Shown here: positions 1 to 64,000 of the stretch, in pieces | Layout of the letters: each line of letters begins with the position of its first letter | How positions within the stretch are numbered: the first letter of the stretch is position 1 | NCBI RefSeq assembly: GCF_011769985.2 | Contig: NZ_CP039734.2 | Coordinates: 1,612,001-1,676,000 of the forward strand | Reading direction: 5' to 3' | DNA length: 64,000 bases | From: Sulfurospirillum diekertiae | Lineage (GTDB): Bacteria; Campylobacterota; Campylobacteria; Campylobacterales; Sulfurospirillaceae | Program-made: the position numbers and the translations under genes | Notes under the pieces: generated by a model | Database searches by the model: none | What the model was told of the DNA's origin: nothing | What the model saw: the letters and a program-made list of their open reading frames with translations, nothing else

Positions 1-260
1 CAACGGTTTCCAGCGGTGTTGAAACAACGATTTTGGGAACAACACAAGTGATGAAAGAGAGTGTTGATTCCGTAACAACCAGTGCACAGAACTCACAAAA
101 GATTTCACAAGACACCGATAAAATCGTCAGTATGGTGAGTAACATCAATACGTTGACAAGCCAAAATGCAAGAAGTGTAGAAGAAATTGCGGCAGCGGCA
201 GATCATCTTTCACGTTTAGCAGAAAATCTTAACAACAAACTCAATCAATTCAGATCATAA
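1..260 (+). CDS. Methyl-accepting chemotaxis protein, C-terminal end (partial)
   Basis: The reading frame is open from base 3 to the TAA at 258-260 and enters from outside the window. About 85 residues remain, rich in S, T, N, Q and A in heptad order, ending in LAENLNNKLNQFRS. That is the tail of the cytoplasmic coiled-coil signalling domain of a chemoreceptor, past the hairpin tip that binds CheA/CheW. The ATG at 33 is an internal methionine, not the start. The sensor domain cannot be seen. A terminator-like hairpin follows the stop. Confidence 0.8.
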   Translation, partial: TVSSGVETTILGTTQVMKESVDSVTTSAQNSQKISQDTDKIVSMVSNINTLTSQNARSVEEIAAAADHLSRLAENLNNKLNQFRS

Positions 261-270
261 CCACCTTTCA

Positions 271-300
271 GGGTAAAGTGCAAAGCTTTACCCTCTTCTT
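271..300 (+). terminator. Terminator after the chemoreceptor
   Basis: An 8-bp perfect stem (GGGTAAAG, 271-278, with CTTTACCC, 286-293) is followed by TCTTCTTCC, a pyrimidine-rich run. It lies 11 bases after the chemoreceptor stop. Confidence 0.6.
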
Positions 301-314
301 CCTTCCCATGTTAA

Positions 315-323
315 TGGTATAAT
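315..323 (+). promoter_or_regulatory. Extended -10 promoter of uup
   Basis: TGGTATAAT, an extended -10 element with a perfect TATAAT hexamer at 318-323, lies 24 bases before the uup start. No good -35 hexamer is visible, as is usual for vegetative promoters in Campylobacterota. Confidence 0.6.
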
Positions 324-347
324 ACGCGCAAAAACAACGGAGTACAT

Positions 348-2306
348 TTGGCACTTTTAGATTTAATCGGCATTAGCAAAGCATATGAAACTCAAAAAAT
401 TTTAATAGACGTTGACTTTTCCTTGCATGAAGGCGAGCGTGTTGCAATCATTGGTAAAAATGGCGGTGGAAAATCTACACTGATGAAGATCGTTTTTGGT
501 GCATTGGAAACTGATGATGGAAGACGTATTCTCCAAAAAAATATTAAAGTTGGCATGTTAGACCAAACTCCTCGCTTTAAAGAGGGAATGAATGTTAAAG
601 AAGCGATTGAAGAAGAACTCAAAGAGCTCAAAATGGCGAGAGTTCGTTATGAAGAGGTCATTAAAATACTTGAATCTGACTACCATAATGAATCCTTGCT
701 CGCAGAGCAGAGCCAACTCGTCACTTTTTTGGATTTACATGATGCGTGGAGTTTAGATGAAAAGATTGAGCAAGTTTTACAAGAATTTGATCTCAAACAG
801 TTTGAACAAAGTGATGTCAATCTCTTAAGTGGTGGTGAACAACGTCGTGTAACACTCGCTGGTCTCATTCTTCAAAAACCAGATATTTTATTACTGGATG
901 AGCCAACGAACCATTTGGATGTTTACATGGTCGAGTTTTTGGAGCAAATGCTTTTAAAATCAAAATTCACCCTCCTCTTTATCTCCCATGATCGTTATTT
1001 TATCGACCATTTAGCAACACGGACGATTGAAATTGATGATGGAAAAGTGAGAAGTTTTGAAGGTGGTTATGAAAATTATCTTACATGTAAAGAATTATTG
1101 ATTTTATCTTTACAAAAACAGCATGAAAATCTCCTCAAATACCTCAAAGGCGAAGAAGAGTGGTTAAAACGTGGTGTCAAAGCGAGGCTTAAACGCAATG
1201 AAGGGCGAAAACAGAGAGTCTTTGAACTACGCGAATCTGCCAAAAAGAATCCTTCTTTGGTTCGCAAACTCAAACTGGAATTAGAGAGAGAAAAGCACAA
1301 TTTCAATGGTGAAAAGATTATCAATAAGCAAAAAATGCTTTTTGAAATGTATAACATCCATAAAAAATTGGGCGATAAACTTCTCATTAAAGATTTTAGT
1401 ACCCGTATTTTACAAAAAGATCGTATTGCCATTGTTGGTAAAAATGGAGCAGGAAAATCAACACTTTTAAAAATTCTACTCGGTGATCTCAACGTTGATA
1501 GTGGAAATTTTGATAAAGGTGAATTTAAAGTAGGTTATTTTGATCAACAACGAGCTATGCTCGATGATACTAAAAACCTCATAGAAACTTTTTGTCCTAA
1601 TGGAGGCGATAGGGTTGATGTCAAAGGAAAAAATCTTCACGTCTTTGGCTATCTAAAAGACTTTCTTTTTCCAAAAGAAGATTTGAACAAAAAGATCGGC
1701 ATACTCAGTGGTGGTGAAAAAAATCGTGTTGCCCTCGCCCTGCTCTTTTCACAAGAAGTGGATTGCCTTATTCTCGATGAACCAACCAATGATCTCGATA
1801 TTCCAACGATTAATATTTTGGAAGAGTACATCCAAAGCTTTGCGGGTGCGGTCATTTTTGTCAGCCACGATCGTTACTTTGTCGATAAAATTGCAGCTAA
1901 ACTGTATGTCTTTAAAGGTGAAGGTATTATTGAGGAGAGTTATCAAAGCTACAGTGAATATTTAGAGATTGAAAAAGAGATTAAAGAGCTTGATGCAATG
2001 GAATCGAATCAAGAAGCACCATGGATTGAAAAAGAAGAACCAAAAGTGCAAAAAGCAAAAGAGAGTGCGCCTACAAAACTGAGCTACAAAGAGCAGCGAG
2101 CACTTGAAACGCTACCGCTACAAATTCAAGCACTTGAAGACGAAATTGCCGCCACAAAAAAATGTCTTGAGAGCCCTGAATGCTATCAGCAAATAGGACT
2201 CAGTACGCTGAGTCAAAGATTGGAAGAGAAAGAGGCACTCTTAGAGCCAATGATTGAAGAACTATTGGAGATAGAAGAAAAAGTAGAGATGTTGCAAAGA
2301 GGTTAA
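348..2306 (+). CDS. uup: ABC-F family ATPase Uup
   Basis: Soluble tandem-ATPase protein of the ABC-F family, which acts on ribosomes or on DNA-repair intermediates rather than as a transporter. NBD1 has Walker A GKNGGGKST near residue 36, signature LSGGEQ and Walker B with DEPTNHLD. NBD2 has GKNGAGKST, LSGGEKNR and DEPTNDLD. There is no membrane segment. Residues of about 560-650 are charged and helical (LETLPLQIQALEDEIAATKK), matching the C-terminal coiled-coil domain that marks Uup within ABC-F; total length 652 fits. The start is a TTG with GGAG seven bases upstream; no ATG lies near. The stop overlaps a strong terminator. Codons around 1080-1091 read the iterated palindrome as LTCK. Confidence 0.88.
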   Translation: MALLDLIGISKAYETQKILIDVDFSLHEGERVAIIGKNGGGKSTLMKIVFGALETDDGRRILQKNIKVGMLDQTPRFKEGMNVKEAIEEELKELKMARVRYEEVIKILESDYHNESLLAEQSQLVTFLDLHDAWSLDEKIEQVLQEFDLKQFEQSDVNLLSGGEQRRVTLAGLILQKPDILLLDEPTNHLDVYMVEFLEQMLLKSKFTLLFISHDRYFIDHLATRTIEIDDGKVRSFEGGYENYLTCKELLILSLQKQHENLLKYLKGEEEWLKRGVKARLKRNEGRKQRVFELRESAKKNPSLVRKLKLELEREKHNFNGEKIINKQKMLFEMYNIHKKLGDKLLIKDFSTRILQKDRIAIVGKNGAGKSTLLKILLGDLNVDSGNFDKGEFKVGYFDQQRAMLDDTKNLIETFCPNGGDRVDVKGKNLHVFGYLKDFLFPKEDLNKKIGILSGGEKNRVALALLFSQEVDCLILDEPTNDLDIPTINILEEYIQSFAGAVIFVSHDRYFVDKIAAKLYVFKGEGIIEESYQSYSEYLEIEKEIKELDAMESNQEAPWIEKEEPKVQKAKESAPTKLSYKEQRALETLPLQIQALEDEIAATKKCLESPECYQQIGLSTLSQRLEEKEALLEPMIEELLEIEEKVEMLQRG

Positions 2307-2317
2307 ACCTCTTTGCA
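2295..2317. terminator. Bidirectional terminator between uup and the haem chemoreceptor
   Basis: A 9-bp perfect stem (GCAAAGAGG 2295-2303, CCTCTTTGC 2309-2317) with loop TTAAA. It covers the uup stop codon and sits two bases from the stop of the convergent gene, so it can serve both. Confidence 0.65.
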
Positions 2318-2318
2318 T

Positions 2319-3908
2319 TTAAGCTTTAAACGTTGAAAGTGTAGAATCTAGATTTTGAGAAGAGTCAAGCATTCGTTGAGAAATATGCGAAAGTTCTTCT
2401 GCAATTTTTTCATTATTATCAGATAAACTGAGTGTTCGCTTCATCTGCTCCATCATTTGATTTGTTAAGTGTGAAATCTCAACGACTTTTTTAGAAGCTT
2501 TTTTCGAAACCTCAATAGATTCTAATGTACGATTTTTTGTCTCTTCGGTTGCATTTTGAACATCGAATGCACTTTGTGAAATACGATTAATATTTTCAGC
2601 ATTCACTTCCATATTGCTGCTAAGTTGTGTGACACCTTGAACAATAACACTAATCGTAGCATCAATCTCTGCAAGTGATTTCTGTGTACGTTCTGCGAGT
2701 TTTCTCACTTCATCAGCAACAACCGCAAAGCCACGACCATGTTCCCCTGCCCTAGCAGCTTCAATGGCAGCATTGAGCGCAAGCAAATTGGTCTGATCTG
2801 CAATATCTTTGATCATCGCCAAGACACCTTTGATCTGATCAGTTTGTGAAACAACATTTTGAATTTGGTGTGCCATCTCTTGCTCAGAATCACTTGCTCC
2901 ATTGATATTTTGAACAACATCATTCAAGGCAATACTCATCTTTTCAAGGACACTAAAAGACGAGGTATTGTCTTCTACGGTATGAATCGCAAGCTCTTCT
3001 GAAAGATCAAGATCCGTTTCAATATCTTTCATTAGATCAAACGACATTTTAATCTGATGAGCTTGATCCACAACGCCTTTAGAAAATTCTACGGCATTGG
3101 TATTGAGTGTTTCTCCCGTATGTTCAACATTTTGAGAAATTTTTTGAGATGAAAGAATAATAGATTGAATTTTTTCGATGAAAATATTGATGAATTTTGC
3201 AATATCACCCATCTCATCTTGACTGTTGATCTGTACACGGGCTGTTAAATCACCGTTGCCACTTGATAAATCTTTAATTCTTTCCAATAAAATTCCCAAC
3301 GGATTTCCCACAACGCGTTTCAATACCAACATAATAAGCACGGAAGTAATAAGCAATGAAAGGACAAAAATACTAATGAGTTTCCAGCTAACAGCGCCAA
3401 TATATTCATCAATTTCTGCAAATGAAAACGTCATATCCATCACACCAAGTACATCACCTTTTTGAGAGGTGGCGTGGCACGCTAAACAATCTTGCTCAGC
3501 AACAAGAGGTTTTAAAAGTCTTAAACGATGCCCTTTTGCATCATCAAGAGTCACGCTATGCTGTACAGGATTTTTAAAGATATTAATGACAGCTTCATCC
3601 GTAGAAGGTTTTGCATTAATACCGAAAGTATCAATCACCACTTGTGACTGATGGATTTTAAGCTCTTGGATTCCTTTCATTTCCCCAGCATCTTTCAATG
3701 ACTTTTCAATCAAAGCACGATCCCCTAAATTCATCGCTGCGCGTACGGTTTGGAAAACAGACTGACTAAACAAATTAAGATTATTTTCACTTTGGATCTG
3801 AGATGATTTTTTAAACTCATTGACAATAAAAAATTGCAAAATAATAAAACTTGTCAAAAGTAAAGGAATGAGAGTTAGCCCTATTTTTAAACCTATACCT
3901 TTTTTCAT
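2319..3908 (-). CDS. Methyl-accepting chemotaxis protein with periplasmic CxxCH haem motif
   Basis: Transmembrane chemoreceptor of 529 residues. TM1 spans about 8-30, a periplasmic domain 31-171, TM2 about 172-194, then HAMP and the signalling hairpin, whose tip contains [23 protein letters not shown] in pieces ([18 protein letters not shown]). The periplasmic part holds CLACH at 141-145 followed by GDVLGVMDM, the layout of c-type-haem sensor domains (DUF3365/Tll0287-like) found in anaerobes. If haem is bound, the likely cue is redox state, oxygen or NO; this is inference. It shares a 4-base ATGA overlap with the upstream STAS gene, so the two are co-translated. No C-terminal receptor-methylase pentapeptide is visible. 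Confidence 0.85.
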
Positions 3909-4216
3909 CCTTTTACCCTTCCCACATTCATGATTTCAATCAAATTCATATCATCTAACATCTCATACAGCTCTTCACTGCCAACTTTTACATGTAAATT
4001 CATTTTGTCCATTTTAATGGACTTGATTAAAAAACCTATTACCGATGAAGTAATGATAAAAGAGTCTTGAATCATGAGGTTAATGATACTATGGGGATGC
4101 TGCTCATGCGCTTGGCGAATTGCATCTTTGATCGCTTGTGCATTTCCAATTGTCTTAATCGTGCCTGTGATAAGAATATTCACATGCTCACTGTGCACTT
4201 TGGTCACTAAATCCAT
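3905..4216 (-). CDS. Single-domain STAS-like protein
   Basis: Soluble protein of 103 residues with an alternating strand/helix pattern like STAS domains (anti-sigma-factor antagonists): a first strand (VNILITGTI), helix ([13 protein letters not shown]), core strand ([11 protein letters not shown]), then the region where the phosphorylatable serine normally sits ([15 protein letters not shown]), and [14 protein letters not shown]. The match is to fold and pattern, not a strong family hit by eye. It is the first gene of a two-gene operon with the haem chemoreceptor, a context in which it could tune receptor output; that is inference. GGAG lies at 4222-4225, well placed. The LHVK stretch is encoded by a copy of the iterated palindrome at 3987-3998. 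Confidence 0.6.
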
Positions 4217-4246
4217 TGCGTCTCCAAATACAAAAAATTAACTTTT

Positions 4247-4252
4247 ATTATA
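4247..4252 (-). promoter_or_regulatory. -10 element for the STAS-chemoreceptor operon
   Basis: On the minus strand this reads TATAAT, preceded by TATAC; it sits 31 bases upstream of the STAS start, a normal distance. No convincing -35. Confidence 0.5.
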
Positions 4253-4302
4253 GTATATATTTGTCCATTTAAGAAATTAATGTATTATTAAAACGACACA
4301 AC

Positions 4303-4602
4303 TTAACCACACAGTTCCTTTTTGACACGTTCACTCGCCATTGTAATATTCCATGCAGGTTCCCATACGATTTCAATCGTACAATCTTGCACACCCTCGA
4401 CTTTTAAGACAGCATCTTTTGTCCATTGCTGAATCAGTTCATGCAAAGGGCATCCTTTCGTAGAAAGCGTCATAGTAATATTCACATGAGTATCTTCAAT
4501 TTTTACACCATAAATAAGTCCTAACGAAACGATATCAAAACCAACTTCTGGGTCAATTACGGTTGAAATAGCATTGTAAATATCTTCTTCTGTCATGATC
4601 AT
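4303..4602 (-). CDS. DUF59/MIP18-family metal-sulfur cluster assembly protein
   Basis: Small soluble protein (99 residues) of the MIP18/SufT-like family, helpers in Fe-S cluster assembly. Family marks are visible: the N-terminal helix EEDIYNAISTVIDPE, then GFDIVSLGLIYGV, the TMTLSTKGCPLHELI segment with the conserved cysteine, and the closing WEPAWNITM. Its start overlaps the end of the membrane-protein gene upstream by four bases (ATGA), so it is the last gene of a three-gene unit (DUF2249, membrane protein, DUF59). Such trios accompany nitrogen-oxide and respiratory functions; the exact client here is unknown. Confidence 0.82.
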   Translation of the reverse strand: MIMTEEDIYNAISTVIDPEVGFDIVSLGLIYGVKIEDTHVNITMTLSTKGCPLHELIQQWTKDAVLKVEGVQDCTIEIVWEPAWNITMASERVKKELCG

Positions 4603-5870
4603 TTCTCATTCTCCCTCATTTTATAATTAAACACATACACTGTATTAAAAACTACCAATATCAAAGATAGAAGTAGCAACACACTCCCTATGAAAAAAAG
4701 TTTTTCAAACTGCATTAAAACACCACTACTAAGAACAACAACGGAAACAAACAATATCCACGTTTGAGTATCGGCTACTTTCGTGTGAATCATCTGATGT
4801 AAAAGTGGTACTTTTTGTTTGCCAACAAATGGTGCAAATCTCTCGTACCAGATCAAAAAAGGCAAAATTTTATAGATATGCCCAATAATAAACGAGAGCA
4901 AAAAACCAAAAAAGAAAAGTACCCCAGATAGTATGCCTAGTGTGCTGTTAGCAAAAATAAAATAAAATATACAACTTATCGATGCTGCAAACAAGCAGAT
5001 GAGTGCAAAAACAACATTTTTAACCCAATAATCATTTTGCTTACGTGCTCTTTGTTGAAAAATAATTGTTATTTGTACCATGAAACACAAAATTCCCAAC
5101 ACTATCAACACCATAGCGATCGCTTGAATAAAAAAAGGAAGTTTAACAATCAAGGTAATCATACATAGTGCTATTCCAAAACTATGCAAATACAATGATG
5201 CATTGATCCACTTCTCTTCATAATCATGTGAGAGAGAAAACATCGGTATCAATACCATAGAAACACCCATAACAATCATCATCACAAAACCGCCAAGAGT
5301 GCCCAATATATGTGCTTTTACCCATGCGTCAATATCAATAGTTAAAAGACCATGTCCTAAGCTAAGACCTATTAACAAACCTAACGTTACGGAAATAAAC
5401 AAAAAGATTGTACCTATCAGCAAAAATTTACTTACAAGTGTGATCTTTTTTAAACGATTAAATGTTAAAAAAACATTGAAACAAAAAATGAGCATTGAAA
5501 GATACGTAATAACCGCACCATAGGGAATCAATAAATGAAGTTCACCAAAGGTAAACCCACTCACCATCAAGGAGAAACCAACAACGTACATATAAAATTG
5601 TACATAGGCAAAATCTTTAGAAAAGATAGGTACTTCAAGGACAACAGGGAGAAGCTGATACATGGCTCCAAAAATAACCATCATCACAAAACCCAACAAA
5701 TATAAATGTGAAAAAGCGGCTAATGAGGAAGAGATAATATAACCAGAGATGTCAACACTCATAAACAGTAGTGCAATACCACTTAAAAACAAAAATATAA
5801 TTCCTACAATAAAAAAATGTGCAACCAATACAAAAGGTGGTGCCATCTCTGTGGCTAAAGAGACTTTCAT
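4599..5870 (-). CDS. Polytopic membrane protein, haem-copper-oxidase-subunit-I/NnrS-like
   Basis: Very hydrophobic protein of 423 residues with about twelve predicted membrane helices in the inner membrane. The SHLYLLGFVMMVIFGAMYQLLPV segment (cut here as SHLYLLGF and MYQLLPVV) resembles helices of NnrS and of cytochrome-oxidase subunit-I-like proteins that carry single histidines but not the full haem-copper ligand set. Other histidines sit in HILGTLGGFV and IGHIYKILPF. NnrS-type proteins relate to nitric oxide metabolism; I cannot assign a reaction. It lies one base after the DUF2249 gene and overlaps the DUF59 gene, so all three form one operon controlled by the FNR-type site upstream. Confidence 0.65.
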   Translation of the reverse strand: MKVSLATEMAPPFVLVAHFFIVGIIFLFLSGIALLFMSVDISGYIISSSLAAFSHLYLLGFVMMVIFGAMYQLLPVVLEVPIFSKDFAYVQFYMYVVGFSLMVSGFTFGELHLLIPYGAVITYLSMLIFCFNVFLTFNRLKKITLVSKFLLIGTIFLFISVTLGLLIGLSLGHGLLTIDIDAWVKAHILGTLGGFVMMIVMGVSMVLIPMFSLSHDYEEKWINASLYLHSFGIALCMITLIVKLPFFIQAIAMVLIVLGILCFMVQITIIFQQRARKQNDYWVKNVVFALICLFAASISCIFYFIFANSTLGILSGVLFFFGFLLSFIIGHIYKILPFLIWYERFAPFVGKQKVPLLHQMIHTKVADTQTWILFVSVVVLSSGVLMQFEKLFFIGSVLLLLSLILVVFNTVYVFNYKMRENEK

Positions 5871-5871
5871 A

Positions 5872-6228
5872 TCAACCGTTGCACTGTTTTTGGCTTAAAT
5901 CAACTTTATCACTCATTCCCTCTTTATAGGAAAAAACAAGTTGAAGTTTTCCACCATCAATTTCAGTGACATCAATGTCATAAAATGGTTGTACTTTAGC
6001 CAATAAACCAACAGGTGAACGATGGTTAATCATCACTATTTTTTTATGCGCGTTATCTAACAGCTCAAGCGCAATCATCGCATTGACCATTGGTTCTGGT
6101 GGCGTGCATAAAGAGGTATCAAAGCTAATGTATTCTATTCCTTCTCGTACATAAGAGAAAAACGGAACCGTTGCATTATCTACATGTAAAAGTTTTGCTT
6201 CGTGGGGATAATTGTCTGGAGTCATCAT
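5872..6228 (-). CDS. DUF2249-domain protein
   Basis: Soluble protein of 118 residues. The DUF2249 core is visible: a strand (EYISFDTSLCTPPEPMV cut at FDTSLCTPPEP), then ALELLDNAHKKIVMINHRSPVGLLAKVQ and the closing strands that read KLQLVFSY. The fold is like TusA sulfur carriers, and DUF2249 genes often sit next to nitrogen-oxide and haem-copper genes. I chose the start at 6228 because AAGGA lies seven bases upstream of an ATGATG pair; a longer frame from 6264 exists but has no binding site. It is the first gene of the operon and the FNR-type site lies about 55 bases upstream. Confidence 0.75.
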   Translation of the reverse strand: MMTPDNYPHEAKLLHVDNATVPFFSYVREGIEYISFDTSLCTPPEPMVNAMIALELLDNAHKKIVMINHRSPVGLLAKVQPFYDIDVTEIDGGKLQLVFSYKEGMSDKVDLSQKQCNG

Positions 6229-6252
6229 AATTTCATCCTTCTTTTTGATGAA

Positions 6253-6294
6253 ACTATAATGCAAAGTAAAGTTAATTTCCTTAATCTACATCAA
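6253..6294 (-). promoter_or_regulatory. FNR/CRP-type site and -10 of the DUF2249 operon
   Basis: On the minus strand TTGATGTAGATTAA (6281-6294) matches the FNR palindrome TTGAT-N4-ATCAA at nine of ten bases. A -10-like TATAGT follows at 6253-6258. A start point about seven bases further on would put the site centre at about -41.5, the class II activator position. Control by an FNR/NssR-type regulator is inferred. Confidence 0.5.
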
Positions 6295-6334
6295 GCAAAA
6301 GAGAGTTATTGTCTTAATTAGCAAGATAGATGTT

Positions 6335-6360
6335 AGGAGAGCCTTAAAAAAGACTCTCCT
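6335..6360. terminator. purH terminator
   Basis: AGGAGAG (6335-6341) pairs with CTCTCCT (6354-6360); inside, CTT pairs with AAG across one mismatch and an A-run loop. It lies ten bases past the purH stop on the minus strand and between two minus-strand genes. Confidence 0.55.
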
Positions 6361-6369
6361 TAGTATATT

Positions 6370-7902
6370 TTAGTGTAAAAAGTGTCGCACACCCGTGAAA
6401 TAAAGCGCCATACCATGCTCATTGGCAGCAGCAATCACGTCTTCATCCCTAATACTCCCACCTGGTTCAATGATCGCTTTAACCCCAGCCTCTGCTGCGG
6501 CGTCAATGCTATCACGGAATGGGAAAAATGCTTCGCTAGCAAGTGCAGCACCGCTGACATCAATACCCATTTCTTCGGCTTTACGAAGCGCTGCTTTAGC
6601 GGCATCCACACGACTGGTCATTCCCATACCAATCGCTACCATAGCGCTGTCTTTCACATACACGACGCAATTCGATTTGGTCAAACTTGCCACTTTATAG
6701 GCAATTTCAAGATCGCTCATTTCTTGTTTGGAAGCGGTGCGTTTGGTCAAACATTTTGCATTTTTGATCTCATCATCATTCACTGCATCACTCTCTTGGA
6801 AGACAAAACCGCCATCGACGTGTTTAAAGTCATACGCATCTTCACTAAGCACTAAATATTTGCTCTCTTGCGTAAAGATTTTGATACGTTTTTTAGCATC
6901 AAACACATGCAACGCATCCTCGTCGACATTTGCCGCGATGATGACTTCCACGAAAATCTCATTAATTTTTTCTGCCAACGCTTTGTTCAAGGTTCCATTA
7001 ATCGCCACGACACCACCGTACGCAGAAACAGGATCGCATTTAAGCGCTTTGATGTAACTGTCTAACAGATCGTTACCGATAGCAAAACCACACGGATTGG
7101 CATGTTTGATGATACACACAGCCGGTGCATCGCCAAAAGAAGCGGCAATTTTAACGGCACCGTTGATGTCTGTCATATTGTTAAAGCTGGCTTCGCCCTT
7201 GAGGGTTTTAAAATTGTTGGTAAAGAAGTAATCAAACTCGTACAATGAGCCTTTTTGGTGTGGGTTCTCGCCATAACGGGTATCAAACGCTTTAGTGCCA
7301 ACAATGAACTGTTTCTCACCAAAACCGTTGTTAAAACGTTTGTTCATATAATTGGCGATCATGCTATCGTAAGCACCTGTGTGCTCGAATGCCTTGATCA
7401 TCAAATCTCTTCTAAATTCCAAGCTATTAGCACCCGATTTCAACGCTTCGATGACACGGTCATAATCCAAAACATCGGTGACGATCATGACATCATTAAA
7501 GTTTTTCGCTGCACTTCGTACCATTGCAGGACCACCAATGTCGATATTTTCGATAATCTCATCAAAATCATCGGTCTTAGCAATCGTCTCTTTAAACGGA
7601 TAAAGATTCACACAGACAAGGTCAATTCCTTCAATGCCATGCTCTTTGGCTACTTTTACATGTAAAGGTAAATCTCTTCGATGAAGTATCCCTCCGTGGA
7701 TAAGAGGATTGAGTGTTTTCACACGTCCATCAAACATCTCAGGAAACTTGGTTACTTCACTAATTTCGAGAGCTTTAATGCCCTCTTCTTTTAAAAGTTT
7801 ATAAGTTCCACCCGTAGAAATAATCTCAAAACCCAACGCTACCAAATCCTTAGCAAACTCCGCAATCCCCGTTTTATCGCTGACACTAATTAACGCTCTC
7901 AC
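6370..7902 (-). CDS. purH: Bifunctional AICAR transformylase / IMP cyclohydrolase PurH
   Basis: Catalyses the last two steps of IMP synthesis: formylation of AICAR with 10-formyl-THF, then ring closure. Length 510 is normal. The N-terminal MGS-like cyclohydrolase domain (about 1-145) shows [29 protein letters not shown] and HGGILHRRD. The transformylase domain shows [18 protein letters not shown] (with the Lys-His pair) and the late segment [10 protein letters not shown]. The end FTGVRHFLH is typical. Codons at 7655-7666 read the iterated palindrome as LHVK inside the conserved cyclohydrolase domain. It is transcribed alone; purL lies 15 kb away. Confidence 0.97.
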
Positions 7903-7950
7903 ACTCGTCCTTTTTATCGTATTAATAATTTATTGATATTTTTATTTTAC

Positions 7951-7974
7951 AATACGTTCCTTTTAGGACGTATT
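7951..7974. promoter_or_regulatory. Inverted repeat between divergent purH and dsbB
   Basis: AATACGT(T)CC at 7951-7960 is the inverse of GGACGTATT at 7966-7974, with one bulged T and a TTTTA loop. It sits in the 100-base gap between two divergent genes, where it could be an operator; no regulator can be named. Confidence 0.35.
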
Positions 7975-8005
7975 AAATACAATTGGCAAAATATTGGGAG
8001 TTTTA

Positions 8006-8443
8006 ATGGATCAAATACAAAAGTCGTCAAACACACTTTTTACACTACTGTTTTTTGCATGGATCGTTTCGATGGTGTCAATGCTCGGAAGTCTGTTTTT
8101 CAGTGAAATTATGATGTTTCCTCCTTGTGTCATGTGTTGGTATCAGCGCATTTGCATGTACCCATTGAGTGTTCTTTTTCTCGTCGCACTTTTTAGCAAC
8201 GATCAAAATATTTTCAAATATGCCATGCCACTCGTGCTCCTAGGGCTTTTCTTTGCGATTTACCACAATTTGCTCTACTTTGGCATCGTCCCCGAAACGC
8301 TAGCTCCCTGTTCTCAAGGGGTTTCATGTACAAGTGACTACATCAACTGGTTTGGATTTATCACCATTCAGCTTCTCTCACTGGTTGCATTTGCACTCAT
8401 TTTTGTTACTTTAATTTTCATTAGATTTCGTACAAAATTGTAA
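8006..8443 (+). CDS. dsbB: DsbB-family disulfide bond oxidoreductase
   Basis: Inner-membrane quinone-linked thiol oxidase that reoxidises a periplasmic DsbA. About 145 residues, four membrane helices. The first cysteine pair is in PPCVMCWYQRICMYP, the DsbB/BdbC hallmark (CxxC followed by W-Y-Q-R); the second pair is in APCSQGVSCTSDYINWFG. I set the start at the ATG at 8006, with GGGAG five bases upstream; a TTG at 7994 is in frame but lacks a site. The DsbA-like partner is the next gene, 130 bases on, separated by three hairpins. Confidence 0.85.
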   Translation: MDQIQKSSNTLFTLLFFAWIVSMVSMLGSLFFSEIMMFPPCVMCWYQRICMYPLSVLFLVALFSNDQNIFKYAMPLVLLGLFFAIYHNLLYFGIVPETLAPCSQGVSCTSDYINWFGFITIQLLSLVAFALIFVTLIFIRFRTKL

Positions 8444-8452
8444 GACGTCTTC

Positions 8453-8549
8453 TGCCTCGTTAGAGGCAAGCTTTAGTGCCACAGCGGCGTAGCGTAGGTT
8501 TTTGGGCTTTGCCTAAAAACTGTTATCAAAAGAGTTCTGCAAGAACTCT
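8453..8549. other. Three consecutive hairpins between dsbB and dsbA
   Basis: Three separate inverted repeats fill this gap: TGCCTC/GAGGCA (8453-8468, 4-base loop), a 10-bp stem with one wobble (8498-8520, loop TTT), and AGAGTTCT/AGAACTCT (8531-8549, loop GCA). None ends in a clear T-run, so they look more like a processed or attenuating leader than a plain terminator. Confidence 0.4.
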
Positions 8550-8573
8550 ATCACATTAAAAGGCTTCATAACT

Positions 8574-9200
8574 ATGAAAAAACAGACCCTTATTGTCGCT
8601 TCACTCTTCGTACTTGTACTTCTTTTTGTCGGAGGAAGTTATGTTTATAAGAACGCTAACCATAGTGTCTCTGCAGAAAAAAGTGCTGCACTTGTGCGTC
8701 CATACGCTTATGTTTTGGGCAATCCCAATGCGAAAACAACCATCGTTGAATTTTTTGACCCAGCGTGCGGTACATGTAAAAGTTTTTATCCGTTTGTTAA
8801 AAGCATACTCAAACAAAATCCTGACACACTGAAACTGGTATTGCGCTATGCTCCTTTTCATACCGATTCCTATTATGTGGTTGCGATGATTGAAGCGGCA
8901 CGTTTACAAGGTAAATACCTTGAAGCACTGGAAGTCATTTACAAATACCAAGATAAATGGGCAAGTCACGGCACCCCAAACATTGGTCTTATTTGGGGAT
9001 TTTTGCCCGAAGCTGGGATTGATATTGACAGATTAAAAGAGGATTTGAAAAAACCTGAGATCGATGCACTGATTAAACAAGATATTGCCGATACCAAAAC
9101 GCTAGGTGTCAATGCCACACCAGAGTTTTTTGTCAATGGCAAACCACTCATTAAATTTGGGAAACAAGAGTTAGAAGATCTTATAAAATCAGAACTCTAA
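8574..9200 (+). CDS. DsbA-family thiol:disulfide oxidoreductase, membrane-anchored
   Basis: Periplasmic thioredoxin-fold protein, 208 residues. Residues 5-27 form an uncleaved-looking signal anchor. The active site is CGTC in FDPACGTCKSFYP, and the cis-proline loop is VNATPEFFVNG, as in DsbA/BdbD-type proteins. The helical insert between them is present, so length is normal. Together with the DsbB-like gene upstream it makes a donor/reoxidase pair for protein folding in the periplasm. The codons for G-T-C-K of the active site coincide with a 10-base piece (8771-8780) of the iterated palindrome, probably coincidence or tolerated use. A terminator follows directly. Confidence 0.83.
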   Translation: MKKQTLIVASLFVLVLLFVGGSYVYKNANHSVSAEKSAALVRPYAYVLGNPNAKTTIVEFFDPACGTCKSFYPFVKSILKQNPDTLKLVLRYAPFHTDSYYVVAMIEAARLQGKYLEALEVIYKYQDKWASHGTPNIGLIWGFLPEAGIDIDRLKEDLKKPEIDALIKQDIADTKTLGVNATPEFFVNGKPLIKFGKQELEDLIKSEL

Positions 9201-9204
9201 AACA

Positions 9205-9223
9205 CACCCCTAATTTTGGGGTG
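9205..9223. terminator. Terminator between dsbA and thioesterase
   Basis: CACCCC (9205-9210) pairs with GGGGTG (9218-9223), loop TAATTTT. It overlaps the stop of the convergent thioesterase gene and serves two converging units. Confidence 0.5.
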
Positions 9224-9692
9224 AGATCTCATTGTAACCGTGAAGCCTAATGTCACGTCGACGCTGCCCATCATGAAAACGTCTCTTTTCAACATCTGTT
9301 TCAGGAACTAAGGGAGGCACAGGCGTAGGTCTCCCCTTTTCATCGACTGCGACCATCGTGAAAAAGCAACTGTTCGTATGCGTTGCGATCCCTTTTTGAA
9401 TATTCTCTGCGATGACTTTAATGCCTACTTCCATCGATGTTTTACCCGTAAAATTGACACTGGCTAAAAATGTCACAAGCATCCCCACAGGAATCGCTTG
9501 TTTAAAAATGACCTGATCAACCGACATCGTGACCACATACCCACCACAATAGCGTGATGCACAGGCATAAGCCACTTGATCAAGGAGCTTTAAAAGATCT
9601 CCTCCATGTACATTGCCAGAGAAATTGGCCTTATCGGGTGTCATTAAAACGGACATACTGAGGGTGTGTTTTTCAAATGGGGTCGATAACAT
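9210..9692 (-). CDS. Acyl-CoA thioesterase, hotdog fold (YciA-like)
   Basis: Hydrolyses acyl-CoA to free acid and CoA in the cytoplasm. 160 residues; the single hotdog domain shows NVHGGDLLKLLDQVAYACASRY (key part GGDLLKLLDQ), with the catalytic-type Asp in LLDQ, then VDQVIFKQAIPVG and the C-terminal strand SCFFTMVAVDEKGRP, which is the usual end of the acyl-CoA hydrolase family. Substrate length preference cannot be read. It sits directly next to the DnaJ-domain gene upstream with no gap, so they are co-transcribed. Confidence 0.85.
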   Translation of the reverse strand: MLSTPFEKHTLSMSVLMTPDKANFSGNVHGGDLLKLLDQVAYACASRYCGGYVVTMSVDQVIFKQAIPVGMLVTFLASVNFTGKTSMEVGIKVIAENIQKGIATHTNSCFFTMVAVDEKGRPTPVPPLVPETDVEKRRFHDGQRRRDIRLHGYNEISPQN

Positions 9693-10445
9693 CTAACTTT
9701 TTTCCTTTTTAATCATCTCATACGCTTCATTAATCTCTTGAAGCTTCGTAGTCGCAGCATCGATAATGCTTTGATCTTTTCCTTGCCCCATTAAAATATC
9801 GGGGTGATGCTCTTTGACCAAAGCGCGATATTTTTTCTTGATACTCTCCATATCTTCGCTCGGTTCAGCTCCTAAAATTACATATGCTTTTTTTATTCCA
9901 AACTGTGTTTGCGCTGTTTTATTCGCATAAAATTGTTCAAAAGAGGCGATTAGTCTCTCAAAATCAGCATGTTTAATTTCTAACGCATTGGCAATGTCTT
10001 CGGTTATCATAAATTCCGCTTTGGAAAATTCATTGTCAATAAAGGCAAGATTGAGCAGATATTCCATCACTTTGAGACGTTTTGCGTAGTCATTTTGAGT
10101 CAGTTTAAGGTATTTTTGTGAGACAATCAGAGTGTTATCAAAACTTTGCATCTCTTTTTGATAGATCACTTTAAGCGCTTCACGAACACTTTCACTGTTT
10201 TCAAATACACGAGCAATATCATTAAATGTCAAACTTAAAAGTTCGGCTTCAAGCTCATTGACTCTACCATCGGCTTTGGCGACTTTTGCCATCAATGCGA
10301 CTAAAAGTCCCGCTTCATGCTCCGCTAAATCTCCTTTAAGCGTCTGCTTAACATTGACATTAATATGCTGGTAAGCCTCAGTTTGATAGTTCTTTGTCAA
10401 GAGATAAAAAACAACAATAGCAACTGCAATAATGACGTAGGTCAT
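9693..10445 (-). CDS. DnaJ-domain protein with TerB-like helical domain
   Basis: About 250 residues: an N-terminal membrane helix (MTYVIIAVAIVVFYLLT), a TerB-like all-helical domain (about 45-165, with KVAKADGRVNELEAELL and AFIDNEFSKAE acidic segments), and a C-terminal J domain with YVILGAEPSEDMESIKKKYR and the HPD triad in KEHHPDIL. This order is that of DjlA-type membrane co-chaperones, which stimulate DnaK. I start at the ATG at 10443-10445, preceded by GGTG; the frame runs further upstream but crosses the promoter of the divergent gene and lacks a site. A TTTACATGTAAA copy (10455-10466) lies just before the start codon. Confidence 0.78.
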   Translation of the reverse strand: MTYVIIAVAIVVFYLLTKNYQTEAYQHINVNVKQTLKGDLAEHEAGLLVALMAKVAKADGRVNELEAELLSLTFNDIARVFENSESVREALKVIYQKEMQSFDNTLIVSQKYLKLTQNDYAKRLKVMEYLLNLAFIDNEFSKAEFMITEDIANALEIKHADFERLIASFEQFYANKTAQTQFGIKKAYVILGAEPSEDMESIKKKYRALVKEHHPDILMGQGKDQSIIDAATTKLQEINEAYEMIKKEKS

Positions 10446-10454
10446 TTTTTCACC

Positions 10455-10466
10455 TTTACATGTAAA
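10455..10466. repeat. Iterated palindrome TTTACATGTAAA, intergenic copy
   Basis: Exact 12-bp copy in the 76-base gap between the divergent DnaJ-like and PatB genes, 9 bases from the DnaJ-like start codon. It could affect either promoter, but the same word occurs all over the window. Confidence 0.8.
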
Positions 10467-10521
10467 ACTTGGTTTATAAAAATATGTTACAATCATTACA
10501 CTAAAAAAAAGGACAATTTTG

Positions 10522-11655
10522 ATGGGTAGTTTTGACGAGATTGTGGATAGAACAAAGACACCTTGTGAAAAATGGAACAGATATAAAGGAGCTGATGTCA
10601 TCCCCGCATGGGTCGCTGATATGGACTTTAAGTCCCCTGCTTGCGTGGTTGATGCTCTTCAAGCACGAGTGAATGAAGGTGTTTTTGGCTACACAGATAT
10701 CGACGATGAAACCTACGATGCGATTATTGCATTTCTCAAACGTCACTACCACTGGGAAATCAAAAAAGAGTGGTTGCTCTTTACCCATGGTGTCGTTAGC
10801 AGCATGAATATCGCATGTCTTACCGTGGATGGAGCAAGCGTGATGACAACGACACCAATTTATCCGCACTTCATTAAAGCACCAAAGTACGCCCATAAAG
10901 AAGTTCTCGCCATTGCGATGAAAGAAGAAAATAACCGTTGGGTACTGGATTATGAGGCGATGGAGCAAGCAATAAAACCTACCTGTAAACTTTTTATGCT
11001 CTGTAATCCTTACAATCCGGCTGGAACTGTTTTTACATGTAAAGAACTTGAAAGACTTGGGGATTTTTGTTTAAAACACAATCTTACGATCTGCTCCGAT
11101 GAAATCCATGCGGATCTACTTTTAAATCCAGAGGCTAAACATGTTCCTATTGCTTCACTAAGCGATGCATTAGCACAAAAAAGTATTACGTTGATGGCAC
11201 CAAGTAAAACCTTTAACATCGCAGGGCTTCAAGCCTCATTTGCGATTATTCCCAATGCAGAACTTCGCAAAAACTTTAAAAAGACAATGGGCAGTATGGT
11301 CGGAGGTATCAATCTTTTAGGTATCACCGCGCTTAAAGCAGCTTACCTTGAAGGTGATGCGTGGCTGGGTGAACTTCGTCTCTATTTGGCTGAAAATCTT
11401 AAAATGGTACAAGACTTTGTCCGTAAAAATCCAAAACTCAAACTTTTAGATCAAGAAGCAACCTTTCTCGCGTGGATCGATGCATCTGCTTTACATGTAA
11501 AGAGCCCCTACGAGTTTTTTTTGAATTTTGGTGTTGGGCTAAGCGATGGGGAACCATTTGGCGACAAAAATTGTGTACGATTAAACTTTGGAACCCAAAA
11601 AAGTGTTTTGAAAGAGATTTTGAAACGTATGCAAAAGGCACTGGATAGCTTATGA
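10522..11655 (+). CDS. patB: PatB/MalY-type C-S lyase (cystathionine beta-lyase-like aminotransferase)
   Basis: PLP enzyme of fold type I, 377 residues, cleaving C-S bonds of cystathionine or cysteine. Family marks: WVADMDFKSP near the N-terminus, FTHGVVSSMN, LCNPYNPAGTVF, CSDEIHADL, and the PLP lysine in APSKTFNIAGLQ; the C-terminal RLNFGT carries the carboxylate-binding arginine. MalY/PatB proteins have exactly these segments. The start is ATG at 10522 with AGGA nine bases upstream (a TTG three bases earlier is also possible). Two palindrome copies lie in it, read as FTCK (11032) and LHVK (11490). The stop overlaps the next start by four bases. Confidence 0.87.
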   Translation: MGSFDEIVDRTKTPCEKWNRYKGADVIPAWVADMDFKSPACVVDALQARVNEGVFGYTDIDDETYDAIIAFLKRHYHWEIKKEWLLFTHGVVSSMNIACLTVDGASVMTTTPIYPHFIKAPKYAHKEVLAIAMKEENNRWVLDYEAMEQAIKPTCKLFMLCNPYNPAGTVFTCKELERLGDFCLKHNLTICSDEIHADLLLNPEAKHVPIASLSDALAQKSITLMAPSKTFNIAGLQASFAIIPNAELRKNFKKTMGSMVGGINLLGITALKAAYLEGDAWLGELRLYLAENLKMVQDFVRKNPKLKLLDQEATFLAWIDASALHVKSPYEFFLNFGVGLSDGEPFGDKNCVRLNFGTQKSVLKEILKRMQKALDSL

Positions 11656-12530
11656 TTAAATATTTACTCCTAGGACTTTTAACAGCTCTTAGCCTCTACA
11701 GTGATTCACACATTGTGGTGCTTGGAGATCCTCATCTTCCAGGAAAAAATCCTCAGATGAAAGAGAAAGTGCTAGAGCAGATTAACCAATGGAATGATGT
11801 CGATATGGTTGTAGCCGTGGGTGATATCTGCTCTAAAACGGGGATACAAGAGGAGTATGACTTTGCTAAAAACTACTTTTCAAAACTCACGAAGCCACTT
11901 CATGTTATTACCGGTAATCACGATTTTGTCTATGCTGATGAGCTCGATAGCAATGGAAAATTCCAACATGCACCTCGTGAAATTCAAGACCAAAAACTGA
12001 GGCGTTTTCAGAGCACATTTGGACTCTCGAAGCTCTACTATAGCATTGAAAAACCACCCTATTTACTTATTTTCCTCTCTGCCGATGATGCAACATATTT
12101 AACAAAACTCTCAGATGAACAGTTCAGTTGGTTTGAAAATGAGCTCAAAAATCATCCTAAAACACCTACTATCGTCTTTTTTCATGCACCCCTAGATCAT
12201 ACATTAGAAAATTATAACCATTGGGCAAATACTCCCAATTTTATCGCTCAACCTAAGGAGAAAATTCAAACATTACTGCATGCCAATCCCCAACTTTTTT
12301 TATGGGTCAGTGGACATACGCACACATCCGCAAAAGAGCCTAGTTTTGCTTCAACAATCAATCATGTTGAACATGTCACTAACATCCACAATAGCGATAT
12401 GAATAAAGAGGTGATTTGGACAAACTCTTTGTTTTTATATGACAATCATGTTACCATTAAGACGTACGACCATATGGAAGAAAAATGGTTAGATACCTTA
12501 GAACGTACAGTGCTTGTACCAAAAATTTAG
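11652..12530 (+). CDS. Secreted calcineurin-like metallophosphoesterase
   Basis: 292 residues with an N-terminal signal peptide (about 1-17). All five metal-binding blocks are visible: GDPHLPG (DxH), VGDICS (GDxx), GNHDFVY, HAPL, and SGHTHTS (GHxH). The fold binds two metals and hydrolyses phosphoesters in the periplasm; the substrate is unknown. It is translationally coupled to patB by an ATGA overlap, though no common pathway is obvious. Confidence 0.82.
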   Translation: MIKYLLLGLLTALSLYSDSHIVVLGDPHLPGKNPQMKEKVLEQINQWNDVDMVVAVGDICSKTGIQEEYDFAKNYFSKLTKPLHVITGNHDFVYADELDSNGKFQHAPREIQDQKLRRFQSTFGLSKLYYSIEKPPYLLIFLSADDATYLTKLSDEQFSWFENELKNHPKTPTIVFFHAPLDHTLENYNHWANTPNFIAQPKEKIQTLLHANPQLFLWVSGHTHTSAKEPSFASTINHVEHVTNIHNSDMNKEVIWTNSLFLYDNHVTIKTYDHMEEKWLDTLERTVLVPKI

Positions 12531-12575
12531 GTAAAAATAGCTAATATGCCTGCCGCACTTTTTATGAGGATTTGA

Positions 12576-13193
12576 ATGAAACAGTACCTATTTGCACTTT
12601 GTTCCTGCTTGTTTTTACTAACTGGTTGTGCCCAAAAAGAGTTTACACAAAATGCTCCTGAACTTCCACAAGCTAAAGATGATGCACCCAAACGTCAAGA
12701 GATCGTTACAAATGCTCTTAAACATCAAGGAAAAAAAGATGGCTTAGACTGTTCTGGATTTGTAAGCTTGGTCAACAAAGAGAGTACCGAGCCTTTTTTC
12801 ACACCAGCAGAACTCAATGGTTATTTTGAAGATACAAGACGCTCATTAGCCATTTACAATCTTCTTGAAACTCAAAAACGTACCTACCAAGACAAACCTA
12901 GAGTTGGCGATCTGATCTTTTTTGCCAACACTGTTAAAAAATATTCTAAATCCAAAAGTGATGATAACATCACACACATTGGGATTGTCACACAAATTGA
13001 TCCCGATGAAACTGTCTATTTTATACACCACACCAAAGGAAAAAATTTGATTAGCCAAATGAATCTTAACTATCCAACCGTTGCGATGTACAACAATAAA
13101 GTTGTCAACTCTTATATGGAAAAATGTTCTAAAGATGAAAACCATAAATGCTTAGCACCCGCATATTTTAGCGCATATGGGAGAATCAAATGA
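12576..13193 (+). CDS. NlpC/P60-like lipoprotein, first of a tandem pair
   Basis: Lipoprotein of 205 residues: signal peptide ending in the lipobox LLTGC (Cys 18 area). The catalytic cysteine is in GLDCSGFVSLVNKES and the histidine in ITHIGIVTQI, with a second histidine in YFIHHTKGK, the order seen in NlpC/P60 and CHAP-like cysteine peptidases that cut cell-wall peptides. The following gene is a paralog with the same blocks and overlaps it by four bases. Probable role in peptidoglycan remodelling at the cell envelope. Confidence 0.75.
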   Translation: MKQYLFALCSCLFLLTGCAQKEFTQNAPELPQAKDDAPKRQEIVTNALKHQGKKDGLDCSGFVSLVNKESTEPFFTPAELNGYFEDTRRSLAIYNLLETQKRTYQDKPRVGDLIFFANTVKKYSKSKSDDNITHIGIVTQIDPDETVYFIHHTKGKNLISQMNLNYPTVAMYNNKVVNSYMEKCSKDENHKCLAPAYFSAYGRIK

Positions 13194-13954
13194 AAAAATG
13201 GCTTACGTTGAGCTTGGCTGCTCTTTTTGTCATAGGCTGCGCACCAAAAGCAACTGTTGAAACACCTACGGTACCAATGGCAGAGAACACTCAATCTGAG
13301 AAGAAAATGTATCTTGGAGAAAACCCGTCTAATGATTTTTACTTACAACAAGAACATGAGAGTTACGACTTACGCCCTGTACAAAAACTCTCTTTACGTG
13401 AATCTATTGTTCAAAATGCATTGATGTATTTAGGTAAACGCGATGGTGGCGACTGCTCAGGCTTTGTGAGTCTAATCAACTATAAAACAGGAGCTCCTTT
13501 TTATAAGGAAAAAGAGTTAAGCCAAAGTTTTGACAATGCTCGAAAATCGCGTGCCATGTTCAATCTTATGTCCCAAAAAGGGAATGCCTATGAAACCAGA
13601 CTTCCCCATCTTGGAGACCTTGTCTTTTTTGAAAACACTGAGCACAAACCTGCAGTGAAAACCAAAGGTAAAGGTAAAAATAAAGTTGCGGTAAAAAAAC
13701 CTTCTGTTCAAGTGGCTGAAAATATTACGCATGTAGGCATTGTCACAAAAGTTGAACCTGATGGTACAGTTGAGTTTATTCACCATTCCAATGGCAAAAA
13801 TATCTTGGACTATATGAATTTCAATTATCCGATGCTCACCAATAAAGATGGCAAAGTCATTAATACCTATATGAAACGTTGCCCATCCAAAGGTGGTGCC
13901 GCACAACCTCAATGTATGAATATCGCCTTTTTTGTCGCTTACGGAACGTTTTAG
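13190..13954 (+). CDS. NlpC/P60-like lipoprotein, second of a tandem pair
   Basis: 254 residues, lipobox FVIGC, then a low-complexity linker and the same domain as the gene before: GGDCSGFVSLINYKTG (catalytic Cys), ITHVGIVTKVEPDGTVEFIHHSNGKN (His). It differs by a basic insert near residues 160-180 rich in K, G and V (KTKGKGKNKVAVKKPS). The pair arose by duplication and diverged. A strong hairpin follows. Confidence 0.75.
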   Translation: MKKWLTLSLAALFVIGCAPKATVETPTVPMAENTQSEKKMYLGENPSNDFYLQQEHESYDLRPVQKLSLRESIVQNALMYLGKRDGGDCSGFVSLINYKTGAPFYKEKELSQSFDNARKSRAMFNLMSQKGNAYETRLPHLGDLVFFENTEHKPAVKTKGKGKNKVAVKKPSVQVAENITHVGIVTKVEPDGTVEFIHHSNGKNILDYMNFNYPMLTNKDGKVINTYMKRCPSKGGAAQPQCMNIAFFVAYGTF

Positions 13955-13956
13955 AC

Positions 13957-13988
13957 TTTACATGTAACACAAGCAAAGCTTGTGTTAC
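13957..13988. terminator. Convergent terminator carrying a palindrome copy at its edge
   Basis: GTAACACAAGC (13964-13974) and GCTTGTGTTAC (13978-13988) form an 11-bp perfect stem with an AAA loop. TTTACATGTAAC (13957-13968), a near-exact copy of the iterated palindrome, overlaps its left arm. Confidence 0.6.
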
Positions 13989-14000
13989 TCAAATGCGACA

Positions 14001-14564
14001 TTAATACGTTTTAATGGCAGGTGGCGTATACGCATTCATTTGATTCAATAAGCTCTCATAGTTATCATCAACATAAAATACATTGCGCGCACGTTCTTGT
14101 AAAAATTTTTCAGCAACCATATGATCAAATAACTCAATAAGCTTGTTGTAATAACCATTGATATTTAAAATACCACAAGGCTTTTGTAACAATCCTATCT
14201 GATTCCATGTAAAAACTTCAAAAAATTCTTCAAGCGTTCCAGGTCCTCCTGGCAGAGCAATAAAACCATCCGCTAATGCCATCATTTTCGCTTTACGTTC
14301 ATGCATCGTGTCCACACAAATCAGTTCCGTCAAATCTTTATGCGCGATTTCTCTTTGTTCAAGAAATGCTGGAATAACACCAATAACAGAACCGCCTTCT
14401 GCAAGAACTGCATCTGCAATAGTTCCCATAATACCAACACTGGCTCCACCATAAATTAATGTAATATTATTTTTTGCTAAAAATTTGCCCAGTAAAATTG
14501 CTTGCTTTTTATAAATTTCACTTGCCCCAAGACTTGAACCACAATAGACTGCAATGCTTTTCAT
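14001..14564 (-). CDS. LOG-family nucleotide 5'-monophosphate phosphoribohydrolase
   Basis: Cytoplasmic Rossmann-like enzyme (187 residues from the chosen start) of the TIGR00730/LOG family that hydrolyses the N-glycosidic bond of nucleoside monophosphates. Diagnostic motif PGGPGTLEEFFEVFTW is complete, and IYGGASVGIMGTIAD and MHERKAKM are present. Its true substrate in bacteria is uncertain. I start at 14564 (MKSIAVYCGSS) because AAAAGG precedes it at proper distance; earlier in-frame ATGs have no site. Confidence 0.88.
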   Translation of the reverse strand: MKSIAVYCGSSLGASEIYKKQAILLGKFLAKNNITLIYGGASVGIMGTIADAVLAEGGSVIGVIPAFLEQREIAHKDLTELICVDTMHERKAKMMALADGFIALPGGPGTLEEFFEVFTWNQIGLLQKPCGILNINGYYNKLIELFDHMVAEKFLQERARNVFYVDDNYESLLNQMNAYTPPAIKTY

Positions 14565-14599
14565 CCATGCCCTTTTCATTATCAAATTTGAGCTAAAAT

Positions 14600-14668
14600 A
14601 ATATTCTTTTTCAAATTAAAAGAATTTATGATCCTGCATCTATTTATAAATTGAAATATTCTTTTTCA
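14600..14668. repeat. 14-bp direct repeat upstream of the LOG gene
   Basis: AATATTCTTTTTCA occurs at 14600-14613 and again at 14655-14668, 55 bases apart. The first copy also forms a hairpin with AAAAGAAT just after it. No function assigned. Confidence 0.4.
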
Positions 14669-14677
14669 GATAGTTTT

Positions 14678-15772
14678 TTAGCGTGATCTTCTGTGAAAGA
14701 AGATCATCGCTATACTCATCGCAATAACTCCTAAACAGAACATCGGCACAATCTGGCTCCAAGCAATCGCCCAAGAGATGTCCTTTAAAAAAACACCTTT
14801 GATCAGAACAAGATAATATTTAAGCGGTGTAAGTGCCGTTAAAGGCTGCAACCATGAAGGCATATTTTCCACAGGTGTCGCAAAACCTGAGAGTAAAATC
14901 GAAGGAAGCAAGAAAACAAAGGAGCCTAAGATAGCTTGTTGTTGGGTATTGGAAATGGCTGAGATGAACAAGCCAATGCCTGAGATAGAAAATAAAAAAA
15001 CAATAACGCCTGTATACAAAATGGTTAAAGAACCCATGAGCGGAACGCCAAAAAGATACAGTGCCGCCAGTAAAATTAAAAGGGACTCCGTTATGCTAAT
15101 CAACAAAGCAGGAACTAGTTTTCCAATAAGAATTTCAAACGGTCGTAGCGGAGAGACAAGGATTTGATCAAAGGTTCCTAGTTCTCGCTCTCTTGCAATT
15201 GATAGAGCTGTTAATAACATCGCAACAACCATCGTAATCGTGCCAAAAAGATTGGGAACAATCCACCAAAAATTACTCAAATTAGGGTTAAAAAAGAAGC
15301 GCGTTTGAATGCTAACAGCGCTCGATGTAGGTTGTTTGCTCAGAAAAAAGGTTTGCACGATACTGCTTAAATAGCCCTCTGTAATTTGAGCGGTGTTGGA
15401 GCGTCTGCCATCGAGTAAGAGTTGAACATTTGCCTTAGCGCTTAATAGCTCTTTACCAAAACCACTGGGAATGACAAGGACAGCTAAGACTTTTTGGGTA
15501 TTGATGAGCTCTGAAATTTCATCTTGATGGTGAACACGAAGCAGTGTTTGTACATAAGGTGAGCCTTTGAACGCTTGAATCAGCTCTTGGCTCGTATGTG
15601 TTCCATCTTGATCAAAAATAGCCAAATCAATATGCTTCACTTCCAAGGTTGCAGCAAACGAAAACATTAGCACTTGAATCAAGGGAGGTACAATCACCAC
15701 AAAAAGGCTTTTTTTGTCATTTTTGATCGCTAATGCCTCTTTACGAATCAGTGCGAATAATCGACCTATCAT
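14678..15772 (-). CDS. ybhR: ABC-2 type permease, YbhR-like
   Basis: Inner-membrane permease half of a drug-efflux ABC system, 364 residues. One N-terminal helix, a long extracytoplasmic region (about 45-170) and five further helices; the ABC-2 block LSIARERELGTFDQILVSPLRPFEILIGKL is seen in parts (ARERELGTFDQILVSP). The start at 15772 (MIGRLFALIRKEAL) follows GGGGTTGGA and overlaps the partner permease stop by four bases. Last gene of a TetR-HlyD-ATPase-permease-permease operon laid out as in E. coli cecR-ybhGFSR. Confidence 0.85.
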   Translation of the reverse strand: MIGRLFALIRKEALAIKNDKKSLFVVIVPPLIQVLMFSFAATLEVKHIDLAIFDQDGTHTSQELIQAFKGSPYVQTLLRVHHQDEISELINTQKVLAVLVIPSGFGKELLSAKANVQLLLDGRRSNTAQITEGYLSSIVQTFFLSKQPTSSAVSIQTRFFFNPNLSNFWWIVPNLFGTITMVVAMLLTALSIARERELGTFDQILVSPLRPFEILIGKLVPALLISITESLLILLAALYLFGVPLMGSLTILYTGVIVFLFSISGIGLFISAISNTQQQAILGSFVFLLPSILLSGFATPVENMPSWLQPLTALTPLKYYLVLIKGVFLKDISWAIAWSQIVPMFCLGVIAMSIAMIFFHRRSR

Positions 15773-16860
15773 TCCAACCCCTTCTTTGTTTTCTTCACCA
15801 CAAGGGTAAAAAAGAAAAGTCCGACCACAAACATACATGCCATATCTTTGATGAAAATTGAAGGGATATTCCCCACCAGAAAAATTGTCTGCAAGGACTC
15901 TACAAAATACCGTGCAGGGATGACATATGTGAAAAATTGTAAAGCGATAGGCATATTGTTAATTTCAAACAAAAAGCCTGACAGTAAAAAAGCAGGTAAA
16001 AAGCCCGCTATGATGGAAACTTGCGCCGCAACAAATTGATTTTTAGCAATGGTGGAGATGAGCAAACCAATGCTAAGTGAGGGGAACAAGTAAAAAGCAC
16101 TGAGTAAAAGCAAAATGCCAAAATTTCCATTAAAAGGGATCTCATACCAAAAATAAGCCATCACAAAACATAAAAGCATCGAGCCCAACCCCAAAATAAA
16201 ATAAGGGATTAATTTTCCTAGAAGAATCTCCATCATCGATGTAGGCGTTGCCATGAGCGCCTCCATCGTACCTCTTTCCCATTCTCTGGCTATGACTAAT
16301 GCGGTAAGCAAAATGCCAATAAGTGTCATGACAACACTGATGGAGCCAGGAATCAGAAAGTACCGGCTCGAAAGCGGTGGATTGAACCAATAACGAGGCA
16401 CAATCGTGATACCACGTGAAGGCATAATGCCCTCTTCAATCGCCCACGTTTGAATGATTTTAGAGGCATAATTTTGAGTCAACCCACCCGTATTGGGTTC
16501 GGTTGCATCGATGAGGATTTGAATGCTATAATCGTTGTGTTTGCCAAAGGACTCAGGCACTTCCAAAACGCCTTTAAGTTCATTATCTTGAAGTGCTTGC
16601 ATCAGCTCTTGTTTGCTGTAAGCAATGTGCGTCTTAAAAAAAGAAGAGCCAACAAACGAAGAAACTAAGTCGTGTGCCTCTTTGGTGTTACTTTTATTGA
16701 TAATCCCTAAAGGAATATTGCGCGCATCTAACGAGACGGCATAGCCCATTAAAAACAGTAAAATCAACGGCAAAATGACCGCAATCAAAATGGCACTAGG
16801 ATCACGGATGATTTGCAAACTCTCTTTCACTAAAAGTGCAAATAGTCGTTTGCGGTTCAT
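15769..16860 (-). CDS. ybhS: ABC-2 type permease, YbhS-like
   Basis: 363 residues, same topology as its partner: N-terminal helix after LVKESLQIIRDPSAI, a large periplasmic loop, and five helices; the block IAREWERGTMEALMATP is the ABC-2 signature. It overlaps the upstream ATPase frame and the downstream permease by four bases each, so the operon is tightly coupled. It would form a heterodimer with the YbhR-like permease and export cationic drugs or similar compounds with the HlyD-like protein; substrate is inferred from E. coli. Confidence 0.86.
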   Translation of the reverse strand: MNRKRLFALLVKESLQIIRDPSAILIAVILPLILLFLMGYAVSLDARNIPLGIINKSNTKEAHDLVSSFVGSSFFKTHIAYSKQELMQALQDNELKGVLEVPESFGKHNDYSIQILIDATEPNTGGLTQNYASKIIQTWAIEEGIMPSRGITIVPRYWFNPPLSSRYFLIPGSISVVMTLIGILLTALVIAREWERGTMEALMATPTSMMEILLGKLIPYFILGLGSMLLCFVMAYFWYEIPFNGNFGILLLLSAFYLFPSLSIGLLISTIAKNQFVAAQVSIIAGFLPAFLLSGFLFEINNMPIALQFFTYVIPARYFVESLQTIFLVGNIPSIFIKDMACMFVVGLFFFTLVVKKTKKGLE

Positions 16861-18565
16861 CTGTTTTCTTTCTTATTGTAAGTTTCGATTAAATGGATAA
16901 AGGCCTCTTCCATTGTTGCGTCACTTGAGACGTGCTGTTTCAATTCATCTGGGGTTCCTGTGGCTATGGCTTTTCCATGATAAATCAGCATAATACGATC
17001 ACAATACTCTGCTTCGTCCATAAAGTGCGTTGTCACCATCACCGAAACACCTTTTTTTACAATCCCGTTAATATGCGTCCAAAACTCTTTTCGCGTGATA
17101 GGATCAACCCCACTGGTAGGCTCATCTAAAAAACAAGACAGAAGGTTCATGCATCAAGGCACAAGCAAGTGCTAAACGCTGTTTAATGCCCAAAGGTAAC
17201 AGTTCTGCTTTTGTTCCTAAATGCGATTTAAAATCAAAGGTTTCAATGATATCCTGAATCTTTTGCGTATACTGTTTCCCGCTCAAGCCGTAGATGCCTG
17301 CAAAAAATTCTAAATTATTGATGATATTTAACGTACCATAGAGTGAAAATTTTTGTGCCATGTACCCAATGTATGAACGTACCGCTGCGCCTGCCGTGTA
17401 AAGGTTTTCACCCATCACCAACGCGGTTCCCTCGGTTGGAACCAGCAGCCCACACAACATCTTAAACGTGGTTGATTTCCCCGCACCATTGGGTCCTAAA
17501 AAACCAAAAATTTCTCCTCGTCCAATCTTAAAATCAATATGATCTGTCGCTATAAACTTTCCAAATGTTTTGGTTAGATTTTTTTGCTTCAATCAAATAG
17601 CCTTGATACTCTTTTTTGGGTGCCATTTGATTTGCTAAAAGCGATTCTGGCTCGGTCTTAACACCGAGTAATCGCACAAAAGCATCTTCAAATGTAGGCG
17701 CACATACCACAAAACTCGCCTTGCTATCGTATTCGCTTAGATGTGAAGTTGGAAAGGATGTTCCTTCTTTAAGATTGACACGAATGGTATTGCCTACCAA
17801 AACAGCGTCCATCACATCAGGGGCATGTAAAAGGTGGGTAAGAAGCCTTCGTTTATCGGTGCTGATAGTGCTCACAAGATAGACTTCTCCCTTAAGAGGT
17901 TCTTTCATTTTCTGTGGCAATCCTTGATAAAGAGAGACTCCATCATTCAGTAAGATAACCGAATCACACTTATCCGCTTCATCGAGATACGACGTTCCCC
18001 ACAAGACCGCAACATCTTCTTCCAAAAGTGTTTGGATCATCTCCCAAAGATTGATGCGCGAAATCGGATCAACCCCGACACCAGGTTCATCCAGAAGGAG
18101 AAGCTTTGGCTTTTTAATCAAAGCACACGCGAGTCCTAATTTTTGTTTCATTCCACCTGAGAGCGCACCCGCTTTGCGTGTACGAAACTCTAAAAGCGAT
18201 GTAAACTCCAATAACTCTTGAATACGCTCTTTGGGCGCTTCCACATCTTGTAACGTGGCATAAAGTCGCAAATTTTCATCCACGCTCAAATCTTCATAGA
18301 GTCCAAATTTTTGAGGCATATACCCAATTTGTTGCAAAAGAGAGCTTTGCGTACACGGCATTAAGGTTCCTAAAATTTCCAATTTTCCAGAAGTTGGGGC
18401 TAGCAGTCCTGCTAACATGCGTATTAACGTCGTTTTTCCAGCGCCATCAGGGCCTACAAGTCCTGTGATTTTTCCCGTTTCGATGGAAAAATCAAGCGCA
18501 TGAAGCGCTGGTGTGTCTTTATTAGGAAAGATTTTAGAGAGCTGTTCCGCCGTGACGATGGTCAT
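16857..18565 (-). pseudogene. ybhF: Dual ABC ATPase YbhF, broken by two single-base frameshifts
   Basis: Read as three overlapping frames (18565-17534, 17592-17122, 17150-16857) this is one YbhF-type protein with two nucleotide-binding domains. NBD1: GPDGAGKTT, LSGGMKQKLG, LLLLDEPGVGVDP. NBD2: GPNGAGKST, LPLGIKQRLALACAL, then LDEPTSGVDP in the third frame. Frameshift one lies in a run of seven A on the minus strand (17579-17585); with six A the text reads IEAKNLTKTFGKF, as in YbhF linkers. Frameshift two lies in a run of six T (17128-17134 region, just before DEPTSG); with five it reads VLFLDEPTSG. Removing the two bases gives 568 residues, close to E. coli YbhF (578). Either truly inactive, or two homopolymer sequencing errors. 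Confidence 0.85.
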
Positions 18566-19545
18566 TTTTGGGTATCTTCTTTACATTTAATGGTAACGGG
18601 CATCCCTTGTTTTAAATGCGAATCTGGGTTTTTAATAATCACACGAAAACGGTACACAAGATCAGGACGAAGTTCCGTCGTCTCAATATTTTTAGGGGTA
18701 AATTCTGCGACAGCAGAGATAAACCCAATACTGCCTTCATAAGGTTCTTTACGTGAATCAATGTAAACTAACATAGACTCACCTTGCGTAATTTTGTCTA
18801 AAAGCGGCTCAGCCACATACGCTTTGACCCAATATTCGTCTTCCAAAGCAATTTCCAAGATACTCTGAGCTGCACTCACGATGGATGAGGGCTCTTTATA
18901 ACGCGCAAGGACAGTTCCTTTGGTTGGTGCATACAGTGTTGCATCCTCTATGTCATGCTCTACGCTTTTGGCTTGGGCGACCAATGACAACACGGTTGCC
19001 TTTTGCACTTCAATATCTTCCTCGCGATAACCTTTACGTTCTAACTCATAATAACTGAGCGCTTTATCGTAACTGGCTTTGGCTTGATCGTACTGTGTTT
19101 TGGCAGATATATAATCTTGCTCTATTGTGGCATCGACCTTTAAAAGCTTTTCTTGTCTGAGATAAATATCTTTCATTCTCGCTAAGGCTGCTTGTGTCTC
19201 TTCAACACTGGCCTTTGCTTGCGCAATTTCTTCAGCACGGTACCCTTGGGTAAGCTTTGCTAAGGTCGCTTTTGAAGCCATGATTTGTGCGTTGAGATTG
19301 TCTAATTGATAGTGTAACGCGGTAGTATCTAAGTTCACTAAAGGTTCACCTTTGCTGAAAGACTGACCCTCATCTTTGGCGATACTTTGAATCGTCCCTA
19401 AAAATCGAAAGGATAAATCTTGCGTACGGTTTTCAATGTTCCCGTAAAAAACCAATGGCTTTTCTTGCCCTTTGACGTGGCTGTAGTAATAATACCCGCC
19501 TCCACCTAAAATAACCAGTAGTAAAAATAAGGCTAATTTTTTCAT
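18562..19545 (-). CDS. ybhG: HlyD-family membrane fusion protein, YbhG-like
   Basis: Periplasmic adaptor linking the inner-membrane pump to an outer-membrane channel. 327 residues from the chosen start: signal anchor (MKKLALFLLLVILGG), barrel-sandwich hybrid split around a long coiled-coil hairpin (about 70-190, with AEEIAQAKASVEETQAAL and the repeat YREEDIEVQKATV), then beta-barrel and VYRFRVIIKNPDSHLKQGMPV. The start at 19545 has AAGGGATC upstream and overlaps the regulator stop by four bases. Its partner frames are the YbhF/S/R genes. Confidence 0.87.
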   Translation of the reverse strand: MKKLALFLLLVILGGGGYYYYSHVKGQEKPLVFYGNIENRTQDLSFRFLGTIQSIAKDEGQSFSKGEPLVNLDTTALHYQLDNLNAQIMASKATLAKLTQGYRAEEIAQAKASVEETQAALARMKDIYLRQEKLLKVDATIEQDYISAKTQYDQAKASYDKALSYYELERKGYREEDIEVQKATVLSLVAQAKSVEHDIEDATLYAPTKGTVLARYKEPSSIVSAAQSILEIALEDEYWVKAYVAEPLLDKITQGESMLVYIDSRKEPYEGSIGFISAVAEFTPKNIETTELRPDLVYRFRVIIKNPDSHLKQGMPVTIKCKEDTQK

Positions 19546-20225
19546 GCTTGATCCCTTTTTGAAACCAATCCCCAAAGAATATATTCCGTATTCTCAAGAA
19601 TCGTGCGAATAATAATGTCCATATTTTCTTCTTGATCTTCCTCTAAAAAAGGCATACGTTGCATGATGGTGATTTGTTGTACGCTAAAAATGACAATTTG
19701 ACCCAGCAGTGTATGCGTTCTTGCCCTCACGTCAGGTGAAGTCATCGCTTGTTGGCTAATACGTGCAATCAAATCATCTATGATAGTAAGTATTGGCTCT
19801 AAGCCTTGTTGATACAACAGTTCAAACCCCTTTGAAGGCGTCATTTGCTCTCTGATGATAATGCGGTGCAAATAATTATTTTCTTTGAGCCTGCCGATAA
19901 TCAATCGTGCAATCATCTCCAAAAGATGTTTCAACCAATAAATATAAAACGCATCTGAGGCGACGGCATCTTTTTGCGCCGCGTTAAAAGCACTCGTAAA
20001 TTCATTTGCTCTTTGCGCCATCATTTCTGTAATGTTATTCACAACTGCTAAATAAAGCTCTTCCTTACTTCCATAATAGTAATTAATTGAGGAAATATTG
20101 ACATTGGCTTCTTTAGCAAGTTCTCTCACCGAAACATCTTCCAGCGAGCGTTCTCCAAAAAGCCTGTACGCTGTTTGCAATATCTTCTCTTTCGGTAATT
20201 TTGATTGGGTGGAATTTTTCAGCAA
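19542..20225 (-). CDS. cecR: TetR-family regulator, CecR-like
   Basis: 227 residues. N-terminal helix-turn-helix (about 12-58): KEKILQTAYRLFGERSLEDVSVRELAKEANVNISSINYYYGSKEELY (key part VRELAKEANVNISSINYYYGSKE), as in CecR/YbiH with its DUF1956-type C-terminal ligand domain. It heads the efflux operon and likely represses its own promoter; two inverted repeats lie just upstream. The binding ligand is unknown; E. coli CecR responds to drugs such as chloramphenicol and cefoperazone. Confidence 0.88.
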   Translation of the reverse strand: MLKNSTQSKLPKEKILQTAYRLFGERSLEDVSVRELAKEANVNISSINYYYGSKEELYLAVVNNITEMMAQRANEFTSAFNAAQKDAVASDAFYIYWLKHLLEMIARLIIGRLKENNYLHRIIIREQMTPSKGFELLYQQGLEPILTIIDDLIARISQQAMTSPDVRARTHTLLGQIVIFSVQQITIMQRMPFLEEDQEENMDIIIRTILENTEYILWGLVSKRDQA

Positions 20226-20266
20226 ATCTGTACTCCTTCGCCACTTTATTGGTGAAAGCTTAACAT

Positions 20267-20292
20267 AAACAGTTGTTTAAGTCAAACGTTTG
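20267..20292 (-). promoter_or_regulatory. Candidate TetR/CecR operators
   Basis: Two inverted repeats in tandem: AAACAGTTGTTT (20267-20278, palindromic but for the centre) and CAAACGTTTG (20283-20292, perfect). They lie 42-67 bases before the regulator start, around a minus-strand TTGACT (-35-like). The spacing fits an autorepressed efflux promoter. Confidence 0.5.
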
Positions 20293-20370
20293 TTTGAATT
20301 TTATACTCAGGCCTCCGTAGAGAGTGATTCATCGCACTTTTGCATCATAAAAAGATAGGTCAAAACTATT

Positions 20371-20382
20371 TTTACATGTAAA
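20371..20382. repeat. Iterated palindrome TTTACATGTAAA, intergenic copy
   Basis: Exact copy nine bases past the end of the broken diguanylate cyclase frame. It is the first copy after a 6.4-kb stretch (efflux operon) that has none. Confidence 0.8.
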
Positions 20383-20391
20383 ACTTTAGTA

Positions 20392-21179
20392 TTATAATGC
20401 CACTTTGATACAATTTCGACCGCTATTTTTTGCCTCATATAACGCTAGATCAGCGCGTGAAATTATCACGGTATCGGTATCGTTTTCTTTATCACTAAAC
20501 CAAAGGTGTGATGCGATCGTTTGGCGCGGGCTAACTCCTGCGATAAAACTTCATCAAATTTTGCACGATTGTAAAGACCTGTAAGTTTATCGGTAATGGC
20601 AAGAGTTGCCAGTATCTCTTTATTTTTAAATACTTTTTTGTTTGAGCGCTCTAGCAGGTAAGCACCCAAAATTCCAAAAGACGTTGAACAAAGAATCCAA
20701 AACAGATGCAGTATAAAGGCTTGAGGGGAAAGATATGCGTTGGAAAAAAAAGAAATAAAAATGATCACACTGACACTGATAATAGCAAGAAAAAGCCTTA
20801 ATCCGGAAAGAATAAAAACCCAAAAAATAATGAAATACGTTTCGGGTGTATAAAGGGTGGATTCTTCAAATTTTGAAAGAATCAGAAAATTTCCAAGACT
20901 CGCACCAATGGGAATTAATATCAGAAAATATGTCAATATAGCGTGATACTTTTCAAAAAAAGTCAATCCTATAATCACCAGTATAGCAGGACAAAGAAAA
21001 TACAAATGGATCGAATGAACAAAAAATAACGATTTTGCAGGGACAAGAAAGGTATCAATTTGAGCATAGATATAATATAAAGTAGCCGTTAAAAGAGAGA
21101 TATAACGAACTTGTAAAACCCTTGAAGATTGCATCCATTGATTGTATTTCACTGTATCAAACACTCTTTTTATCCTCAA
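20392..21179 (-). pseudogene. Membrane diguanylate cyclase with internal deletion of the GGDEF core
   Basis: The N-terminal two thirds are intact: six hydrophobic helices (MASE-like) and the GGDEF-domain entry ITDKLTGLYNRAKFDEVL up to HTFGLVI. There the frame runs off into KKTIPIP and stops at 20466. In another frame, from about 20460 down to the TAA at 20392-20394, the true end of a GGDEF domain reads DTDTVIISRADLALYEAKN and GRNCIKVAL. The middle (I-site, GGDEF signature, about 110 residues) is missing, so the protein cannot make c-di-GMP. The junction lies in TTTGGTTTAGTGATAAAG, where FG-V-type codons on both sides may have recombined. Confidence 0.8.
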
Positions 21180-21268
21180 GTATTATAAATATACCAAAAA
21201 CAAGATAGATTAAATCAATCACTTGTGGACTAAATTTAAAATATTAATCAAGAAAAAGGATTAGTCTC

Positions 21269-21280
21269 TTTACATGTAAG
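21269..21280. repeat. Iterated palindrome, near-exact intergenic copy
   Basis: TTTACATGTAAG, one end base different. It lies between the broken cyclase and the IS element, 37 bases before the target duplication. Confidence 0.65.
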
Positions 21281-21308
21281 AAATTTAGAGCGGGGTTTAA
21301 AGAAAAGA

Positions 21309-21316
21309 GGAGGTGC
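21309..21316. repeat. Left target-site duplication of the IS256-family element
   Basis: GGAGGTGC, repeated exactly at 22628-22635 on the other side. Eight bases is the usual duplication length for IS256. Confidence 0.85.
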
Positions 21317-22627
21317 GGGAGCGTTAGAAAATCTGTGTCAATCTGGTAGTATTTTAACTACAAAAGGATTGAAAGATGGAAATACAGATAGACACAGAGG
21401 CAATATTACAACAGATACGTGAGGGTAAAGCCCTCGGAGGGAAAGATGGGGCACTTGCTCCATTGATTAAGCAACTGACAGAAGCAGCACTGCAAGCAGA
21501 GATAGAATCACATCTCACGCAAGATTTAGCAAAGAACCGTAAAAATGGTACCAGCTCTAAAACCATGAAAAGCGAAATGGGCAGTTTTGAATTGGATGTA
21601 CCACGAGATCGAGCAGGTACATTTGAGCCCCAAATCGTGAAGAAAAATCAAACCCATATGTCGGATCAAATAGAGCAAAAGATACTCTCACTCTATGCCC
21701 TTGGCAACAGTTACAGCCAAATAGCAGACCATATTGAAGAGATATACGGTGTCGGCTTCTCCAAAGCCACCATAAGTGCGGTAACGGATAAAATCCTACC
21801 CATGCTACAAGAGTGGCGTGTTCGTCCCTTGGAAGAGCTTTATCCTTTTATCTTCTTAGATGCCATTCACTATAAAGTTAAAGATGAAGGGAAATATATC
21901 TCTAAAGCATTTTATACCGTTCTTGGCATTAAGACCGATGGAAGAAAAGAGGTTTTAGGGCTTTATTTGGGTGAAAATGAGGGAGCGAAGTTCTGGCTAC
22001 AGGTACTTACAGATTTGCAAAACCGTGGAGTGAAAGATATATTGATTGCCTCCGTTGATGGACTTAAAGGATTTCCTGAAGCCATTAATTCTGTGTTTCC
22101 TCATACCGAGGTACAGCTCTGTATTGTGCATCAGATACGCAACTCCATACGATTTGTAGGATCATTGCATCAGAAACAATTTGCCAGTGAACTCAAAGCT
22201 GTCTATCAAGCCTTTACTAAAGAAGAAGCTGAAAATGAATTAGACAAACTAGAAGAGAAATGGGGTAAAAAATACCCTATCGTGTTTCAATCATGGCGTA
22301 ACAAATGGGATAATCTCTCACTGTACTTTCAATACCCAGAAGATATTAGACGCGTCATTTATACCACCAACATTATTGAATCGGTTCATCGTCAGTTTAG
22401 AACCCTCACAAAAACAAAAGGGGCATTTCCAAATGATGATAGCTTACTTAAATTATTGTTTATGGGAATTCAAAATGCGCAGAAAAAATGGACAATGCCT
22501 ATTCGAAACTGGAGCCTAACCCTCTCTCAACTCTCTATTGTTTTCGAGGGCAGATTGGGCAAGGCTTTAAATTTATGATACAATTTTAGGAGCTACACGG
22601 TGCTGACACAGATTTCTGAACACTCCC
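21317..22627 (+). mobile_element. IS256-family insertion sequence, complete (1311 bp)
   Basis: Bounded by 24-bp terminal inverted repeats (21317-21340 and 22604-22627, 20 of 24 matching, both starting GGGAG and ending in AAATCTGTGTCA) and by the 8-bp target duplication GGAGGTGC. It carries a single complete transposase gene. It inserted into the left arm of the purL terminator hairpin; the duplicated bases rebuild the arm, so the terminator survives. The intact frame and ends suggest a recent, perhaps active, element. Confidence 0.92.
21376..22578 (+). CDS. IS256-family (mutator-type) transposase
   Basis: 400 residues, full length for the family. DDE catalytic residues can be placed in FIFLDAIHYKVKDEGK (first D), IASVDGLKGFPEAI (second D) and TTNIIESVHRQFRTLTKTKG (E); the family motif C-x2-H is present in QLCIVHQIRNSIRFV. 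The N-terminal part has the DNA-binding helices (LIKQLTEAALQAEIESHL). AAAAGGATTG gives the ribosome site before the ATG. It cuts and pastes or copies its own element through the terminal repeats. Confidence 0.95.
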   Translation: MEIQIDTEAILQQIREGKALGGKDGALAPLIKQLTEAALQAEIESHLTQDLAKNRKNGTSSKTMKSEMGSFELDVPRDRAGTFEPQIVKKNQTHMSDQIEQKILSLYALGNSYSQIADHIEEIYGVGFSKATISAVTDKILPMLQEWRVRPLEELYPFIFLDAIHYKVKDEGKYISKAFYTVLGIKTDGRKEVLGLYLGENEGAKFWLQVLTDLQNRGVKDILIASVDGLKGFPEAINSVFPHTEVQLCIVHQIRNSIRFVGSLHQKQFASELKAVYQAFTKEEAENELDKLEEKWGKKYPIVFQSWRNKWDNLSLYFQYPEDIRRVIYTTNIIESVHRQFRTLTKTKGAFPNDDSLLKLLFMGIQNAQKKWTMPIRNWSLTLSQLSIVFEGRLGKALNL

Positions 22628-22635
22628 GGAGGTGC
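22628..22635. repeat. Right target-site duplication of the IS256-family element
   Basis: GGAGGTGC, exact copy of 21309-21316. It also forms the left arm of the purL terminator. Confidence 0.85.
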
Positions 22636-22647
22636 AAAAAGCACCTC
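22629..22647 (-). terminator. purL terminator
   Basis: GAGGTGC (22629-22635) pairs with GCACCTC (22641-22647), loop AAAAA (TTTTT on the minus strand), ten bases past the purL stop. The IS element begins inside its left arm. Confidence 0.55.
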
Positions 22648-22656
22648 TTAAAGTTT

Positions 22657-24858
22657 TTAGATGTCTTGTTCAACCACTTCAACAAAGCGGTTGAAATAGC
22701 GCTCACAAATCGCTTCAACGCTTTTTGAAACATCATTACATGTAAAGCTATTTCCACCCACTGTTCCGATTTTTGTAACGCTAATACCGACATTTTTGGC
22801 CATTGCTTCAAATCCTGCTTCGTCATTGACTTCAACGATAGCGCGTGAGAAACTCTCCGCAAAAATGTCTTTAGTATCCTTACATGTAAAGTTACATGTA
22901 ACGCCTTTTTTGCTTTTTGCAACCATCTTCGCCAAAGCGATGGCAATACCACCGACATTCACATCTTTAGCCGCATTCAAGAAACCTTTTTTATTGGCTT
23001 CGATCACAAGCTCCCAGAGTTTCAACTCTTTGTCGTAATTCAGCTCTGCGAGTGTTCCTTCAACTTTGCCGTACAACTCTTTCATATACAAGCTACCGCC
23101 AAAATCACTTTTTGTCTCACCGATCAGATAAACGCTTGCACCCTCTTTTTGGAAGCTGGACGGAAGTGTTTTGTTGGCATCATCATTCAAACCTACCATA
23201 ACGATTGCAGGGGTTGGGAAAACACCCACACCGTTGGTTTCGTTGTACAAAGAGACGTTACCGCTGACAACGGGTGTGTTTAGTTTTGCACACGCCTCTT
23301 TGATGCCGTAACACCCTTGTGCAAACTGCCACATGACTTCAGGATTTTCAGGGTTTCCGTAGTTTAGACAATCGGTAATGGCAAGAGGTCGTGCGCCACT
23401 CATCGCTACATTTCGTCCACTCTCAGCCACCGCAGCCGCAGCACCCATTTTAGGGTCGATATAGTTATAACGTGGATTACAGTCGCTACTCATCGCAAGG
23501 GCTTTACCATTTTCTTTGATGCGAATTACACTCGCATCCAAACTTCCTGGTGCTTTAATCGTATTGGTTTGAACCGTCGAGTCATATTGGTTAAAAATCC
23601 ATGTTTTATCGCTGACTTCAACGGAATTTAAAAGGGTGTCAAACGCTTTTTGGTTCTCAACTTTGGCAAAGTCATTAATGTTTGTGTTTTTAATAGTTGC
23701 CAAATAAGCTGGCTCTTTGGTTGGTCTGTCGTAAATCGGCGCTTGTTCGCTGACGGGTTGAACGGGCATATCAGCCACTTTTTCGCCATGCCAGAAGAGT
23801 TCCATGTTGCCCGTTGCGGTGACCTCACCGATAATTTCAGCATTGAGATCCCATTTTCTAAAGATATCAACGACTTTGTCCTCATACCCTTTTTTGGCAC
23901 AAATGAGCATACGTTCTTGGGACTCTGAGAGCATAAATTCAAACGGTTGCATCCCCTCTTCACGTGCAGGCACACGATCAAGGTGCATAATCATACCGCT
24001 GCCACTGCGTCCTGCCATCTCAAAGGAGCTTGAAGTAAGTCCAGCCGCTCCCATATCTTGGATACCCACAATATAATCGGTTTTAAAGAGTTCTAAACAC
24101 GCCTCTAAAAGAAGCTTCTCAGCAAAAGGATCACCGACTTGAACGGTTGGACGTAGGCTTTTGTTCGCTTCAGTAAAGCTATCGCTCGCCATAACAGCAC
24201 CACCCAGACCATCACGTCCAGTTTTTGAGCCAACGTAAACGACAGGATTACCAAGGCCTTCTGCTTTTCCGTAAAAAATTTCATCACTTTTTGCAAGACC
24301 CAGCGTGAACGCATTCACCAAGATATTGCCATTGTAGCTCTCATCAAAGAATGTCTCACCACCAATGGTCGGAACACCCATACAGTTACCGTATCCACCA
24401 ATGCCCGCAACGACACCACGGACAAGAAAACGTTGGTGACGTGACGTGTCATCGTTGTTGGTCACATTTCCAAAACGAAGGGAGTTCATGTTTGCAACAG
24501 GACGAGCGCCCATGGTAAAAACGTCTCTTAAAATGCCGCCAACACCCGTTGCCGCACCTTGGTAAGGCTCGATAAAACTTGGGTGATTGTGAGATTCCAT
24601 CTTAAAGACCGCTGCCATACCATCGCCGACATCAATAACACCTGCATTTTCACCCGGTCCTTGAATGACCCATGGCGCTTTGGTAGGAAAGCCATTAAGG
24701 TATTTTTTACTGGATTTATACGAGCAGTGCTCACTCCACATGGATGAGAAGATGCCAATCTCCAAAAGATTTGGCTCACGTCCTAAAATATTCAAAATAT
24801 TTTCATATTCGTCTTTGGTTAACTTATGTTTTTTTAACACTGCGTCTAAATTTTCCAT
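22657..24858 (-). CDS. purL: Phosphoribosylformylglycinamidine synthase PurL
   Basis: Fourth step of purine synthesis: FGAR plus ammonia and ATP to FGAM, with PurQ and PurS as partners (not in this window). 733 residues, normal for the small PurL. Marks: [15 protein letters not shown] (catalytic His), [51 protein letters not shown], and the second half with [12 protein letters not shown] and [13 protein letters not shown]. Near the C-terminus two palindrome copies stand back to back (22879-22902), read as VTCNFTCK, and a third at 22735, in a stretch that is poorly conserved in PurL. Confidence 0.96.
22879..22902. repeat. Tandem pair of the iterated palindrome inside purL
   Basis: CTTACATGTAAA followed at once by GTTACATGTAAC, two near-exact copies with no spacer, in frame within purL. 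Confidence 0.75.
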
Positions 24859-24919
24859 GGATTGTTGCCCTATGTGATGTAATTAAAATAGGCTTATTGT
24901 ACAAAAAAGGAGCTAAAAG

Positions 24920-26809
24920 TTAGTTTTGATCTAAAAAGGCCACCAGCGCTTCAGCAGTCATAGGTTTTGCAAAAAGATAGCCTTGCATACTATCACACCC
25001 ATTTTCAATGAGAAAGGCTTTTTGCGCTTGTGTTTCAACGCCTTCGGCCAATACTTCAAGTTCAAGTGTTTTACCCAAAGCAATAATTGCTTTAGCAATA
25101 GCTTGATCATCCTTGGCTTCTGGTAAATCTTTGATAAAAGAACGATCAATTTTAAGCTTATGCAACGGTAGCTGTTTGAGGTAACTGAGAGACGAATACC
25201 CTGTACCAAAATCATCAATTGAAATTTTGTAGCCCAAATTTTCAAGTTTTTGTAACGTTATAGCAAATTGTTTAGGATTGCTCATAAAGCAACTCTCGGT
25301 TACTTCGAGCTCTATGGTTAAAGCACTCACGCCAACATTCTCACGTATTGCTTCAATTTTCTCAACAAAATCATCTTCTTCGATTTGTACACTGGAAATA
25401 TTGATAGCAACAATGACATCCTCAAATAAATTTTGTTGAGACCATGTGTTCAACTGTTCTAACACTTTTTTAAAAATCAATAATCCAAGGGGAATGATCA
25501 ATCTTGTCTCTTCTGCTCTTGCAATAAAACTATCTGGCATCATCATGCCATTAATAGGATGTTGCCACCGAACAAGTGCTTCAAGACCTGTAATTTTGTT
25601 TGTATAAAGATTGACTTCAGGTTGAAAACAAACGATCAATTCGTCATTATCAATCGCTTCTTTTAGGTCATTATCTAACTTGGAAACATTTAAAAGGTGT
25701 TCTGTCATAGAAGATGTATAAAAGGCATAACATTTTTTGCTACTCATTTTTTTAGCTTCGTACATCGCGGTATCTGCATTTTTCAAGAGGGACTCAAAAC
25801 TCTTACCATCTTGTGGACAACACGCTACACCCATGCTTGTAGTCACCTTGAAATGTTCTATAGCAACGTCAAGGGGAACAGTCAAACTATTGGCTAATTT
25901 TTCACACAATGCTTCTACATGTAAATGGCCATTTGTCAAAATAACAAATTCATCGCCACCTACACGGGACATAAAATCAGTTTCAGATAAACACGATAAA
26001 AAGCGTTCAGCCACTAATTGAATAACTTTATCACCTAATGTGTGACCATACATATCATTGATCGTTTTAAAACGATCCAAATCTAGAAATATAAAAGATA
26101 ATGCAGGCTCATTGACTAAACGTTTTTCAAGCTCTTGTTTCAAAAAAACACGATTTGGCAGTTTTGTCAAAGGATCATTTAGAGCTAAAAAAAGCACCTC
26201 TTGTTGTGCATTTTTACGATCACTAATGTCACGATGCGTTCCAGCAAGTCTTAATGCAGCACCCATTTTATCGCGTTCGACGACAGCACCTGAGCCTTCT
26301 ATCCAAACCCAATGTCCATTTTGATGACGCATACGAAACTCTATAACATAAGGCTTATTATTTCGAATTGTATTTTCAATAGCATTGTGCGCAATCATTT
26401 GATCATCAGGATGAATTCGATTTGACCAATCCGTATCTATGTCATCAATATCTTCTCGTTTTAAGCCTAAAAAAGAGAGCCATATATCATTGACAATATG
26501 GGTATGATGGACATAATCCCAATCCCAATACCCTAAATTGGCACCTTGAATGACATGCTCCAAACGTTGTTCATTTTCTTTAAGTTTTTTTTGCATGGAT
26601 TCAATTTGAAGAATTTTTGTTTTAATCAAACTATAAAGCAGCACTGATGTGATGAAAACAAAAAAGAAACCTTTATAGGTTGAGAGTGTTGCAAAGAGAG
26701 TGGTATTAGTAACAAAATACTCTACTGCATGATCTGAAAAATAGATCCACAACACAGAGAAAAGAGCATAAATAATCACAATACGTAAAGGGTTCATGTT
26801 AAACAACAT
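24920..26809 (-). CDS. Membrane PAS-GGDEF-EAL protein (c-di-GMP turnover)
   Basis: About 629 residues. Two N-terminal helices flank a short periplasmic loop (residues about 5-60), then a PAS domain with PAC tail (about 80-200; GYWDWDYVHHTHIV, VIEFRMRHQNGHWVWIEG), a GGDEF domain with intact signature in SRVGGDEFVIL and DLDRFKTINDMYGH, and an EAL domain with GLEALVRWQHP, VTESCFMS and IDDFGTGYSSL. Both catalytic sites look complete, so it could make and break c-di-GMP. The start is uncertain: 26809 is an ATG with AAAGAG some distance upstream; an in-frame TTG at 26854 has no site. Confidence 0.85.
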   Translation of the reverse strand: MLFNMNPLRIVIIYALFSVLWIYFSDHAVEYFVTNTTLFATLSTYKGFFFVFITSVLLYSLIKTKILQIESMQKKLKENEQRLEHVIQGANLGYWDWDYVHHTHIVNDIWLSFLGLKREDIDDIDTDWSNRIHPDDQMIAHNAIENTIRNNKPYVIEFRMRHQNGHWVWIEGSGAVVERDKMGAALRLAGTHRDISDRKNAQQEVLFLALNDPLTKLPNRVFLKQELEKRLVNEPALSFIFLDLDRFKTINDMYGHTLGDKVIQLVAERFLSCLSETDFMSRVGGDEFVILTNGHLHVEALCEKLANSLTVPLDVAIEHFKVTTSMGVACCPQDGKSFESLLKNADTAMYEAKKMSSKKCYAFYTSSMTEHLLNVSKLDNDLKEAIDNDELIVCFQPEVNLYTNKITGLEALVRWQHPINGMMMPDSFIARAEETRLIIPLGLLIFKKVLEQLNTWSQQNLFEDVIVAINISSVQIEEDDFVEKIEAIRENVGVSALTIELEVTESCFMSNPKQFAITLQKLENLGYKISIDDFGTGYSSLSYLKQLPLHKLKIDRSFIKDLPEAKDDQAIAKAIIALGKTLELEVLAEGVETQAQKAFLIENGCDSMQGYLFAKPMTAEALVAFLDQN

Positions 26810-26936
26810 AGGTTTGCTCGCTCTTTCTGAAATTTCTCTTGATCTATTATACAATAGGATAATAGATATTTATGGTATTTTGATATAAATTCAGATAAAA
26901 TCCAAGCTTCAAATTAACTGTGAGGCGGTACCTTTC

Positions 26937-27362
26937 ATGTTCGGTATGGGTATAGGAGAAATCCTTGTTATTGTAATTATTGCGATTATATTTTTAGGTC
27001 CAGAAAAACTTCCAGAGGCAATGGTCAAAGGTGCAAAATTTTTTAAAACACTGAAAACCAGCATCAATGACGTCAAAAGTACCTTTGAACAAGAGATGAA
27101 AATTCAAGAGCTTAAAGAAGAAGCAATCACCTATAAGAAAAAACTAGATGAAGCAACGGCAAGTGCTCGTAAAGTGATCACATTTGATGAGCTTGAAGAG
27201 ATTAAAAAAACGACACAAGGCGTCAATGACTCGTTAAAAGAGCTTGAAAATAGTGTCAAAGAGAGTGCTTCCCTTGAATCTTCTGCCACTCCCGTCACTC
27301 CACAACAACCTGTGATTGTTGAAGAAACCCCTAAAGAGATCAAGAAAGAGGTAAATGCATAA
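26937..27362 (+). CDS. tatB: Sec-independent translocase subunit TatB
   Basis: 141 residues: one N-terminal membrane helix (GIGEILVIVIIAIIFLGPEKLPEAM, key part FLGPEKLPE with the hinge Gly-Pro), amphipathic helix (FKTLKTSINDVKS) and a long charged coiled-coil tail ending in a P/V/E-rich stretch. That is TatB rather than TatA (longer tail, E at position 8). It works with TatC to export folded cofactor-bearing proteins such as periplasmic molybdoenzymes and hydrogenases. Its stop shares an A with the tatC start. Confidence 0.9.
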   Translation: MFGMGIGEILVIVIIAIIFLGPEKLPEAMVKGAKFFKTLKTSINDVKSTFEQEMKIQELKEEAITYKKKLDEATASARKVITFDELEEIKKTTQGVNDSLKELENSVKESASLESSATPVTPQQPVIVEETPKEIKKEVNA

Positions 27363-28141
27363 TGTTTGATGAGTTAAAACCCCATTTAGCTGAACTTCGT
27401 AAAAGACTTTCGATCGCCTTACTGGTTATTTTAGTAATGTTTATTGTCTGCTTTGCCTTTTGGCAACCCATCCTTGCATGGATGATCGCTCCTCTTAAAG
27501 CGGTTCTTCCTGAAGGAAGTAATGTCATTTTCACAGGCGTACAAGAACCTTTTTTCACCGCAATGAAAGTTGCTTTTTTTGCAGGATTTATTCTCTCATT
27601 GCCCGTTATCTTTTGGCAATTTTGGCTTTTTGTTGCCCCAGGTCTTTATGAGAATGAAAAAAAGTTGGTCATTCCTTTTGTGCTCGCAGCCACAACAATG
27701 TTTACCTTAGGTGCCTCTTTTTGTTACTATGTTGTCGTTCCTTTAGCCTTTGCCTTTTTGATTGGTTTTGGTAGTGCTTTGTTTACTGCGCTTCCTAGCA
27801 TCGGCGAATACGTTGGTTTTTTCACCAAATTCTTAGTAGGATTTGGACTCTCTTTTGAAATGCCTGTTGTCATCTTTTTCTTTGCAAAATTGGGACTTGT
27901 CGATGATAAAGGACTCAAAGAGTTTTTTCGCTATGCCATTATTATTATCTTTGTCGTTGCAGGTATTTTAACCCCTCCTGATATTTTGTCCCAATTTTTA
28001 ATGGCAGCTCCTCTGCTTATTCTTTATGGTATCTCTATTTTGGTCGCTAAAGCGGTAAATCCGTACATTCCACCAGAAGTTGATGAAACTGAAGATGATG
28101 ATGAAACTGAAGATGATGAAGAAACAAAAAGCGAGGAATAG
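27362..28141 (+). CDS. tatC: Sec-independent translocase subunit TatC
   Basis: 259 residues with six membrane helices. Family marks: N-terminal LKPHLAELRKRL, the first-loop PF, FFTAMKVAFFAGFILSLPVIFWQFW, and FLVGFGLSFEMPVVIFF. The C-terminal tail is highly acidic and repeats DETEDD, odd but common in this group. It receives the twin-arginine signal peptide. The GAGG of its last codons is the ribosome site for queA. Confidence 0.95.
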   Translation: MFDELKPHLAELRKRLSIALLVILVMFIVCFAFWQPILAWMIAPLKAVLPEGSNVIFTGVQEPFFTAMKVAFFAGFILSLPVIFWQFWLFVAPGLYENEKKLVIPFVLAATTMFTLGASFCYYVVVPLAFAFLIGFGSALFTALPSIGEYVGFFTKFLVGFGLSFEMPVVIFFFAKLGLVDDKGLKEFFRYAIIIIFVVAGILTPPDILSQFLMAAPLLILYGISILVAKAVNPYIPPEVDETEDDDETEDDEETKSEE

Positions 28142-28144
28142 ACC

Positions 28145-29164
28145 ATAGACCCGCTTTTAAAATCGACTTACGACTACACACTTCCGCCAGAGCTTATCGC
28201 CACACATCCGGTTGAACCCAGAGATGAGGCGAGGCTTTTGGTGTTTGATCGAAAAACTGGTCGCATCACGCACACGCTTTTCAAACATCTTTTTGACTTT
28301 TTACCCTCAGACATTGCGATTCTTCTCAATGACACTAAGGTCATTAAGGCACGTATTTTTGGCAAAAAAGAGAGTGGCGGTGAAGTCGAAGTGCTTCTCA
28401 ACGCCCCACTACAAGAAAATTGCTACTCTGTTTACATCAGAGGTCGTGTTAAAGCAGGAACTGAGCTCTTTTTTGATGAACATATGCACGCAAGAATTAT
28501 CGAACTCAAAGAGGATGGTACCCGTGTGGTTGCATTTTTTCAAGAAGGCAAAGCTTTACATACCAAAGCGCTCTTTGATGTACTCGAAAAAATTGGACAT
28601 ATTCCACTTCCTCCGTACATCAAACGAGAAGATACCAATGAAGACAGTGTGGATTACCAAACAGTTTTTGCTAAAGAGCAAGGTGCGGTTGCTGCACCAA
28701 CCGCTTCATTGCACTTCACCGATGCAATGTTTAAAGCGTTAAAAAAGCGTTACGAAACCCATTTTTTAACCTTACATGTAGGAGCAGGAACCTTTAAACC
28801 CGTCGAAGCGGAACACATCAAAGATCATGTGATGCACTCCGAGATTTACGCCATTCCTTCGCTTACATGTAAACTCATTGAAAGCCCCAAAAACATCTTA
28901 GCCGTGGGGACAACCGTCACACGAACGGTAGAGTATTTTGCTAGAACCAAAGTGCCAGTAGGAAAATGCGACCTCTTTTTGCATCCTCAAAATCCCCCTA
29001 TTCGCGTCAATCATCTTTTAACGAATTTTCATCTTCCCAAATCAACATTGATTATGCTGGTAGCGTCCTTTGTGGGAATCGAGAAAACACTTGCACTCTA
29101 TAAAGAAGCCGTCGAAGAGAAGTATCGCTTTTTCTCTTACGGCGATGCGATGCTAATTTTATAG
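28145..29164 (+). CDS. queA: S-adenosylmethionine:tRNA ribosyltransferase-isomerase QueA, apparent ATA start
   Basis: Transfers and isomerises the ribosyl part of SAM onto preQ1 at the wobble base of tRNA (queuosine pathway). Full-length QueA (339 residues) is coded from 28145: DPLLKSTYDYTLPPELIA, then THPVEPRDEARLLVFDRKTGRI, GRVKAGTE, GAVAAPTASLHFT, LHVGAGTFKPV and the end SYGDAML. The first 31 codons contain no ATG, GTG or TTG; the first normal start (TTG 28238) would cut off the conserved N-terminus. GAGGAA sits six bases before an ATA at 28145-28147, just where an ATG is expected. Either a rare ATA start or one G-to-A change/error. tatC ends three bases before. Confidence 0.88.
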   Translation: MDPLLKSTYDYTLPPELIATHPVEPRDEARLLVFDRKTGRITHTLFKHLFDFLPSDIAILLNDTKVIKARIFGKKESGGEVEVLLNAPLQENCYSVYIRGRVKAGTELFFDEHMHARIIELKEDGTRVVAFFQEGKALHTKALFDVLEKIGHIPLPPYIKREDTNEDSVDYQTVFAKEQGAVAAPTASLHFTDAMFKALKKRYETHFLTLHVGAGTFKPVEAEHIKDHVMHSEIYAIPSLTCKLIESPKNILAVGTTVTRTVEYFARTKVPVGKCDLFLHPQNPPIRVNHLLTNFHLPKSTLIMLVASFVGIEKTLALYKEAVEEKYRFFSYGDAMLIL

Positions 29165-29202
29165 TGTCAATCTTTCTTACGACACAATAACCTTTCTCGT
29201 TA

Positions 29203-29217
29203 TAACCTTTAAGGTTA
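29203..29217. promoter_or_regulatory. Perfect inverted repeat before the radical SAM gene
   Basis: TAACCTT T AAGGTTA, two 7-base arms around one base, 78 bases upstream of the radical SAM start. Operator-like; no regulator known. Confidence 0.35.
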
Positions 29218-29294
29218 CAATGACTAAAATGTAACTTCCCTAGACAATAAAACCTGCTTACGTAATCCAAAAAGTTGTACTAAAAGAGGTCATA

Positions 29295-30038
29295 ATGTTC
29301 ACTCAAATAGAAATAACAACGGTATGTAACGCAAAATGTTTTTACTGTCCTCAAGATACACTACCTCATAGCCATATGTCAGAGGAGTGTTTTAATCAGA
29401 TTGTCCAATCCGAAAAAAAGCCTACCTTGCTCTTGCTTCAAGGTACAGGGGAACCACTGATGCATCCTTCTTTTTGGAAAATGGTTATCTTTGCTAAAGA
29501 GAGAGAGCACCGTATCGGTATTATCACTAACGGTAGTATAGACATAGACCCTAAGCATCTTTTCTTATTAGATACTATCGGCTTTTCTCTGGATACCCTA
29601 GATGAAGCCCTTGCCAAACGAAGTGGCAGAACCTCTCCCTCTCAAACCCTTAAACATCTTTTAGCGTGCCATAGCTTAACCCCTAAAAAGATTAAACTTT
29701 ATGCCGTAAATTATGGGCAAAATCTAGAACCTCTTATAGCTTTTGCGAAAGAGCAGAATATTCCTCTTGCTATTCAACAGATACAACCTAAAAAGAGTTA
29801 TCAAGCACATTACACCACAGAACCTTTACCTTATACAACCTACCAATGTACCTACTTAGAAAATAAAAAGATGCATTACTATTTTGTAGATGGAACCAAA
29901 GCTCCTTGTTGCTTTATGATTGATGCTACAAAAGTTTTACCAATTAAACAGATACGGCAACACCTAGAACAAAAGAATGTTCCCCCATGTTGCACACAAT
30001 GTGGAGAGTTGACAGGGATAAAACGGCTTTATATATAA
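29295..30038 (+). CDS. Short radical SAM protein with C-terminal cysteine cluster
   Basis: 247 residues. The radical SAM cluster motif CNAKCFYC stands at residues 11-18, followed by the SAM-binding GTGEPLMHP and ITNGSI. The C-terminal third holds further cysteines (QCTYLE, APCCFM, VPPCCTQCGEL), like a trimmed SPASM domain that would bind one more Fe-S cluster. SPASM proteins usually modify peptides, but no precursor peptide was seen nearby. It stands alone, 130 bases after queA, with an operator-like palindrome upstream, in a patch that looks acquired. Confidence 0.72.
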   Translation: MFTQIEITTVCNAKCFYCPQDTLPHSHMSEECFNQIVQSEKKPTLLLLQGTGEPLMHPSFWKMVIFAKEREHRIGIITNGSIDIDPKHLFLLDTIGFSLDTLDEALAKRSGRTSPSQTLKHLLACHSLTPKKIKLYAVNYGQNLEPLIAFAKEQNIPLAIQQIQPKKSYQAHYTTEPLPYTTYQCTYLENKKMHYYFVDGTKAPCCFMIDATKVLPIKQIRQHLEQKNVPPCCTQCGELTGIKRLYI

Positions 30039-30106
30039 GAAATGAAATTCAACACAAAGGGGCACAAAGTGGTGAAGAAAATAGGGCGGCATAATCTAGA
30101 TAATGG

Positions 30107-30118
30107 TTTACATGTAAA
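30107..30118. repeat. Iterated palindrome TTTACATGTAAA, intergenic copy
   Basis: Exact copy 22 bases before the start of the unknown membrane protein, near its ribosome site. Confidence 0.8.
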
Positions 30119-30139
30119 GATAAAAGAGGAGAAAAAAAT

Positions 30140-30877
30140 ATGATAGGACTACTCATATTGGTTATCGGAGTTGGATATTACTATTTATCCAAATTCATTA
30201 TTAAAAGCACCTATGAAAAATACGGCACAAAAAAAGCCAAATACATTGCAACAGCAATCATGGTGCTGATACCTACTTGGGATATTGTTTTAGGTTATCC
30301 CATTTATGCGTTTTTATGTCTGACCAATTCAGGTGTAAAGATATACCAAAGCATAGATAATGTTGAGGGTTTTTATATTGGCGAAGAACATGGAACGTAT
30401 GGCGAAATACCGCCATTACCATATCATGGATATCGTTTTATAGATTATAAAAAGAGGAAAAATTCTAAAGAACCTTATAAATACTATAGGGTTTCTTGGG
30501 TAAATACTAATATGACTAGTGAATGTATTCAAATAGGAAATGCCTCTAGTCAATATGATCTTAATTTATATAAACATGGCAAATGTGTCATAAAAGAGGA
30601 AATACCTGAGAGTGAAGTAAGCCAGTGGGAGTGGGATGATCATAAAAGTATCAGAAAAAAGATTGTTCCCATCGTTAATATTTTTATCAGAATAACAGCC
30701 ATTCATGATAGAAAAAATAATGTGAATATAGCAGAAAGTATCGGTTACAGTTTGGATAGTAACTGGTTCTGGGGAAATATACAAAATATAACAAGTTCCA
30801 AAGGAGCATTCGCATCTTGTGGCAGCACAAATGGTATGTTAGAAAATACATTAAAACCAAAAAAAGGAGACAAATAA
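30140..30877 (+). CDS. Unknown membrane-anchored protein
   Basis: 245 residues that I do not recognise. Two hydrophobic helices lie at about 2-18 and 34-58; the rest is polar with many aromatic residues (YKYYRVSWVNTNMTSE, SEVSQWEWDDHKS) and one cysteine pair candidate (C-V-I, ASCGS). AGGAG precedes the ATG. Two bases after its stop begins a short frame that looks like the 5' end of a much longer partner gene, cut off. The pairing suggests a two-gene unit of a surface or secreted protein and its membrane partner; this is inference. Confidence 0.55.
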   Translation: MIGLLILVIGVGYYYLSKFIIKSTYEKYGTKKAKYIATAIMVLIPTWDIVLGYPIYAFLCLTNSGVKIYQSIDNVEGFYIGEEHGTYGEIPPLPYHGYRFIDYKKRKNSKEPYKYYRVSWVNTNMTSECIQIGNASSQYDLNLYKHGKCVIKEEIPESEVSQWEWDDHKSIRKKIVPIVNIFIRITAIHDRKNNVNIAESIGYSLDSNWFWGNIQNITSSKGAFASCGSTNGMLENTLKPKKGDK

Positions 30878-30878
30878 A

Positions 30879-30980
30879 ATGGCAACGATTAAAGAGTATT
30901 TAGATTACGCAGAGCTAGCCCAAGCGAGTTACGGTAAAATAAAGGGGTCAGGGCTAAACTTTAAACTTTTGAGCCATTGA
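30879..30980 (+). pseudogene. Truncated 5' remnant of a larger gene, cut at a 23-bp repeat
   Basis: Starts with ATG and a ribosome site (AGGAG 9 bases upstream) and reads MATIKEYLDYAELAQASYGK, which resembles the N-termini of large Campylobacterota proteins of unknown or lipase-like kind; then it enters GGGGTCAGGGCTAAAC, a copy of the 23-bp repeat (30948-30970), and stops after 33 codons. The repeat probably replaced the rest of the gene by deletion or insertion. Confidence 0.5.
30948..30970 (+). repeat. 23-bp repeat, copy 1 (plus orientation)
   Basis: Pattern TCAG-rr-CTAAAC-TTTAAAC-TTTT preceded by AATAAAGGGG. Four more copies flank the orphan gene at 61.8-63.1 kb. Best match is to 61600-61622 in inverse orientation (21 of 23). 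Confidence 0.65.
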
Positions 30981-30991
30981 AGCAAAAGACT

Positions 30992-31024
30992 CTCTCATTG
31001 TGAGAGTAAATCTTTACATGTAAA
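30992..31024 (-). terminator. Hairpin and palindrome copy after the flagellar-like gene
   Basis: CTCTCA TTG TGAGAG (30992-31006) followed on the minus strand by GTCTTTTGC, plus an exact TTTACATGTAAA at 31013-31024. Probable terminator of the minus-strand gene ending at 31049. Confidence 0.45.
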
Positions 31025-31048
31025 AAAATGCAAGAGTATTTTTGAAGA

Positions 31049-31330
31049 TTATGCTTTCATATCGAGGAGGCTTCCAAGCATCTCATTTTGAGTTTTAATC
31101 GTTTCAACATTCGCTTTAAAACTTTTATCAATAGCGATTTGATCGGTAAATTCTGTTGTTAAATCAGTGCCGTTGGTTGATTGACTGCTTTGTGCGACAA
31201 TGGCATCATTTTGATTGGTAATCGTTGTTTGCGTTGCATTATAATTGTCTGTGTTCACATTTGCAACATTTTGTGCACTGTTGTTCATCCAGTTTGACAT
31301 TGCTGTCATGGCAGTAGAATTAATTTGCAT
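31049..31330 (-). CDS. Minimal flagellar rod/hook-family protein
   Basis: 93 residues. The N-terminal part INSTAMTAMSNWMNNSAQNVANVNTDNYNATQ (core SAQNVANVNTDNY) matches the flagellar basal-body rod N-motif; the C-terminal part DLTTEFTDQIAIDKSFKANVETIKTQNEMLGSLLDMKA (core FKANVETIKTQNEMLGSLLD) matches the Flg_bbr C-motif of FlgC/FlgE/FlgG. The whole middle domain of rod and hook proteins is missing, so the two coiled-coil halves are joined directly. It is single-copy here, away from flagellar genes. It may be a rod accessory or a size-reduced axial protein; function is inferred. Confidence 0.7.
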   Translation of the reverse strand: MQINSTAMTAMSNWMNNSAQNVANVNTDNYNATQTTITNQNDAIVAQSSQSTNGTDLTTEFTDQIAIDKSFKANVETIKTQNEMLGSLLDMKA

Positions 31331-31401
31331 GCTGACTCCTTTCTCTCTTTGTGCAACTATACTCTACTTCGCTTGAAGGGAAAATAAAGAAAATAATCGA
31401 T

Positions 31402-32089
31402 CTATTTTAGAAGGGTTTTGAGTGTCTCATTCAGCTCTGCGATCAATTTTGTATTGGTCTCTTTTGAAAAGGCAAAATACAAATCGCTCTCTTTGAGAAC
31501 ATAAACAACTTCATATTCGGAGAGATCATTTCCCATTTCTCGGAGAAGTTGCCATACTGCCTCAACACCAAAAGCAATGGCATCGACACGGTTTTCCTTA
31601 AGCTTTTTTAGCTGAGAAGTGAGATTGGCAAAACGATCCAATTCTTCAGCACGAAAACCAATATCAAATAAAGCTTTTTCAGTTGAAGTACCTGGAATGG
31701 TGGCAATTTTATAGCTATGTAAGGCATCAGGCGATGCGATAATCATATGTTTACTTTTTTTGGCAATAACTCCCAATGTCATTTTTCCAATAGGACCAAC
31801 CCATTGAAACAAAGCTTCACGCTCATGGATACGAGCCATACTGTAGATCATCGTATTTTTTTTATTTAAAACTTCATGATAACCAATCGTCCAAGGTAAA
31901 AGGTAAATGTTATTTTCAAAAATTGTATGGCCACTTTTTTGGAATAATTGCTCTAACAAAAGAGTTGCTTGACCCTTAACCTTTCCATTTTCTAAAAAAT
32001 TATAAGGGGGATTTTGTTCCGTATAGACTTTAAAAACCTCGGCAGACAAAGAAAAAACATAAAAGAAATAAGAGAAAAAAAGATTTCAT
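31402..32089 (-). CDS. Periplasmic solute-binding protein (family 3), signal peptide out of frame by one base
   Basis: Bacterial extracellular solute-binding fold, two lobes: VYTEQNPPYNFLENGKVKGQATLLLEQLF at the N-terminus, YSMARIHEREALFQWVGPIG, KKLKENRVDAIAFG and LYFAFSKET. The long frame begins at 32049 without a signal peptide. Upstream, ATG at 32087-32089 (sharing an A with the preceding TAA) starts MKSFF and, if the run of seven T (minus strand; 32075-32081) had six, would read through a signal peptide ending SLSA just before EVFK. So the true gene is 228 residues with one extra base. It follows a hybrid kinase and an HD-GYP regulator and may be a sensor accessory rather than a transporter part. 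Confidence 0.72.
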
Positions 32090-33106
32090 TACTTATCTTT
32101 AGGTCGGTTGAGTGATTTCCAAGTATAAATAAACATATCAAAATTTTCAAGTAAAATATTGGCAATATCGGGATCAAACTGAGAACCTGACATCATCACA
32201 AAATAGTCTTTAACCGCCTTTTCTTCCCAAGGCTCTTTGTAGACACGTCTATCTAAAAGGGAATCAAAGACATCCGCCACCGCACAAATACGCCCGACTA
32301 AAGAGATATCTTCGCCTTTTTTACCATAAGGATACCCTTTTCCATCCCAACGCTCATGATGTTCAAGTGCAATGGTTGCCGCTAATTGCATGAGTGCAAA
32401 TTCAGAGTCAACTAACATCGTATGCCCCAATAGAGAATGGCTTTGCATCATTTCCCACTCTTGTAGTATCCAGTTTTGAAGGTTTATTGAGAATTTCATC
32501 ACTGATGCCAACTTTACCTATATCATGCAACACAGATGCCATTTTAACCTTTTCACACTCTGCTTCATCATGACCTAAAAATTTACACAAAAGATAACAA
32601 AATTCTGCTACACGTCTCAAATGTTGACTGGTCTCTTTAGATTTAAGCTCCGCAATGGAAGCTGCAAGATATGTCATTTCATGGTTAAGTTTACGTACTT
32701 CTTCCGTTTTATCATTGACTTCTTCTTGCAAATGAGATTGGAGTTGATACAATGCTATATGTGTTTTAACTCTTGCTTTTAAGACCTTTGCATGAAAAGG
32801 CTTTGAAATAAAATCAACAGCACCTAAATTAAACCCAATCTCTTCAAAATCTCTCCCATCATTCGCAGTGAGAAAAATGACAGGAATCGCATGTGTTTTT
32901 TCATTGAGCTTCAATCTACGACAAACTTCATACCCTGTCATCAAAGGCATATTAATATCCAATAAAATTAAATCAGGAAGGACAGTTTCAGCTAATAAAA
33001 TCCCTTTTTTACCCTCTTTTGCAGCATAGACTTCATATTCATTCAGTAAAGAACTCAGCATTTCAATATATTCAGGAGTATCTTCAATCACCAAAATTTT
33101 AGCCAT
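32089..33106 (-). pseudogene. Response regulator with HD-GYP phosphodiesterase output, one frameshift
   Basis: REC domain (1-120): VIEDTPEY, LILLDINMPLMTGYEVC (phospho-Asp), SKPFHAKVL. A helical linker follows, then the HD-GYP domain starts with MASVLHDIGKVGISDEILNKPSKL in the first frame; the frame then fails (to 32408). In the next frame EWEMMQSHSLLGH, HHERWDGKGYPYGKKGEDI and AVADVFDSLLDRRVYK continue it to 32089. One extra base near 32470-32477 explains this; without it the protein is 338 residues with HD, HHE and GYP sites in place, a c-di-GMP phosphodiesterase. Its start overlaps the kinase stop by eight bases. Sequencing error is possible. Confidence 0.82.
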
Positions 33107-36008
33107 ACGTTATCTCCTCGTTTACACGTGCTAAATGTTCCAATGCTGCTTCAAAATCAAAAGATTTACACGCAAGAAGTAGCATTTTAAAGACTTCATG
33201 TTCGCGCAGTATCTCAACTGAAGACAATTGCTCTACTAGAAGATTTATTTTTGATACATTTGATATTTCAAGGGCGTCTTTAAGCTCTTTGAGTGATCCT
33301 TCTAAAGAATATTCTGAAGATTGTGCATGTAACATTTGATACATTGTAGGATCGATTCCATTATACTCATCTCGCAGTGTCGTTAACAAAGAGTGATGCT
33401 CATTTAAAACAGCTTCAAGTAGATTGTCTTGAATACTTGTGTTCTCTTTTAAAGATTTTTCAAAGAGACACAATGTCTCTTCAAGAAGAGACACACCTAT
33501 CGTACCACTAAGTCCTTTGACCGTGTGTACATAATCAAGAAGTGTTGTTAATGCTTCTTTTTGGATGAATTCATGAAGCTTCTCAGGAAGAAGAAGATAG
33601 GTCTCATAAAAACTGCAAAAAAGCTTTTGCCATAGTGCTTCATTACCACCTAATTTTTTGATGGCTTCTTTTTTATTAAAATGTAATTTAACACGTTTTT
33701 GAGTATTGACTTGCTGTTTAGGAGCGATGGAAAGGCTTACATGTAAAACCTCTAGCAGCGTGCCATAAAAGTCTTCAATATCAAAAGGTTTACCAATGTG
33801 TGCATCCATACCCGATTGAATGCATTTTTCAATATCTTGCACCATTACATTAGCCGTCATTGCCACAATAGGCGTTAAAATATTAAGTTCTTTTCGAATA
33901 ATGCGTGTAGCTTCATACCCATCCATCAAAGGCATCTGAACATCCATCAAGATAAGATCAAATGGATGCGCCTGTTCTTGAATGATTTCAACAGCTTCTA
34001 ACCCATTGCGTGCAATTTCAACTTTAGCATGGGTTTCTTTGAGCAGATAGGTTGCAACTTCAAGGTTAATATCATTATCTTCTACAACCAAAATACGCTT
34101 TTGAGAAAGATCAATCTTTGAAGGATCGAACAGTGATGTTTGAGAACTTCCTGCCGATAATGCAACAAGTTCATCATAAAGCATTGAAGGATTGATCGGT
34201 TTTTTCAAACAAGATTTGATTCCAGCACCGTAAATACGGTTTTTAATCTCAGCATCATCATTGGTTGCAAGCATCAAAACAGGAGGCATATCAACTAAAG
34301 CGACCTGTTGGAGCAACTGTTCATAAAAAGAGACCCCATTCATACCTTTTGATAGTTCAGAATCAAGGATGATGAGCTGATGCGGTTTATCGATGGTTTT
34401 AATCTGCGAAGCAACATCATCACTACTTTTTTGAACAGTGACAAAAAAACCAAATGAACGAATAAAATCACACAGCATATCACTCTCTTTTTTCTGATCA
34501 ATGATCAGTAAAATGCGCAGTGGCTCATAGGCATTGGCTGCATTATTATTTTCATGCTGTAAATCAAGCCCTTTTGCAAGAGGCAGGCTAATCATAAAAC
34601 TAAAAAGGCTTCCTCTTCCTTCTTCACTTTCCAGTGTGATATGTCCATGCATCATTGAAGCAAGCTGAGTGCAAATATAAAGCCCTAGTCCTGTCCCTCC
34701 ATGTTTGCGTGTGACTGAAGCATCCAGTTGCCCGAAGGCTTTAAAAAGGAGTGACTGTTTTTCTTTTGGAATGCCAAGGCCACTATCTTTGACATGAAAA
34801 GTCAAGGTTGAAGTAGCATCGTCATTGACCTTTTCATCTACGCTTAAAATAACAGCGCCTTCTTTCGTAAACTTAATGGCATTGCTTAAAAAATTATTGA
34901 TAATTTGCATGATTTTGCATGGATCACCTTTAAAAAAGCGATTGCTCTCCACAAAATCACATTGAAAACCAATCCCCTTTTCTTTAGCAAGAACGGAGAA
35001 AATTGAGCAGCTTTTTTTAAGTTCTTTATGCAAATCAAATGCAACTGATTCAACTTCCATCTTGCCTGCTTCGATTTTCGAAAAATCCAAAACATCATTG
35101 ATGATGCGAAGCAACACAGAAGAGGCTTCTTTGATCTTATTGACATAGCTTAATTGCGTGCTATTCATGGCTGTTTTACGCATAAGATGTGACATACCCA
35201 TGATAGCATTCATGGGTGTACGAATCTCATGACTCATATTGGCTAAGAATTCAGATTTGTACCGACTGGCATCTTCAAGTTCTTTCGTTCGTTGTTTGAC
35301 CTTCTCATCAAGTATTTCATTCTCATGTTTTAAAGAGTCAAACAAGCTTTTAAGCTGAATTCTTGTCTTGTCGAGCGCAAAACCAAGCGTTCCTATTTCG
35401 TCATTTTCATCCCAACGAAAAGGCTCATCAAGTTTTTGATGTGCTAAAAGAGTGGAGTGCTCGACTAAGCGCCTAATCGGTTTAATAATTTTATAGTAGT
35501 AAATCCAAGAGATCAGCACGACTAAAAAGAAGATTTGTAAAAAAAGGATGTAGCCAAAGAGTGACATATCCGCCATAATAGAAGCAATGAGATCTTCACG
35601 AATAAAGCCCATTTCTAAACTTCCTACGACAATATTATCTTTTTCCAGTTTTTTTCGTAAAAGAAGAATGTTGTCGTCATTTCCACTCTTATTCTTATTT
35701 TCCCAACCTAAAAAAAGTTTGCCATCACTATCATCAACATGAACAAATTGTAACTTTGGATCAAGAAGGAGTTGATCAAGCATTTTTTGCCCAAGTTCGG
35801 GATAAAAATTCCATAAAGACTCAACAAAAATAGCAGAAGAAAGATTAAATTTTTTGGTATTGAGTGTTGTAAACTCTTCTTGTTTATGTTTGTAAGTGCT
35901 ATTGGCATATGTCAGCATCAAAAGCGGTAGAGGCAATAGCAGCGAGATAACAATCATCACCGCTAATGCCTGCAATAAGGAGACACGATACAACATTGCT
36001 CTAATCAT
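33099..36008 (-). CDS. BarA-type hybrid histidine kinase
   Basis: 969 residues in the inner membrane: TM1 (about 12-34), periplasmic sensor, TM2 (about 152-173), HAMP, dimerisation domain with the phospho-His in SHEIRTPMNAIMGMSHL, ATPase domain (NNFLSNAIKFTKEG, DSGLGIPKE, GGTGLGLYI), two receiver domains (the first with LIILDSEL, the second with LILMDVQMPLMDGYEATRI), and a C-terminal HPt domain with the histidine in VHTVKGLSGTIG. Phosphate can run H-D-H-D to a separate regulator, here most likely the HD-GYP regulator next in the operon. A palindrome copy at 33736 reads LHVS in the linker before HPt. Confidence 0.9.
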   Translation of the reverse strand: MIRAMLYRVSLLQALAVMIVISLLLPLPLLMLTYANSTYKHKQEEFTTLNTKKFNLSSAIFVESLWNFYPELGQKMLDQLLLDPKLQFVHVDDSDGKLFLGWENKNKSGNDDNILLLRKKLEKDNIVVGSLEMGFIREDLIASIMADMSLFGYILFLQIFFLVVLISWIYYYKIIKPIRRLVEHSTLLAHQKLDEPFRWDENDEIGTLGFALDKTRIQLKSLFDSLKHENEILDEKVKQRTKELEDASRYKSEFLANMSHEIRTPMNAIMGMSHLMRKTAMNSTQLSYVNKIKEASSVLLRIINDVLDFSKIEAGKMEVESVAFDLHKELKKSCSIFSVLAKEKGIGFQCDFVESNRFFKGDPCKIMQIINNFLSNAIKFTKEGAVILSVDEKVNDDATSTLTFHVKDSGLGIPKEKQSLLFKAFGQLDASVTRKHGGTGLGLYICTQLASMMHGHITLESEEGRGSLFSFMISLPLAKGLDLQHENNNAANAYEPLRILLIIDQKKESDMLCDFIRSFGFFVTVQKSSDDVASQIKTIDKPHQLIILDSELSKGMNGVSFYEQLLQQVALVDMPPVLMLATNDDAEIKNRIYGAGIKSCLKKPINPSMLYDELVALSAGSSQTSLFDPSKIDLSQKRILVVEDNDINLEVATYLLKETHAKVEIARNGLEAVEIIQEQAHPFDLILMDVQMPLMDGYEATRIIRKELNILTPIVAMTANVMVQDIEKCIQSGMDAHIGKPFDIEDFYGTLLEVLHVSLSIAPKQQVNTQKRVKLHFNKKEAIKKLGGNEALWQKLFCSFYETYLLLPEKLHEFIQKEALTTLLDYVHTVKGLSGTIGVSLLEETLCLFEKSLKENTSIQDNLLEAVLNEHHSLLTTLRDEYNGIDPTMYQMLHAQSSEYSLEGSLKELKDALEISNVSKINLLVEQLSSVEILREHEVFKMLLLACKSFDFEAALEHLARVNEEITYG

Positions 36009-36100
36009 ACGTCAAGACTCTTTTCATAAGACTTTTATAACAAGCCAAAATAGCACTAAAGAACAGAAGAAGGCTCTGAGCAATAAACTATATTGGGCAA

Positions 36101-36125
36101 ACTATAGCATTTTAAAAGCTATAGT
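36101..36125 (-). terminator. Hairpin after the beta-CASP RNase gene
   Basis: ACTATAGC (36101-36108) and GCTATAGT (36118-36125) form an 8-bp perfect stem, nine bases past the stop on the minus strand. No T-run follows, so termination is uncertain; it may protect the RNA end instead. Confidence 0.4.
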
Positions 36126-36133
36126 GTCAATTC

Positions 36134-37528
36134 TCAAAGATGAATACGCTCTTCTTTTTTAACAATATGTACTTTAGTGTCAATATTTTCATGCAAATAG
36201 GCTTTAAAAAGCTCTTGTTTATCGGTTTCACCATGGATTAAATAGATCAGATTGAGACCTGAAATTTGTTTGATCCAAGCCAATATATCCACACGGTCTG
36301 CGTGCGCAGAAAATCCATTAATCGTGTAAACTTTTGCACGCACTTTGATATCTTCACCATAAATGCGAACAAACTCCTCTCCATCAACAATATTACGTCC
36401 CAATGTCCCATGAACTTGAAATCCCACAAAAATAATGGCATTTTTGGGATTCCAAATGCGTTGTTTAAGATGGTGTACAACCCTTCCACCATTGCACATA
36501 CCACTTCCTGCAATAATAATAGCGCGTTTTTCAACATCATTAATTTCCATCGAATCTTTTTTACGTAACGTATATTGAAGCTCTGGAAAATCAAAAGGGT
36601 CATCCCCCAAACTGACGCGTAAGCCTAATGTTTTATTCAGTTCTGCAGGATATTTTTTATAGATTTTTGTTGCTTCAATGGCAAGAGGACTGTCTAAAAA
36701 AACGTGGCAGTTATGCAACGATCCCTCTTGGTGCATCTGATGCAATAACCATAAAATCTCTTGTGTTCGCTCCAACGCAAAAGAAGGGATGACGACATTT
36801 CCACCTGCATCAATCGTCTGAGTGATCGCCTCTTTAAACTCTTTGATACTCTCCTCTAACACTTTATGCTCTCTATCACCATACGTTGATTCAACAAAAA
36901 GTGCATCTGCATGTTTAATAGGGCTGAGATTATTGAGAAGTAGGCGGTTTTTGCTTCCCAAATCGCCCGAGAAAACAACACTTTTATGTAAAGTGTCTTC
37001 TTCATAATTGACCTCAACAAAGGCACTTCCCATAATATGACCTGCATTATGAAGGCAAAGCTTTACCGAAGGGGTGAGTTTAATGGTTTCATCGTATAGA
37101 ACCCGACGAAGTTTTTTTGTAAAGACTTGCTCCACATGTTCTTTCGTATAAAGCGGCTCTTGCACACTGTTTTCATCGCCTCGTCGAAGTGCCTTTCTCA
37201 GTAATGTTTGGTACTCTTCTTCAAGTAAACCTGCACTATCTAAAAGCATAATATAGGCAATATCGAGCGTTGCATCGGTTGCGATAATCTCGCCATGGAA
37301 CCCCTCTTTAACCAGTTTTGGTACACGTCCAATATGATCAATATGCGCATGCGTTAAAACCAAATAATCAATCAACGTAGGATCAAACGGAAAAAGCTCA
37401 TAATTGTCATGCCAATTTTCGCCCTGAATCATTCCACAATCTATCAAAATCTTTAGTGAATCAACTTCCAATAAGTGACATGAACCTGTAACCATTGATG
37501 CTGCACCATACGATGTGACATTTGCCAT
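36134..37528 (-). CDS. Beta-CASP metallo-beta-lactamase RNase (CPSF/Ysh1-like)
   Basis: 464 residues. The metallo-beta-lactamase core shows THAHIDHIGRVPKLV (HxHxDH), LHNAGHIMGSAFVEV and FSGDLGSKNR; the beta-CASP domain shows VESTYGDREH, GGNVVIPSFALERTQEIL and AGSGMCNGGRVVHHL; the last motif is INGFSAHADR. This is the CPSF-100/Ysh1-like bacterial class that acts on RNA, probably as endo/exonuclease, distinct from RNase J. It is followed closely (11 bases on the coding strand before it) by the acyl-CoA synthetase gene upstream, but a functional link is not evident. Confidence 0.88.
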   Translation of the reverse strand: MANVTSYGAASMVTGSCHLLEVDSLKILIDCGMIQGENWHDNYELFPFDPTLIDYLVLTHAHIDHIGRVPKLVKEGFHGEIIATDATLDIAYIMLLDSAGLLEEEYQTLLRKALRRGDENSVQEPLYTKEHVEQVFTKKLRRVLYDETIKLTPSVKLCLHNAGHIMGSAFVEVNYEEDTLHKSVVFSGDLGSKNRLLLNNLSPIKHADALFVESTYGDREHKVLEESIKEFKEAITQTIDAGGNVVIPSFALERTQEILWLLHQMHQEGSLHNCHVFLDSPLAIEATKIYKKYPAELNKTLGLRVSLGDDPFDFPELQYTLRKKDSMEINDVEKRAIIIAGSGMCNGGRVVHHLKQRIWNPKNAIIFVGFQVHGTLGRNIVDGEEFVRIYGEDIKVRAKVYTINGFSAHADRVDILAWIKQISGLNLIYLIHGETDKQELFKAYLHENIDTKVHIVKKEERIHL

Positions 37529-37538
37529 AATAATTCCT

Positions 37539-39431
37539 TTAATGTATAAATTTGTCGATAATCTCTTTGTATTTTTTTTCTATAACGTGACGTTTCTTTT
37601 TGAAAGTATTCGTCAACTCTTCACCTACTTTGAACTCTTGGTCTAAGAAATGAATATTTTGGAGCTTTTCGAAAGGTTTAAATCCTTGTCCTTGATGCAA
37701 GAGATCGTTCATCTCACTTTTGATTTTAGCCACAATCTGTTTATCTTCCATGACCTGTTCAATATTATAGACCACTTTATCAAAATGAGATGCAATATAC
37801 TCTTTTAATTTTTCAAAATCAGGCACAATAAGCGCACCTAACCCTTTTTTTGTATGACCTACTAAAATAGCATCCGTAATAAAAGGCAGCATGGCTATCG
37901 TTGATTCAATACGGCTAGGATCAACATTTTCACCACTTGCAAGCACGATCATCTCTTTAGATCGACCAGTAATGACCAGCTCACCTTTGATGGTCAATTT
38001 TCCAAGATCACCTGTTTTAAAAAAGCCATCTTCACTAAAACTTTTAGCATTTTCTTCGGGGTTATGGTAATAGCCTTGCATGACTTGCTCACCTTTAACC
38101 CAAATTTCCCCAATTTCGCCTGCACCGACTAACGCACCTTCTTTGTCAACAACCACAAGTGTTGTACCGCGCACAGGCAAGCCCAATGTTGAAAATGTAT
38201 TGCACTGCAACGCACGTCCTGCAATCGTTGGCGCACACTCTGTCATACCATAGGCATTGACAATACGAATGCCAATCGCATCAATCCATGTATCTAAAAA
38301 ATCAGGAAGTGCTCCGCCTCCACTCACAGCCAAACGAAGTCTTCCCCCAAATTTTTCCTGCACAAGTGCTAATTTTTTCTGAGCTATAGCATTGAATGGA
38401 CTCAGCACTAAACGTTTGAAAAAGGCAATGGTTTTATCTTTACATGTAAAGAGTATGGAGCGCTTTTTAAAACAGGGTAATTCGTCTTTTAAAACACGAT
38501 CTGCTCGTTTATAAGCAGCCGAAATAGCAACCAATTTGTTAAAAAGTTTCGCTTTCTTAGGATCTTTTTTTTCTAAAGCCGTGTTAATCTTTGTGTACAT
38601 AGACTCCCATAGTCTAGGAACTGTAGCCACAATCGTTGGTTTATACTGTTCTAAATCAGCCGCAAATGTTTTAATGGTCGAATAAACCGTACAACTCCCT
38701 TTTGCGATTGAAAGATACTCGGCGGCCCGTTCAAAAATATGCCATGAAGGGAGAATCGAAACCCAAACATCATCACACTCAAGGGCAATGAGTGGAGGCA
38801 ATTCTTCGACATTGTACATAATGTTTTTGTGGGAGATAATGACACCTTTGGGAATACCCGTTGTTCCAGATGTATAAATCAATGTCACAATATCTTCTTC
38901 ATCCAAAAGCGCTTTTCTCGCGCAAAAAGCTTCAATTTCATCTGCATGAATTGTTCTATCTTTTAACAGATCGTGATAAGAATAGAGATTGGTTAATAAA
39001 GAGTGAACCTTGGGTGCTTCAAGAATAAAAATCGCTTTAAGTTTAAGAGTATTGAGCATTGTTTCATGTCTTGTATAGACCTGTTCATTTTCAATAATCA
39101 AAAACTCTGCACCCGAATGCTCGAGAATAAATTCCAGCTCTTGTGTTGGAGTATCACATCCTCTTGGAATACTAATCGCACCCAAAGAGATGAGTGCAAA
39201 GTCAGTGACCATCCACTCATAGCGATTGTCACATAAAAACATAACTTTTGAGCCTTTACCTATCTTTTTGCTTTTAAAAGCACGCGAAAGGACTAAAACA
39301 TCCTCAAATAATTTTTCATAGGTAACTTCAAACTCGTTATCTGTCACCTTATAAATAAAGGCTTTTCTCTCTTTATACTGCTCATAGGTCTTGACAAACA
39401 TATGAAACAACGTGTTTTCTTCACGATGCAA
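37539..39431 (-). CDS. Long-chain acyl-CoA synthetase (FadD15-like)
   Basis: ATP-dependent fatty acid:CoA ligase, about 630 residues, of the ANL superfamily. Visible motifs: LIYTSGTTGIPKGVIISHKN (AMP-binding P-loop), VSILPSWHIFERAAEY, LRLAVSGGGALPDFL, NAYGMTECAPTIAG, FKTGDLGKLTIKGELVITGRSKEMIV and the C-terminal lysine region. The large size and the KK-rich end match the FadD15 subgroup. The start is a TTG at 39431, six bases after AAGGA; an earlier TTG at 39437 is too close to it. A palindrome copy at 38439 reads LFTCK. Confidence 0.87.
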   Translation of the reverse strand: MHREENTLFHMFVKTYEQYKERKAFIYKVTDNEFEVTYEKLFEDVLVLSRAFKSKKIGKGSKVMFLCDNRYEWMVTDFALISLGAISIPRGCDTPTQELEFILEHSGAEFLIIENEQVYTRHETMLNTLKLKAIFILEAPKVHSLLTNLYSYHDLLKDRTIHADEIEAFCARKALLDEEDIVTLIYTSGTTGIPKGVIISHKNIMYNVEELPPLIALECDDVWVSILPSWHIFERAAEYLSIAKGSCTVYSTIKTFAADLEQYKPTIVATVPRLWESMYTKINTALEKKDPKKAKLFNKLVAISAAYKRADRVLKDELPCFKKRSILFTCKDKTIAFFKRLVLSPFNAIAQKKLALVQEKFGGRLRLAVSGGGALPDFLDTWIDAIGIRIVNAYGMTECAPTIAGRALQCNTFSTLGLPVRGTTLVVVDKEGALVGAGEIGEIWVKGEQVMQGYYHNPEENAKSFSEDGFFKTGDLGKLTIKGELVITGRSKEMIVLASGENVDPSRIESTIAMLPFITDAILVGHTKKGLGALIVPDFEKLKEYIASHFDKVVYNIEQVMEDKQIVAKIKSEMNDLLHQGQGFKPFEKLQNIHFLDQEFKVGEELTNTFKKKRHVIEKKYKEIIDKFIH

Positions 39432-39491
39432 GCACAATCCTTAACAATTCAAATTAACTTTTATTGTAATCATTATTCCTGAAAGAGAAGC

Positions 39492-40052
39492 TTATCTTGT
39501 GCGAAAAGATCTGAAAACACACCAAAGAATTACAATTTGAACAACCAAAAGCAATGCATGTAAATAATAGACTTGAGTTTCCTTGTTGACAATGCCAAAA
39601 AATTCAACCACCTTATAAAAAAGGTAAGAGATGACCATTCCCGCAAGATAGCCTTTTTGCTTAATGACATCGGCAAAGGAGAGTAAGAGTGTGCGTTTAA
39701 GGGCGAGGGTTTCCATACGCATCAGATAATTGCCAAAAACAAAGGTTACTTGGTATGCAATATAGATAAATAACACATCACTATAGTTGTATTGAAAAAC
39801 AAGAAAACTGACAATCATAAGGAATGTCAACAGTTCCACGAAAAGAGTAATGCGGTAAAAGACGAGAAGATTCATCATCTTCTCGTACCCTTTCGCCACT
39901 AAGAGCAAACCAATGGCAAGCCCAATACCTCCAAGTGAAAACACGGAAGGCTCAAGCGGTGTATACAGCACAAAAACACTTCCTACCGCAAGCCCAAAAA
40001 AGAGAGAATTGAGCAGTTTATACCACAGGTAAGGACGTAGGGCTAATTTCAT
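39492..40052 (-). CDS. Unknown inner-membrane protein linked to a TonB receptor
   Basis: 186 residues, five or six hydrophobic helices, no charged domain of note; begins MKLALRPYLWYKLLNSLFFG and ends in RSFRTR. I do not recognise a family with confidence; it looks like a half-size transporter of the MFS or DUF type. It shares its first base with the last base of the TonB-receptor gene (stop TAA/start ATG), so it is translated with it and probably takes the imported substrate on or helps assemble the receptor. Confidence 0.6.
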   Translation of the reverse strand: MKLALRPYLWYKLLNSLFFGLAVGSVFVLYTPLEPSVFSLGGIGLAIGLLLVAKGYEKMMNLLVFYRITLFVELLTFLMIVSFLVFQYNYSDVLFIYIAYQVTFVFGNYLMRMETLALKRTLLLSFADVIKQKGYLAGMVISYLFYKVVEFFGIVNKETQVYYLHALLLVVQIVILWCVFRSFRTR

Positions 40053-42058
40053 TAAAATCTCGCTTCCGCACCGGCATAAACACTACGCCCGGCAGAGGCA
40101 TACCCGTAAACCGTTTGATAATAACGATCAAAGAGGTTATTGGCTTTGAGATAAACATTCCATGTTTTATCAATCTGATAGCTCGCTTTGGCACTTGCTA
40201 CAAAATAATTACCGGTTTCTTCATCTTTTTGAGCGTACGTTATTGGGTCAAATGAGACATCAGCTCGCGAACCAATATAAGTACCATTCACATTAAAGGT
40301 CAATTTATTGGTTGGCATATACGTTGCATACAAACTACTTTGATAACGAGGACGTTTTTTAAGTCTCTCACCATCTTCACCTTTGGCATCGACATAGGTA
40401 TAATTTGCGCCCATGAGTAATGATTGAAGGAGTTGTTGTTCATACGATAACTCGATTCCTTTCATAACCGATGTTCCATTGAGATTCACATATTGGTATT
40501 TATACGTTGATGCATCATACTGTGCATCAATCATATCTTCAATTTCGTTTCTAAAAATATTCATATTGAATCCTGCATATTGCAGACCGATGTTAAAGCT
40601 TTTAATGTTTTCCGGTTTGAGATCAAAATTACTAATACCATAACTTGCCCAAGGATAAATCATTTCAAACATCGAAGGGGATTTATAGGCGGTACCATAA
40701 TTTGTATAGATATTAAATTGATCGCTAAAGAGATATTTTGCACCGATTTTGCCCGTAACTTTGTCATCAAACGCACTAAAGCTATCGTAACGTAAGGCTT
40801 CGGTGAGGATGACGTTACCAACTTTGTTGGTGTTGTTCATATACAGTGCTTTGGAGTGTTCATTATGTGCTTTTTCACTATCGCCAATCGCGGTATAGGT
40901 CAACTCTCGCTTTTCATAAGAAGTTCCAAACACTAAAGCGCTATTGTCATAGTATTTCCATGTATCTTTAAGTTCAATAGAGGGTACTTTTCCTTGATAA
41001 TCGTTTAAGTCGCCTGTATAGGAAGCATTGAGCTCTTTTCTATGAAAGGAGCTTTGGGAGAGTGTTGTTTCAATGGCATGATTGGATGTAAAATATTTAT
41101 ACGTTAAATAGCCAGATTGGATATGCGCATCACTGTGCTGAGAACTATTGGGAAAACCAAAATCATCGTAGCTACTGAGTGAATTAATATCGTGGTATCC
41201 CGCCTCAATGCGATTATACGCATCGATCCAATATCTCGCCTTGAGATTCACTGTGGTATTGCGATAACCATCGTTTTCATATTGATCTATATTTTCGCCT
41301 CTAGGCGCATACGTCGTAAAGCCATCTTCAGTGACACGTTGCACAGAGAGCATGACATCAAATGTATCCGTTTTATGAGAAATCGACGTGTTGGCACTTC
41401 TTCGACCGTAACTTCCAAACTCCACACCCGCAGTTCCATGGGTTCCGACTTGTGGATTTTTAGTAATAATATTAATCACACCAGCAGCGGCATCAGCGCC
41501 CCAAACACCACTTTGCGCACCTTTAATCACTTCGATACGTTCAATATCACCGACCAATAAATGGCTCAAATCGGCATCACCTAAAAGTGCACTAGGATCG
41601 TTGTAGCGTACACCATCAACCATCACGAGCGTATATTGATTGGACATCCCTTGCATCATAACAGCGGTTGATTTACCAAGGCCACCATTGGAGGCAAAGC
41701 TGACACCTGGAATGGTATTGAGTGCGTCAACAACAGTCGTAATACCTTTGAGGGAGAGTTCTTCAGAGGTGATAATGCTGACATTATCGGTTACATTGGT
41801 AGCACTTACCAATGATTTGGAAGCGGTGTAAACTTCAGACTTTTTCTCTTTGATCTTCTTTGAGATCACTACAACAGGTGCGCTACTTTCTTCAAGCACG
41901 TCTGTTGTTTCAGAGGAGGCTTCCGCTTTTGGCGTATACAGTTGCTTTTCAGTATCTACAACACTTTGAACATCACTTGCCAAAGAGAGTGTAGCATTTA
42001 AAGCAAGTATTGCCGCAAGACTAAAATACTTTCCTCTAAATCCTTTCAGATTTTTCAT
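40052..42058 (-). CDS. TonB-dependent outer-membrane receptor, BtuB-like
   Basis: 668 residues: signal peptide (about 1-28), an N-terminal extension, the plug domain (TNVTDNVSIITSEEL, TVVDALNTIPGVSFASNGG, MVDGVRYNDPSALLGD, IERIEVIKGAQSGVWGADAAAGVINIITK in parts) and a 22-strand barrel. It ends ANNLFDRYYQTVYGYASAGRSVYAGAEARF (key end FDRYYQTVYGY), which is like the C-terminus of BtuB, so a corrinoid is a good guess for the ligand, but siderophore or haem cannot be excluded. No cobalamin riboswitch was found upstream. AAGGAG sits before the ATG. Confidence 0.82.
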   Translation of the reverse strand: MKNLKGFRGKYFSLAAILALNATLSLASDVQSVVDTEKQLYTPKAEASSETTDVLEESSAPVVVISKKIKEKKSEVYTASKSLVSATNVTDNVSIITSEELSLKGITTVVDALNTIPGVSFASNGGLGKSTAVMMQGMSNQYTLVMVDGVRYNDPSALLGDADLSHLLVGDIERIEVIKGAQSGVWGADAAAGVINIITKNPQVGTHGTAGVEFGSYGRRSANTSISHKTDTFDVMLSVQRVTEDGFTTYAPRGENIDQYENDGYRNTTVNLKARYWIDAYNRIEAGYHDINSLSSYDDFGFPNSSQHSDAHIQSGYLTYKYFTSNHAIETTLSQSSFHRKELNASYTGDLNDYQGKVPSIELKDTWKYYDNSALVFGTSYEKRELTYTAIGDSEKAHNEHSKALYMNNTNKVGNVILTEALRYDSFSAFDDKVTGKIGAKYLFSDQFNIYTNYGTAYKSPSMFEMIYPWASYGISNFDLKPENIKSFNIGLQYAGFNMNIFRNEIEDMIDAQYDASTYKYQYVNLNGTSVMKGIELSYEQQLLQSLLMGANYTYVDAKGEDGERLKKRPRYQSSLYATYMPTNKLTFNVNGTYIGSRADVSFDPITYAQKDEETGNYFVASAKASYQIDKTWNVYLKANNLFDRYYQTVYGYASAGRSVYAGAEARF

Positions 42059-42141
42059 TTATTCTCCTTAAAATTTGGAAAAACAATTTTATCTAAAAAG
42101 TCTCTTTTTTAATAATTTCCACCTTTTGCCTTACACACTTT

Positions 42142-42153
42142 TTTACATGTAAA
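42142..42153. repeat. Iterated palindrome TTTACATGTAAA, intergenic copy
   Basis: Exact copy in the 195-base gap between the divergent TonB-receptor and Trk genes, 89 bases upstream of the receptor start. Confidence 0.8.
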
Positions 42154-42253
42154 CGATGAAATTTTATCAAGACGTGCATAAATTTGATACAATAGTTTGT
42201 TGTAAATGTTTGTAAAGTTTCTTACTTTAGAAGCATCGTCTCAAAGGAAATGA

Positions 42254-43585
42254 ATGAATCAAAAGACCTTACGGATTATCTTTTTTAGTTATCTTGCGGT
42301 TGTTTTTATCGGTGCTATTTTATTAATGTTGCCCTTTGCCCATGTAGGAAAATTACAGTTTATCGATGCTTTTTTCACCTCGACATCCGCAACATGTGTG
42401 ACAGGTCTTATCGTCAAAAATACTCCCGAAGCATTTACTTTTTTTGGGCAATTTGTTATCTTAATCCTGATGCAAGTGGGCGGCGTTGGGTACATGAGTA
42501 TTGTTACCCTCTTCTTCTTATTTATGAAACGAAATCTTACCATCCATGAAAAAAATATGGCGAAAGATTCTCTAAACTACTCAACAAATCTTGACATTCA
42601 AAATTTTCTTCAAAAAGTCTTTCTCTTTACACTGATTATTGAATCTATCGGCGCATTTATATTAACACTGCGTTTTGCCACACATATGCCACTAAATAAA
42701 GCTATCTGGCAAGGTATCTTTCACTCGGTAGCCGCCTTTAATAACGCTGGTTTTTCCATGTTTAGAGACAACCTTGTAGGTTATCAAACGGATTTTACCG
42801 TTTTAGTCACCGTTGGATTTTTGATCATTTTGGGAGGCGTTGGCTACTTGGTACTGGTTGAACTTCATGCCAAAGCAACCCATAAACGCTTTATGCTCTC
42901 AGCGCATACAAAAATAACCCTTGTGGGTACACTCATTCTTATCGTTTCAGGTACACTGCTCTTTTTAGCGATTGAGTGGGACAACAAAGCTATTTTTGGT
43001 CATATGTCACTCTACCACAGCGTTCTTAACAGCTTTTTTCTCTCTGTCAATTTTAGAACGTCTGGCTTTAATAGCTTGGATCTTTCACAGCTAAGTGACG
43101 CCTCGCTCTTTTGTTCCACCATCTATATGATGATCGGTGGAGGAGCAGGCAGTACGGCGGGTGGTATCAAAATTACCACGGTTGCAGTCTTGATCATCGC
43201 AACACTGCACACGATCAAGATCAGCAATCAACAACCCAATGCCTTTAAACGTACCATTCCTCAAGAGGTGATTAACCGCTCTTCTGCCATCATTTTAGTT
43301 GCTTCTTTTATCGCTATTACAGCCACCGTCATCTTAACAGAAACACAACATACGAATTTTATGGCAACCCTTTTTGAAGTGGTTTCTGCCTTTTGTACGG
43401 TAGGTGTTTCCGTTGGAAATGGTGATGTACTGAGCCTTTCAGACAAATTTAGCACGTTTGGTAAGTCGATGATCATAGCGTTGATGCTCATAGGACGAAT
43501 GGGTATTTTCGCTTTTGGATTTCTCATCATAGGAAAAGAAAAAATTAAACACATACAGTACCCTGAAGGAAGGATTTTATTATGA
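42254..43585 (+). CDS. ktrB: Trk/Ktr potassium uptake membrane subunit
   Basis: 443 residues, inner-membrane K+ channel-like translocator with four M1-P-M2 repeats. Selectivity-filter regions: SATCVTGLIV, FNNAGFSM, NFRTSGFNS and AFCTVGVSVGN; the M2 gating region with GGAGSTAGGIKITT is present. The size fits KtrB rather than the longer TrkH. It overlaps the next gene, the regulatory TrkA/KtrA subunit, by four bases. Confidence 0.92.
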   Translation: MNQKTLRIIFFSYLAVVFIGAILLMLPFAHVGKLQFIDAFFTSTSATCVTGLIVKNTPEAFTFFGQFVILILMQVGGVGYMSIVTLFFLFMKRNLTIHEKNMAKDSLNYSTNLDIQNFLQKVFLFTLIIESIGAFILTLRFATHMPLNKAIWQGIFHSVAAFNNAGFSMFRDNLVGYQTDFTVLVTVGFLIILGGVGYLVLVELHAKATHKRFMLSAHTKITLVGTLILIVSGTLLFLAIEWDNKAIFGHMSLYHSVLNSFFLSVNFRTSGFNSLDLSQLSDASLFCSTIYMMIGGGAGSTAGGIKITTVAVLIIATLHTIKISNQQPNAFKRTIPQEVINRSSAIILVASFIAITATVILTETQHTNFMATLFEVVSAFCTVGVSVGNGDVLSLSDKFSTFGKSMIIALMLIGRMGIFAFGFLIIGKEKIKHIQYPEGRILL

Positions 43586-44247
43586 AAACTTACGCCGTTA
43601 TAGGTCTTGGCAAATTTGGCTTTCACATCGCTAAAGGACTTGCGGAACAAGGCATGGACATCATTGCTATCGACAACGATCCACATAAAATACAAGTAAT
43701 TAGTGACTACATCCAAGATGCGCTTATTTTAGACAGTACCGATACCAAAGCTCTTCAAGAAGCGGGTGTTGTGGGACTTGACACGGTTATTATTAGTATT
43801 GGTGAGAATATTGAAGCGAGTATTTTAACACTTATGGCACTGAAAGAGTTGGATAATAAAAATATCATTGCCAAAGCCATCACACTGACACATGGCGAAA
43901 TTTTAGCAAGACTTGGAGCCTTTAAAGTTATTTATCCTGAGCGAGAATCCGCTAAAAAACTCGTTGAAAACCTTGTTGGTAACGTTGTCATTGACCAAGT
44001 TGATTTTAGCAGTACCATCAAAATTGCAAAGTTTCTCGTCACAAAGTCACTGATTGGAAAGCCTGTCAGTGAAGTTGAAGCCATGTTTGAAAATGAGATC
44101 CATCTCATTGCCTGCAAAACCAGAGATAACTGGACCTTTGATGTTGAAAAAGCTTATAAAATTCGCGAAAATGATATGCTCTCTTTTATCGGTAAAAAAT
44201 CTTTTATTGAAAAACTAAGACACCTTACTAAATCCGAAAGTGAATAG
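43582..44247 (+). CDS. ktrA: Trk/Ktr potassium uptake NAD-binding regulatory subunit
   Basis: 221 residues: an RCK N domain with Rossmann motif VIGLGKFGFHIAKGL and acidic end IIAIDNDPHK, LDSTDTKALQEAGV, and an RCK C domain from about 140 (IAKFLVTKSLIGKPVSEVE). It forms a ring under KtrB and gates it in response to ATP/NADH. The gene is coupled to ktrB and ends before a pair of palindrome copies. Confidence 0.92.
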   Translation: MKTYAVIGLGKFGFHIAKGLAEQGMDIIAIDNDPHKIQVISDYIQDALILDSTDTKALQEAGVVGLDTVIISIGENIEASILTLMALKELDNKNIIAKAITLTHGEILARLGAFKVIYPERESAKKLVENLVGNVVIDQVDFSSTIKIAKFLVTKSLIGKPVSEVEAMFENEIHLIACKTRDNWTFDVEKAYKIRENDMLSFIGKKSFIEKLRHLTKSESE

Positions 44248-44280
44248 ACTTTTAAATAACCTATAACTAACCGTCTAATC

Positions 44281-44292
44281 TTTACATGTAAA
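44281..44292. repeat. Iterated palindrome TTTACATGTAAA, first of an intergenic pair
   Basis: Exact copy between ktrA and msrB; a second lies at 44322-44333, 41 bases away centre to centre. Confidence 0.8.
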
Positions 44293-44313
44293 GACATTCT
44301 TACACAAAAATAG

Positions 44314-44345
44314 TTATAACCTTTACATGTAAAGAGGTTTTTTTG
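44314..44345 (+). terminator. ktrA terminator built on a palindrome copy
   Basis: AACC-TTTACATGTAAA-GAGGTT followed by TTTTTT: the exact 12-mer (44322-44333) forms the stem top, AACC/GGTT extends it with a two-base bulge, and a T-run completes a terminator. ATAACTA/TAGTTAT nearby is a further inverted pair. Confidence 0.5.
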
Positions 44346-44398
44346 CTCTTTTAAAAACTCTCGTGCATAATTTTTCATCACTGGATAAAGGATTTTTT

Positions 44399-44764
44399 AT
44401 GACACACCATTCTCTAACGCCCGAGGAAGAACGCGTCATCCTTCATAAAGGTACAGAAATGCCATTTTCTGGGCAATACAACGACTTTTATGCCCAAGGA
44501 ATCTACCACTGCAAACAGTGCAATGCACCGCTTTATAACTCATCTGACAAGTTTAATTCAGGATGCGGTTGGCCAAGTTTTGATGATGAGATACCAGGAG
44601 CTATAAGACGTGAAATGGACCGTGATGGCAGACGGACTGAAATCCTCTGCAAGGCCTGTGGAGCGCACTTAGGACATGTATTTGAAGGTGAGAAAATCAC
44701 GCATAAAAACACCCGTCACTGTGTCAATTCTATCTCACTTACATTTGAGCCTGTAATAAAGTAG
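44399..44764 (+). CDS. msrB: Peptide-methionine (R)-S-oxide reductase MsrB
   Basis: Repairs methionine-R-sulfoxide in proteins. 121 residues from the ATG at 44399 (AGGA six bases upstream). Zinc cysteines in CKQC and CKAC, substrate motif [12 protein letters not shown] and catalytic cysteine in [13 protein letters not shown]. The resolving cysteine position and length are typical. It stands alone; MsrA is not in the window. Confidence 0.93.
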
Positions 44765-44775
44765 TCTTTTGTTTA

Positions 44776-44784
44776 TGCTATAAT
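44776..44784 (+). promoter_or_regulatory. Extended -10 promoter of the leader-CNNM unit
   Basis: TGCTATAAT, perfect TATAAT at 44779-44784 with the extended TG, 31 bases upstream of the leader ORF start. Confidence 0.6.
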
Positions 44785-44814
44785 AGCGTACAAAATATTT
44801 TAAAGGAATTCTGT

Positions 44815-44880
44815 ATGACCCAAAGCGAACCGGACTCGGTTAGTTTTCATTTCGTTAATCTCAGGGGAGTTATTCTATGA
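44815..44880 (+). CDS. 21-codon leader ORF before the CNNM gene
   Basis: ATG preceded by AAGGA at seven bases, 21 sense codons beginning MTQSEPDSV, and a TGA that overlaps the CNNM start (ATGA at 44877-44880). The ribosome site of CNNM (AGGGGAG) lies inside it, so translation of the leader would control or couple CNNM translation. The early E-P-D-S stretch recalls Mg2+-sensing leader peptides such as MgtL (EPDP); this is a hypothesis only. Confidence 0.5.
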   Translation: MTQSEPDSVSFHFVNLRGVIL

Positions 44881-45953
44881 CACTTCTGATCGTCTATCTT
44901 TCTCTTGCTCTTTCTGTATCGTTCCTCTGTTCTGTTTTAGAAGCAGTTTTACTTTCAAGTACAAACTCTTACATTGAAACACTCCCCAAAGAAAACAATG
45001 AAACCGTTATTGCAATGATTAAAGGATTAAAAGCCAATATCGATAAACCGATCTCTTCGATTTTAACCTTCAATACCTTTGCCCATACGATGGGAGCAGC
45101 AGGTGTAGGTGCTCAAACACAAATCCTCTTTGGTGCGGAATGGCAAACCTTAGTGGCTTTTATTGTAACACTTCTCATCTTGTATGTTTCAGAGATTATC
45201 CCCAAAACCATTGGTGCGCTTTACTGGAAAAGACTTTTGATTCCTTCCGCCTATATGATCGAGTTTTTGGTGACCATCAGTACACCATTTACATGGATTT
45301 CATCACTTTTGACGAACTATATCTCAAGAAACAAAAAACACCAAGGCAATTTTTCGCGTGATGAAATTATGGCAGTCGTTGCAATGGGTGAGAAAGAGGG
45401 ATCAATCCTTAGTAAAGAAAGTGACCTGATCGAAAATCTTTTAAAACTTAAAAACATTAAAGCCAAAGATATTATGACACCACGAAGTGTTGTGTTTGCA
45501 CTTCCTGCGACAACCACTATTGAAACTGCGATTGAAGATGATCGCATGTATATTCACTCACGTATTCCTGTCTTTGGTGAGACTTTGGATGATGTTGTGG
45601 GTATTGCTTTCAACCAACGTATCTTGGAAGAGAGTGTGGAAGATCACGATAAAACAACACTTGCGGATATCGCCCATGAAGTACATATGGTTTCTGAGTA
45701 TTTGCCTGTTCCAAACTTGATCGACCAATTTATCAAACGTAAAACCCATCTTTTTGTGGTGTTTGACAGTTACGGACAAACCGCAGGTGTTGTCACGCTT
45801 GAAGATGCCATTGAGACGCTTTTGGGTGTTGAAATCGTTGATGAAATGGACGAAGTAGAGGACATGCAACTCTTTGCAAAAGACCGCAGTAAAAAATTCC
45901 AAGACCGTATGAAAGTCGAGCGTAAAAAACTCGAAAAAGCGAAGGTTAACTAA
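44877..45953 (+). CDS. CNNM/CorC-type (DUF21-CBS) membrane protein
   Basis: 358 residues: DUF21/CNNM membrane domain (about 1-160, four helices, with SFLCSVLEAVLLSS and FAHTMGAAGVGAQ), then a CBS pair (KAKDIMTPRSVVFALPA and TLADIAHEVHMVSEYL through HLFVVFDSYGQTAGVVTLEDAIETLLG). The C-terminal CorC_HlyC domain of longer relatives is absent. These proteins export or regulate Mg2+ or related cations, with ATP/Mg sensed by the CBS pair. Expression seems tied to the overlapping leader ORF. A long palindromic terminator follows. Confidence 0.85.
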   Translation: MTLLIVYLSLALSVSFLCSVLEAVLLSSTNSYIETLPKENNETVIAMIKGLKANIDKPISSILTFNTFAHTMGAAGVGAQTQILFGAEWQTLVAFIVTLLILYVSEIIPKTIGALYWKRLLIPSAYMIEFLVTISTPFTWISSLLTNYISRNKKHQGNFSRDEIMAVVAMGEKEGSILSKESDLIENLLKLKNIKAKDIMTPRSVVFALPATTTIETAIEDDRMYIHSRIPVFGETLDDVVGIAFNQRILEESVEDHDKTTLADIAHEVHMVSEYLPVPNLIDQFIKRKTHLFVVFDSYGQTAGVVTLEDAIETLLGVEIVDEMDEVEDMQLFAKDRSKKFQDRMKVERKKLEKAKVN

Positions 45954-45965
45954 ACAGTTCTAAGC

Positions 45966-45999
45966 ATAAAAAGAGCTTTACATGTAAAGCTCTTTTTAT
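45966..45999. terminator. 34-bp perfect palindromic terminator centred on TTTACATGTAAA
   Basis: The exact 12-mer (45977-45988) is extended on each side by perfectly paired bases: arms run ATAAAAAGAGC and GCTCTTTTTAT. It provides a T-run in both directions, serving the CNNM gene and the aldehyde-oxidoreductase operon that ends at 45996 on the other strand. Confidence 0.75.
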
Positions 46000-46589
46000 A
46001 AAACTCTTTGATAATTCCACTGCGTCCTTTGTTGATCCCATGTCAATTCATTCACACAGGCATACGGTTGCTCTATTGTAAACATATCCTTAATTTCTAT
46101 ACTTAAAATAGATGACAGAATCATACGATTGACACCGGCATGGGCAATGATGAGAATAGTACCCGTTGCATGGTGTGTAATGGCATCAAAAGCATCTCTG
46201 ACACGTTTTGCCATATCATGAAAACTCTCACCATTGGGTGGCGTAAAGTATTCTAAATCCTTTCCTCTTTGCGCATACAGTTCTGGATTGTGTGACGCGA
46301 TATATGACATTTCCACATTTTCCCAATCGCCCATATCAATCTCAGCAAATGCCTCTACCATGTGATACGTTATAGGTTTATCAACACAAAGAACACGTGC
46401 CGTTTGCACACAGCGCTTGAGTGGACTCGTAAAAATCATATCAATAGGAATCATTTTAAAATAATCATGCAAGCTGTGAGCTTGCTCTTTTCCTTGCGTA
46501 TCAAGGGGAACATCCGTTCGACCAAGATACCTTTTTTCACTCCCATTATCAATGTGCCCATGTCGAAGCAAATAGACCTTTTCAACCAT
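45996..46589 (-). CDS. Histidine phosphatase family protein (last gene of the aldehyde oxidoreductase operon)
   Basis: 197 residues, phosphoglycerate-mutase-like fold. Phospho-histidine in YLLRHGHIDNG, second-base arginine in SPLKRCVQTARV, catalytic Glu near FAEIDMGDWE, and second His in LIIAHAGVNRM. CobC (alpha-ribazole phosphatase) looks similar, but the operon around it deals with molybdenum hydroxylases, so a nucleotide or cofactor phosphoester is as likely. Its start overlaps the previous gene by eight bases. Confidence 0.8.
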   Translation of the reverse strand: MVEKVYLLRHGHIDNGSEKRYLGRTDVPLDTQGKEQAHSLHDYFKMIPIDMIFTSPLKRCVQTARVLCVDKPITYHMVEAFAEIDMGDWENVEMSYIASHNPELYAQRGKDLEYFTPPNGESFHDMAKRVRDAFDAITHHATGTILIIAHAGVNRMILSSILSIEIKDMFTIEQPYACVNELTWDQQRTQWNYQRVL

Positions 46590-47688
46590 CGTTAAAAACT
46601 TTGCCCGTTAGATTTTTTATTTTTGAAATAATCGCTTTTGTGGCATCTAAGCGTCTTGTGATGTTGCGTAGCGCGTCATCATTACCTTCACATTTTTTAA
46701 GCGCCTTTTCAAAGCGTTTTTCAAAACCACACACCTCATCTTCACTCACTAATTTATCGGCTAAGAAAAGTAACTCATTGGCATTTAAAGGAGTATGGGC
46801 ATTAACATCCATATCCATGTGCGTTTCAATGATATTACCGATGGCTTCATACCCCATCGCACGCAGCTTTTGTGCACCAACAAGAGCATGATTTTTCTCT
46901 TGACGCGCAATATCATGCAACAATGCTGCAGCACTTAGAGTTTGTTTATTAATATTGAGTCCAAAAGAAGCGATGCTCTCATACACTTTGCTGACCATGC
47001 TCTCTACCGCTTCACAATGCTTAATGATAGGCTCAGGTACCTCATTTTGTAACATGATTGCCAAACACTCCTCTTTAGTGGGAGTATTCATCACTTCATA
47101 GACAACAAGATTAATATAATCATCCAGTGTATCCATATCCATTAAAACCGATTGGTCAGACACGTTTACATGTAAAGCATCGGATTTAAACGCTTCCAAT
47201 ACTTTTTTAAGCCCACCTGCACCATCGCTTGCTAAAATCTGCTCTTTATATTTCATATCAATGAGCGGAGGATGACCTTTTTTCCCAAGAAAAGTAGGAT
47301 AAAGAACGCCCTTATGTTCATGGGTATATGCCTCGTATAAACTATCAAGGGTTTTCACTTTAATGAGTGGGATATCCACTGGCTGCATATAAAACGCATC
47401 CACTGTTTCATCTATGGCACTCAGTCCTTTTTGAATAGAGCTAAACATACCTTTTGCATAATTCTCATTATAAACGATGTGAACCTTATACCCTTGAAGT
47501 GCCTCAATAATATCATCCTGCCTATGCCCCGTGACAACATATATATGCTCTATCCCATGAGTTTGATAGGTCTGAATCAATCTCTCCACAGCCGTTATTT
47601 GCCCAAAAGGCAAAAGGGGTTTAAAATCGTGCATTCTAGAAGAATACCCGGCGGCAATAATAAGAACAGCGATGTTGCTCTTTCCCAT
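46582..47688 (-). CDS. MobA/MocA-like NTP transferase fused to an HD domain
   Basis: 368 residues. N-terminal half (1-195): nucleotidyltransferase with LIIAAGYSSRMHDFKPLLPFG, VVTGHRQDDI, GMFSSIQKGL, and the metal-binding QPVDIPLI, as in molybdopterin cytidylyltransferase (MocA), which makes MCD for xanthine-oxidase-family enzymes. C-terminal half (210-368): HD phosphohydrolase with AAALLHDIARQEKNH and IETHMDMD. This fusion matches what I recall as the DVU_1551 family of Desulfovibrio, found beside the same aldehyde oxidoreductase. Likely role: making or editing the Mo-cytosine-dinucleotide cofactor. A palindrome copy at 47165 reads LHVN. Confidence 0.82.
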   Translation of the reverse strand: MGKSNIAVLIIAAGYSSRMHDFKPLLPFGQITAVERLIQTYQTHGIEHIYVVTGHRQDDIIEALQGYKVHIVYNENYAKGMFSSIQKGLSAIDETVDAFYMQPVDIPLIKVKTLDSLYEAYTHEHKGVLYPTFLGKKGHPPLIDMKYKEQILASDGAGGLKKVLEAFKSDALHVNVSDQSVLMDMDTLDDYINLVVYEVMNTPTKEECLAIMLQNEVPEPIIKHCEAVESMVSKVYESIASFGLNINKQTLSAAALLHDIARQEKNHALVGAQKLRAMGYEAIGNIIETHMDMDVNAHTPLNANELLFLADKLVSEDEVCGFEKRFEKALKKCEGNDDALRNITRRLDATKAIISKIKNLTGKVFNDG

Positions 47689-47691
47689 AAA

Positions 47692-48726
47692 TTAGCTTCT
47701 TCTAACTTTTATAAGTTCTGCAACGATGCTAATGGCGATCTCCTCAGGTGTTTGAGCATTGATAGAAACACCAACAGGACAACAGACATCATCCAAATCT
47801 TTTTGCGCGAAACCCTCTTGTAGAAGTTGAGAGTAAACATAGTTTTTTTTCGTTTTGCTTCCAATCATACCGATATATTTTGCCTTTGCTTGAAGCGCTT
47901 GTTCGAGTACCACTTTATCAACACCTCTGGTAACAATAACAATATAACTGTTTTTAGCAATATGTACATCTTGAAGTAACCCCTCATAGGTTGAAGGAAC
48001 AACATGCACTTCATCCGCAGTAGGAAAACGCTCTTTGTTGGCAAACGCTTCCCTGTCATCTAAAATAGCCGTGTAAAAACCAAGTGTTTTGGTAAGGGCT
48101 GCAATTTGTTGCGAAATATGCCCTGCTCCAACGATATAAAGCTTATCTGTCGTATAAAAAGGCTCAATCATATACCTATTGTTTCCAACATAGAGATGAA
48201 ACTTGATATGGTTAAAATTTTCTCGAAGCTCTTTTACAATGCTCTGTACCTCTTTATCTTCCTCACCATACAGGTCTGTTTCAGTACATATCCATTTATT
48301 CTTACCGGAAAGGTGTCTTTTGGACTGTGAAATCTTTGTAATCATCACAAAATCCGTATCAGAGACTTTGAGCTCTTTTGCTTTATGATAGATATTGAGT
48401 TGTGAAATATCGAGTGCGTCTATGTACTCCAAAAGAACGCTGACTTCGCCACCACATACCATACCAGCAGCACGTGCATCATCATCGGTTAATTCAATAT
48501 CTTCAACAGAACACTGCTTTGTTTTAAAGACATTTGGTGCTAATTGTATTGCCATGGCTTCTAGTGTGCCTCCACCGATCGTTCCTTCAATCGATGCATT
48601 TTTACGAATCAGCATCTTAGCCCCCGCTTCTCTGGGAGCTGAACCACTTTTTTGCAATATCGTTGCGGTTACAACTTCGTGTTCTTCATTTAAACTATCC
48701 ACAATATGTTCAATTATGGTTTTCAT
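47692..48726 (-). CDS. xdhC: XdhC/CoxI-family maturation factor
   Basis: 344 residues. N-terminal XdhC_CoxI domain: TATILQKSGSAPREAGAKMLI in part, IEGTIGGGTLEAMAIQ, MVCGGEVSVLLEYID. C-terminal Rossmann domain: LYIVGAGHISQQIAALTKTLGF, ILDDREAFANKERFP, VVPSTYEGLL, YIVIVTRGVDKV, YIGMIGSKTK, VCCPVGVSINAQTPEEIAISI. XdhC proteins bind Moco and help insert the sulfido ligand in xanthine-oxidase-family enzymes. It sits between the CoA ligase and the NTP transferase in the Mop operon, which is its obvious client. Confidence 0.9.
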   Translation of the reverse strand: MKTIIEHIVDSLNEEHEVVTATILQKSGSAPREAGAKMLIRKNASIEGTIGGGTLEAMAIQLAPNVFKTKQCSVEDIELTDDDARAAGMVCGGEVSVLLEYIDALDISQLNIYHKAKELKVSDTDFVMITKISQSKRHLSGKNKWICTETDLYGEEDKEVQSIVKELRENFNHIKFHLYVGNNRYMIEPFYTTDKLYIVGAGHISQQIAALTKTLGFYTAILDDREAFANKERFPTADEVHVVPSTYEGLLQDVHIAKNSYIVIVTRGVDKVVLEQALQAKAKYIGMIGSKTKKNYVYSQLLQEGFAQKDLDDVCCPVGVSINAQTPEEIAISIVAELIKVRRS

Positions 48727-48729
48727 CCA

Positions 48730-50028
48730 TCATCCTTTGTTTCTTATGTTGTTGTCTATCTTTCTTTTGATCATGCTGTTGGTCATTTTGGGTGAGTGAT
48801 CGTCTTCTTCTACATGAAGTCTAAAATTAAATTCAAACGGGAAAGAGTCTCGAATACGACGAATTACCTCTTCTTTTAACGCTACACAACGCTCTTTATT
48901 TGCAAGAATAAGCTTTACATGTAAACAGTTTTTCTCACATACCGTAAGCTTATAATCTAAAATACGAGGAAAGTGTAAAAGAATTTCATCGAACTCTCTT
49001 AAATGAATAGCATGCCCATTAATCTCTATTTTATTTTCAATGCGACCAAGCACTTTCTCCATGGTTCGCAAAAATGTCCCACAACCGCATGGCTTCGTAG
49101 AAAAGCGTGCCATGTCGCCTGTTTTGTAACGAATAAGAGGCATTGCTTGACGATGAAGGGTTGTAAAAACAACTTCACCATACATGCCATCTTCAGAAGG
49201 CTGACCCGTAATGGGGTCTATGATTTCAAAATAGAGATTGTTTTCTCTTAAATGATAACCCTTAAGGCATTCGCACTCAACTCCTCCACCATATCCCATC
49301 TCAGTCATACCATAATGGTTAAAAACTTGACACTGCCCGTTATCGCTAAGCGCCTCGATGAGGACATCGGGCACATAATCTGTACTTAAAAGAACTTTTT
49401 TTATATGGTTTGCAAATACTTCAGGTTTGGCTTTTTTAAAGTATAACACCTGCATCGGTATACCCACAATACAGGTAATGTTATTTTCTTCAATACACAA
49501 AGCCGTTTTTTCAACATCACTCAATACACCTTGAACGATACACTCAATTTTTGAAAGCGCCAATGCTTTTTTGAGTAAATCCCCAATACTTCCATAAGCA
49601 GGACCTGGAAGCAGTACCAACACTGTGTCGCTTTCATCAACTAAACAGCGCATCCCATGCTGAAAAAAATCAATGGTCAACTCCAAATCTTTCTGCGTAA
49701 AAAAGATGCGCTTTTCATCTCCTGTCGTACCCGAAGTATTTAAAGTCACAATACGTTCAACCTCATTACTCGGGACACAAGCCAAATCATACGCATTGCG
49801 TTTAATATCATCAGGAGTTGTAAATGCAATGCGCTCAAAATCTTTGAATGATGAGAGAGCGTTTAGGTCAATATCTTTCAACAGTACTTGATAAAATCGG
49901 CTTTTCTCTTTTGCATAAGCCAATGTTTTGATCAATTCACCAAGCTGATACGCACGCAAGGCTTCTTGGCTTTTGTGTGCGATGTGTGTACGCTCCAATA
50001 TCCATTGCTCTAAGGGTGTGACCGTCAT
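48730..50028 (-). CDS. AMP-dependent acid ligase, phenylacetate-CoA-ligase-like
   Basis: 432 residues of the PaaK/coenzyme F390 synthetase branch of adenylate-forming enzymes. Motifs: TLNTSGTTGDEKRIFFTQKD (P-loop), GPAYGSIGDLLKKAL, FNHYGMTEMGYGGGVEC, GEVVFTTLHRQAMPLIRYKTGDMARF, CGTFLRTMEKVLGRIENKI. It would make an acyl-adenylate or acyl-CoA; given the operon, the acid product of the aldehyde oxidoreductase or a maturation intermediate are candidates. It matches what I recall as the DVU_1553 family. A palindrome copy (48914) reads LHVK. Confidence 0.85.
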   Translation of the reverse strand: MTVTPLEQWILERTHIAHKSQEALRAYQLGELIKTLAYAKEKSRFYQVLLKDIDLNALSSFKDFERIAFTTPDDIKRNAYDLACVPSNEVERIVTLNTSGTTGDEKRIFFTQKDLELTIDFFQHGMRCLVDESDTVLVLLPGPAYGSIGDLLKKALALSKIECIVQGVLSDVEKTALCIEENNITCIVGIPMQVLYFKKAKPEVFANHIKKVLLSTDYVPDVLIEALSDNGQCQVFNHYGMTEMGYGGGVECECLKGYHLRENNLYFEIIDPITGQPSEDGMYGEVVFTTLHRQAMPLIRYKTGDMARFSTKPCGCGTFLRTMEKVLGRIENKIEINGHAIHLREFDEILLHFPRILDYKLTVCEKNCLHVKLILANKERCVALKEEVIRRIRDSFPFEFNFRLHVEEDDHSPKMTNSMIKRKIDNNIRNKG

Positions 50029-51369
50029 CGTATCCTCTTTGCGCCTCGATAAAGAGACTCTCCATCTCTATTGGTGATGTTATACATACAAAAAGGGATA
50101 AGCCTACCATCTGTGGTCGATACATGAATACAACAATCTCTAATACGCTCTAAATTCACATTCCACGCATCTTGAAATGCCATTCCTGAAATGCTAAAAG
50201 CGTTGTTGGCAATGGCACTGAGAATTTTGTCCCAATCAGAGAGTTTCTCTTCTTGAGCGTATTGTTTTTGATACGACCAATTTCGTGCCACAAAAGCTTT
50301 GGCTTTGGTCGCGCCCACTTCTGCTTTTTCGTTTTCACCTGAACAACATGACCTCTTCGTCACAGGTTTTAAAACACCCTCTTCTATCAGATAATTGCCA
50401 TTAAAAGAACAGAGCGCATTTTCGCATCCTGGGGGTTGCATACTCTGCATACTGACCATCTGATCGGTTTGTTCGCAAATATGTTCCATGACTTCAGGTA
50501 AGGTGATTCTATCTGCATCTTTAGGTGTTTCAGGGATACGTCCAAAATAGCTTACGGGCTGAAAATGCACACCTCTAACGGCAGGAGACCTGCTTATGCC
50601 AAAACGTATAATTTCACCAATGCTATCCACATTAATGTTAGGTACGATGGTAGGAACCAGCACAACACCAATGCCGAATTTTCGGCAATTCTCAATCGCT
50701 TGGCATTTAACATCAAACAGAGCCTTTCCACGCAGTTTTTCATAAATTGCATCATCAATTCCATCAAATTGCAAGAAAATAGAATTGAGTCCTGCTTCTT
50801 TTAAAGCTTTTACATAGGCTTCATCATTTGCCATACGAATGCCATTGGTATTGACTTGAATGAAAGGGAAACCTAGTTCAACGCCTAGACGAACAATATC
50901 TGCTAAATCATCTCTTACCGTTGGTTCACCACCGGAAAGTTGAATATTGCATTTTCCTGAAGCCTTTAAAATAGTCTCATACTGAGAACGTAACTGTTTT
51001 AACGATGGATCTTTACTCTTGGAATCAAGGGCATCCGCAAAACAAAAACGACAACTAAGATTACAACGCGTTGTCACTTCAATAAGTGCCGTACACGTAT
51101 GTTGTCTGTGTGAACTACACAATCCACAATCATAAGGACACCCTTGATCTACCTGTGTGATCGGACTTTTGATGTAAGCCCTCTCCTTAGTGCGAATCCA
51201 CTCGCGCAAGTGCATATTGCCTCGCCATACAACGGTTTTAAACGCTCCATGTTCTGAGCATACTTTTATGTATATAAGTGGTAGTACCCTCATCGTACAT
51301 GTAAGCATCAAGCTTACGTAAACAGATTGGGCATAAACTTTCAATGTGCATTGAAGAGGTCATTGTCAT
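50025..51369 (-). CDS. Radical SAM enzyme of the Tes-like group, N-terminus split by one base
   Basis: The main frame (from 51344) contains GCPYDCGLCSSHRQHTCTALIEVTTRCNLSCRFCFA in pieces: CPYDCGLC, then the radical SAM motif CNLSCRFC, QLSGGEPTVRDDL and later cysteines (GCENALCSF, RSCCSG, RDCCIHV). In a neighbouring frame the true N-terminus starts at 51369 and reads CPICLRKLDAYMYDEG before joining YIKVCSEHGAFKTVVWRG; one extra base in the T4 run at 51264-51267 separates them. Corrected length 447. The CPxxC/CSEHG and CGLC-HTC layout is shared with archaeal tetraether lipid synthase relatives and with the deltaproteobacterial TrsS-type radical SAM (seleno)proteins. Substrate unknown. Confidence 0.78.
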
Positions 51370-51374
51370 CTTAT

Positions 51375-51822
51375 CTACCTTCTATTCCCATATTCATAAC
51401 CGTGTTCTAATAAAATTTCATAGACTTTGACATATGCCTTTTTGATCATCTCGGCACAGGTCAGCTTATAACTCTGATCAATTCCATGAAAATCAGTAAC
51501 ACCTATCAGATTAACACATTTTGTAGCACCAAATTCCACATTAAACCACTCATGAAATTCAGTAACCATCTGTGTAAAATCTTCTTTAGCACTCTCTTCT
51601 TCTTTGGCTTTGGCAGCATAAAGACCTAAAACACCAAATTCCGCCACTCAAAACGCCACATGTTTGTTGCGTATCGGCGATGCCTCGGCATAATCCTTGA
51701 GCAGCTCGAATTAGATCATCGTTCTGTGTCCCTTCATCTTCAAGAGCGAGTTTATACATAATCTGAGCACAGCAAAATCCCGCTGATGAGAATTTAAACA
51801 AACGTAGTGATAATTCATCCAT
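51375..51822 (-). pseudogene. C-GCAxxG-C-C family protein, split by one base
   Basis: Two frames join to make a 148-residue redox protein of the C_GCAxxG_C_C family: FSSAGFCCAQIMYKLAL, GLCRGIADTQQTCGVLSGG in the first, then GVLGLYAAKAKEEE and GATKCVNLIG, LTCAEMIKKAY in the second. One base too many lies at about 51636-51646 (ATTTGG). The family has clustered cysteines that may bind an Fe-S cluster and often pairs with the same radical SAM and methyltransferase genes in sulfate reducers (recalled as DVU_1555). Whether the gene is really broken depends on re-sequencing. Confidence 0.72.
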
Positions 51823-52546
51823 TGTTTTTTCCTTTTTTTGCGATTAAGATAAAATAACCTGGCTTACATTGTTTAATATTTTGTTCAAAATGGCAACACG
51901 TTTGAGCAACTTCGCCTTCAATGGTTTTACTCCAAAAAGAGCCCATAGATCCGTGAGAGAAGATGATCTTGACCATAAGCTCTTTAAGCAGTTGTGAACA
52001 ATCTTCTAAAAGCATAATTTCAAATCCTATTGTTTCCAACGCCTCTTTTAATGAAGGCAGATCGTGCATTCCACGCATACACGAAGTAATAGAAAAATTG
52101 TCCATTTCCCTTAGCGTTTCAGAATTTTTGGCATAAACATCGTTGATGACAAACCAACCCTCATTGCTTAAAATTCTATACACCTCGCGTAAGGTTACAT
52201 GTAAATCATGCATCAGGGACAAAGTACATTCTGCCAAAACACACTCAAAACTCTCCTGCTCAAAAGGGAGAGCATCACCCGATCCTAATACAAAGGTTGC
52301 AAAAGGATTTTTTGCTTTTGCGATGGTAAGTAACTTTTCAGAAGGATCAATGCCAATGACTTTAATCCCATGATTTTGGTAAAGATACGAAGCCGTTGCT
52401 CCCATACCACAGCCTAAATCAAGCACTCTCATCTGCTTATTCAAAGCGCAAAAGCTGACGGCTTTATCGGTCAGTTTAAACCCTCCAGGACGTAAGGTTT
52501 CTCCTGTAGCTTCTTGCATAGAGCTGCTTTCATAGACATTTATCAC
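51815..52546 (-). CDS. Class I SAM-dependent methyltransferase
   Basis: 243 residues. SAM motif I VLDLGCGMGATASYL, motif II around VIGIDPSEKLLTIAK, motif III ECVLAECTLSLMHDLH. The C-terminal part gives no substrate hint. The start is GTG at 52546, after the TAA of the preceding gene; its end overlaps the C-GCAxxG-C-C gene by eight bases. Matches, from memory, the DVU_1556 family that co-occurs with the aldehyde oxidoreductase and the radical SAM enzyme, so it may act on the same unknown molecule. A palindrome copy (52194) reads LHVT. Confidence 0.83.
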   Translation of the reverse strand: MINVYESSSMQEATGETLRPGGFKLTDKAVSFCALNKQMRVLDLGCGMGATASYLYQNHGIKVIGIDPSEKLLTIAKAKNPFATFVLGSGDALPFEQESFECVLAECTLSLMHDLHVTLREVYRILSNEGWFVINDVYAKNSETLREMDNFSITSCMRGMHDLPSLKEALETIGFEIMLLEDCSQLLKELMVKIIFSHGSMGSFWSKTIEGEVAQTCCHFEQNIKQCKPGYFILIAKKGKNNG

Positions 52547-52547
52547 G

Positions 52548-52754
52548 TTACTTGTCCTCTAAGCTTTTTTCAACTTCAAGTATCTTACCTAATGCCAAAT
52601 CTTCGCTAATAAAAACCATATTGCAGGTAGGACACTTTAAAAGTTCCACTTCAAAATTTCCCTCAAGATAGCGCACTTTGACCTTTTGTGAAATCAATGC
52701 TTTCTGGCATTTATCGCACATCCATGGTATTTGTGTATCGATTTTATTTTCCAT
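52548..52754 (-). CDS. Small two-CxxC redox or zinc protein
   Basis: 68 residues from the ATG at 52754, with GGAG about eight bases before it, inside the end of the previous gene. Two cysteine pairs, WMCDKCQKAL and LKCPTCNMVF, make a zinc-ribbon or rubredoxin-like knot. Recalled as the DVU_1557 redox protein family. It could pass electrons or carry zinc between the aldehyde oxidoreductase and the flavoprotein next to it. A longer frame to 52826 exists but only overlaps the upstream gene. Confidence 0.72.
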   Translation of the reverse strand: MENKIDTQIPWMCDKCQKALISQKVKVRYLEGNFEVELLKCPTCNMVFISEDLALGKILEVEKSLEDK

Positions 52755-52755
52755 C

Positions 52756-55119
52756 TTAGGACTCCACCACTTCCATTCTATGACTGTAAACATCTTTAAT
52801 CGTGATGTCACTGCCATTTTCTTCATACTTCACCCAATACGTCACATTTTGAACACGGAAACGTGCGAGAAAATCTGATGTTTCAGGGTTAAAAAACCGC
52901 TCTTTATGCGTAAGAGAATTATCGATCACTTTTTCAATATCACTTAGCAAGATAAATCGCTTTTCCATCATTGCGGTGATTTCATCTGAAATATGAAGCG
53001 TAAAATCATACGTTGTGTTCATGGCACTCTCCTCTTCATTCCATATCTCTTTAAGCAGTTGATGTTTGAGTCGTTTTCGATTGTTTTGTCGCGCTGAGAG
53101 TGTTGGCATTTTTTGAGGAGTATCTTCGTCTTTTTCAATGCCATAAATAAGATCTAAAATGTGATATGCTCTTTTATTTCCCTTGACAATGGCGTCTTTA
53201 CACATCGCGCAATACACCAAAATATCTTGTTCACTCTCGCTCACACGATCCGTCACAAAATCATCGGCTTGCTCAGGATTCGCATTTGATACCAATCCAC
53301 CATAACCACAACATTTGGCTTTCTCTTTAGAATATTCAAGCTCTTCAATGGTATAGCCTAACGTTTTCACGATGCTTCGTATACTATCATGGACTGCTGT
53401 ATTATGTCTACTAGCACACGCATCATGAATGCTCAAAACACGCCTACCTTTTTTAATATCCGTCGTAGGCAAACCATATTTATCTAACACTTCCCATAAA
53501 GAGATCGTCTTAATCATCGGTAAGTATTTTTCAAAGGTAGAAGCACAACTCGAACAGGCTAAGATAAACGTAGGCTCACCCATTTCTGTCCAAACCTTGT
53601 GTATTTTTTCCACACTTTCGGGCATAAGATCAAGCCTTCCTGCCCAATCAGCGGGTGCTCCACAACATCCCAAATAGAGACCAACATCGTTATCCGCATC
53701 TTTGGCTTTGATAATACCGACGACATGTTTATAAATCTCACCGATATAATCTGTATGCGTTGCGCTCAGTTGACATCCTGGATAAAAGAGATAACCCGTT
53801 TTTCCAGAGCCTTTGTACAAGCCTCTCGCATAGCCGGAAAAGGCAATGACAGGATAGTAAAAGAGATCTTTGGATTGTTCTTTACTGGGCTGTTTTCGAA
53901 CCATTGAGAATGAATCACTTTGACTAAATTGCATATCTTTAAGAGCAAAATCATGCGCCGAAAGTGGCATTTTCCCCCGTTCGACCATGCTCAGTCTCGT
54001 GGCATGGATAATATCTGCCATACCAATCCCTATAGGACATACCTCTTTGCATAAACCACACTCTGTACAGGAATTAATCATCGTATTGGCAGTTCTGTTT
54101 CCTAAAACAATCCGTTCGTTATGGTTGATACTTCGAATGTATCTATCGGGGGTAATGTTAAAACGTTGCATATGAGCACACGCCTTAATACAGGCATCAC
54201 ATTGGCATTTTAGACATCTGCTTGCTTCTTTTTTAGCTTCATCTTCAGAATAAAGAGAGGATATTTTAACCACCGTAGCGCTAGGTTTTACGGTATCAAT
54301 CTTATACTTTAATTTTGTTTCAAAAATTCCTTCACGCTCACGAGAGGCGGTCATAGAGGTTTTTGAAATATATCGATCTATTGAGATAGCTGCACGTTTA
54401 CCAGAACTTACAAAACCAATAACAGAACGGATATGAGTTTGAATTTCCCCGCCTATAAACAAGGACTGTTCGCCTACTTGAAACGTATCAGGATGGATCG
54501 CGTATGCTTTGTTCCAACACCCTGTTCCCAAGTAAACTGCATCGTACTTTTCAATATAACTTTGGAGATTTTCTTCTAATACTTCTGTATCATAGTAAAC
54601 AGTGATACCTTTTTGTTTTATCACTAAAAGTTCTTCTTCTATGATGGCGGTTTCTAAACCTTTACCTTCATAATCCCAAAGGCATCCACCTAATCGGTTG
54701 GATTTTTCATAAATGCTGACTTTGTACCCTTTTTTATCCAGCTCAATCGCGGCAATACACCCACTCAACCCTCCACCAATGATGGCAACATTTCCTTTTG
54801 TCTTGGGTAAGAGAAACGTTTTTTTAGGCTTTATATACCCTAAATCAATGACAGTTTTTTCAAGTTCACTGATGCGTATGCTTCCTCCAACGTCTTTTCT
54901 GACACACGTTGTTTCACAAGGATGGTCACATATTTTTCCAATCAATCGACTAAAAGGGATTTTAGCATCCATGATTGTGTAAGCTCCAGCAAAATTACCT
55001 TTTTCAATTTCAGACACAAATGCAATCACATCCATATGAACCGGACACGATGCAACGCATACGGGGGGTTCTGAATGAATACATTGATTGCTAATTTCCA
55101 ATAATTTATCTAAATCCAT
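52756..55119 (-). CDS. FAD-dependent oxidoreductase fused to Fe-S and CCG domains
   Basis: 787 residues. N-terminal cysteine cluster as in GltD-type proteins (CVASCPVHMDV, CDHPCETTCVR), FAD fold with AIIGGGLSGCIAAIELDKKGYKVSIYEK, a 4Fe-4S pair (CLKCQCDACIKACAH; CTECGLCKEVCPIG), then a heterodisulfide-reductase-like CCG region (FYPGCQLSATH, GLYLGCCGAPADWAG, FILACSSC; CCGYGG, VYCAMCKD) and a C-terminal 70-residue extra domain. This set suits an electron acceptor that links the aldehyde oxidoreductase to NAD(P)H, quinone or thiols. Start ATG at 55119 (GAGGATATAAG upstream). Recalled as the DVU_1558 type. Confidence 0.85.
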   Translation of the reverse strand: MDLDKLLEISNQCIHSEPPVCVASCPVHMDVIAFVSEIEKGNFAGAYTIMDAKIPFSRLIGKICDHPCETTCVRKDVGGSIRISELEKTVIDLGYIKPKKTFLLPKTKGNVAIIGGGLSGCIAAIELDKKGYKVSIYEKSNRLGGCLWDYEGKGLETAIIEEELLVIKQKGITVYYDTEVLEENLQSYIEKYDAVYLGTGCWNKAYAIHPDTFQVGEQSLFIGGEIQTHIRSVIGFVSSGKRAAISIDRYISKTSMTASREREGIFETKLKYKIDTVKPSATVVKISSLYSEDEAKKEASRCLKCQCDACIKACAHMQRFNITPDRYIRSINHNERIVLGNRTANTMINSCTECGLCKEVCPIGIGMADIIHATRLSMVERGKMPLSAHDFALKDMQFSQSDSFSMVRKQPSKEQSKDLFYYPVIAFSGYARGLYKGSGKTGYLFYPGCQLSATHTDYIGEIYKHVVGIIKAKDADNDVGLYLGCCGAPADWAGRLDLMPESVEKIHKVWTEMGEPTFILACSSCASTFEKYLPMIKTISLWEVLDKYGLPTTDIKKGRRVLSIHDACASRHNTAVHDSIRSIVKTLGYTIEELEYSKEKAKCCGYGGLVSNANPEQADDFVTDRVSESEQDILVYCAMCKDAIVKGNKRAYHILDLIYGIEKDEDTPQKMPTLSARQNNRKRLKHQLLKEIWNEEESAMNTTYDFTLHISDEITAMMEKRFILLSDIEKVIDNSLTHKERFFNPETSDFLARFRVQNVTYWVKYEENGSDITIKDVYSHRMEVVES

Positions 55120-55213
55120 TCTTATATCCTCATAGTATCGCGTTAAAGGCAAATGAATGTGTGAGATACAAAGAGTATCTCACACATCTTCTAATAAGCT
55201 TTTTCTAAAAAAA

Positions 55214-57937
55214 CTAATTAGCTAAAGCTTCCAACACTTTTTCTGGACGAGCTGGTAAGTGCGTAATTCTTGCACCACACGCATTGTAAATAGCATTAAT
55301 AATTGCCGCATGTGGAGCTGCAAGAGGCATTTCACCTGCACCTGCAGAACCTAGTAAGCCGTTTGGTCTTTGATATTCGGTATAGATGAGATCAAGATTA
55401 TCTGGGACATCTTTGATTTTTGGAATACCACATCCTGTTAAGGTTGTATGTTTTTTAAGATCATCGAAGTCTTCGGTAAGAGCTAAACCAATACCTTGAA
55501 CCAAACCACCATACATTTGTCCATCGACAACCAATTTATTGATGATCGTACCAACATCAGATGCCAATGTCATTTTCTCAACATTGGTTTTACCCGTTTT
55601 GGTATCGACCTCAACTTCTGCGATACAAACACCATACATATATGCGGCAAATGGATTTCCTTGACCATCTGTTGGAGGTGTATCTGTACATGGTGCTGTC
55701 CATTTACCCATATATTTAACCTCACGACCTTCCGCGATCATCTCTTCATAGGTTCTGTATGTACCATCTGCTTTTTTCAAGGCTTCAAGTAAGTTTCTAC
55801 ATGCAACAACCGTAGCATTACCCGTCATAACATTCGAACGACTTCCGCCAGCTGGTCCACTGTTTGGTGTTTTAGTCATATCGTTCAAGACTAAATCAAT
55901 TTGGGTTGGTTTAAGATTCAAAGGTTTTAATGTTTCATGCGCAAAAGTTAAGGTAGCAACATCGGCACCTTGACCATGATCTTCCCATGAATTACCTACA
56001 GTAACACCTTTTGCAGTAATCTCAGCCCATGCTTCAGAAGAGTCTGGACCATCTAAGCCACAACCATAGATGTTAGTAGAAACACCTACGCCGTATTTTT
56101 TACCAGGTGCTGCATTTGCATTCTTGGCAGCCGCTGTCTTTTTCGCTAATTCGTAAATAGGACGACTTTTATCAAACAGTTCTTCTAAACAATAGACATC
56201 AGGCTCACAACTGGTTGGCGTAGTATCCCCTGGTCTATAAATATTTTTATAGCGGAGTTCAAACGGATCCATACCAATTTTTTCAGCCAATTCATCAATG
56301 AGCACTTCGGATGGGAACATAATCTCAGGAGAGCCATACCCACGGAATGCTGAACCCCAACCATGGTTGGTACAAACAGTGCGTCCATTACCACGAATAT
56401 TAGGGATCATATATCCTGCACAACCAAATTGGAAACCACGTTGTGTTAACAAGTCACCAAATTCTGAGTAAGGACCATGATCAACGCTCCAATCAGATTC
56501 CAACGCTAAGAGTTTGCCTTCTTTGTTGGCAGCCAATTTCATGGTTGTCCAGAATGGAGAACGCTTACCAGTGTAGGTAATTTGTTGTTTCATATTGAAC
56601 TCAAGGTAAACAGGTCTTCCTGTTGCCATTGTTGCGACGCCTAATAATCCTTCCATCGTTGGACTAAATTTATAACCAAAAGTAGCCCCTGTATTGTTTT
56701 GGACGATATAGACATCTTCTGCTTTCATACCCACACCCTCAGCAATCATGAGTGCATGGAAGTGAAGTGCGATACTTTTTGAATGAATAATAAGTTTACC
56801 ATCATCATCCACATATGCAAAACCAACATCTGGCTCAAGCGGTAAGTGAGGTTGGCGTTGTGTATAGAAACTGTCTTCAACAACATAAGCAGCTTCTTTC
56901 ATAATAGGCGCAGTTTCAGCCCCTTTACTAATATGGTTCGTAAAGTAAACATTTGGAGTGCCTGGATGAATCTCAATAGCATCACTTGCCATAGCATCAG
57001 GAGCATTCATATACGCTGGCAATACTTCAAGTTCTACTTTAACTTTATCAACGCCTTCGTGAGCCGCTTTTTCATTTTCAGCGAGGACAATAGCGATTGC
57101 ATCACCGTATTGGAATATTTTTGTATCATTTAAAATTGGTCTATCTAAGCCATCACCTTTATTCGTAGGGAAAGCCAAACCATTAATTCTGTTCGTTCCT
57201 TTAACATCTTTATACGTTAAAACAGCAACAACACCAGGGACTTTTTTAGCTTCTTCGGTATCAATTGAGATAATATTTGCATGAGAAACTTCAGCTTGCA
57301 CAATTTTTGCATGAAGTGTATTCACTGGAAGTTTTAAGCCTAGATCTGCTCCAAAGTCCCATGTTCCAGTAACTTTTGCCATAGCTGAAGGACGAATATA
57401 CGTTGAGCCAACCAATGACGCACCTTCTGGTATTTTTTTCCAGAAATCTTTGATTGCCAATTCGCCTCTTATGATTTTTGCTGCATCCATAACCGCATCA
57501 ACGAGAGGTTTGTATCCTGTACAACGGCAGAGGTTTTTGTTTTTTTGGAACCAGTCTCTGACTTCTTCACGTGTTGGGTTGTTATTTTGCTCTAGGAGAA
57601 CTTTAGCAGAGACGATGAAACCTGGTGTACAATAACCACATTGTGCCGCACCATAGACCATCCAAGCAATTTGAAGAGGGTGAAGCTTGTCTTTCGTACC
57701 GACACCTTCAATGGTAATAATTTCATCATTATCTTCAATCTTTTTCATCTTCGTAATACATGATCTAACAAGCTTTCCATTAAGAATAACGGTACATGTA
57801 CCACATTCACCACTGTTACAGCCTACTTTTGTACCCGTAAGACCTAGTTGTTTTCTAAGCACATCGGATAATTTATCTTCTACATCCGCGACCAAGGTCG
57901 TTTTAACGCCGTTGATAATTAACATTTTCTTTAACAT
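55214..57937 (-). CDS. mop: Molybdenum aldehyde oxidoreductase (Desulfovibrio Mop type)
   Basis: Xanthine-oxidase-family enzyme that oxidises aldehydes to acids with a Mo-cytosine-dinucleotide cofactor and two 2Fe-2S clusters. Length 907 equals the Desulfovibrio gigas enzyme, and key residues fall at the same numbers: plant-type cluster C40, C45, C48, C60 (GCNSGECGTC), second cluster C100, C103, C137, C139 (CGYCTPG, CRCTGY), and catalytic E869 in GAGEMPLAAPHA. Other marks: RQPHLPLEPD, GATFGYKFSP, AFRGYGSPE. No signal peptide, so cytoplasmic. ATG at 57937 with GGGG six bases upstream. It heads a ten-gene operon with its maturation enzymes; two operator-like sites lie upstream. Confidence 0.95.
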   Translation of the reverse strand: MLKKMLIINGVKTTLVADVEDKLSDVLRKQLGLTGTKVGCNSGECGTCTVILNGKLVRSCITKMKKIEDNDEIITIEGVGTKDKLHPLQIAWMVYGAAQCGYCTPGFIVSAKVLLEQNNNPTREEVRDWFQKNKNLCRCTGYKPLVDAVMDAAKIIRGELAIKDFWKKIPEGASLVGSTYIRPSAMAKVTGTWDFGADLGLKLPVNTLHAKIVQAEVSHANIISIDTEEAKKVPGVVAVLTYKDVKGTNRINGLAFPTNKGDGLDRPILNDTKIFQYGDAIAIVLAENEKAAHEGVDKVKVELEVLPAYMNAPDAMASDAIEIHPGTPNVYFTNHISKGAETAPIMKEAAYVVEDSFYTQRQPHLPLEPDVGFAYVDDDGKLIIHSKSIALHFHALMIAEGVGMKAEDVYIVQNNTGATFGYKFSPTMEGLLGVATMATGRPVYLEFNMKQQITYTGKRSPFWTTMKLAANKEGKLLALESDWSVDHGPYSEFGDLLTQRGFQFGCAGYMIPNIRGNGRTVCTNHGWGSAFRGYGSPEIMFPSEVLIDELAEKIGMDPFELRYKNIYRPGDTTPTSCEPDVYCLEELFDKSRPIYELAKKTAAAKNANAAPGKKYGVGVSTNIYGCGLDGPDSSEAWAEITAKGVTVGNSWEDHGQGADVATLTFAHETLKPLNLKPTQIDLVLNDMTKTPNSGPAGGSRSNVMTGNATVVACRNLLEALKKADGTYRTYEEMIAEGREVKYMGKWTAPCTDTPPTDGQGNPFAAYMYGVCIAEVEVDTKTGKTNVEKMTLASDVGTIINKLVVDGQMYGGLVQGIGLALTEDFDDLKKHTTLTGCGIPKIKDVPDNLDLIYTEYQRPNGLLGSAGAGEMPLAAPHAAIINAIYNACGARITHLPARPEKVLEALAN

Positions 57938-57982
57938 GTTTTACCCCTTATAAATTAGTGTTACTTTATTTCTAAATGCAAC

Positions 57983-58003
57983 AATATGCGAAAAAAGCAT
58001 ATT
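57983..58003 (-). promoter_or_regulatory. Operator-like site 1 upstream of mop
   Basis: AATATG-N9-CATATT; arms extend by one pair to CAATATGC/GCATATTG with a purine spacer. Centre 56 bases before the mop start codon. Confidence 0.55.
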
Positions 58004-58045
58004 GATATCTATAAGCTTTTTGAAAATCTCATTTTAAAGGCCTAT

Positions 58046-58066
58046 AATATGTATATTTTGCATATT
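58046..58066 (-). promoter_or_regulatory. Operator-like site 2 upstream of mop
   Basis: AATATG-N9-CATATT again, same spacer length, arms extended to TAATATG/CATATTA. It lies exactly 63 bases from site 1, six turns of B-DNA, so two dimers could bind on one face. Confidence 0.55.
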
Positions 58067-58303
58067 ATCCACGATGAACCATCAAAAAACTCACCAATTT
58101 AAATTCACTATGAAGCACGTACATACACTGTATTAGTCATGTTTTATAGAATATTTTTTTGGCCTCCCATAACCTACGTATTTTTTGTTGTCTTTACTTA
58201 CACTGAAGATTATATACTAGTAATCTAGCATGAATATAGCAACAGGTTTGATTGCAAATATGCCTAATTACAAAGAGAAATTTATGAGTAAATAAGTAAT
58301 ATT

Positions 58304-58315
58304 CTTACATGTAAA
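58304..58315. repeat. Iterated palindrome, near-exact intergenic copy
   Basis: CTTACATGTAAA, 96 bases upstream of the FIST kinase start; first copy after the 6.1-kb gap across the mop genes. Confidence 0.65.
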
Positions 58316-58410
58316 GCCTTGTTTTTGCAACTTCATATCTTAAAGCAACTTTTTAAAAGCTACTATTGGGTATCTTTATTTAAGGTCAAAATGGGGAAGG
58401 AAGACGTTTT

Positions 58411-60309
58411 ATGAAAACCTATAATTTTTGTTATGAAATAGGCTCTCTGCCAAGTATTATAGATTTTTCACTCTTTGTCAATGAAAAGAATGTTTTAGTG
58501 CAACTATTTTGTGGTCACGGTAAAGAAGTATTAAAGTATACCAGTGATGTTATCCTCAGCCATCTTCCAAACGCCATTTGTATAGGAACGACCACGGATG
58601 GAGAAATATACGGCGAGTCTATCACAACATTCCGAACCATTATCTCTATTAGTATTTTTGAGCATACCTTTATCAAGACAGCCTATGCACAAGATGATGA
58701 TTCATTTCAATGCGGTATGAAATTAGCATCGGATTTGATAACACCCAATACAAAATTACTGATTCTTTTTTCTGATGGTACCCATATGAATGCCGAAGAG
58801 TTTTTAAAAGGTGTAGAGACCTTCGATTCAACGGTTCCTGTTTGTGGAGGTATGGCAGGAGATAATGGGAAATTTGAACAAACCTATATTTCATCTCAAC
58901 ATACGCTCATCAGTGAAGGCGTAGTGGGAGTCTCTCTAAATTCCGATATTCTTCAAGTCGCAACAAACTATAAATTTGATTGGAAACCCATAGGACTAAC
59001 ACATACGCTTACCAAGGTTCAAAATAACAGAGTTTACATGATCGATGATATGAAAGCGACTGATTTTTATGACAAATACCTCGGTGGTAATTTTTCACAA
59101 ACAGAATTTCCCCTTATTCTTGAAAAAAATAGCGTTACGATGGTAAGAGCTGTCATAGCGAAGCATGAAGATGGAAGCCTGAGTTACAGTGGAAATCTCA
59201 ATGAAGGAGATCAAGTCAGGATTGGTTTTGGCGATGCTGAATCTTTAATGAAAGACCCTATAGAATCCTTAGAAAATTTACAATCGATCAACACAGAAAC
59301 CTTTTTTATCTTCTCCTGTATGGCACGACGAAGATTTATGCCATTTCTCATCAAATTAGGGATTGGGTCGTTTGCACGAACGGCAACAACTTCAGGATTT
59401 TACACCTACTCAGAATTTTATCATCATGATGGTCACAATAAACTTCTTAACCAAACACTGACCGTTGTTGCTTTAAGTGAATCAGAAAAAAGCCCTCTTT
59501 CTGCCCCACATACAAACACAGATATGAATAAGAAAGATACTTCTTATTTTAGAACGTTTAAAACGATTGAATCATTGACCCATTTAATTGAACAAAGTGC
59601 GCGTGATTACGAAGAGCAGTCCAAACGCTTAGAGGAGCAGATGAATTATTCTGAAAATCTTTTGGCGTCTCATAGACAATTTCTGCGTTATACCGTCCAC
59701 GAGATGAACTCTCCACTTAGTGTGATCATGGGCAATATTGAACTGCATGAGATGGAATTTGGGAAAAGTGTTTATTTGGAAAATATCGAAGTTGCCGCTA
59801 AAAGTATTTTTTCAATGTATGATGATTTGAGTTATTTGGTTAAAAAAGACCATATTCACTATATGAAACAAAGGATTGATTTAGTCGATTATGTCCGCAG
59901 TCGCATTGATTTTTTTGCGCAAGTTGCCGACAAAGCAAAATCAATGTTTCTCTTTGAATCCAATTTAAGTGAGATATATATCTTTTTTAATGAGACAAAA
60001 TTACAGCGTATCATCGATAACAACCTCACCAATGCTATTAAGTATACCTTTGAAAATGAACAGATTATTGTTTCATTGCATCAAGAGCATGATAATTGTC
60101 ATTTTTTCATTGCATCGCACTCGCGCAAAATTCAAGAACCCGAGAAAATTTTTGAAGAATACTACCGGGAAGAACAATCCCAAGAAGGCTTTGGATTGGG
60201 GCTCAATCTCGTTAGAAGAATCTGTAAGGAAGAAAATGTGAAAATAACACTGCATTCAAGCGAAAATATAACATCCTTTTCATACCAATTTAAAGTGCTA
60301 AACACATGA
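58411..60309 (+). CDS. FIST-domain sensor histidine kinase
   Basis: 632 residues, no membrane segment, so a cytoplasmic sensor. FIST_N (about 20-210: IGTTTDGEIYGE, PVCGGMAGDNGKF, EGVVGVSLNSDI) and FIST_C (about 215-365: FSCMARRRFM) form a domain thought to bind small molecules such as amino acids. A coiled coil (about 390-430) leads to the DHp helix with H in YTVHEMNSPLSVIMGN and an ATPase domain (NNLTNAIKYTFENE, GFGLGLNLVRRI). The usual DxGxG box is replaced by ASHSRKI, so nucleotide binding may be altered. It is coupled to the response regulator after it and lies divergent from mop, which it may control. Confidence 0.83.
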   Translation: MKTYNFCYEIGSLPSIIDFSLFVNEKNVLVQLFCGHGKEVLKYTSDVILSHLPNAICIGTTTDGEIYGESITTFRTIISISIFEHTFIKTAYAQDDDSFQCGMKLASDLITPNTKLLILFSDGTHMNAEEFLKGVETFDSTVPVCGGMAGDNGKFEQTYISSQHTLISEGVVGVSLNSDILQVATNYKFDWKPIGLTHTLTKVQNNRVYMIDDMKATDFYDKYLGGNFSQTEFPLILEKNSVTMVRAVIAKHEDGSLSYSGNLNEGDQVRIGFGDAESLMKDPIESLENLQSINTETFFIFSCMARRRFMPFLIKLGIGSFARTATTSGFYTYSEFYHHDGHNKLLNQTLTVVALSESEKSPLSAPHTNTDMNKKDTSYFRTFKTIESLTHLIEQSARDYEEQSKRLEEQMNYSENLLASHRQFLRYTVHEMNSPLSVIMGNIELHEMEFGKSVYLENIEVAAKSIFSMYDDLSYLVKKDHIHYMKQRIDLVDYVRSRIDFFAQVADKAKSMFLFESNLSEIYIFFNETKLQRIIDNNLTNAIKYTFENEQIIVSLHQEHDNCHFFIASHSRKIQEPEKIFEEYYREEQSQEGFGLGLNLVRRICKEENVKITLHSSENITSFSYQFKVLNT

Positions 60310-60974
60310 AAATTTTACTCTTAGAAGATGATATTCTCTTAAATGAATCTATCACAAAGTACCTTACAGCCATTGGTCATGTCATCACTTCCGTAAGAGA
60401 TGGCAATATCTGTCTTCAAATTTTAGAAAATGAAAAATTTGACTTGCTTGTTTTTGATATCAACGTACCCAATGTTGATGGATTAACAATCTTAGAAACA
60501 CTGCATGCACAAAAAAAAATAATGCCTGTTATTTTTATCTCAACGCTCATTGACATCGAAGATATATCACGAGCATTTGAACTTGGGTGTTACGATTATT
60601 TGAAAAAACCCTTTCATTTAAAAGAACTCAATCTAAGAATTGACAGAATTTCCAAAACCGCTAAAAAAGATATGCATCACAAAAGGCTCTCTCCTTCTTA
60701 CAGTTTTGATTGTGACACGATGACACTTTATTTTCACGAAGAACCACAGGTTTTATCCAAACGACAACTTCAAATCATCGAATTTCTCACCCGCAATCGA
60801 GGATTTGTCTGTGGCTTTGATATGTTTAGAGAAAACGTATGGAATGATTTTGATATGGATGTCGATGATGCCACTATACGAACAGAAATCAACCGTTTAA
60901 AAAATAATTTGAAAGAAGATTTTATCGTCAATATTAGAGGCATCGGCTACATGATCAAAGTTCCTTCGGCGTAA
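60306..60974 (+). CDS. OmpR-family response regulator
   Basis: 222 residues: REC domain with acidic pair LLEDDIL, phospho-Asp in VFDINVPNVDGL, KKPFHLKEL lysine, and a C-terminal winged helix (LSKRQLQIIEFLTRN, VDDATIRTEINRLKNNL, IRGIGYMI). It overlaps the FIST kinase gene by four bases (ATGA), so they form a pair. Targets unknown; the mop promoter next door is the first one to test, though OmpR-type proteins prefer direct repeats. Confidence 0.9.
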   Translation: MKILLLEDDILLNESITKYLTAIGHVITSVRDGNICLQILENEKFDLLVFDINVPNVDGLTILETLHAQKKIMPVIFISTLIDIEDISRAFELGCYDYLKKPFHLKELNLRIDRISKTAKKDMHHKRLSPSYSFDCDTMTLYFHEEPQVLSKRQLQIIEFLTRNRGFVCGFDMFRENVWNDFDMDVDDATIRTEINRLKNNLKEDFIVNIRGIGYMIKVPSA

Positions 60975-60991
60975 AGCATACACCAAAGGGT

Positions 60992-61003
60992 TTTACATGT
61001 AAA
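60992..61003. repeat. Iterated palindrome TTTACATGTAAA, intergenic copy
   Basis: Exact copy between the convergent response regulator and deaminase genes. Confidence 0.8.
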
Positions 61004-61033
61004 GATTTTATCGATTATAAAAGTTACTTCTTC

Positions 61034-61471
61034 TTACACCCCAATATCTTCATTCCAAAGTTTTGGGTTATTGTAGATAAAAGCTTCCATCAATTCACGA
61101 CATTGTGGGTGATTGACGACTTTTACTTCAACACCTCTGGATTTCACGTACTCCTCTGGTCCACAAAAGGTTTGGTTTTCACCAATAACGACTTTTGGAA
61201 TTCCATACAGTAAAATGGCACCACTGCACATATCGCAAGGTGATAACGTCGAATAAAGCGTGGCTCTTTGATAATCACGAGCACTCAAACGTCCTGCATT
61301 TTCCAAACAGTCCATCTCCGCATGCAAGATGGCACTTCCTTTTTGAACCCTTCGGTTGTGACCACGCCCTACGATTTTACCGTCTATCACAAGCACGGCA
61401 CCAATCGGAATGCCACCTTCTTGTAACCCTTTTTGGGCTTCTTCTATGGCTGCTTCTAAAAACGTATCCAT
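61034..61471 (-). CDS. Cytosine deaminase, yeast FCY1-like
   Basis: 145 residues of the CDA/tRNA-deaminase fold. Zinc and catalytic residues: HAEMDCLENAGR (H and E) and SPCDMCSGAILLYGIP (two C). The segments LSPCDMCSGAI, VVIGENQTF and the ending NEDIG agree better with yeast cytosine deaminase FCY1 than with TadA or with bacterial CodA (an amidohydrolase). Predicted role: cytosine to uracil salvage. The start is one of two adjacent ATGs (61474 or 61471) behind AGGG. Monocistronic. Confidence 0.8.
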   Translation of the reverse strand: MDTFLEAAIEEAQKGLQEGGIPIGAVLVIDGKIVGRGHNRRVQKGSAILHAEMDCLENAGRLSARDYQRATLYSTLSPCDMCSGAILLYGIPKVVIGENQTFCGPEEYVKSRGVEVKVVNHPQCRELMEAFIYNNPKLWNEDIGV

Positions 61472-61572
61472 CATTTTTCCCTTTTAGTTATCTTAGATTG
61501 CTTTGCATTATAACTTCTTTGCACGGTTGTATGATACGGTAGCTAAACGTTAAGGAGTTGAGTTTTGATGTC

Positions 61573-61584
61573 TTTACATGTAAA
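61573..61584. repeat. Iterated palindrome TTTACATGTAAA, intergenic copy
   Basis: Exact copy 16 bases before the first 23-bp repeat. Confidence 0.8.
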
Positions 61585-61599
61585 GATAATGAAATTTCA

Positions 61600-61622
61600 A
61601 AAAGTTAAAAGTTTAGCCCTAA
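61600..61622 (-). repeat. 23-bp repeat, copy 2 (minus orientation)
   Basis: 21 of 23 bases match copy 1 at 30948-30970, inverted. Confidence 0.65.
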
Positions 61623-61773
61623 ATCTTTTATTCATTGAGTGGATTATAAGACATATTGTGCCAAAGGTTAAAGGGTAGAGTGCAAAAATTATTTAGGCAA
61701 AATTATAAAATATCTTAGAAGATTTCGAGTTATACGCTATTTAAAGTAGCATGTCACCTTTATTTTTTTCTGT

Positions 61774-61796
61774 AAAAGTTTAAAGTTGAGATCTGT
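61774..61796 (-). repeat. 23-bp repeat, copy 3 (minus orientation)
   Basis: About 19 of 23 match copy 1, inverted. It ends 12 bases before the stop of the orphan gene. Confidence 0.55.
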
Positions 61797-61807
61797 CCTT
61801 TAACTTT

Positions 61808-63118
61808 TTATTTGTATTCTGATATGGACGCATCCCTGAACCCATAGTTGAATGTGATCCAATCGTCATCTTTATCTTGGCATTTTTCAACTGAAATCGT
61901 TTCTATTACTCTTCCTTCGCGGAATTGTCGTAAAAAAAAGTCTTTTATTTTATTATTTCCTTCCTTTGTCATTTTTTTATGATCTGAATCAAATTTTTCA
62001 AAACTTAGAATACCAGCAAAAAGTTCAGTTACCATACGCGATGAAATTTTTAATTCACTATTTTTCATTGAAAATCCTCCATAATATGACAATCCTTTTT
62101 GTTTTTGATGTTGCAGATTGCTCCTAGCATTGACTGGCGTAGTTTCGGGAATTGGAAAAAAATTCTCTATTTTTTTAAGTTCATCACAAAAGGTTTGAGT
62201 TACCTTGAATTTAGCTTTTGAATTTGAATAAAATTCTCCTTTGAGAAATTTTGTAGATTTCAAATCAAATAGATTGCGCTTTTCCTCTAGAGACAAAACG
62301 ATAACGAAGCTTAAGGTAGTGTTGTTTCGAAATATTTCTTGGATAATATCGGATTGAGAGAATTTATTAGCGCCATTTAAATTATTATTTATCAAATTGC
62401 ATTCACCGTCACATATAAAAACCCCCATAATGCCTTCATATTTTGAGTTCCGAAGTTGCTTGGATTTTTTCTTTAAACTGTTATAGAGAGGATTTTTCGT
62501 TAAAGAATAAGGTGTTTTGTATGAAGCATGGTTTTCTACAGTGTATTTCTCTTTTGGATTAAAACTTATTGAGATTTTTATTTCATCTTTATTTATTTCT
62601 ATTTTGTACTCTTTATTCGGATTGTTTTTTATAGATTCTCTTAAAGTAAAAAATTCTTTTTTAATAAACTGAGGGATGTCTTTTTTTTCTGGCAACGCAA
62701 GCTTTAATTTTGTGTCACCATAATCACCCACCATTATGTGATCAACATCAATGTTGATACCTTTTAAAGTCAAACCATAGCTTTTAAAAAAAGTGTTCAA
62801 ACTTTCTCGGAAATAGTTTATGGGGTTTTCTTTTTCATAGAAATCATCACTTATAGAAGTAATATCAGCCACAAATGGTTCAATATATTTAGATTTAAAA
62901 TAGATATCTGGTTTGCTACTTCCATCGTATTCTTTTTCATGACTTACTTGTCCAATTTTACTTAATGCATTCAAGATTACAACTTCCCAAATAGTGTCAA
63001 GAGAATCATTACTTTGAAAATTTAATTTTTTAACATGATTATCAGCTTGTTCAGGGGATAAAAAATCACGGTTTTCATTTAGAATTCTTTGAATTACTCT
63101 TCGTGGAAATATGGACAT
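61808..63118 (-). CDS. Orphan protein, possible PD-(D/E)xK-like nuclease
   Basis: 436 residues that I cannot assign to a named family. The N-terminal third has a nuclease-like order: a helix with a conserved-looking acid (LDTIWEVVILNALSKIG), then SKPDIYFKSKYIEPFVADITSISD, where PDI and ADITS may be the acidic pair of a PD-(D/E)xK-type core (the usual ExK is not clear). The rest is lysine-, asparagine- and serine-rich with no repeats. The AT content and codon use (many AAA, AAT, TTT) look higher than in neighbours. It is single, bounded by inverted pairs of a 23-bp repeat, and has a palindrome hairpin upstream. A defence or mobile-element role is plausible but unproven. Confidence 0.5.
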   Translation of the reverse strand: MSIFPRRVIQRILNENRDFLSPEQADNHVKKLNFQSNDSLDTIWEVVILNALSKIGQVSHEKEYDGSSKPDIYFKSKYIEPFVADITSISDDFYEKENPINYFRESLNTFFKSYGLTLKGINIDVDHIMVGDYGDTKLKLALPEKKDIPQFIKKEFFTLRESIKNNPNKEYKIEINKDEIKISISFNPKEKYTVENHASYKTPYSLTKNPLYNSLKKKSKQLRNSKYEGIMGVFICDGECNLINNNLNGANKFSQSDIIQEIFRNNTTLSFVIVLSLEEKRNLFDLKSTKFLKGEFYSNSKAKFKVTQTFCDELKKIENFFPIPETTPVNARSNLQHQKQKGLSYYGGFSMKNSELKISSRMVTELFAGILSFEKFDSDHKKMTKEGNNKIKDFFLRQFREGRVIETISVEKCQDKDDDWITFNYGFRDASISEYK

Positions 63119-63158
63119 AATGTTTACCTATGCGTGATGTTACACTATTTATTCAAAG

Positions 63159-63183
63159 AATATTCTATCATAAATAGAATATT
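63159..63183. promoter_or_regulatory. Inverted repeat upstream of the orphan gene
   Basis: AATATTCTAT (63159-63168) and ATAGAATATT (63174-63183), perfect 10-base arms with loop CATAA, about 41 bases before the orphan gene start. Operator-like. Confidence 0.45.
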
Positions 63184-63254
63184 TAGGGATAATGGGGACA
63201 GTCTCGAATGGCATTTACTTAAGCAAAAAAACACTAAGTAAAGAAAGAAAAGTG

Positions 63255-63277
63255 GCAGAGCCCAACTTTTAACTTTT
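63255..63277 (+). repeat. 23-bp repeat, copy 4 (plus orientation)
   Basis: About 18 of 23 match copy 1. It ends 14 bases before an exact TTTACATGTAAA. Confidence 0.5.
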
Positions 63278-63290
63278 TAGCCTTAAAAGC

Positions 63291-63302
63291 TTTACATGTA
63301 AA
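63291..63302. repeat. Iterated palindrome TTTACATGTAAA, intergenic copy
   Basis: Exact copy; flanked by AAAAGC and GGTCTT. Confidence 0.8.
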
Positions 63303-63388
63303 GGTCTTATAAAAACAATAAGTCATTTACTCTATTGCAGATAATAAAGGGGACAGGCTACTTTAATAAAATTGAGCAATAAATATAT

Positions 63389-63400
63389 TTTACATGTAAA
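63389..63400. repeat. Iterated palindrome TTTACATGTAAA, intergenic copy
   Basis: Exact copy between a GGGGACAGGCTACTTT box (63349-63364) and AAAAGTAACCTCG (63404-63416), which together look like imperfect inverted ends around it. Confidence 0.8.
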
Positions 63401-63513
63401 AGGAAAAGTAACCTCGAATGATTCTAAATCCACTCAAAAAGCGCTTTTGGATAGTATCATACAAAAAGTTCAATAATATATTGTAATTCGCCAAGGCTAT
63501 AAGGAACGAGTGA

Positions 63514-63536
63514 TCAGAACTAAATTGTTAACTTTT
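63514..63536 (+). repeat. 23-bp repeat, copy 5 (plus orientation)
   Basis: About 18 of 23 match copy 1; 14 bases before an exact TTTACATGTAAA, the same spacing as copy 4. Confidence 0.5.
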
Positions 63537-63549
63537 TATCATTAAAATT

Positions 63550-63561
63550 TTTACATGTAAA
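63550..63561. repeat. Iterated palindrome TTTACATGTAAA, intergenic copy
   Basis: Exact copy 24 bases past the sirtuin stop on its strand. Confidence 0.8.
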
Positions 63562-63585
63562 GACACTCTATTTTGTCACAAAGCA

Positions 63586-64000
63586 TCACCCTTGTAAGAA
63601 CCTCTCCACATCCCCCACTATCTCTTCCACCGCCTCAGTCGCTTTTTGATGCAACACTTTCGTATACACCCGCTCATTAATCGCATCACTTTTCTCTAAA
63701 TTATTAAGAATGGAAACCTTTACATGTAAAGCGAAATGGTCCATCGCTACGACGTTTCCACTTGAACCAATGATGACTAAAAACTGGCACTCTTCCATCG
63801 CTTCATAGAGGTGTTCGTACATTGGGGCGGCTTCGCCGAAGAAGACAATGTCGGGGCGTAGAAAGCCGCCACAGCTTTTACATGTAACGTCTCGCTCTTG
63901 CTTGGCGTAGCCGATAAGTTCAGTTTCACCGCACTTTTCACAGCGGAGTCTGGGCAAAAAGCCGTGCAAGTGTAAAACGTCCTTGCAGCCTGCTCGCTCG
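63586..64000 (-). CDS. cobB: SIR2-family NAD-dependent deacylase (sirtuin), N-terminus outside the window
   Basis: The frame is open to the window edge; 137 C-terminal residues are visible. They read ERAGCKDVLHLHGFLPRLRCEKCG (catalytic His in LHLHG), the zinc pairs CEKC and CKSC, RPDIVFFGEAAPMYEHLYEAM and VIIGSSGNVVAM, all sirtuin landmarks. The enzyme removes acetyl or other acyl groups from lysines using NAD. Two palindrome copies are in it, read as VTCK (63877) and LHVK (63719), the second inside the otherwise conserved strand region near the NAD site. Confidence 0.88.
   Translation of the reverse strand, partial: ERAGCKDVLHLHGFLPRLRCEKCGETELIGYAKQERDVTCKSCGGFLRPDIVFFGEAAPMYEHLYEAMEECQFLVIIGSSGNVVAMDHFALHVKVSILNNLEKSDAINERVYTKVLHQKATEAVEEIVGDVERFLQG

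Follow-up and report, generated by a model that had tools for sequence, protein, structure and literature searches.

A Predicted Double Operator Upstream of mop in Sulfurospirillum diekertiae and Its Probable Reader, an fdhD-Linked ModE-like Protein without a TOBE Domain

The mop Locus and Its Paired Repeats

The analysed stretch of Sulfurospirillum diekertiae DNA (64,000 nucleotides, referred to below as the window) carries on the reverse strand the gene mop (55214–57937), which encodes a molybdopterin-dependent aldehyde oxidoreductase (NF045668 equivalog, 1609 bits vs. a cut-off of 1100). It is followed on the same strand, in what is presumed to be the mop operon, by a gene (52756–55152) for a pyridine nucleotide-disulfide oxidoreductase/dicluster-binding protein (NF045663). 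Divergent from mop, on the forward strand, are the genes of a FIST-domain sensor histidine kinase (58411–60309) and of an OmpR-type response regulator (60306–60974), the latter being a rival candidate for the binding protein. Both predicted operators described here are located in the upstream region of the kinase gene.

The initial annotation reported twin AATATG-N9-CATATT repeats 63 bp apart, and both are present in the sequence, neither having an assigned strand. The proximal predicted operator (57983–58003, AATATGcgaaaaaaGCATATT; core 57984–58002, ATATGCGAAAAAAGCATAT) matches 12 of 12 arm bases and ends 45 bp from the mop start codon, while the distal one (58046–58066, AATATGtatattttGCATATT; core 58047–58065, ATATGTATATTTTGCATAT) matches 11 of 12. 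Their centres are at 57993 and 58056, i.e., at a distance of 63 bp. The six-base arms given for the motif are exact, but that description turned out to be incomplete: the proximal site has arms of seven bases (AATATGC-N7-GCATATT), and the unit common to the sites across genomes is ATATGC-N7-GCATAT, its spacer containing an A/T tract. The segment between the two operators (58004–58045) may contain the mop promoter, since an alignment of 20 mop upstream regions reveals a conserved TTTTCA-AAAGCTTAT on the mop (reverse) strand.

A search of the whole window for AATATG-N9-CATATT with fewer than two mismatches returns the twin sites only, in agreement with the earlier statement that there is no other copy. 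Nine further places have two mismatches, and the resulting total of 11 vs. 7.6 expected is about what chance would give. Random windows with matched dinucleotide composition (150, first-order Markov) contain 0.013 exact matches on average, and none of them has a pair within 200 bp. In the whole genome, there are 6 exact places vs. 1 for the reversed control. A scan of 57700–58500 against Rfam gives no family above the gathering score.

Conservation and Spacing of the Sites

The mop gene was found in 21 of the 24 genomes of the genus. When the pattern is searched for upstream of mop in these relatives, as the initial annotation had suggested, both sites are seen to be kept, with at least 10 of 12 arm bases, in 19 of the 21 mop-bearing genomes. 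This conservation supports the predicted operator role. The two other regions are those of G012, where the proximal site matches 11/12 and the distal one is degenerate, and G020, which has no mop site, a mop gene in pieces, and a kinase gene with internal stops. The spacing is 62–63 bp in 16 of the 19 regions; two others have 59 and 60 bp, and in G021 it is 41 bp (two turns less), with about 22 bp missing between the sites. On the mop strand, the A tract is usually in the distal site and the T tract in the proximal one, so the pair is roughly mirror-symmetric. In two family genomes of other genera, mop is likewise accompanied by two exact sites; their spacing is 56 bp in G098 and 170 bp in G250.

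The 30 distinct site pairs include 14 spaced at 62–63 bp and seven at 41–42 bp, together 21 of the 30. Similar spacing is observed at different genes, namely mop, fdh, and the second mod operon, which carries a pair 64 bp apart in G006 and G011. The recurrence of the 62–63 and 41–42 bp distances at different genes supports cooperation between the sites. When 14 promoters, grouped by judgement so as to be roughly independent, are tested formally for phase, p is about 0.15, and about 0.07 for the 12 promoters with spacing of at most 70 bp. Of the same-face arrangement of six helical turns proposed earlier, the whole-turn spacing mostly holds, whereas strict helical phasing is not significant on the grouped promoters. 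Helical phasing is likely but not proven.

Genes Preceded by the Operator

Across the 24 genomes of the genus, there are 80 exact copies of ATATGC-N7-GCATAT and five of the reversed pattern. The flanks of 55 exact sites, chosen by hand rather than at random, were assigned by reading to genes of formate dehydrogenase (26), tungsten aldehyde oxidoreductase (AOR; 11), and mop (4), which makes 41; two are ambiguous, and 12 are elsewhere. Most mop sites, a few other listed sites, and sites beyond those listed were left out of this reading, as were three with chance-like spacers (G003:C1:253975, G011:C1:761730, and G021:C7:145249). The formate dehydrogenase loci with sites include genes for a TorD-like chaperone, FdhA, and a TonB receptor. 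The 12 sites placed elsewhere have no evident link to molybdenum or tungsten; MarR and FIST-GGDEF-EAL genes are among their neighbors. In the genome to which the window belongs (G000), AOR (1989166) and each of the two fdh clusters (2417993 and 2444982) have a one-mismatch site in front, and neither tupA nor modE1 of this genome has a site of at least 11/12. Taken together, the operator-bearing genes are those of molybdenum/tungsten enzymes and of the uptake of these metals.

Several single loci deserve a separate description. The palindrome AATATGCAAAATTTGCATATT (L001 1501–1521; G000:C1:261193) lies about 90 bp before a FIST-PAS-GGDEF-EAL gene and might connect the regulon to cyclic di-GMP. 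The MarR protein (G000:C1:2404116) was considered as the regulator and set aside; its site, ATATGCAATAATTGCATAT, may be a coincidental MarR-type palindrome. At five loci (L173, L184, L215, L216, and L219), a TonB-dependent receptor and a formate dehydrogenase operon share the operator region, and tungsten or molybdenum might cross the outer membrane as a metal-chelate through this receptor. The distance from the site to the TorD-like gene is nearly constant at 232–235 bp (L177, L184, L187, L206, L216, and L219), which suggests a long conserved leader. On an uncultured Sulfurovum contig (L111 4332), an exact site follows a moeA-looking gene at about 10 bp. This contig came from a collection-wide scan with a 14-base motif, in which the matches listed were mostly from unrelated bacteria and which was used for L036, L087, and L111 only.

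The ModE-like Protein and the Operators around Its Gene

Genome G000 has three ModE-type genes. ModE1 and ModE2 contain TOBE, and the third protein does not. The gene of the latter, modE-like (G000:C1:2410589-2411329, 246 aa), is located directly behind fdhD and near tupABC. In the protein, the N-terminal domain contains two C-x-LG-x-F repeats, the C-terminal one is a ModE-type winged helix, and TOBE/Mop is absent. For the repeat domain, no Pfam or NCBIfam family scores above cut-off. The helix domain reaches 64.7 bits against ModE_repress TIGR00637, below the cut-off of 98.5, and Pfam gives a weak HTH_1 match only. The best PDB sequence matches of the protein are the ModE structures 2ijl, 1o7l, and 1b9m. 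A single-sequence structure model has a mean pLDDT of 50.8 and is too poor to use.

In 13 of the 15 loci of family f9, the sensor half and the helix half are encoded by two genes that overlap or adjoin, with no change in the operator. The split form (seen among L087 1041–1830 and L462–L476) consists of a sensor ORF of 134–151 aa with two C-x-LG-x-F repeats followed by a helix ORF of 120–133 aa; the family includes Arcobacter sp. EP1, as L087 matches L463 over the helix gene. In G111, the modE-like gene keeps its first 134 residues and stops before the helix domain, and this is the only one of the 11 family genomes outside the genus without any site. Two genomes of the genus have no modE-like gene: G013 (99% complete), with near-perfect twin mop sites, and G019 (77% complete), with an 11/12 site before AOR.

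Outside the family, 51 of 52 genomes were covered (the copy of G066 was left out), and the 525,670 bp around their modE-like genes contain 28 exact sites. In the same sequence, a permuted-arm control gives a mean of 0.08 over 179 permuted arms, with a maximum of 2. Most of the 28 exact sites are placed before fdhD, wtpA, or tupA. Sites at wtpA and fdhD, those of the g2 genomes described below included, are mostly 10–140 bp before the start codon. In 28 of 56 testable loci, the region from −250 to +40 relative to the gene that precedes modE-like contains a site of at least 11/12, and a permuted arm scores as high in none of these 28; the upstream gene was taken automatically and is not confirmed as fdhD in every row. 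Four of the 60 loci (L447, L449, L450, and L468) were dropped because the neighbor could not be picked automatically. In eight g28, six f16, and two g45 genomes (0 of 16), no site of at least 11/12 precedes the modE-like operon. In four g2 genomes that have no response-regulator orthologue, sites are found directly before fdhD–modE-like, before wtpA (an equivalog call above cut-off) just after it, or before AOR or fdh.

Which Protein Reads the Sites

We consider it quite probable, on sequence evidence, that the two sites form a double operator within a molybdenum/tungsten regulon, most likely read by the fdhD-linked ModE-like protein without TOBE. This reader is favored by the conservation of the operator, by the genes that it precedes, and by its concentration around the modE-like gene in several families. 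Counting against it are the lack of the gene in G013 and G019, the lack of a site at the modE-like operon in the 16 g28, f16, and g45 genomes, and the 12 of 55 sites with no evident Mo/W link together with the helix score below cut-off. A strict requirement for modE-like wherever sites occur is contradicted by G013; a recent loss of the gene would explain this genome, yet its sites are nearly perfect. Since the kinase/regulator pair stands beside mop or AOR in most genomes of the genus, a local regulator fits there as well.

It is unlikely, all the same, that the adjacent FIST histidine kinase and OmpR-type response regulator, the main rival, account for the sites, the response regulator binding them and aldehyde oxidation being controlled via a FIST ligand such as an aldehyde. 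The gene order speaks for such control: orthologues of the pair occur in all 24 genomes of the genus, the pair is divergent from mop with the sites in between, the order is kinase–regulator–site–AOR in G019 and site–regulator–AOR in G002, and in G018 and G022 the kinase at the AOR locus has a site in front of it. The best family matches of the response regulator are of the CusR/CopR types, whose boxes are palindromes, and G013 keeps the response regulator and the sites without modE-like. Outside the genus, however, an orthologue of at least 64% is found in only three of the 11 family genomes; six have only a 49–53% paralogue, and G111 and G224 have none at E 1e-45. Exact sites are nevertheless present in seven of these eight genomes (all but G111), in g2 at wtpA, fdhD, AOR, and fdh, and they also surround modE-like in other families, the search for the response regulator having covered the genus and the family only. 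Genomes without the response regulator thus keep the operators, which makes it a less likely reader and disfavors it as the sole one. The two proteins are not mutually exclusive, as the distal operator is bordered by conserved TGAG(A/T)TTTT stretches (about 58025–58130, mop strand) that could serve the response regulator; they are possible direct-repeat sites of this protein itself. The kinase/regulator pair (window 58411–60974; L345, L176, L205, and L211) tracks the unrelated mop and AOR families across the genus, and its association with two unrelated families of aldehyde oxidoreductase suggests an aldehyde-related signal.

Binding of a classical TOBE-containing ModE (ModE1 or ModE2) to a divergent box at mop appears very improbable. 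Every genome of the genus has a ModE-type gene of some kind, ModE1 is kept in G013 and G019, and the targets of the sites are Mo/W genes. Nonetheless, the modE1 promoter bears a classical-type box, CGTTATATACAATAAATACATAA, close to the consensus ATCGCTATATA-N6-TATATAACGAT as given in the available part of PMC2700814, and no such box is found upstream of mop. The recognition helices also differ, being SYKAAWEAVDTMNN in ModE1 and NYKKAWTHIKILQKN in the ModE-like protein. The mop sites were therefore rejected as classical ModE boxes, since their sequence differs from the box at modE1. We give an equally small chance to a factor encoded elsewhere, with the link to modE-like due to shared Mo/W targets only. 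The G013 exception and the sites at MarR, FIST-GGDEF-EAL, and other genes would suit such a factor, but half of the testable loci, and most of the families with the fdhD–modE-like operon, have sites directly before this operon, the split form included. Least credible of all are chance repeats or an RNA element that binds no protein. Although the region is AT-rich, the window counts, the rarity in Markov windows, the conservation at mop, and the negative Rfam scan led us to reject both. Of the candidates named in the initial annotation, the ModE-like proteins are accordingly favored over the adjacent response regulator, but in the form of the fdhD-linked kind without TOBE and not of the classical one.

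If the ModE-like protein is the reader, it would bind each 19-bp site as a dimer, the half-site centers being 11 bp, or one turn, apart. With six (or four) turns between them, two dimers would share one face of the DNA and could cooperate or form a loop over the mop promoter. With the promoter in the inter-operator segment, the proximal site would lie at or just past the transcription start, an arrangement which would favor repression by looping. The position of sites 10–140 bp before the wtpA and fdhD start codons also suits repression. Metal supply would alter the binding of the protein, and the uptake genes would be repressed by it. More tentatively, with a chance that we put slightly below even, ATATGC-N7-GCATAT may be the code of a separate, Campylobacterota-wide class of Mo/W regulators in which the two-repeat C-x-LG-x-F domain, joined to the helix domain or, in the Arcobacter family, made as a separate subunit, replaces the TOBE oxyanion pocket, possibly sensing FdhD/Moco maturation instead of the free oxyanion, and which acts through phased double operators at mop and fdh.

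Relation to Known Regulators and Significance

According to the part of PMC7011364 available to us, Cj1507c of C. jejuni is encoded next to or behind fdhD, has no metal-binding domain, acts as a repressor of the transport operons for molybdenum and tungsten, and, within a complex, may be the subunit that binds DNA; the work is traced there to Taveirne et al., 2009. The ModE-like protein resembles the Cj1507c type, as far as the latter is described there, in its position behind fdhD, its ModE-type helix, and the lack of a metal-binding domain. Cj1507c is stated in the same text to control Mo/W uptake operons, and here sites precede wtpA/tupA in several genomes as well as the second mod operon. 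In contrast to the Cj1507c type, the regulon proposed here also comprises mop, AOR, and FDH genes; the g28 copies are among the most diverged and have no operator copy before the modE-like operon. The available part of PMC7011364 describes no operator sequence for Cj1507c.

With the classical ModE regulon of E. coli and Geobacter, the present system shares Mo/W genes, a palindromic operator, and a related helix-turn-helix. It differs in the operator, which departs from the classical consensus, and in the candidate protein, which has no TOBE/Mop domains. In Geobacter metallireducens, vestigial ModE sites were left after the loss of ModE, as reported in the available part of PMC2700814. The operator ATATGC-N7-GCATAT was not found in print in a literature search that was small and confined to open-access papers. 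TunR of sulfate reducers provides tungstate-responsive control of tup genes, and its protein architecture is different. The ModE-like class is known but poorly studied, and it probably reads a conserved Mo/W double operator.

Campylobacterota contain both tungsten and molybdenum enzymes, as well as a ModE-like protein reported to have no metal-binding domain. The C-x-LG-x-F domain is an unrecognized candidate sensor domain, and the natural split into sensor and DNA-binding proteins would ease the study of the sensing step. In general, the operator, the regulon, and the candidate regulator described here make tungsten and molybdenum control in Campylobacterota accessible to experimental testing.

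Follow-up and report, generated by a model that had tools for sequence, protein, structure and literature searches.

The genome of Sulfurospirillum diekertiae contains a gene for a 436-residue protein that lies between inverted copies of a short repeat. This arrangement raises the question whether the repeats delimit an element that carried the gene to this site, and what the protein does. The window analysed comprises 64 kb, positions 1,612,001-1,676,000 of a 2.74-Mb contig; its features are listed in Table 1. The repeat, here F1, is a unit of 27 nt with the GGGG head counted in. In the initial annotation three copies were placed at 63255, 63514 and 30948, which are the copies 63251, 63510 and 30944 minus this head. 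Sites were scored with a weight matrix trained on 11 F1 copies, none of them from the focus locus. The five copies claimed initially are precisely the five best matrix matches in the window, the sixth-ranked site reaching 8.6 bits only, and the claimed inverted pairs around the gene were recovered as two minus copies on the left and two plus copies on the right. Simulation of 60 sequences of 64 kb with the dinucleotide composition of the window gave best scores with a mean of 11.8 and a maximum of 19.4 bits; thus the inner left copy is marginal on its own, whereas chance does not account for the remaining three focus copies. A second repeat family, F2 (GGGGACAGGCTACTTT), adds a further inverted pair. 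The fifth F1 copy belongs to a 1.85-kb stretch (29159-31012) that the other genome of the species lacks and whose right edge is a copy of the palindrome TTTACATGTAAA at 31013.

Table 1. Features of the gene slot and the distant F1 copy, in window coordinates
Feature	Position	Strand	Basis and remarks
F1, fifth copy	30944..30970	+	42.9 bits, not an independent score as the copy was in the training set; within a 33-codon gene stub starting at 30880
Cytidine/deoxycytidylate deaminase-family gene, left slot edge	61034..61474	-	Pfam PF00383; kept beside the slot in congeners
Inverted dimer centred on TTTACATGTAAA, its inner half being the outer left F1 copy	~61540-61626		Alignment and fold
F1, outer left copy (TIR-type repeat)	61600..61626	-	29.2 bits; head towards cargo
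F2 (GGGGACAGGCTACTTT family, TIR-type repeat), left copy	61741..61764	-	92% complementary to 63343-63366
F1, inner left copy, weakest	61774..61800	-	17.3 bits
Candidate PD-(D/E)xK-like nuclease of an unnamed family, 436 aa, single-gene cargo	61808..63118	-	ORF, homologues, AF2 model
GGGGACAG-type fragment upstream of the cargo gene	63189..63204	+	ATAATGGGGACAGTCT, 88% identity to 63344-63359
F1, inner right copy	63251..63277	+	22.8 bits; TTTACATGTAAA downstream, TTACATGTAA begins 14 nt beyond the tail
F2, right copy	63343..63414	+	~70-nt family dispersed through the genus, many genus matches
F1, outer right copy (TIR-type repeat)	63510..63536	+	25.9 bits; head towards cargo
Sir2-family deacylase gene, right slot edge	63586..63999	-	Pfam PF02146; runs off the window; kept in congeners

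The identity of the repeat became apparent from its distribution in the genome. About 15 copies of GGGGTCAGGGCTAAACTTTTAACTTTT in various states of decay are present. The sole Y1_Tnp gene of the genome (PF01797, C1:315364-315690) has inverted F1 copies on its flanks, 315256 on the plus and 316075 on the minus strand. These are perfect or one-off copies (44.6-45.7 bits), whereas those at the focus locus have decayed to 17-29 bits, and the heads of the former point outwards from the transposase gene, whereas those around the cargo gene point inwards. The transposase-flanking copies contain GGGGTCAG, which fits the GGGGWSAS motif. The transposase of 255 aa, read from its translation, has the motifs NHYHI (HuH) and YIESNP (Y---NP), a C-terminal TDIAKKLSLSVAGVSKIL stretch and a putative HTH; against the NCBIfam model of REP-associated tyrosine transposases it scored under the model's cut-off. 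Its gene lies beside gyrA; of the 24 genomes in the genus, 22 have it at this gyrA-linked place. Most of the remaining F1 copies in the genome are single and intergenic. A repeat-rich region (L005:8000-12200; C1:1077999-1082199) has genes for GNAT and GGDEF proteins between the heads-out copies 9021 (plus) and 10920 (minus), and synteny with other genomes breaks there at the repeats.

In the accessible text of PMC3733652 and PMC6006769, TIRYTs are described as bordered by terminal inverted repeats that contain a GGGGWSAS motif, not by GTAG hairpins, and subclass 2.1 as having HuH and Y---NP motifs with a C-terminal HTH-like extension (PMC6006769). The transposase studied here shares with the TIRYTs or TIRtrons (RAYT group 1, TnpA-REP subclass 2.1), as far as those texts define them, the Y1 HuH type with HYH and Y-xxx-NP, the HTH-resembling C-terminal extension, the heads-out inverted repeats fitting GGGGWSAS and a moderate-sized family of dispersed copies. 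Judged from these sequence features, the RAYT-like transposase is a TIRYT and F1 its GGGGWSAS-type terminal repeat. Unlike in the described systems, solo copies stand heads-in at the two edges of a slot with variable genes, and TTTACATGTAAA accompanies many solo copies at a fixed distance; neither trait was found described in the accessible text of the two papers. The initial annotation had compared the repeat with REP/RAYT-like mobile repeats. The connection to a RAYT held, with exact copies flanking the only Y1 transposase, and as in the REPs and REPINs of classical RAYTs an intergenic dispersed repeat is tied to a RAYT-like gene and one edge copy sits in an inverted dimer. A classical REP in the strict sense was rejected: F1 has no GTAG tag and the 27-mer folds to 0 kcal/mol. 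Lacking a structure of its own, F1 is a TIR-type repeat rather than a classical REP.

The deaminase and Sir2 genes enclose a slot with changing content. The gap between them ranged in 12 congeners from 74 bp (G020) to 6.1 kb, and 11 of the 12 hold different cargo, among them an MCP gene with a HepT-like RNase gene (G015), a type IIG MmeI-like enzyme with helicase (G019), a SieB-like gene (G031), BRO-N/PDC-S13 (G014), IS110 with a NosZ-like gene (G022) and DUF2339 (G028). The cargo of G016 (L024:1100-2731) codes for 543 aa without a Pfam or PADLOC match, in which RNAISH resembles a HEPN motif by eye. At the slot of G017 (L029, G017:C1:2027500-2036700) a Sir2-like gene fragment occurs twice, 6 kb apart. 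Conserved flanking genes and variable cargo including several defence-like genes are known from bacterial defence-island hotspots; unlike these, the slot is small, takes a single cassette and is edged by transposase-end repeats, and several of its cargoes are non-defence genes. The left outer repeat is common to this genome and six congeners (G016, G017, G018, G019, G022, G031), the right one to this genome and three (G016, G022, G028). Across the genomes sharing an outer repeat, seven copies on the left and four on the right, the mean identity at the left edge was 78% outside, 82% within and 63% just inside the repeat, and at the right edge 68%, 72% and 58%, respectively, against 60% for shuffled sequences. 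The conserved DNA thus stops at the repeat heads, where unrelated cargo starts. An inverted dimer centred on TTTACATGTAAA, with the left copy as its inner half, is present in this genome and in at least three congeners (G017, G018, G022). A precise empty site was not seen; the 74-bp gap of G020 contains no repeat.

How the repeats came to frame the gene can be explained in several ways. According to the initial annotation the gene could be the cargo of a non-autonomous element, whose ends would be the inverted repeats and which the TIRYT would move as a whole. The inverted pairs on either side of the gene and the functional-looking TIRYT with intact repeats elsewhere in the genome speak for this model, which was nevertheless rejected: the heads-in orientation is opposite to that of the parent element, the scores of the focus copies are far below those of the near-perfect repeats of the TIRYT, and the outer copies are common to relatives with other cargo. 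Neither a second copy of the gene nor of the gene-plus-repeats unit was found in the genome. Since the outer repeats are shared and stand heads-in, not heads-out, they predate the cargo now in the slot and do not constitute the ends of a delivering element; transport in such a unit is highly improbable. Scattered intergenic repeats could also flank the gene by accident, as the mostly single, intergenic copies elsewhere in the genome would suggest. Four of the five copies in the window are, however, located within 2 kb, and in G016 and G022 unrelated cargo at this site is likewise framed heads-in by the repeats. Coincidence of the framing at the slot is largely refuted and, as an account of the locus, unlikely. 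In another model the TIRYT cuts at the repeat heads and actively opens the slot, and incoming DNA is joined exactly there. In several genomes conservation stops at the head of the left as well as of the right repeat, and elsewhere in the genome the syntenic match to the second genome of the species reaches just to the end of a repeat (query 1-1048, repeat 1022-1048), with matches in two congeners starting inside the repeat (query 1025). The slot repeats are degenerate, though, and the edges could also simply mark where the conserved promoter region ends, so that active opening is considered fairly unlikely.

The gene itself had been regarded as an orphan, a view that did not survive the homology searches. 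A tblastn search against plasmids revealed five full-length homologues with 28-30% identity and a profile scan 15 further ones in Proteobacteria; two of the five plasmid records represent the same Sinorhizobium gene, leaving 19 distinct homologues, all from Proteobacteria, full-length or nearly so and 25-30% identical to the query. Among each other the homologues are 40-79% identical, yet only 26-29% to the 436-aa protein, which thus represents a deep branch. No homologue was obtained in single-sequence scans of genome collections and viral contigs, in the profile scan of viral contigs or in searches of phage records, and sequence searches in Pfam, NCBIfam, PADLOC and PDB gave no usable match, the PADLOC defence models nothing up to an E value of 5. 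The gene is present in one of 397 genomes of the phylum, is absent from the species' other genome and has a GC content of 29.5% in comparison to 38% in the window, which together indicate a lateral gain.

Neighbours of the homologues matched defence systems with strong scores: type IIG RM, AbiE, MkoA/B/C, Lamassu, PD-T4-6, Dsr2, PD-Lambda-3 and several PDC families. Next to the plasmid homologues, SIR2, DUF262, DUF4238 and DUF2971 proteins were found. A set of 44 window proteins, examined as control, yielded generic matches only, this control being small, a single 64-kb region of another organism. A recurrent partner gene was not detected, none being present in more than three of the 19 homologue loci, and the gene hence probably works alone. 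The defence function suspected initially gains plausibility from this neighbourhood of known systems. An unnamed family scattered in Proteobacteria beside diverse anti-phage systems thereby obtains a candidate role, that of a stand-alone nuclease-type defence gene.

A nuclease had been suspected from the N-terminus, and structure prediction upheld this in part. An alignment-based AF2 model reached a mean pLDDT of 75, the single-sequence model with a pLDDT of 37 was unusable. Foldseek searches of PDB and viral models gave nothing significant (best E 0.03), with several PD-(D/E)xK entries among the weak viral matches. The PDB folds listed by VIA-align, to which the comparison extends, are rich in PD-(D/E)xK nucleases: 4g6v had a Z of 8.2 (129 residues, 3.7 A), with lower values for PspGI (5.7), cap-snatching endonucleases (5.6), R2 endonuclease (5.6), FokI (5.1) and BsaXI (5.1). 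Unrelated acetyl-CoA carboxylase chains stand among these nuclease rows with a Z of ~7, and according to the program's own note unrelated models commonly reach a best Z of 7-8; the resemblance to nucleases is thus suggestive only. The order of elements in the model, helix 38-53, strands 57-60, 72-75 and 82-89, helix 210-224 and strand 230-237, fits the PD-(D/E)xK core. The predicted alpha-beta-beta-beta-alpha-beta order and the invariant E, PD and D in the expected places are shared with CdiA-CT of 4g6v, FokI, PspGI, the arenavirus/bunyavirus cap-snatching endonucleases and the R2 endonuclease. In contrast to these, the 436-aa protein has a threonine for the lysine, an insertion of ~120 residues between core strand and helix and an additional C-terminal region, and a Pfam or PDB match at the sequence level is lacking. 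In the model, the N-terminal core suggestively resembles PD-(D/E)xK nucleases.

All 15 aligned sequences agree at the residues E45, E61, P70, D71, D85, T87, K218 and Q221, with D85-x-T87 placing T87 at the position of the usual D/ExK lysine. In cap-snatching enzymes the place of the motif lysine is taken by another lysine. By analogy, K218, moved to the following helix, could replace it. Alternatively, the fold may have lost catalysis, or the protein may be a nuclease of another fold, with a defence role that is indirect or absent. The exchange of the motif lysine for T87 and the weak statistics of the fold searches are in line with such a loss; the conservation of the eight residues despite 26-29% identity is, however, what is expected of an active site. 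We consider this a possible outcome, but the less probable one.

At a probability of roughly 60%, the locus is best explained as an accessory-gene slot edged by pre-existing TIRYT repeats, with a laterally gained, probably stand-alone PD-(D/E)xK-like defence gene as the present cargo. The decayed F1 copies at the edges, partly as inverted dimers, would stem from the resident, vertically kept TIRYT, and the outer ones would be older residents of the site than the present cargo. The gene for the PD-(D/E)xK-like protein would have been acquired laterally, probably as a stand-alone gene, and cargo would be swapped by ordinary recombination in the conserved flanks, so that the repeats mark the edges and do not carry the gene. 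The protein most likely cuts invading nucleic acid in a metal-dependent manner via E45/E61, D71, D85 and K218, by which the gene would act against phage or plasmids. Several points speak against this explanation: the best Foldseek E of 0.03 and Z values of 7-8 that are common in unrelated models, the possible catalytic death with T87 in place of the motif lysine, a defence-neighbour control from one 64-kb region of another organism, slot cargo of non-defence type (MCP, DUF2339, NosZ-like) and edges defined by only seven left and four right outer-repeat copies. Here TIRYT repeats mark both edges of a slot in which related bacteria exchange genes, which offers a place to test for a role of these repeats.

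The palindrome TTTACATGTAAA accompanies many of the repeats. It occurs 791 times in the genome in comparison to a single occurrence of the reversed control; in the 23 further genomes of the genus its count ranges from 14 to 792. Thirteen of its 21 copies in the window are intergenic (e.g., 61573, 63291, 63389 and 63550), although the window is 89% coding. By these counts TTTACATGTAAA behaves like a highly iterated palindrome; no paper describing it as a bacterial repeat emerged from a full-text literature search. A more far-reaching proposal is that the gyrA-linked, vertically kept TIRYT provides, together with its repeats, a platform for gene exchange, with the heads as cleavage points for the swapping of accessory, often anti-phage genes and TTTACATGTAAA as part of the recognised site; we rate it as quite improbable. 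The F1 copies adjoining the transposase gene lack the palindrome. Of 35 distinct repeat contexts, some of them orthologous, 17 have TTTACATGTAAA no more than about 60 nt from the tail, ten of these at 14-16 nt past it, and one has the palindrome similarly close to the head. Solo repeats with a tail-side palindrome are exemplified by 61600-61584, 63277-63291 and 63536-63550 in the window and by L006:4059, L026:411 and L070:1890 elsewhere.
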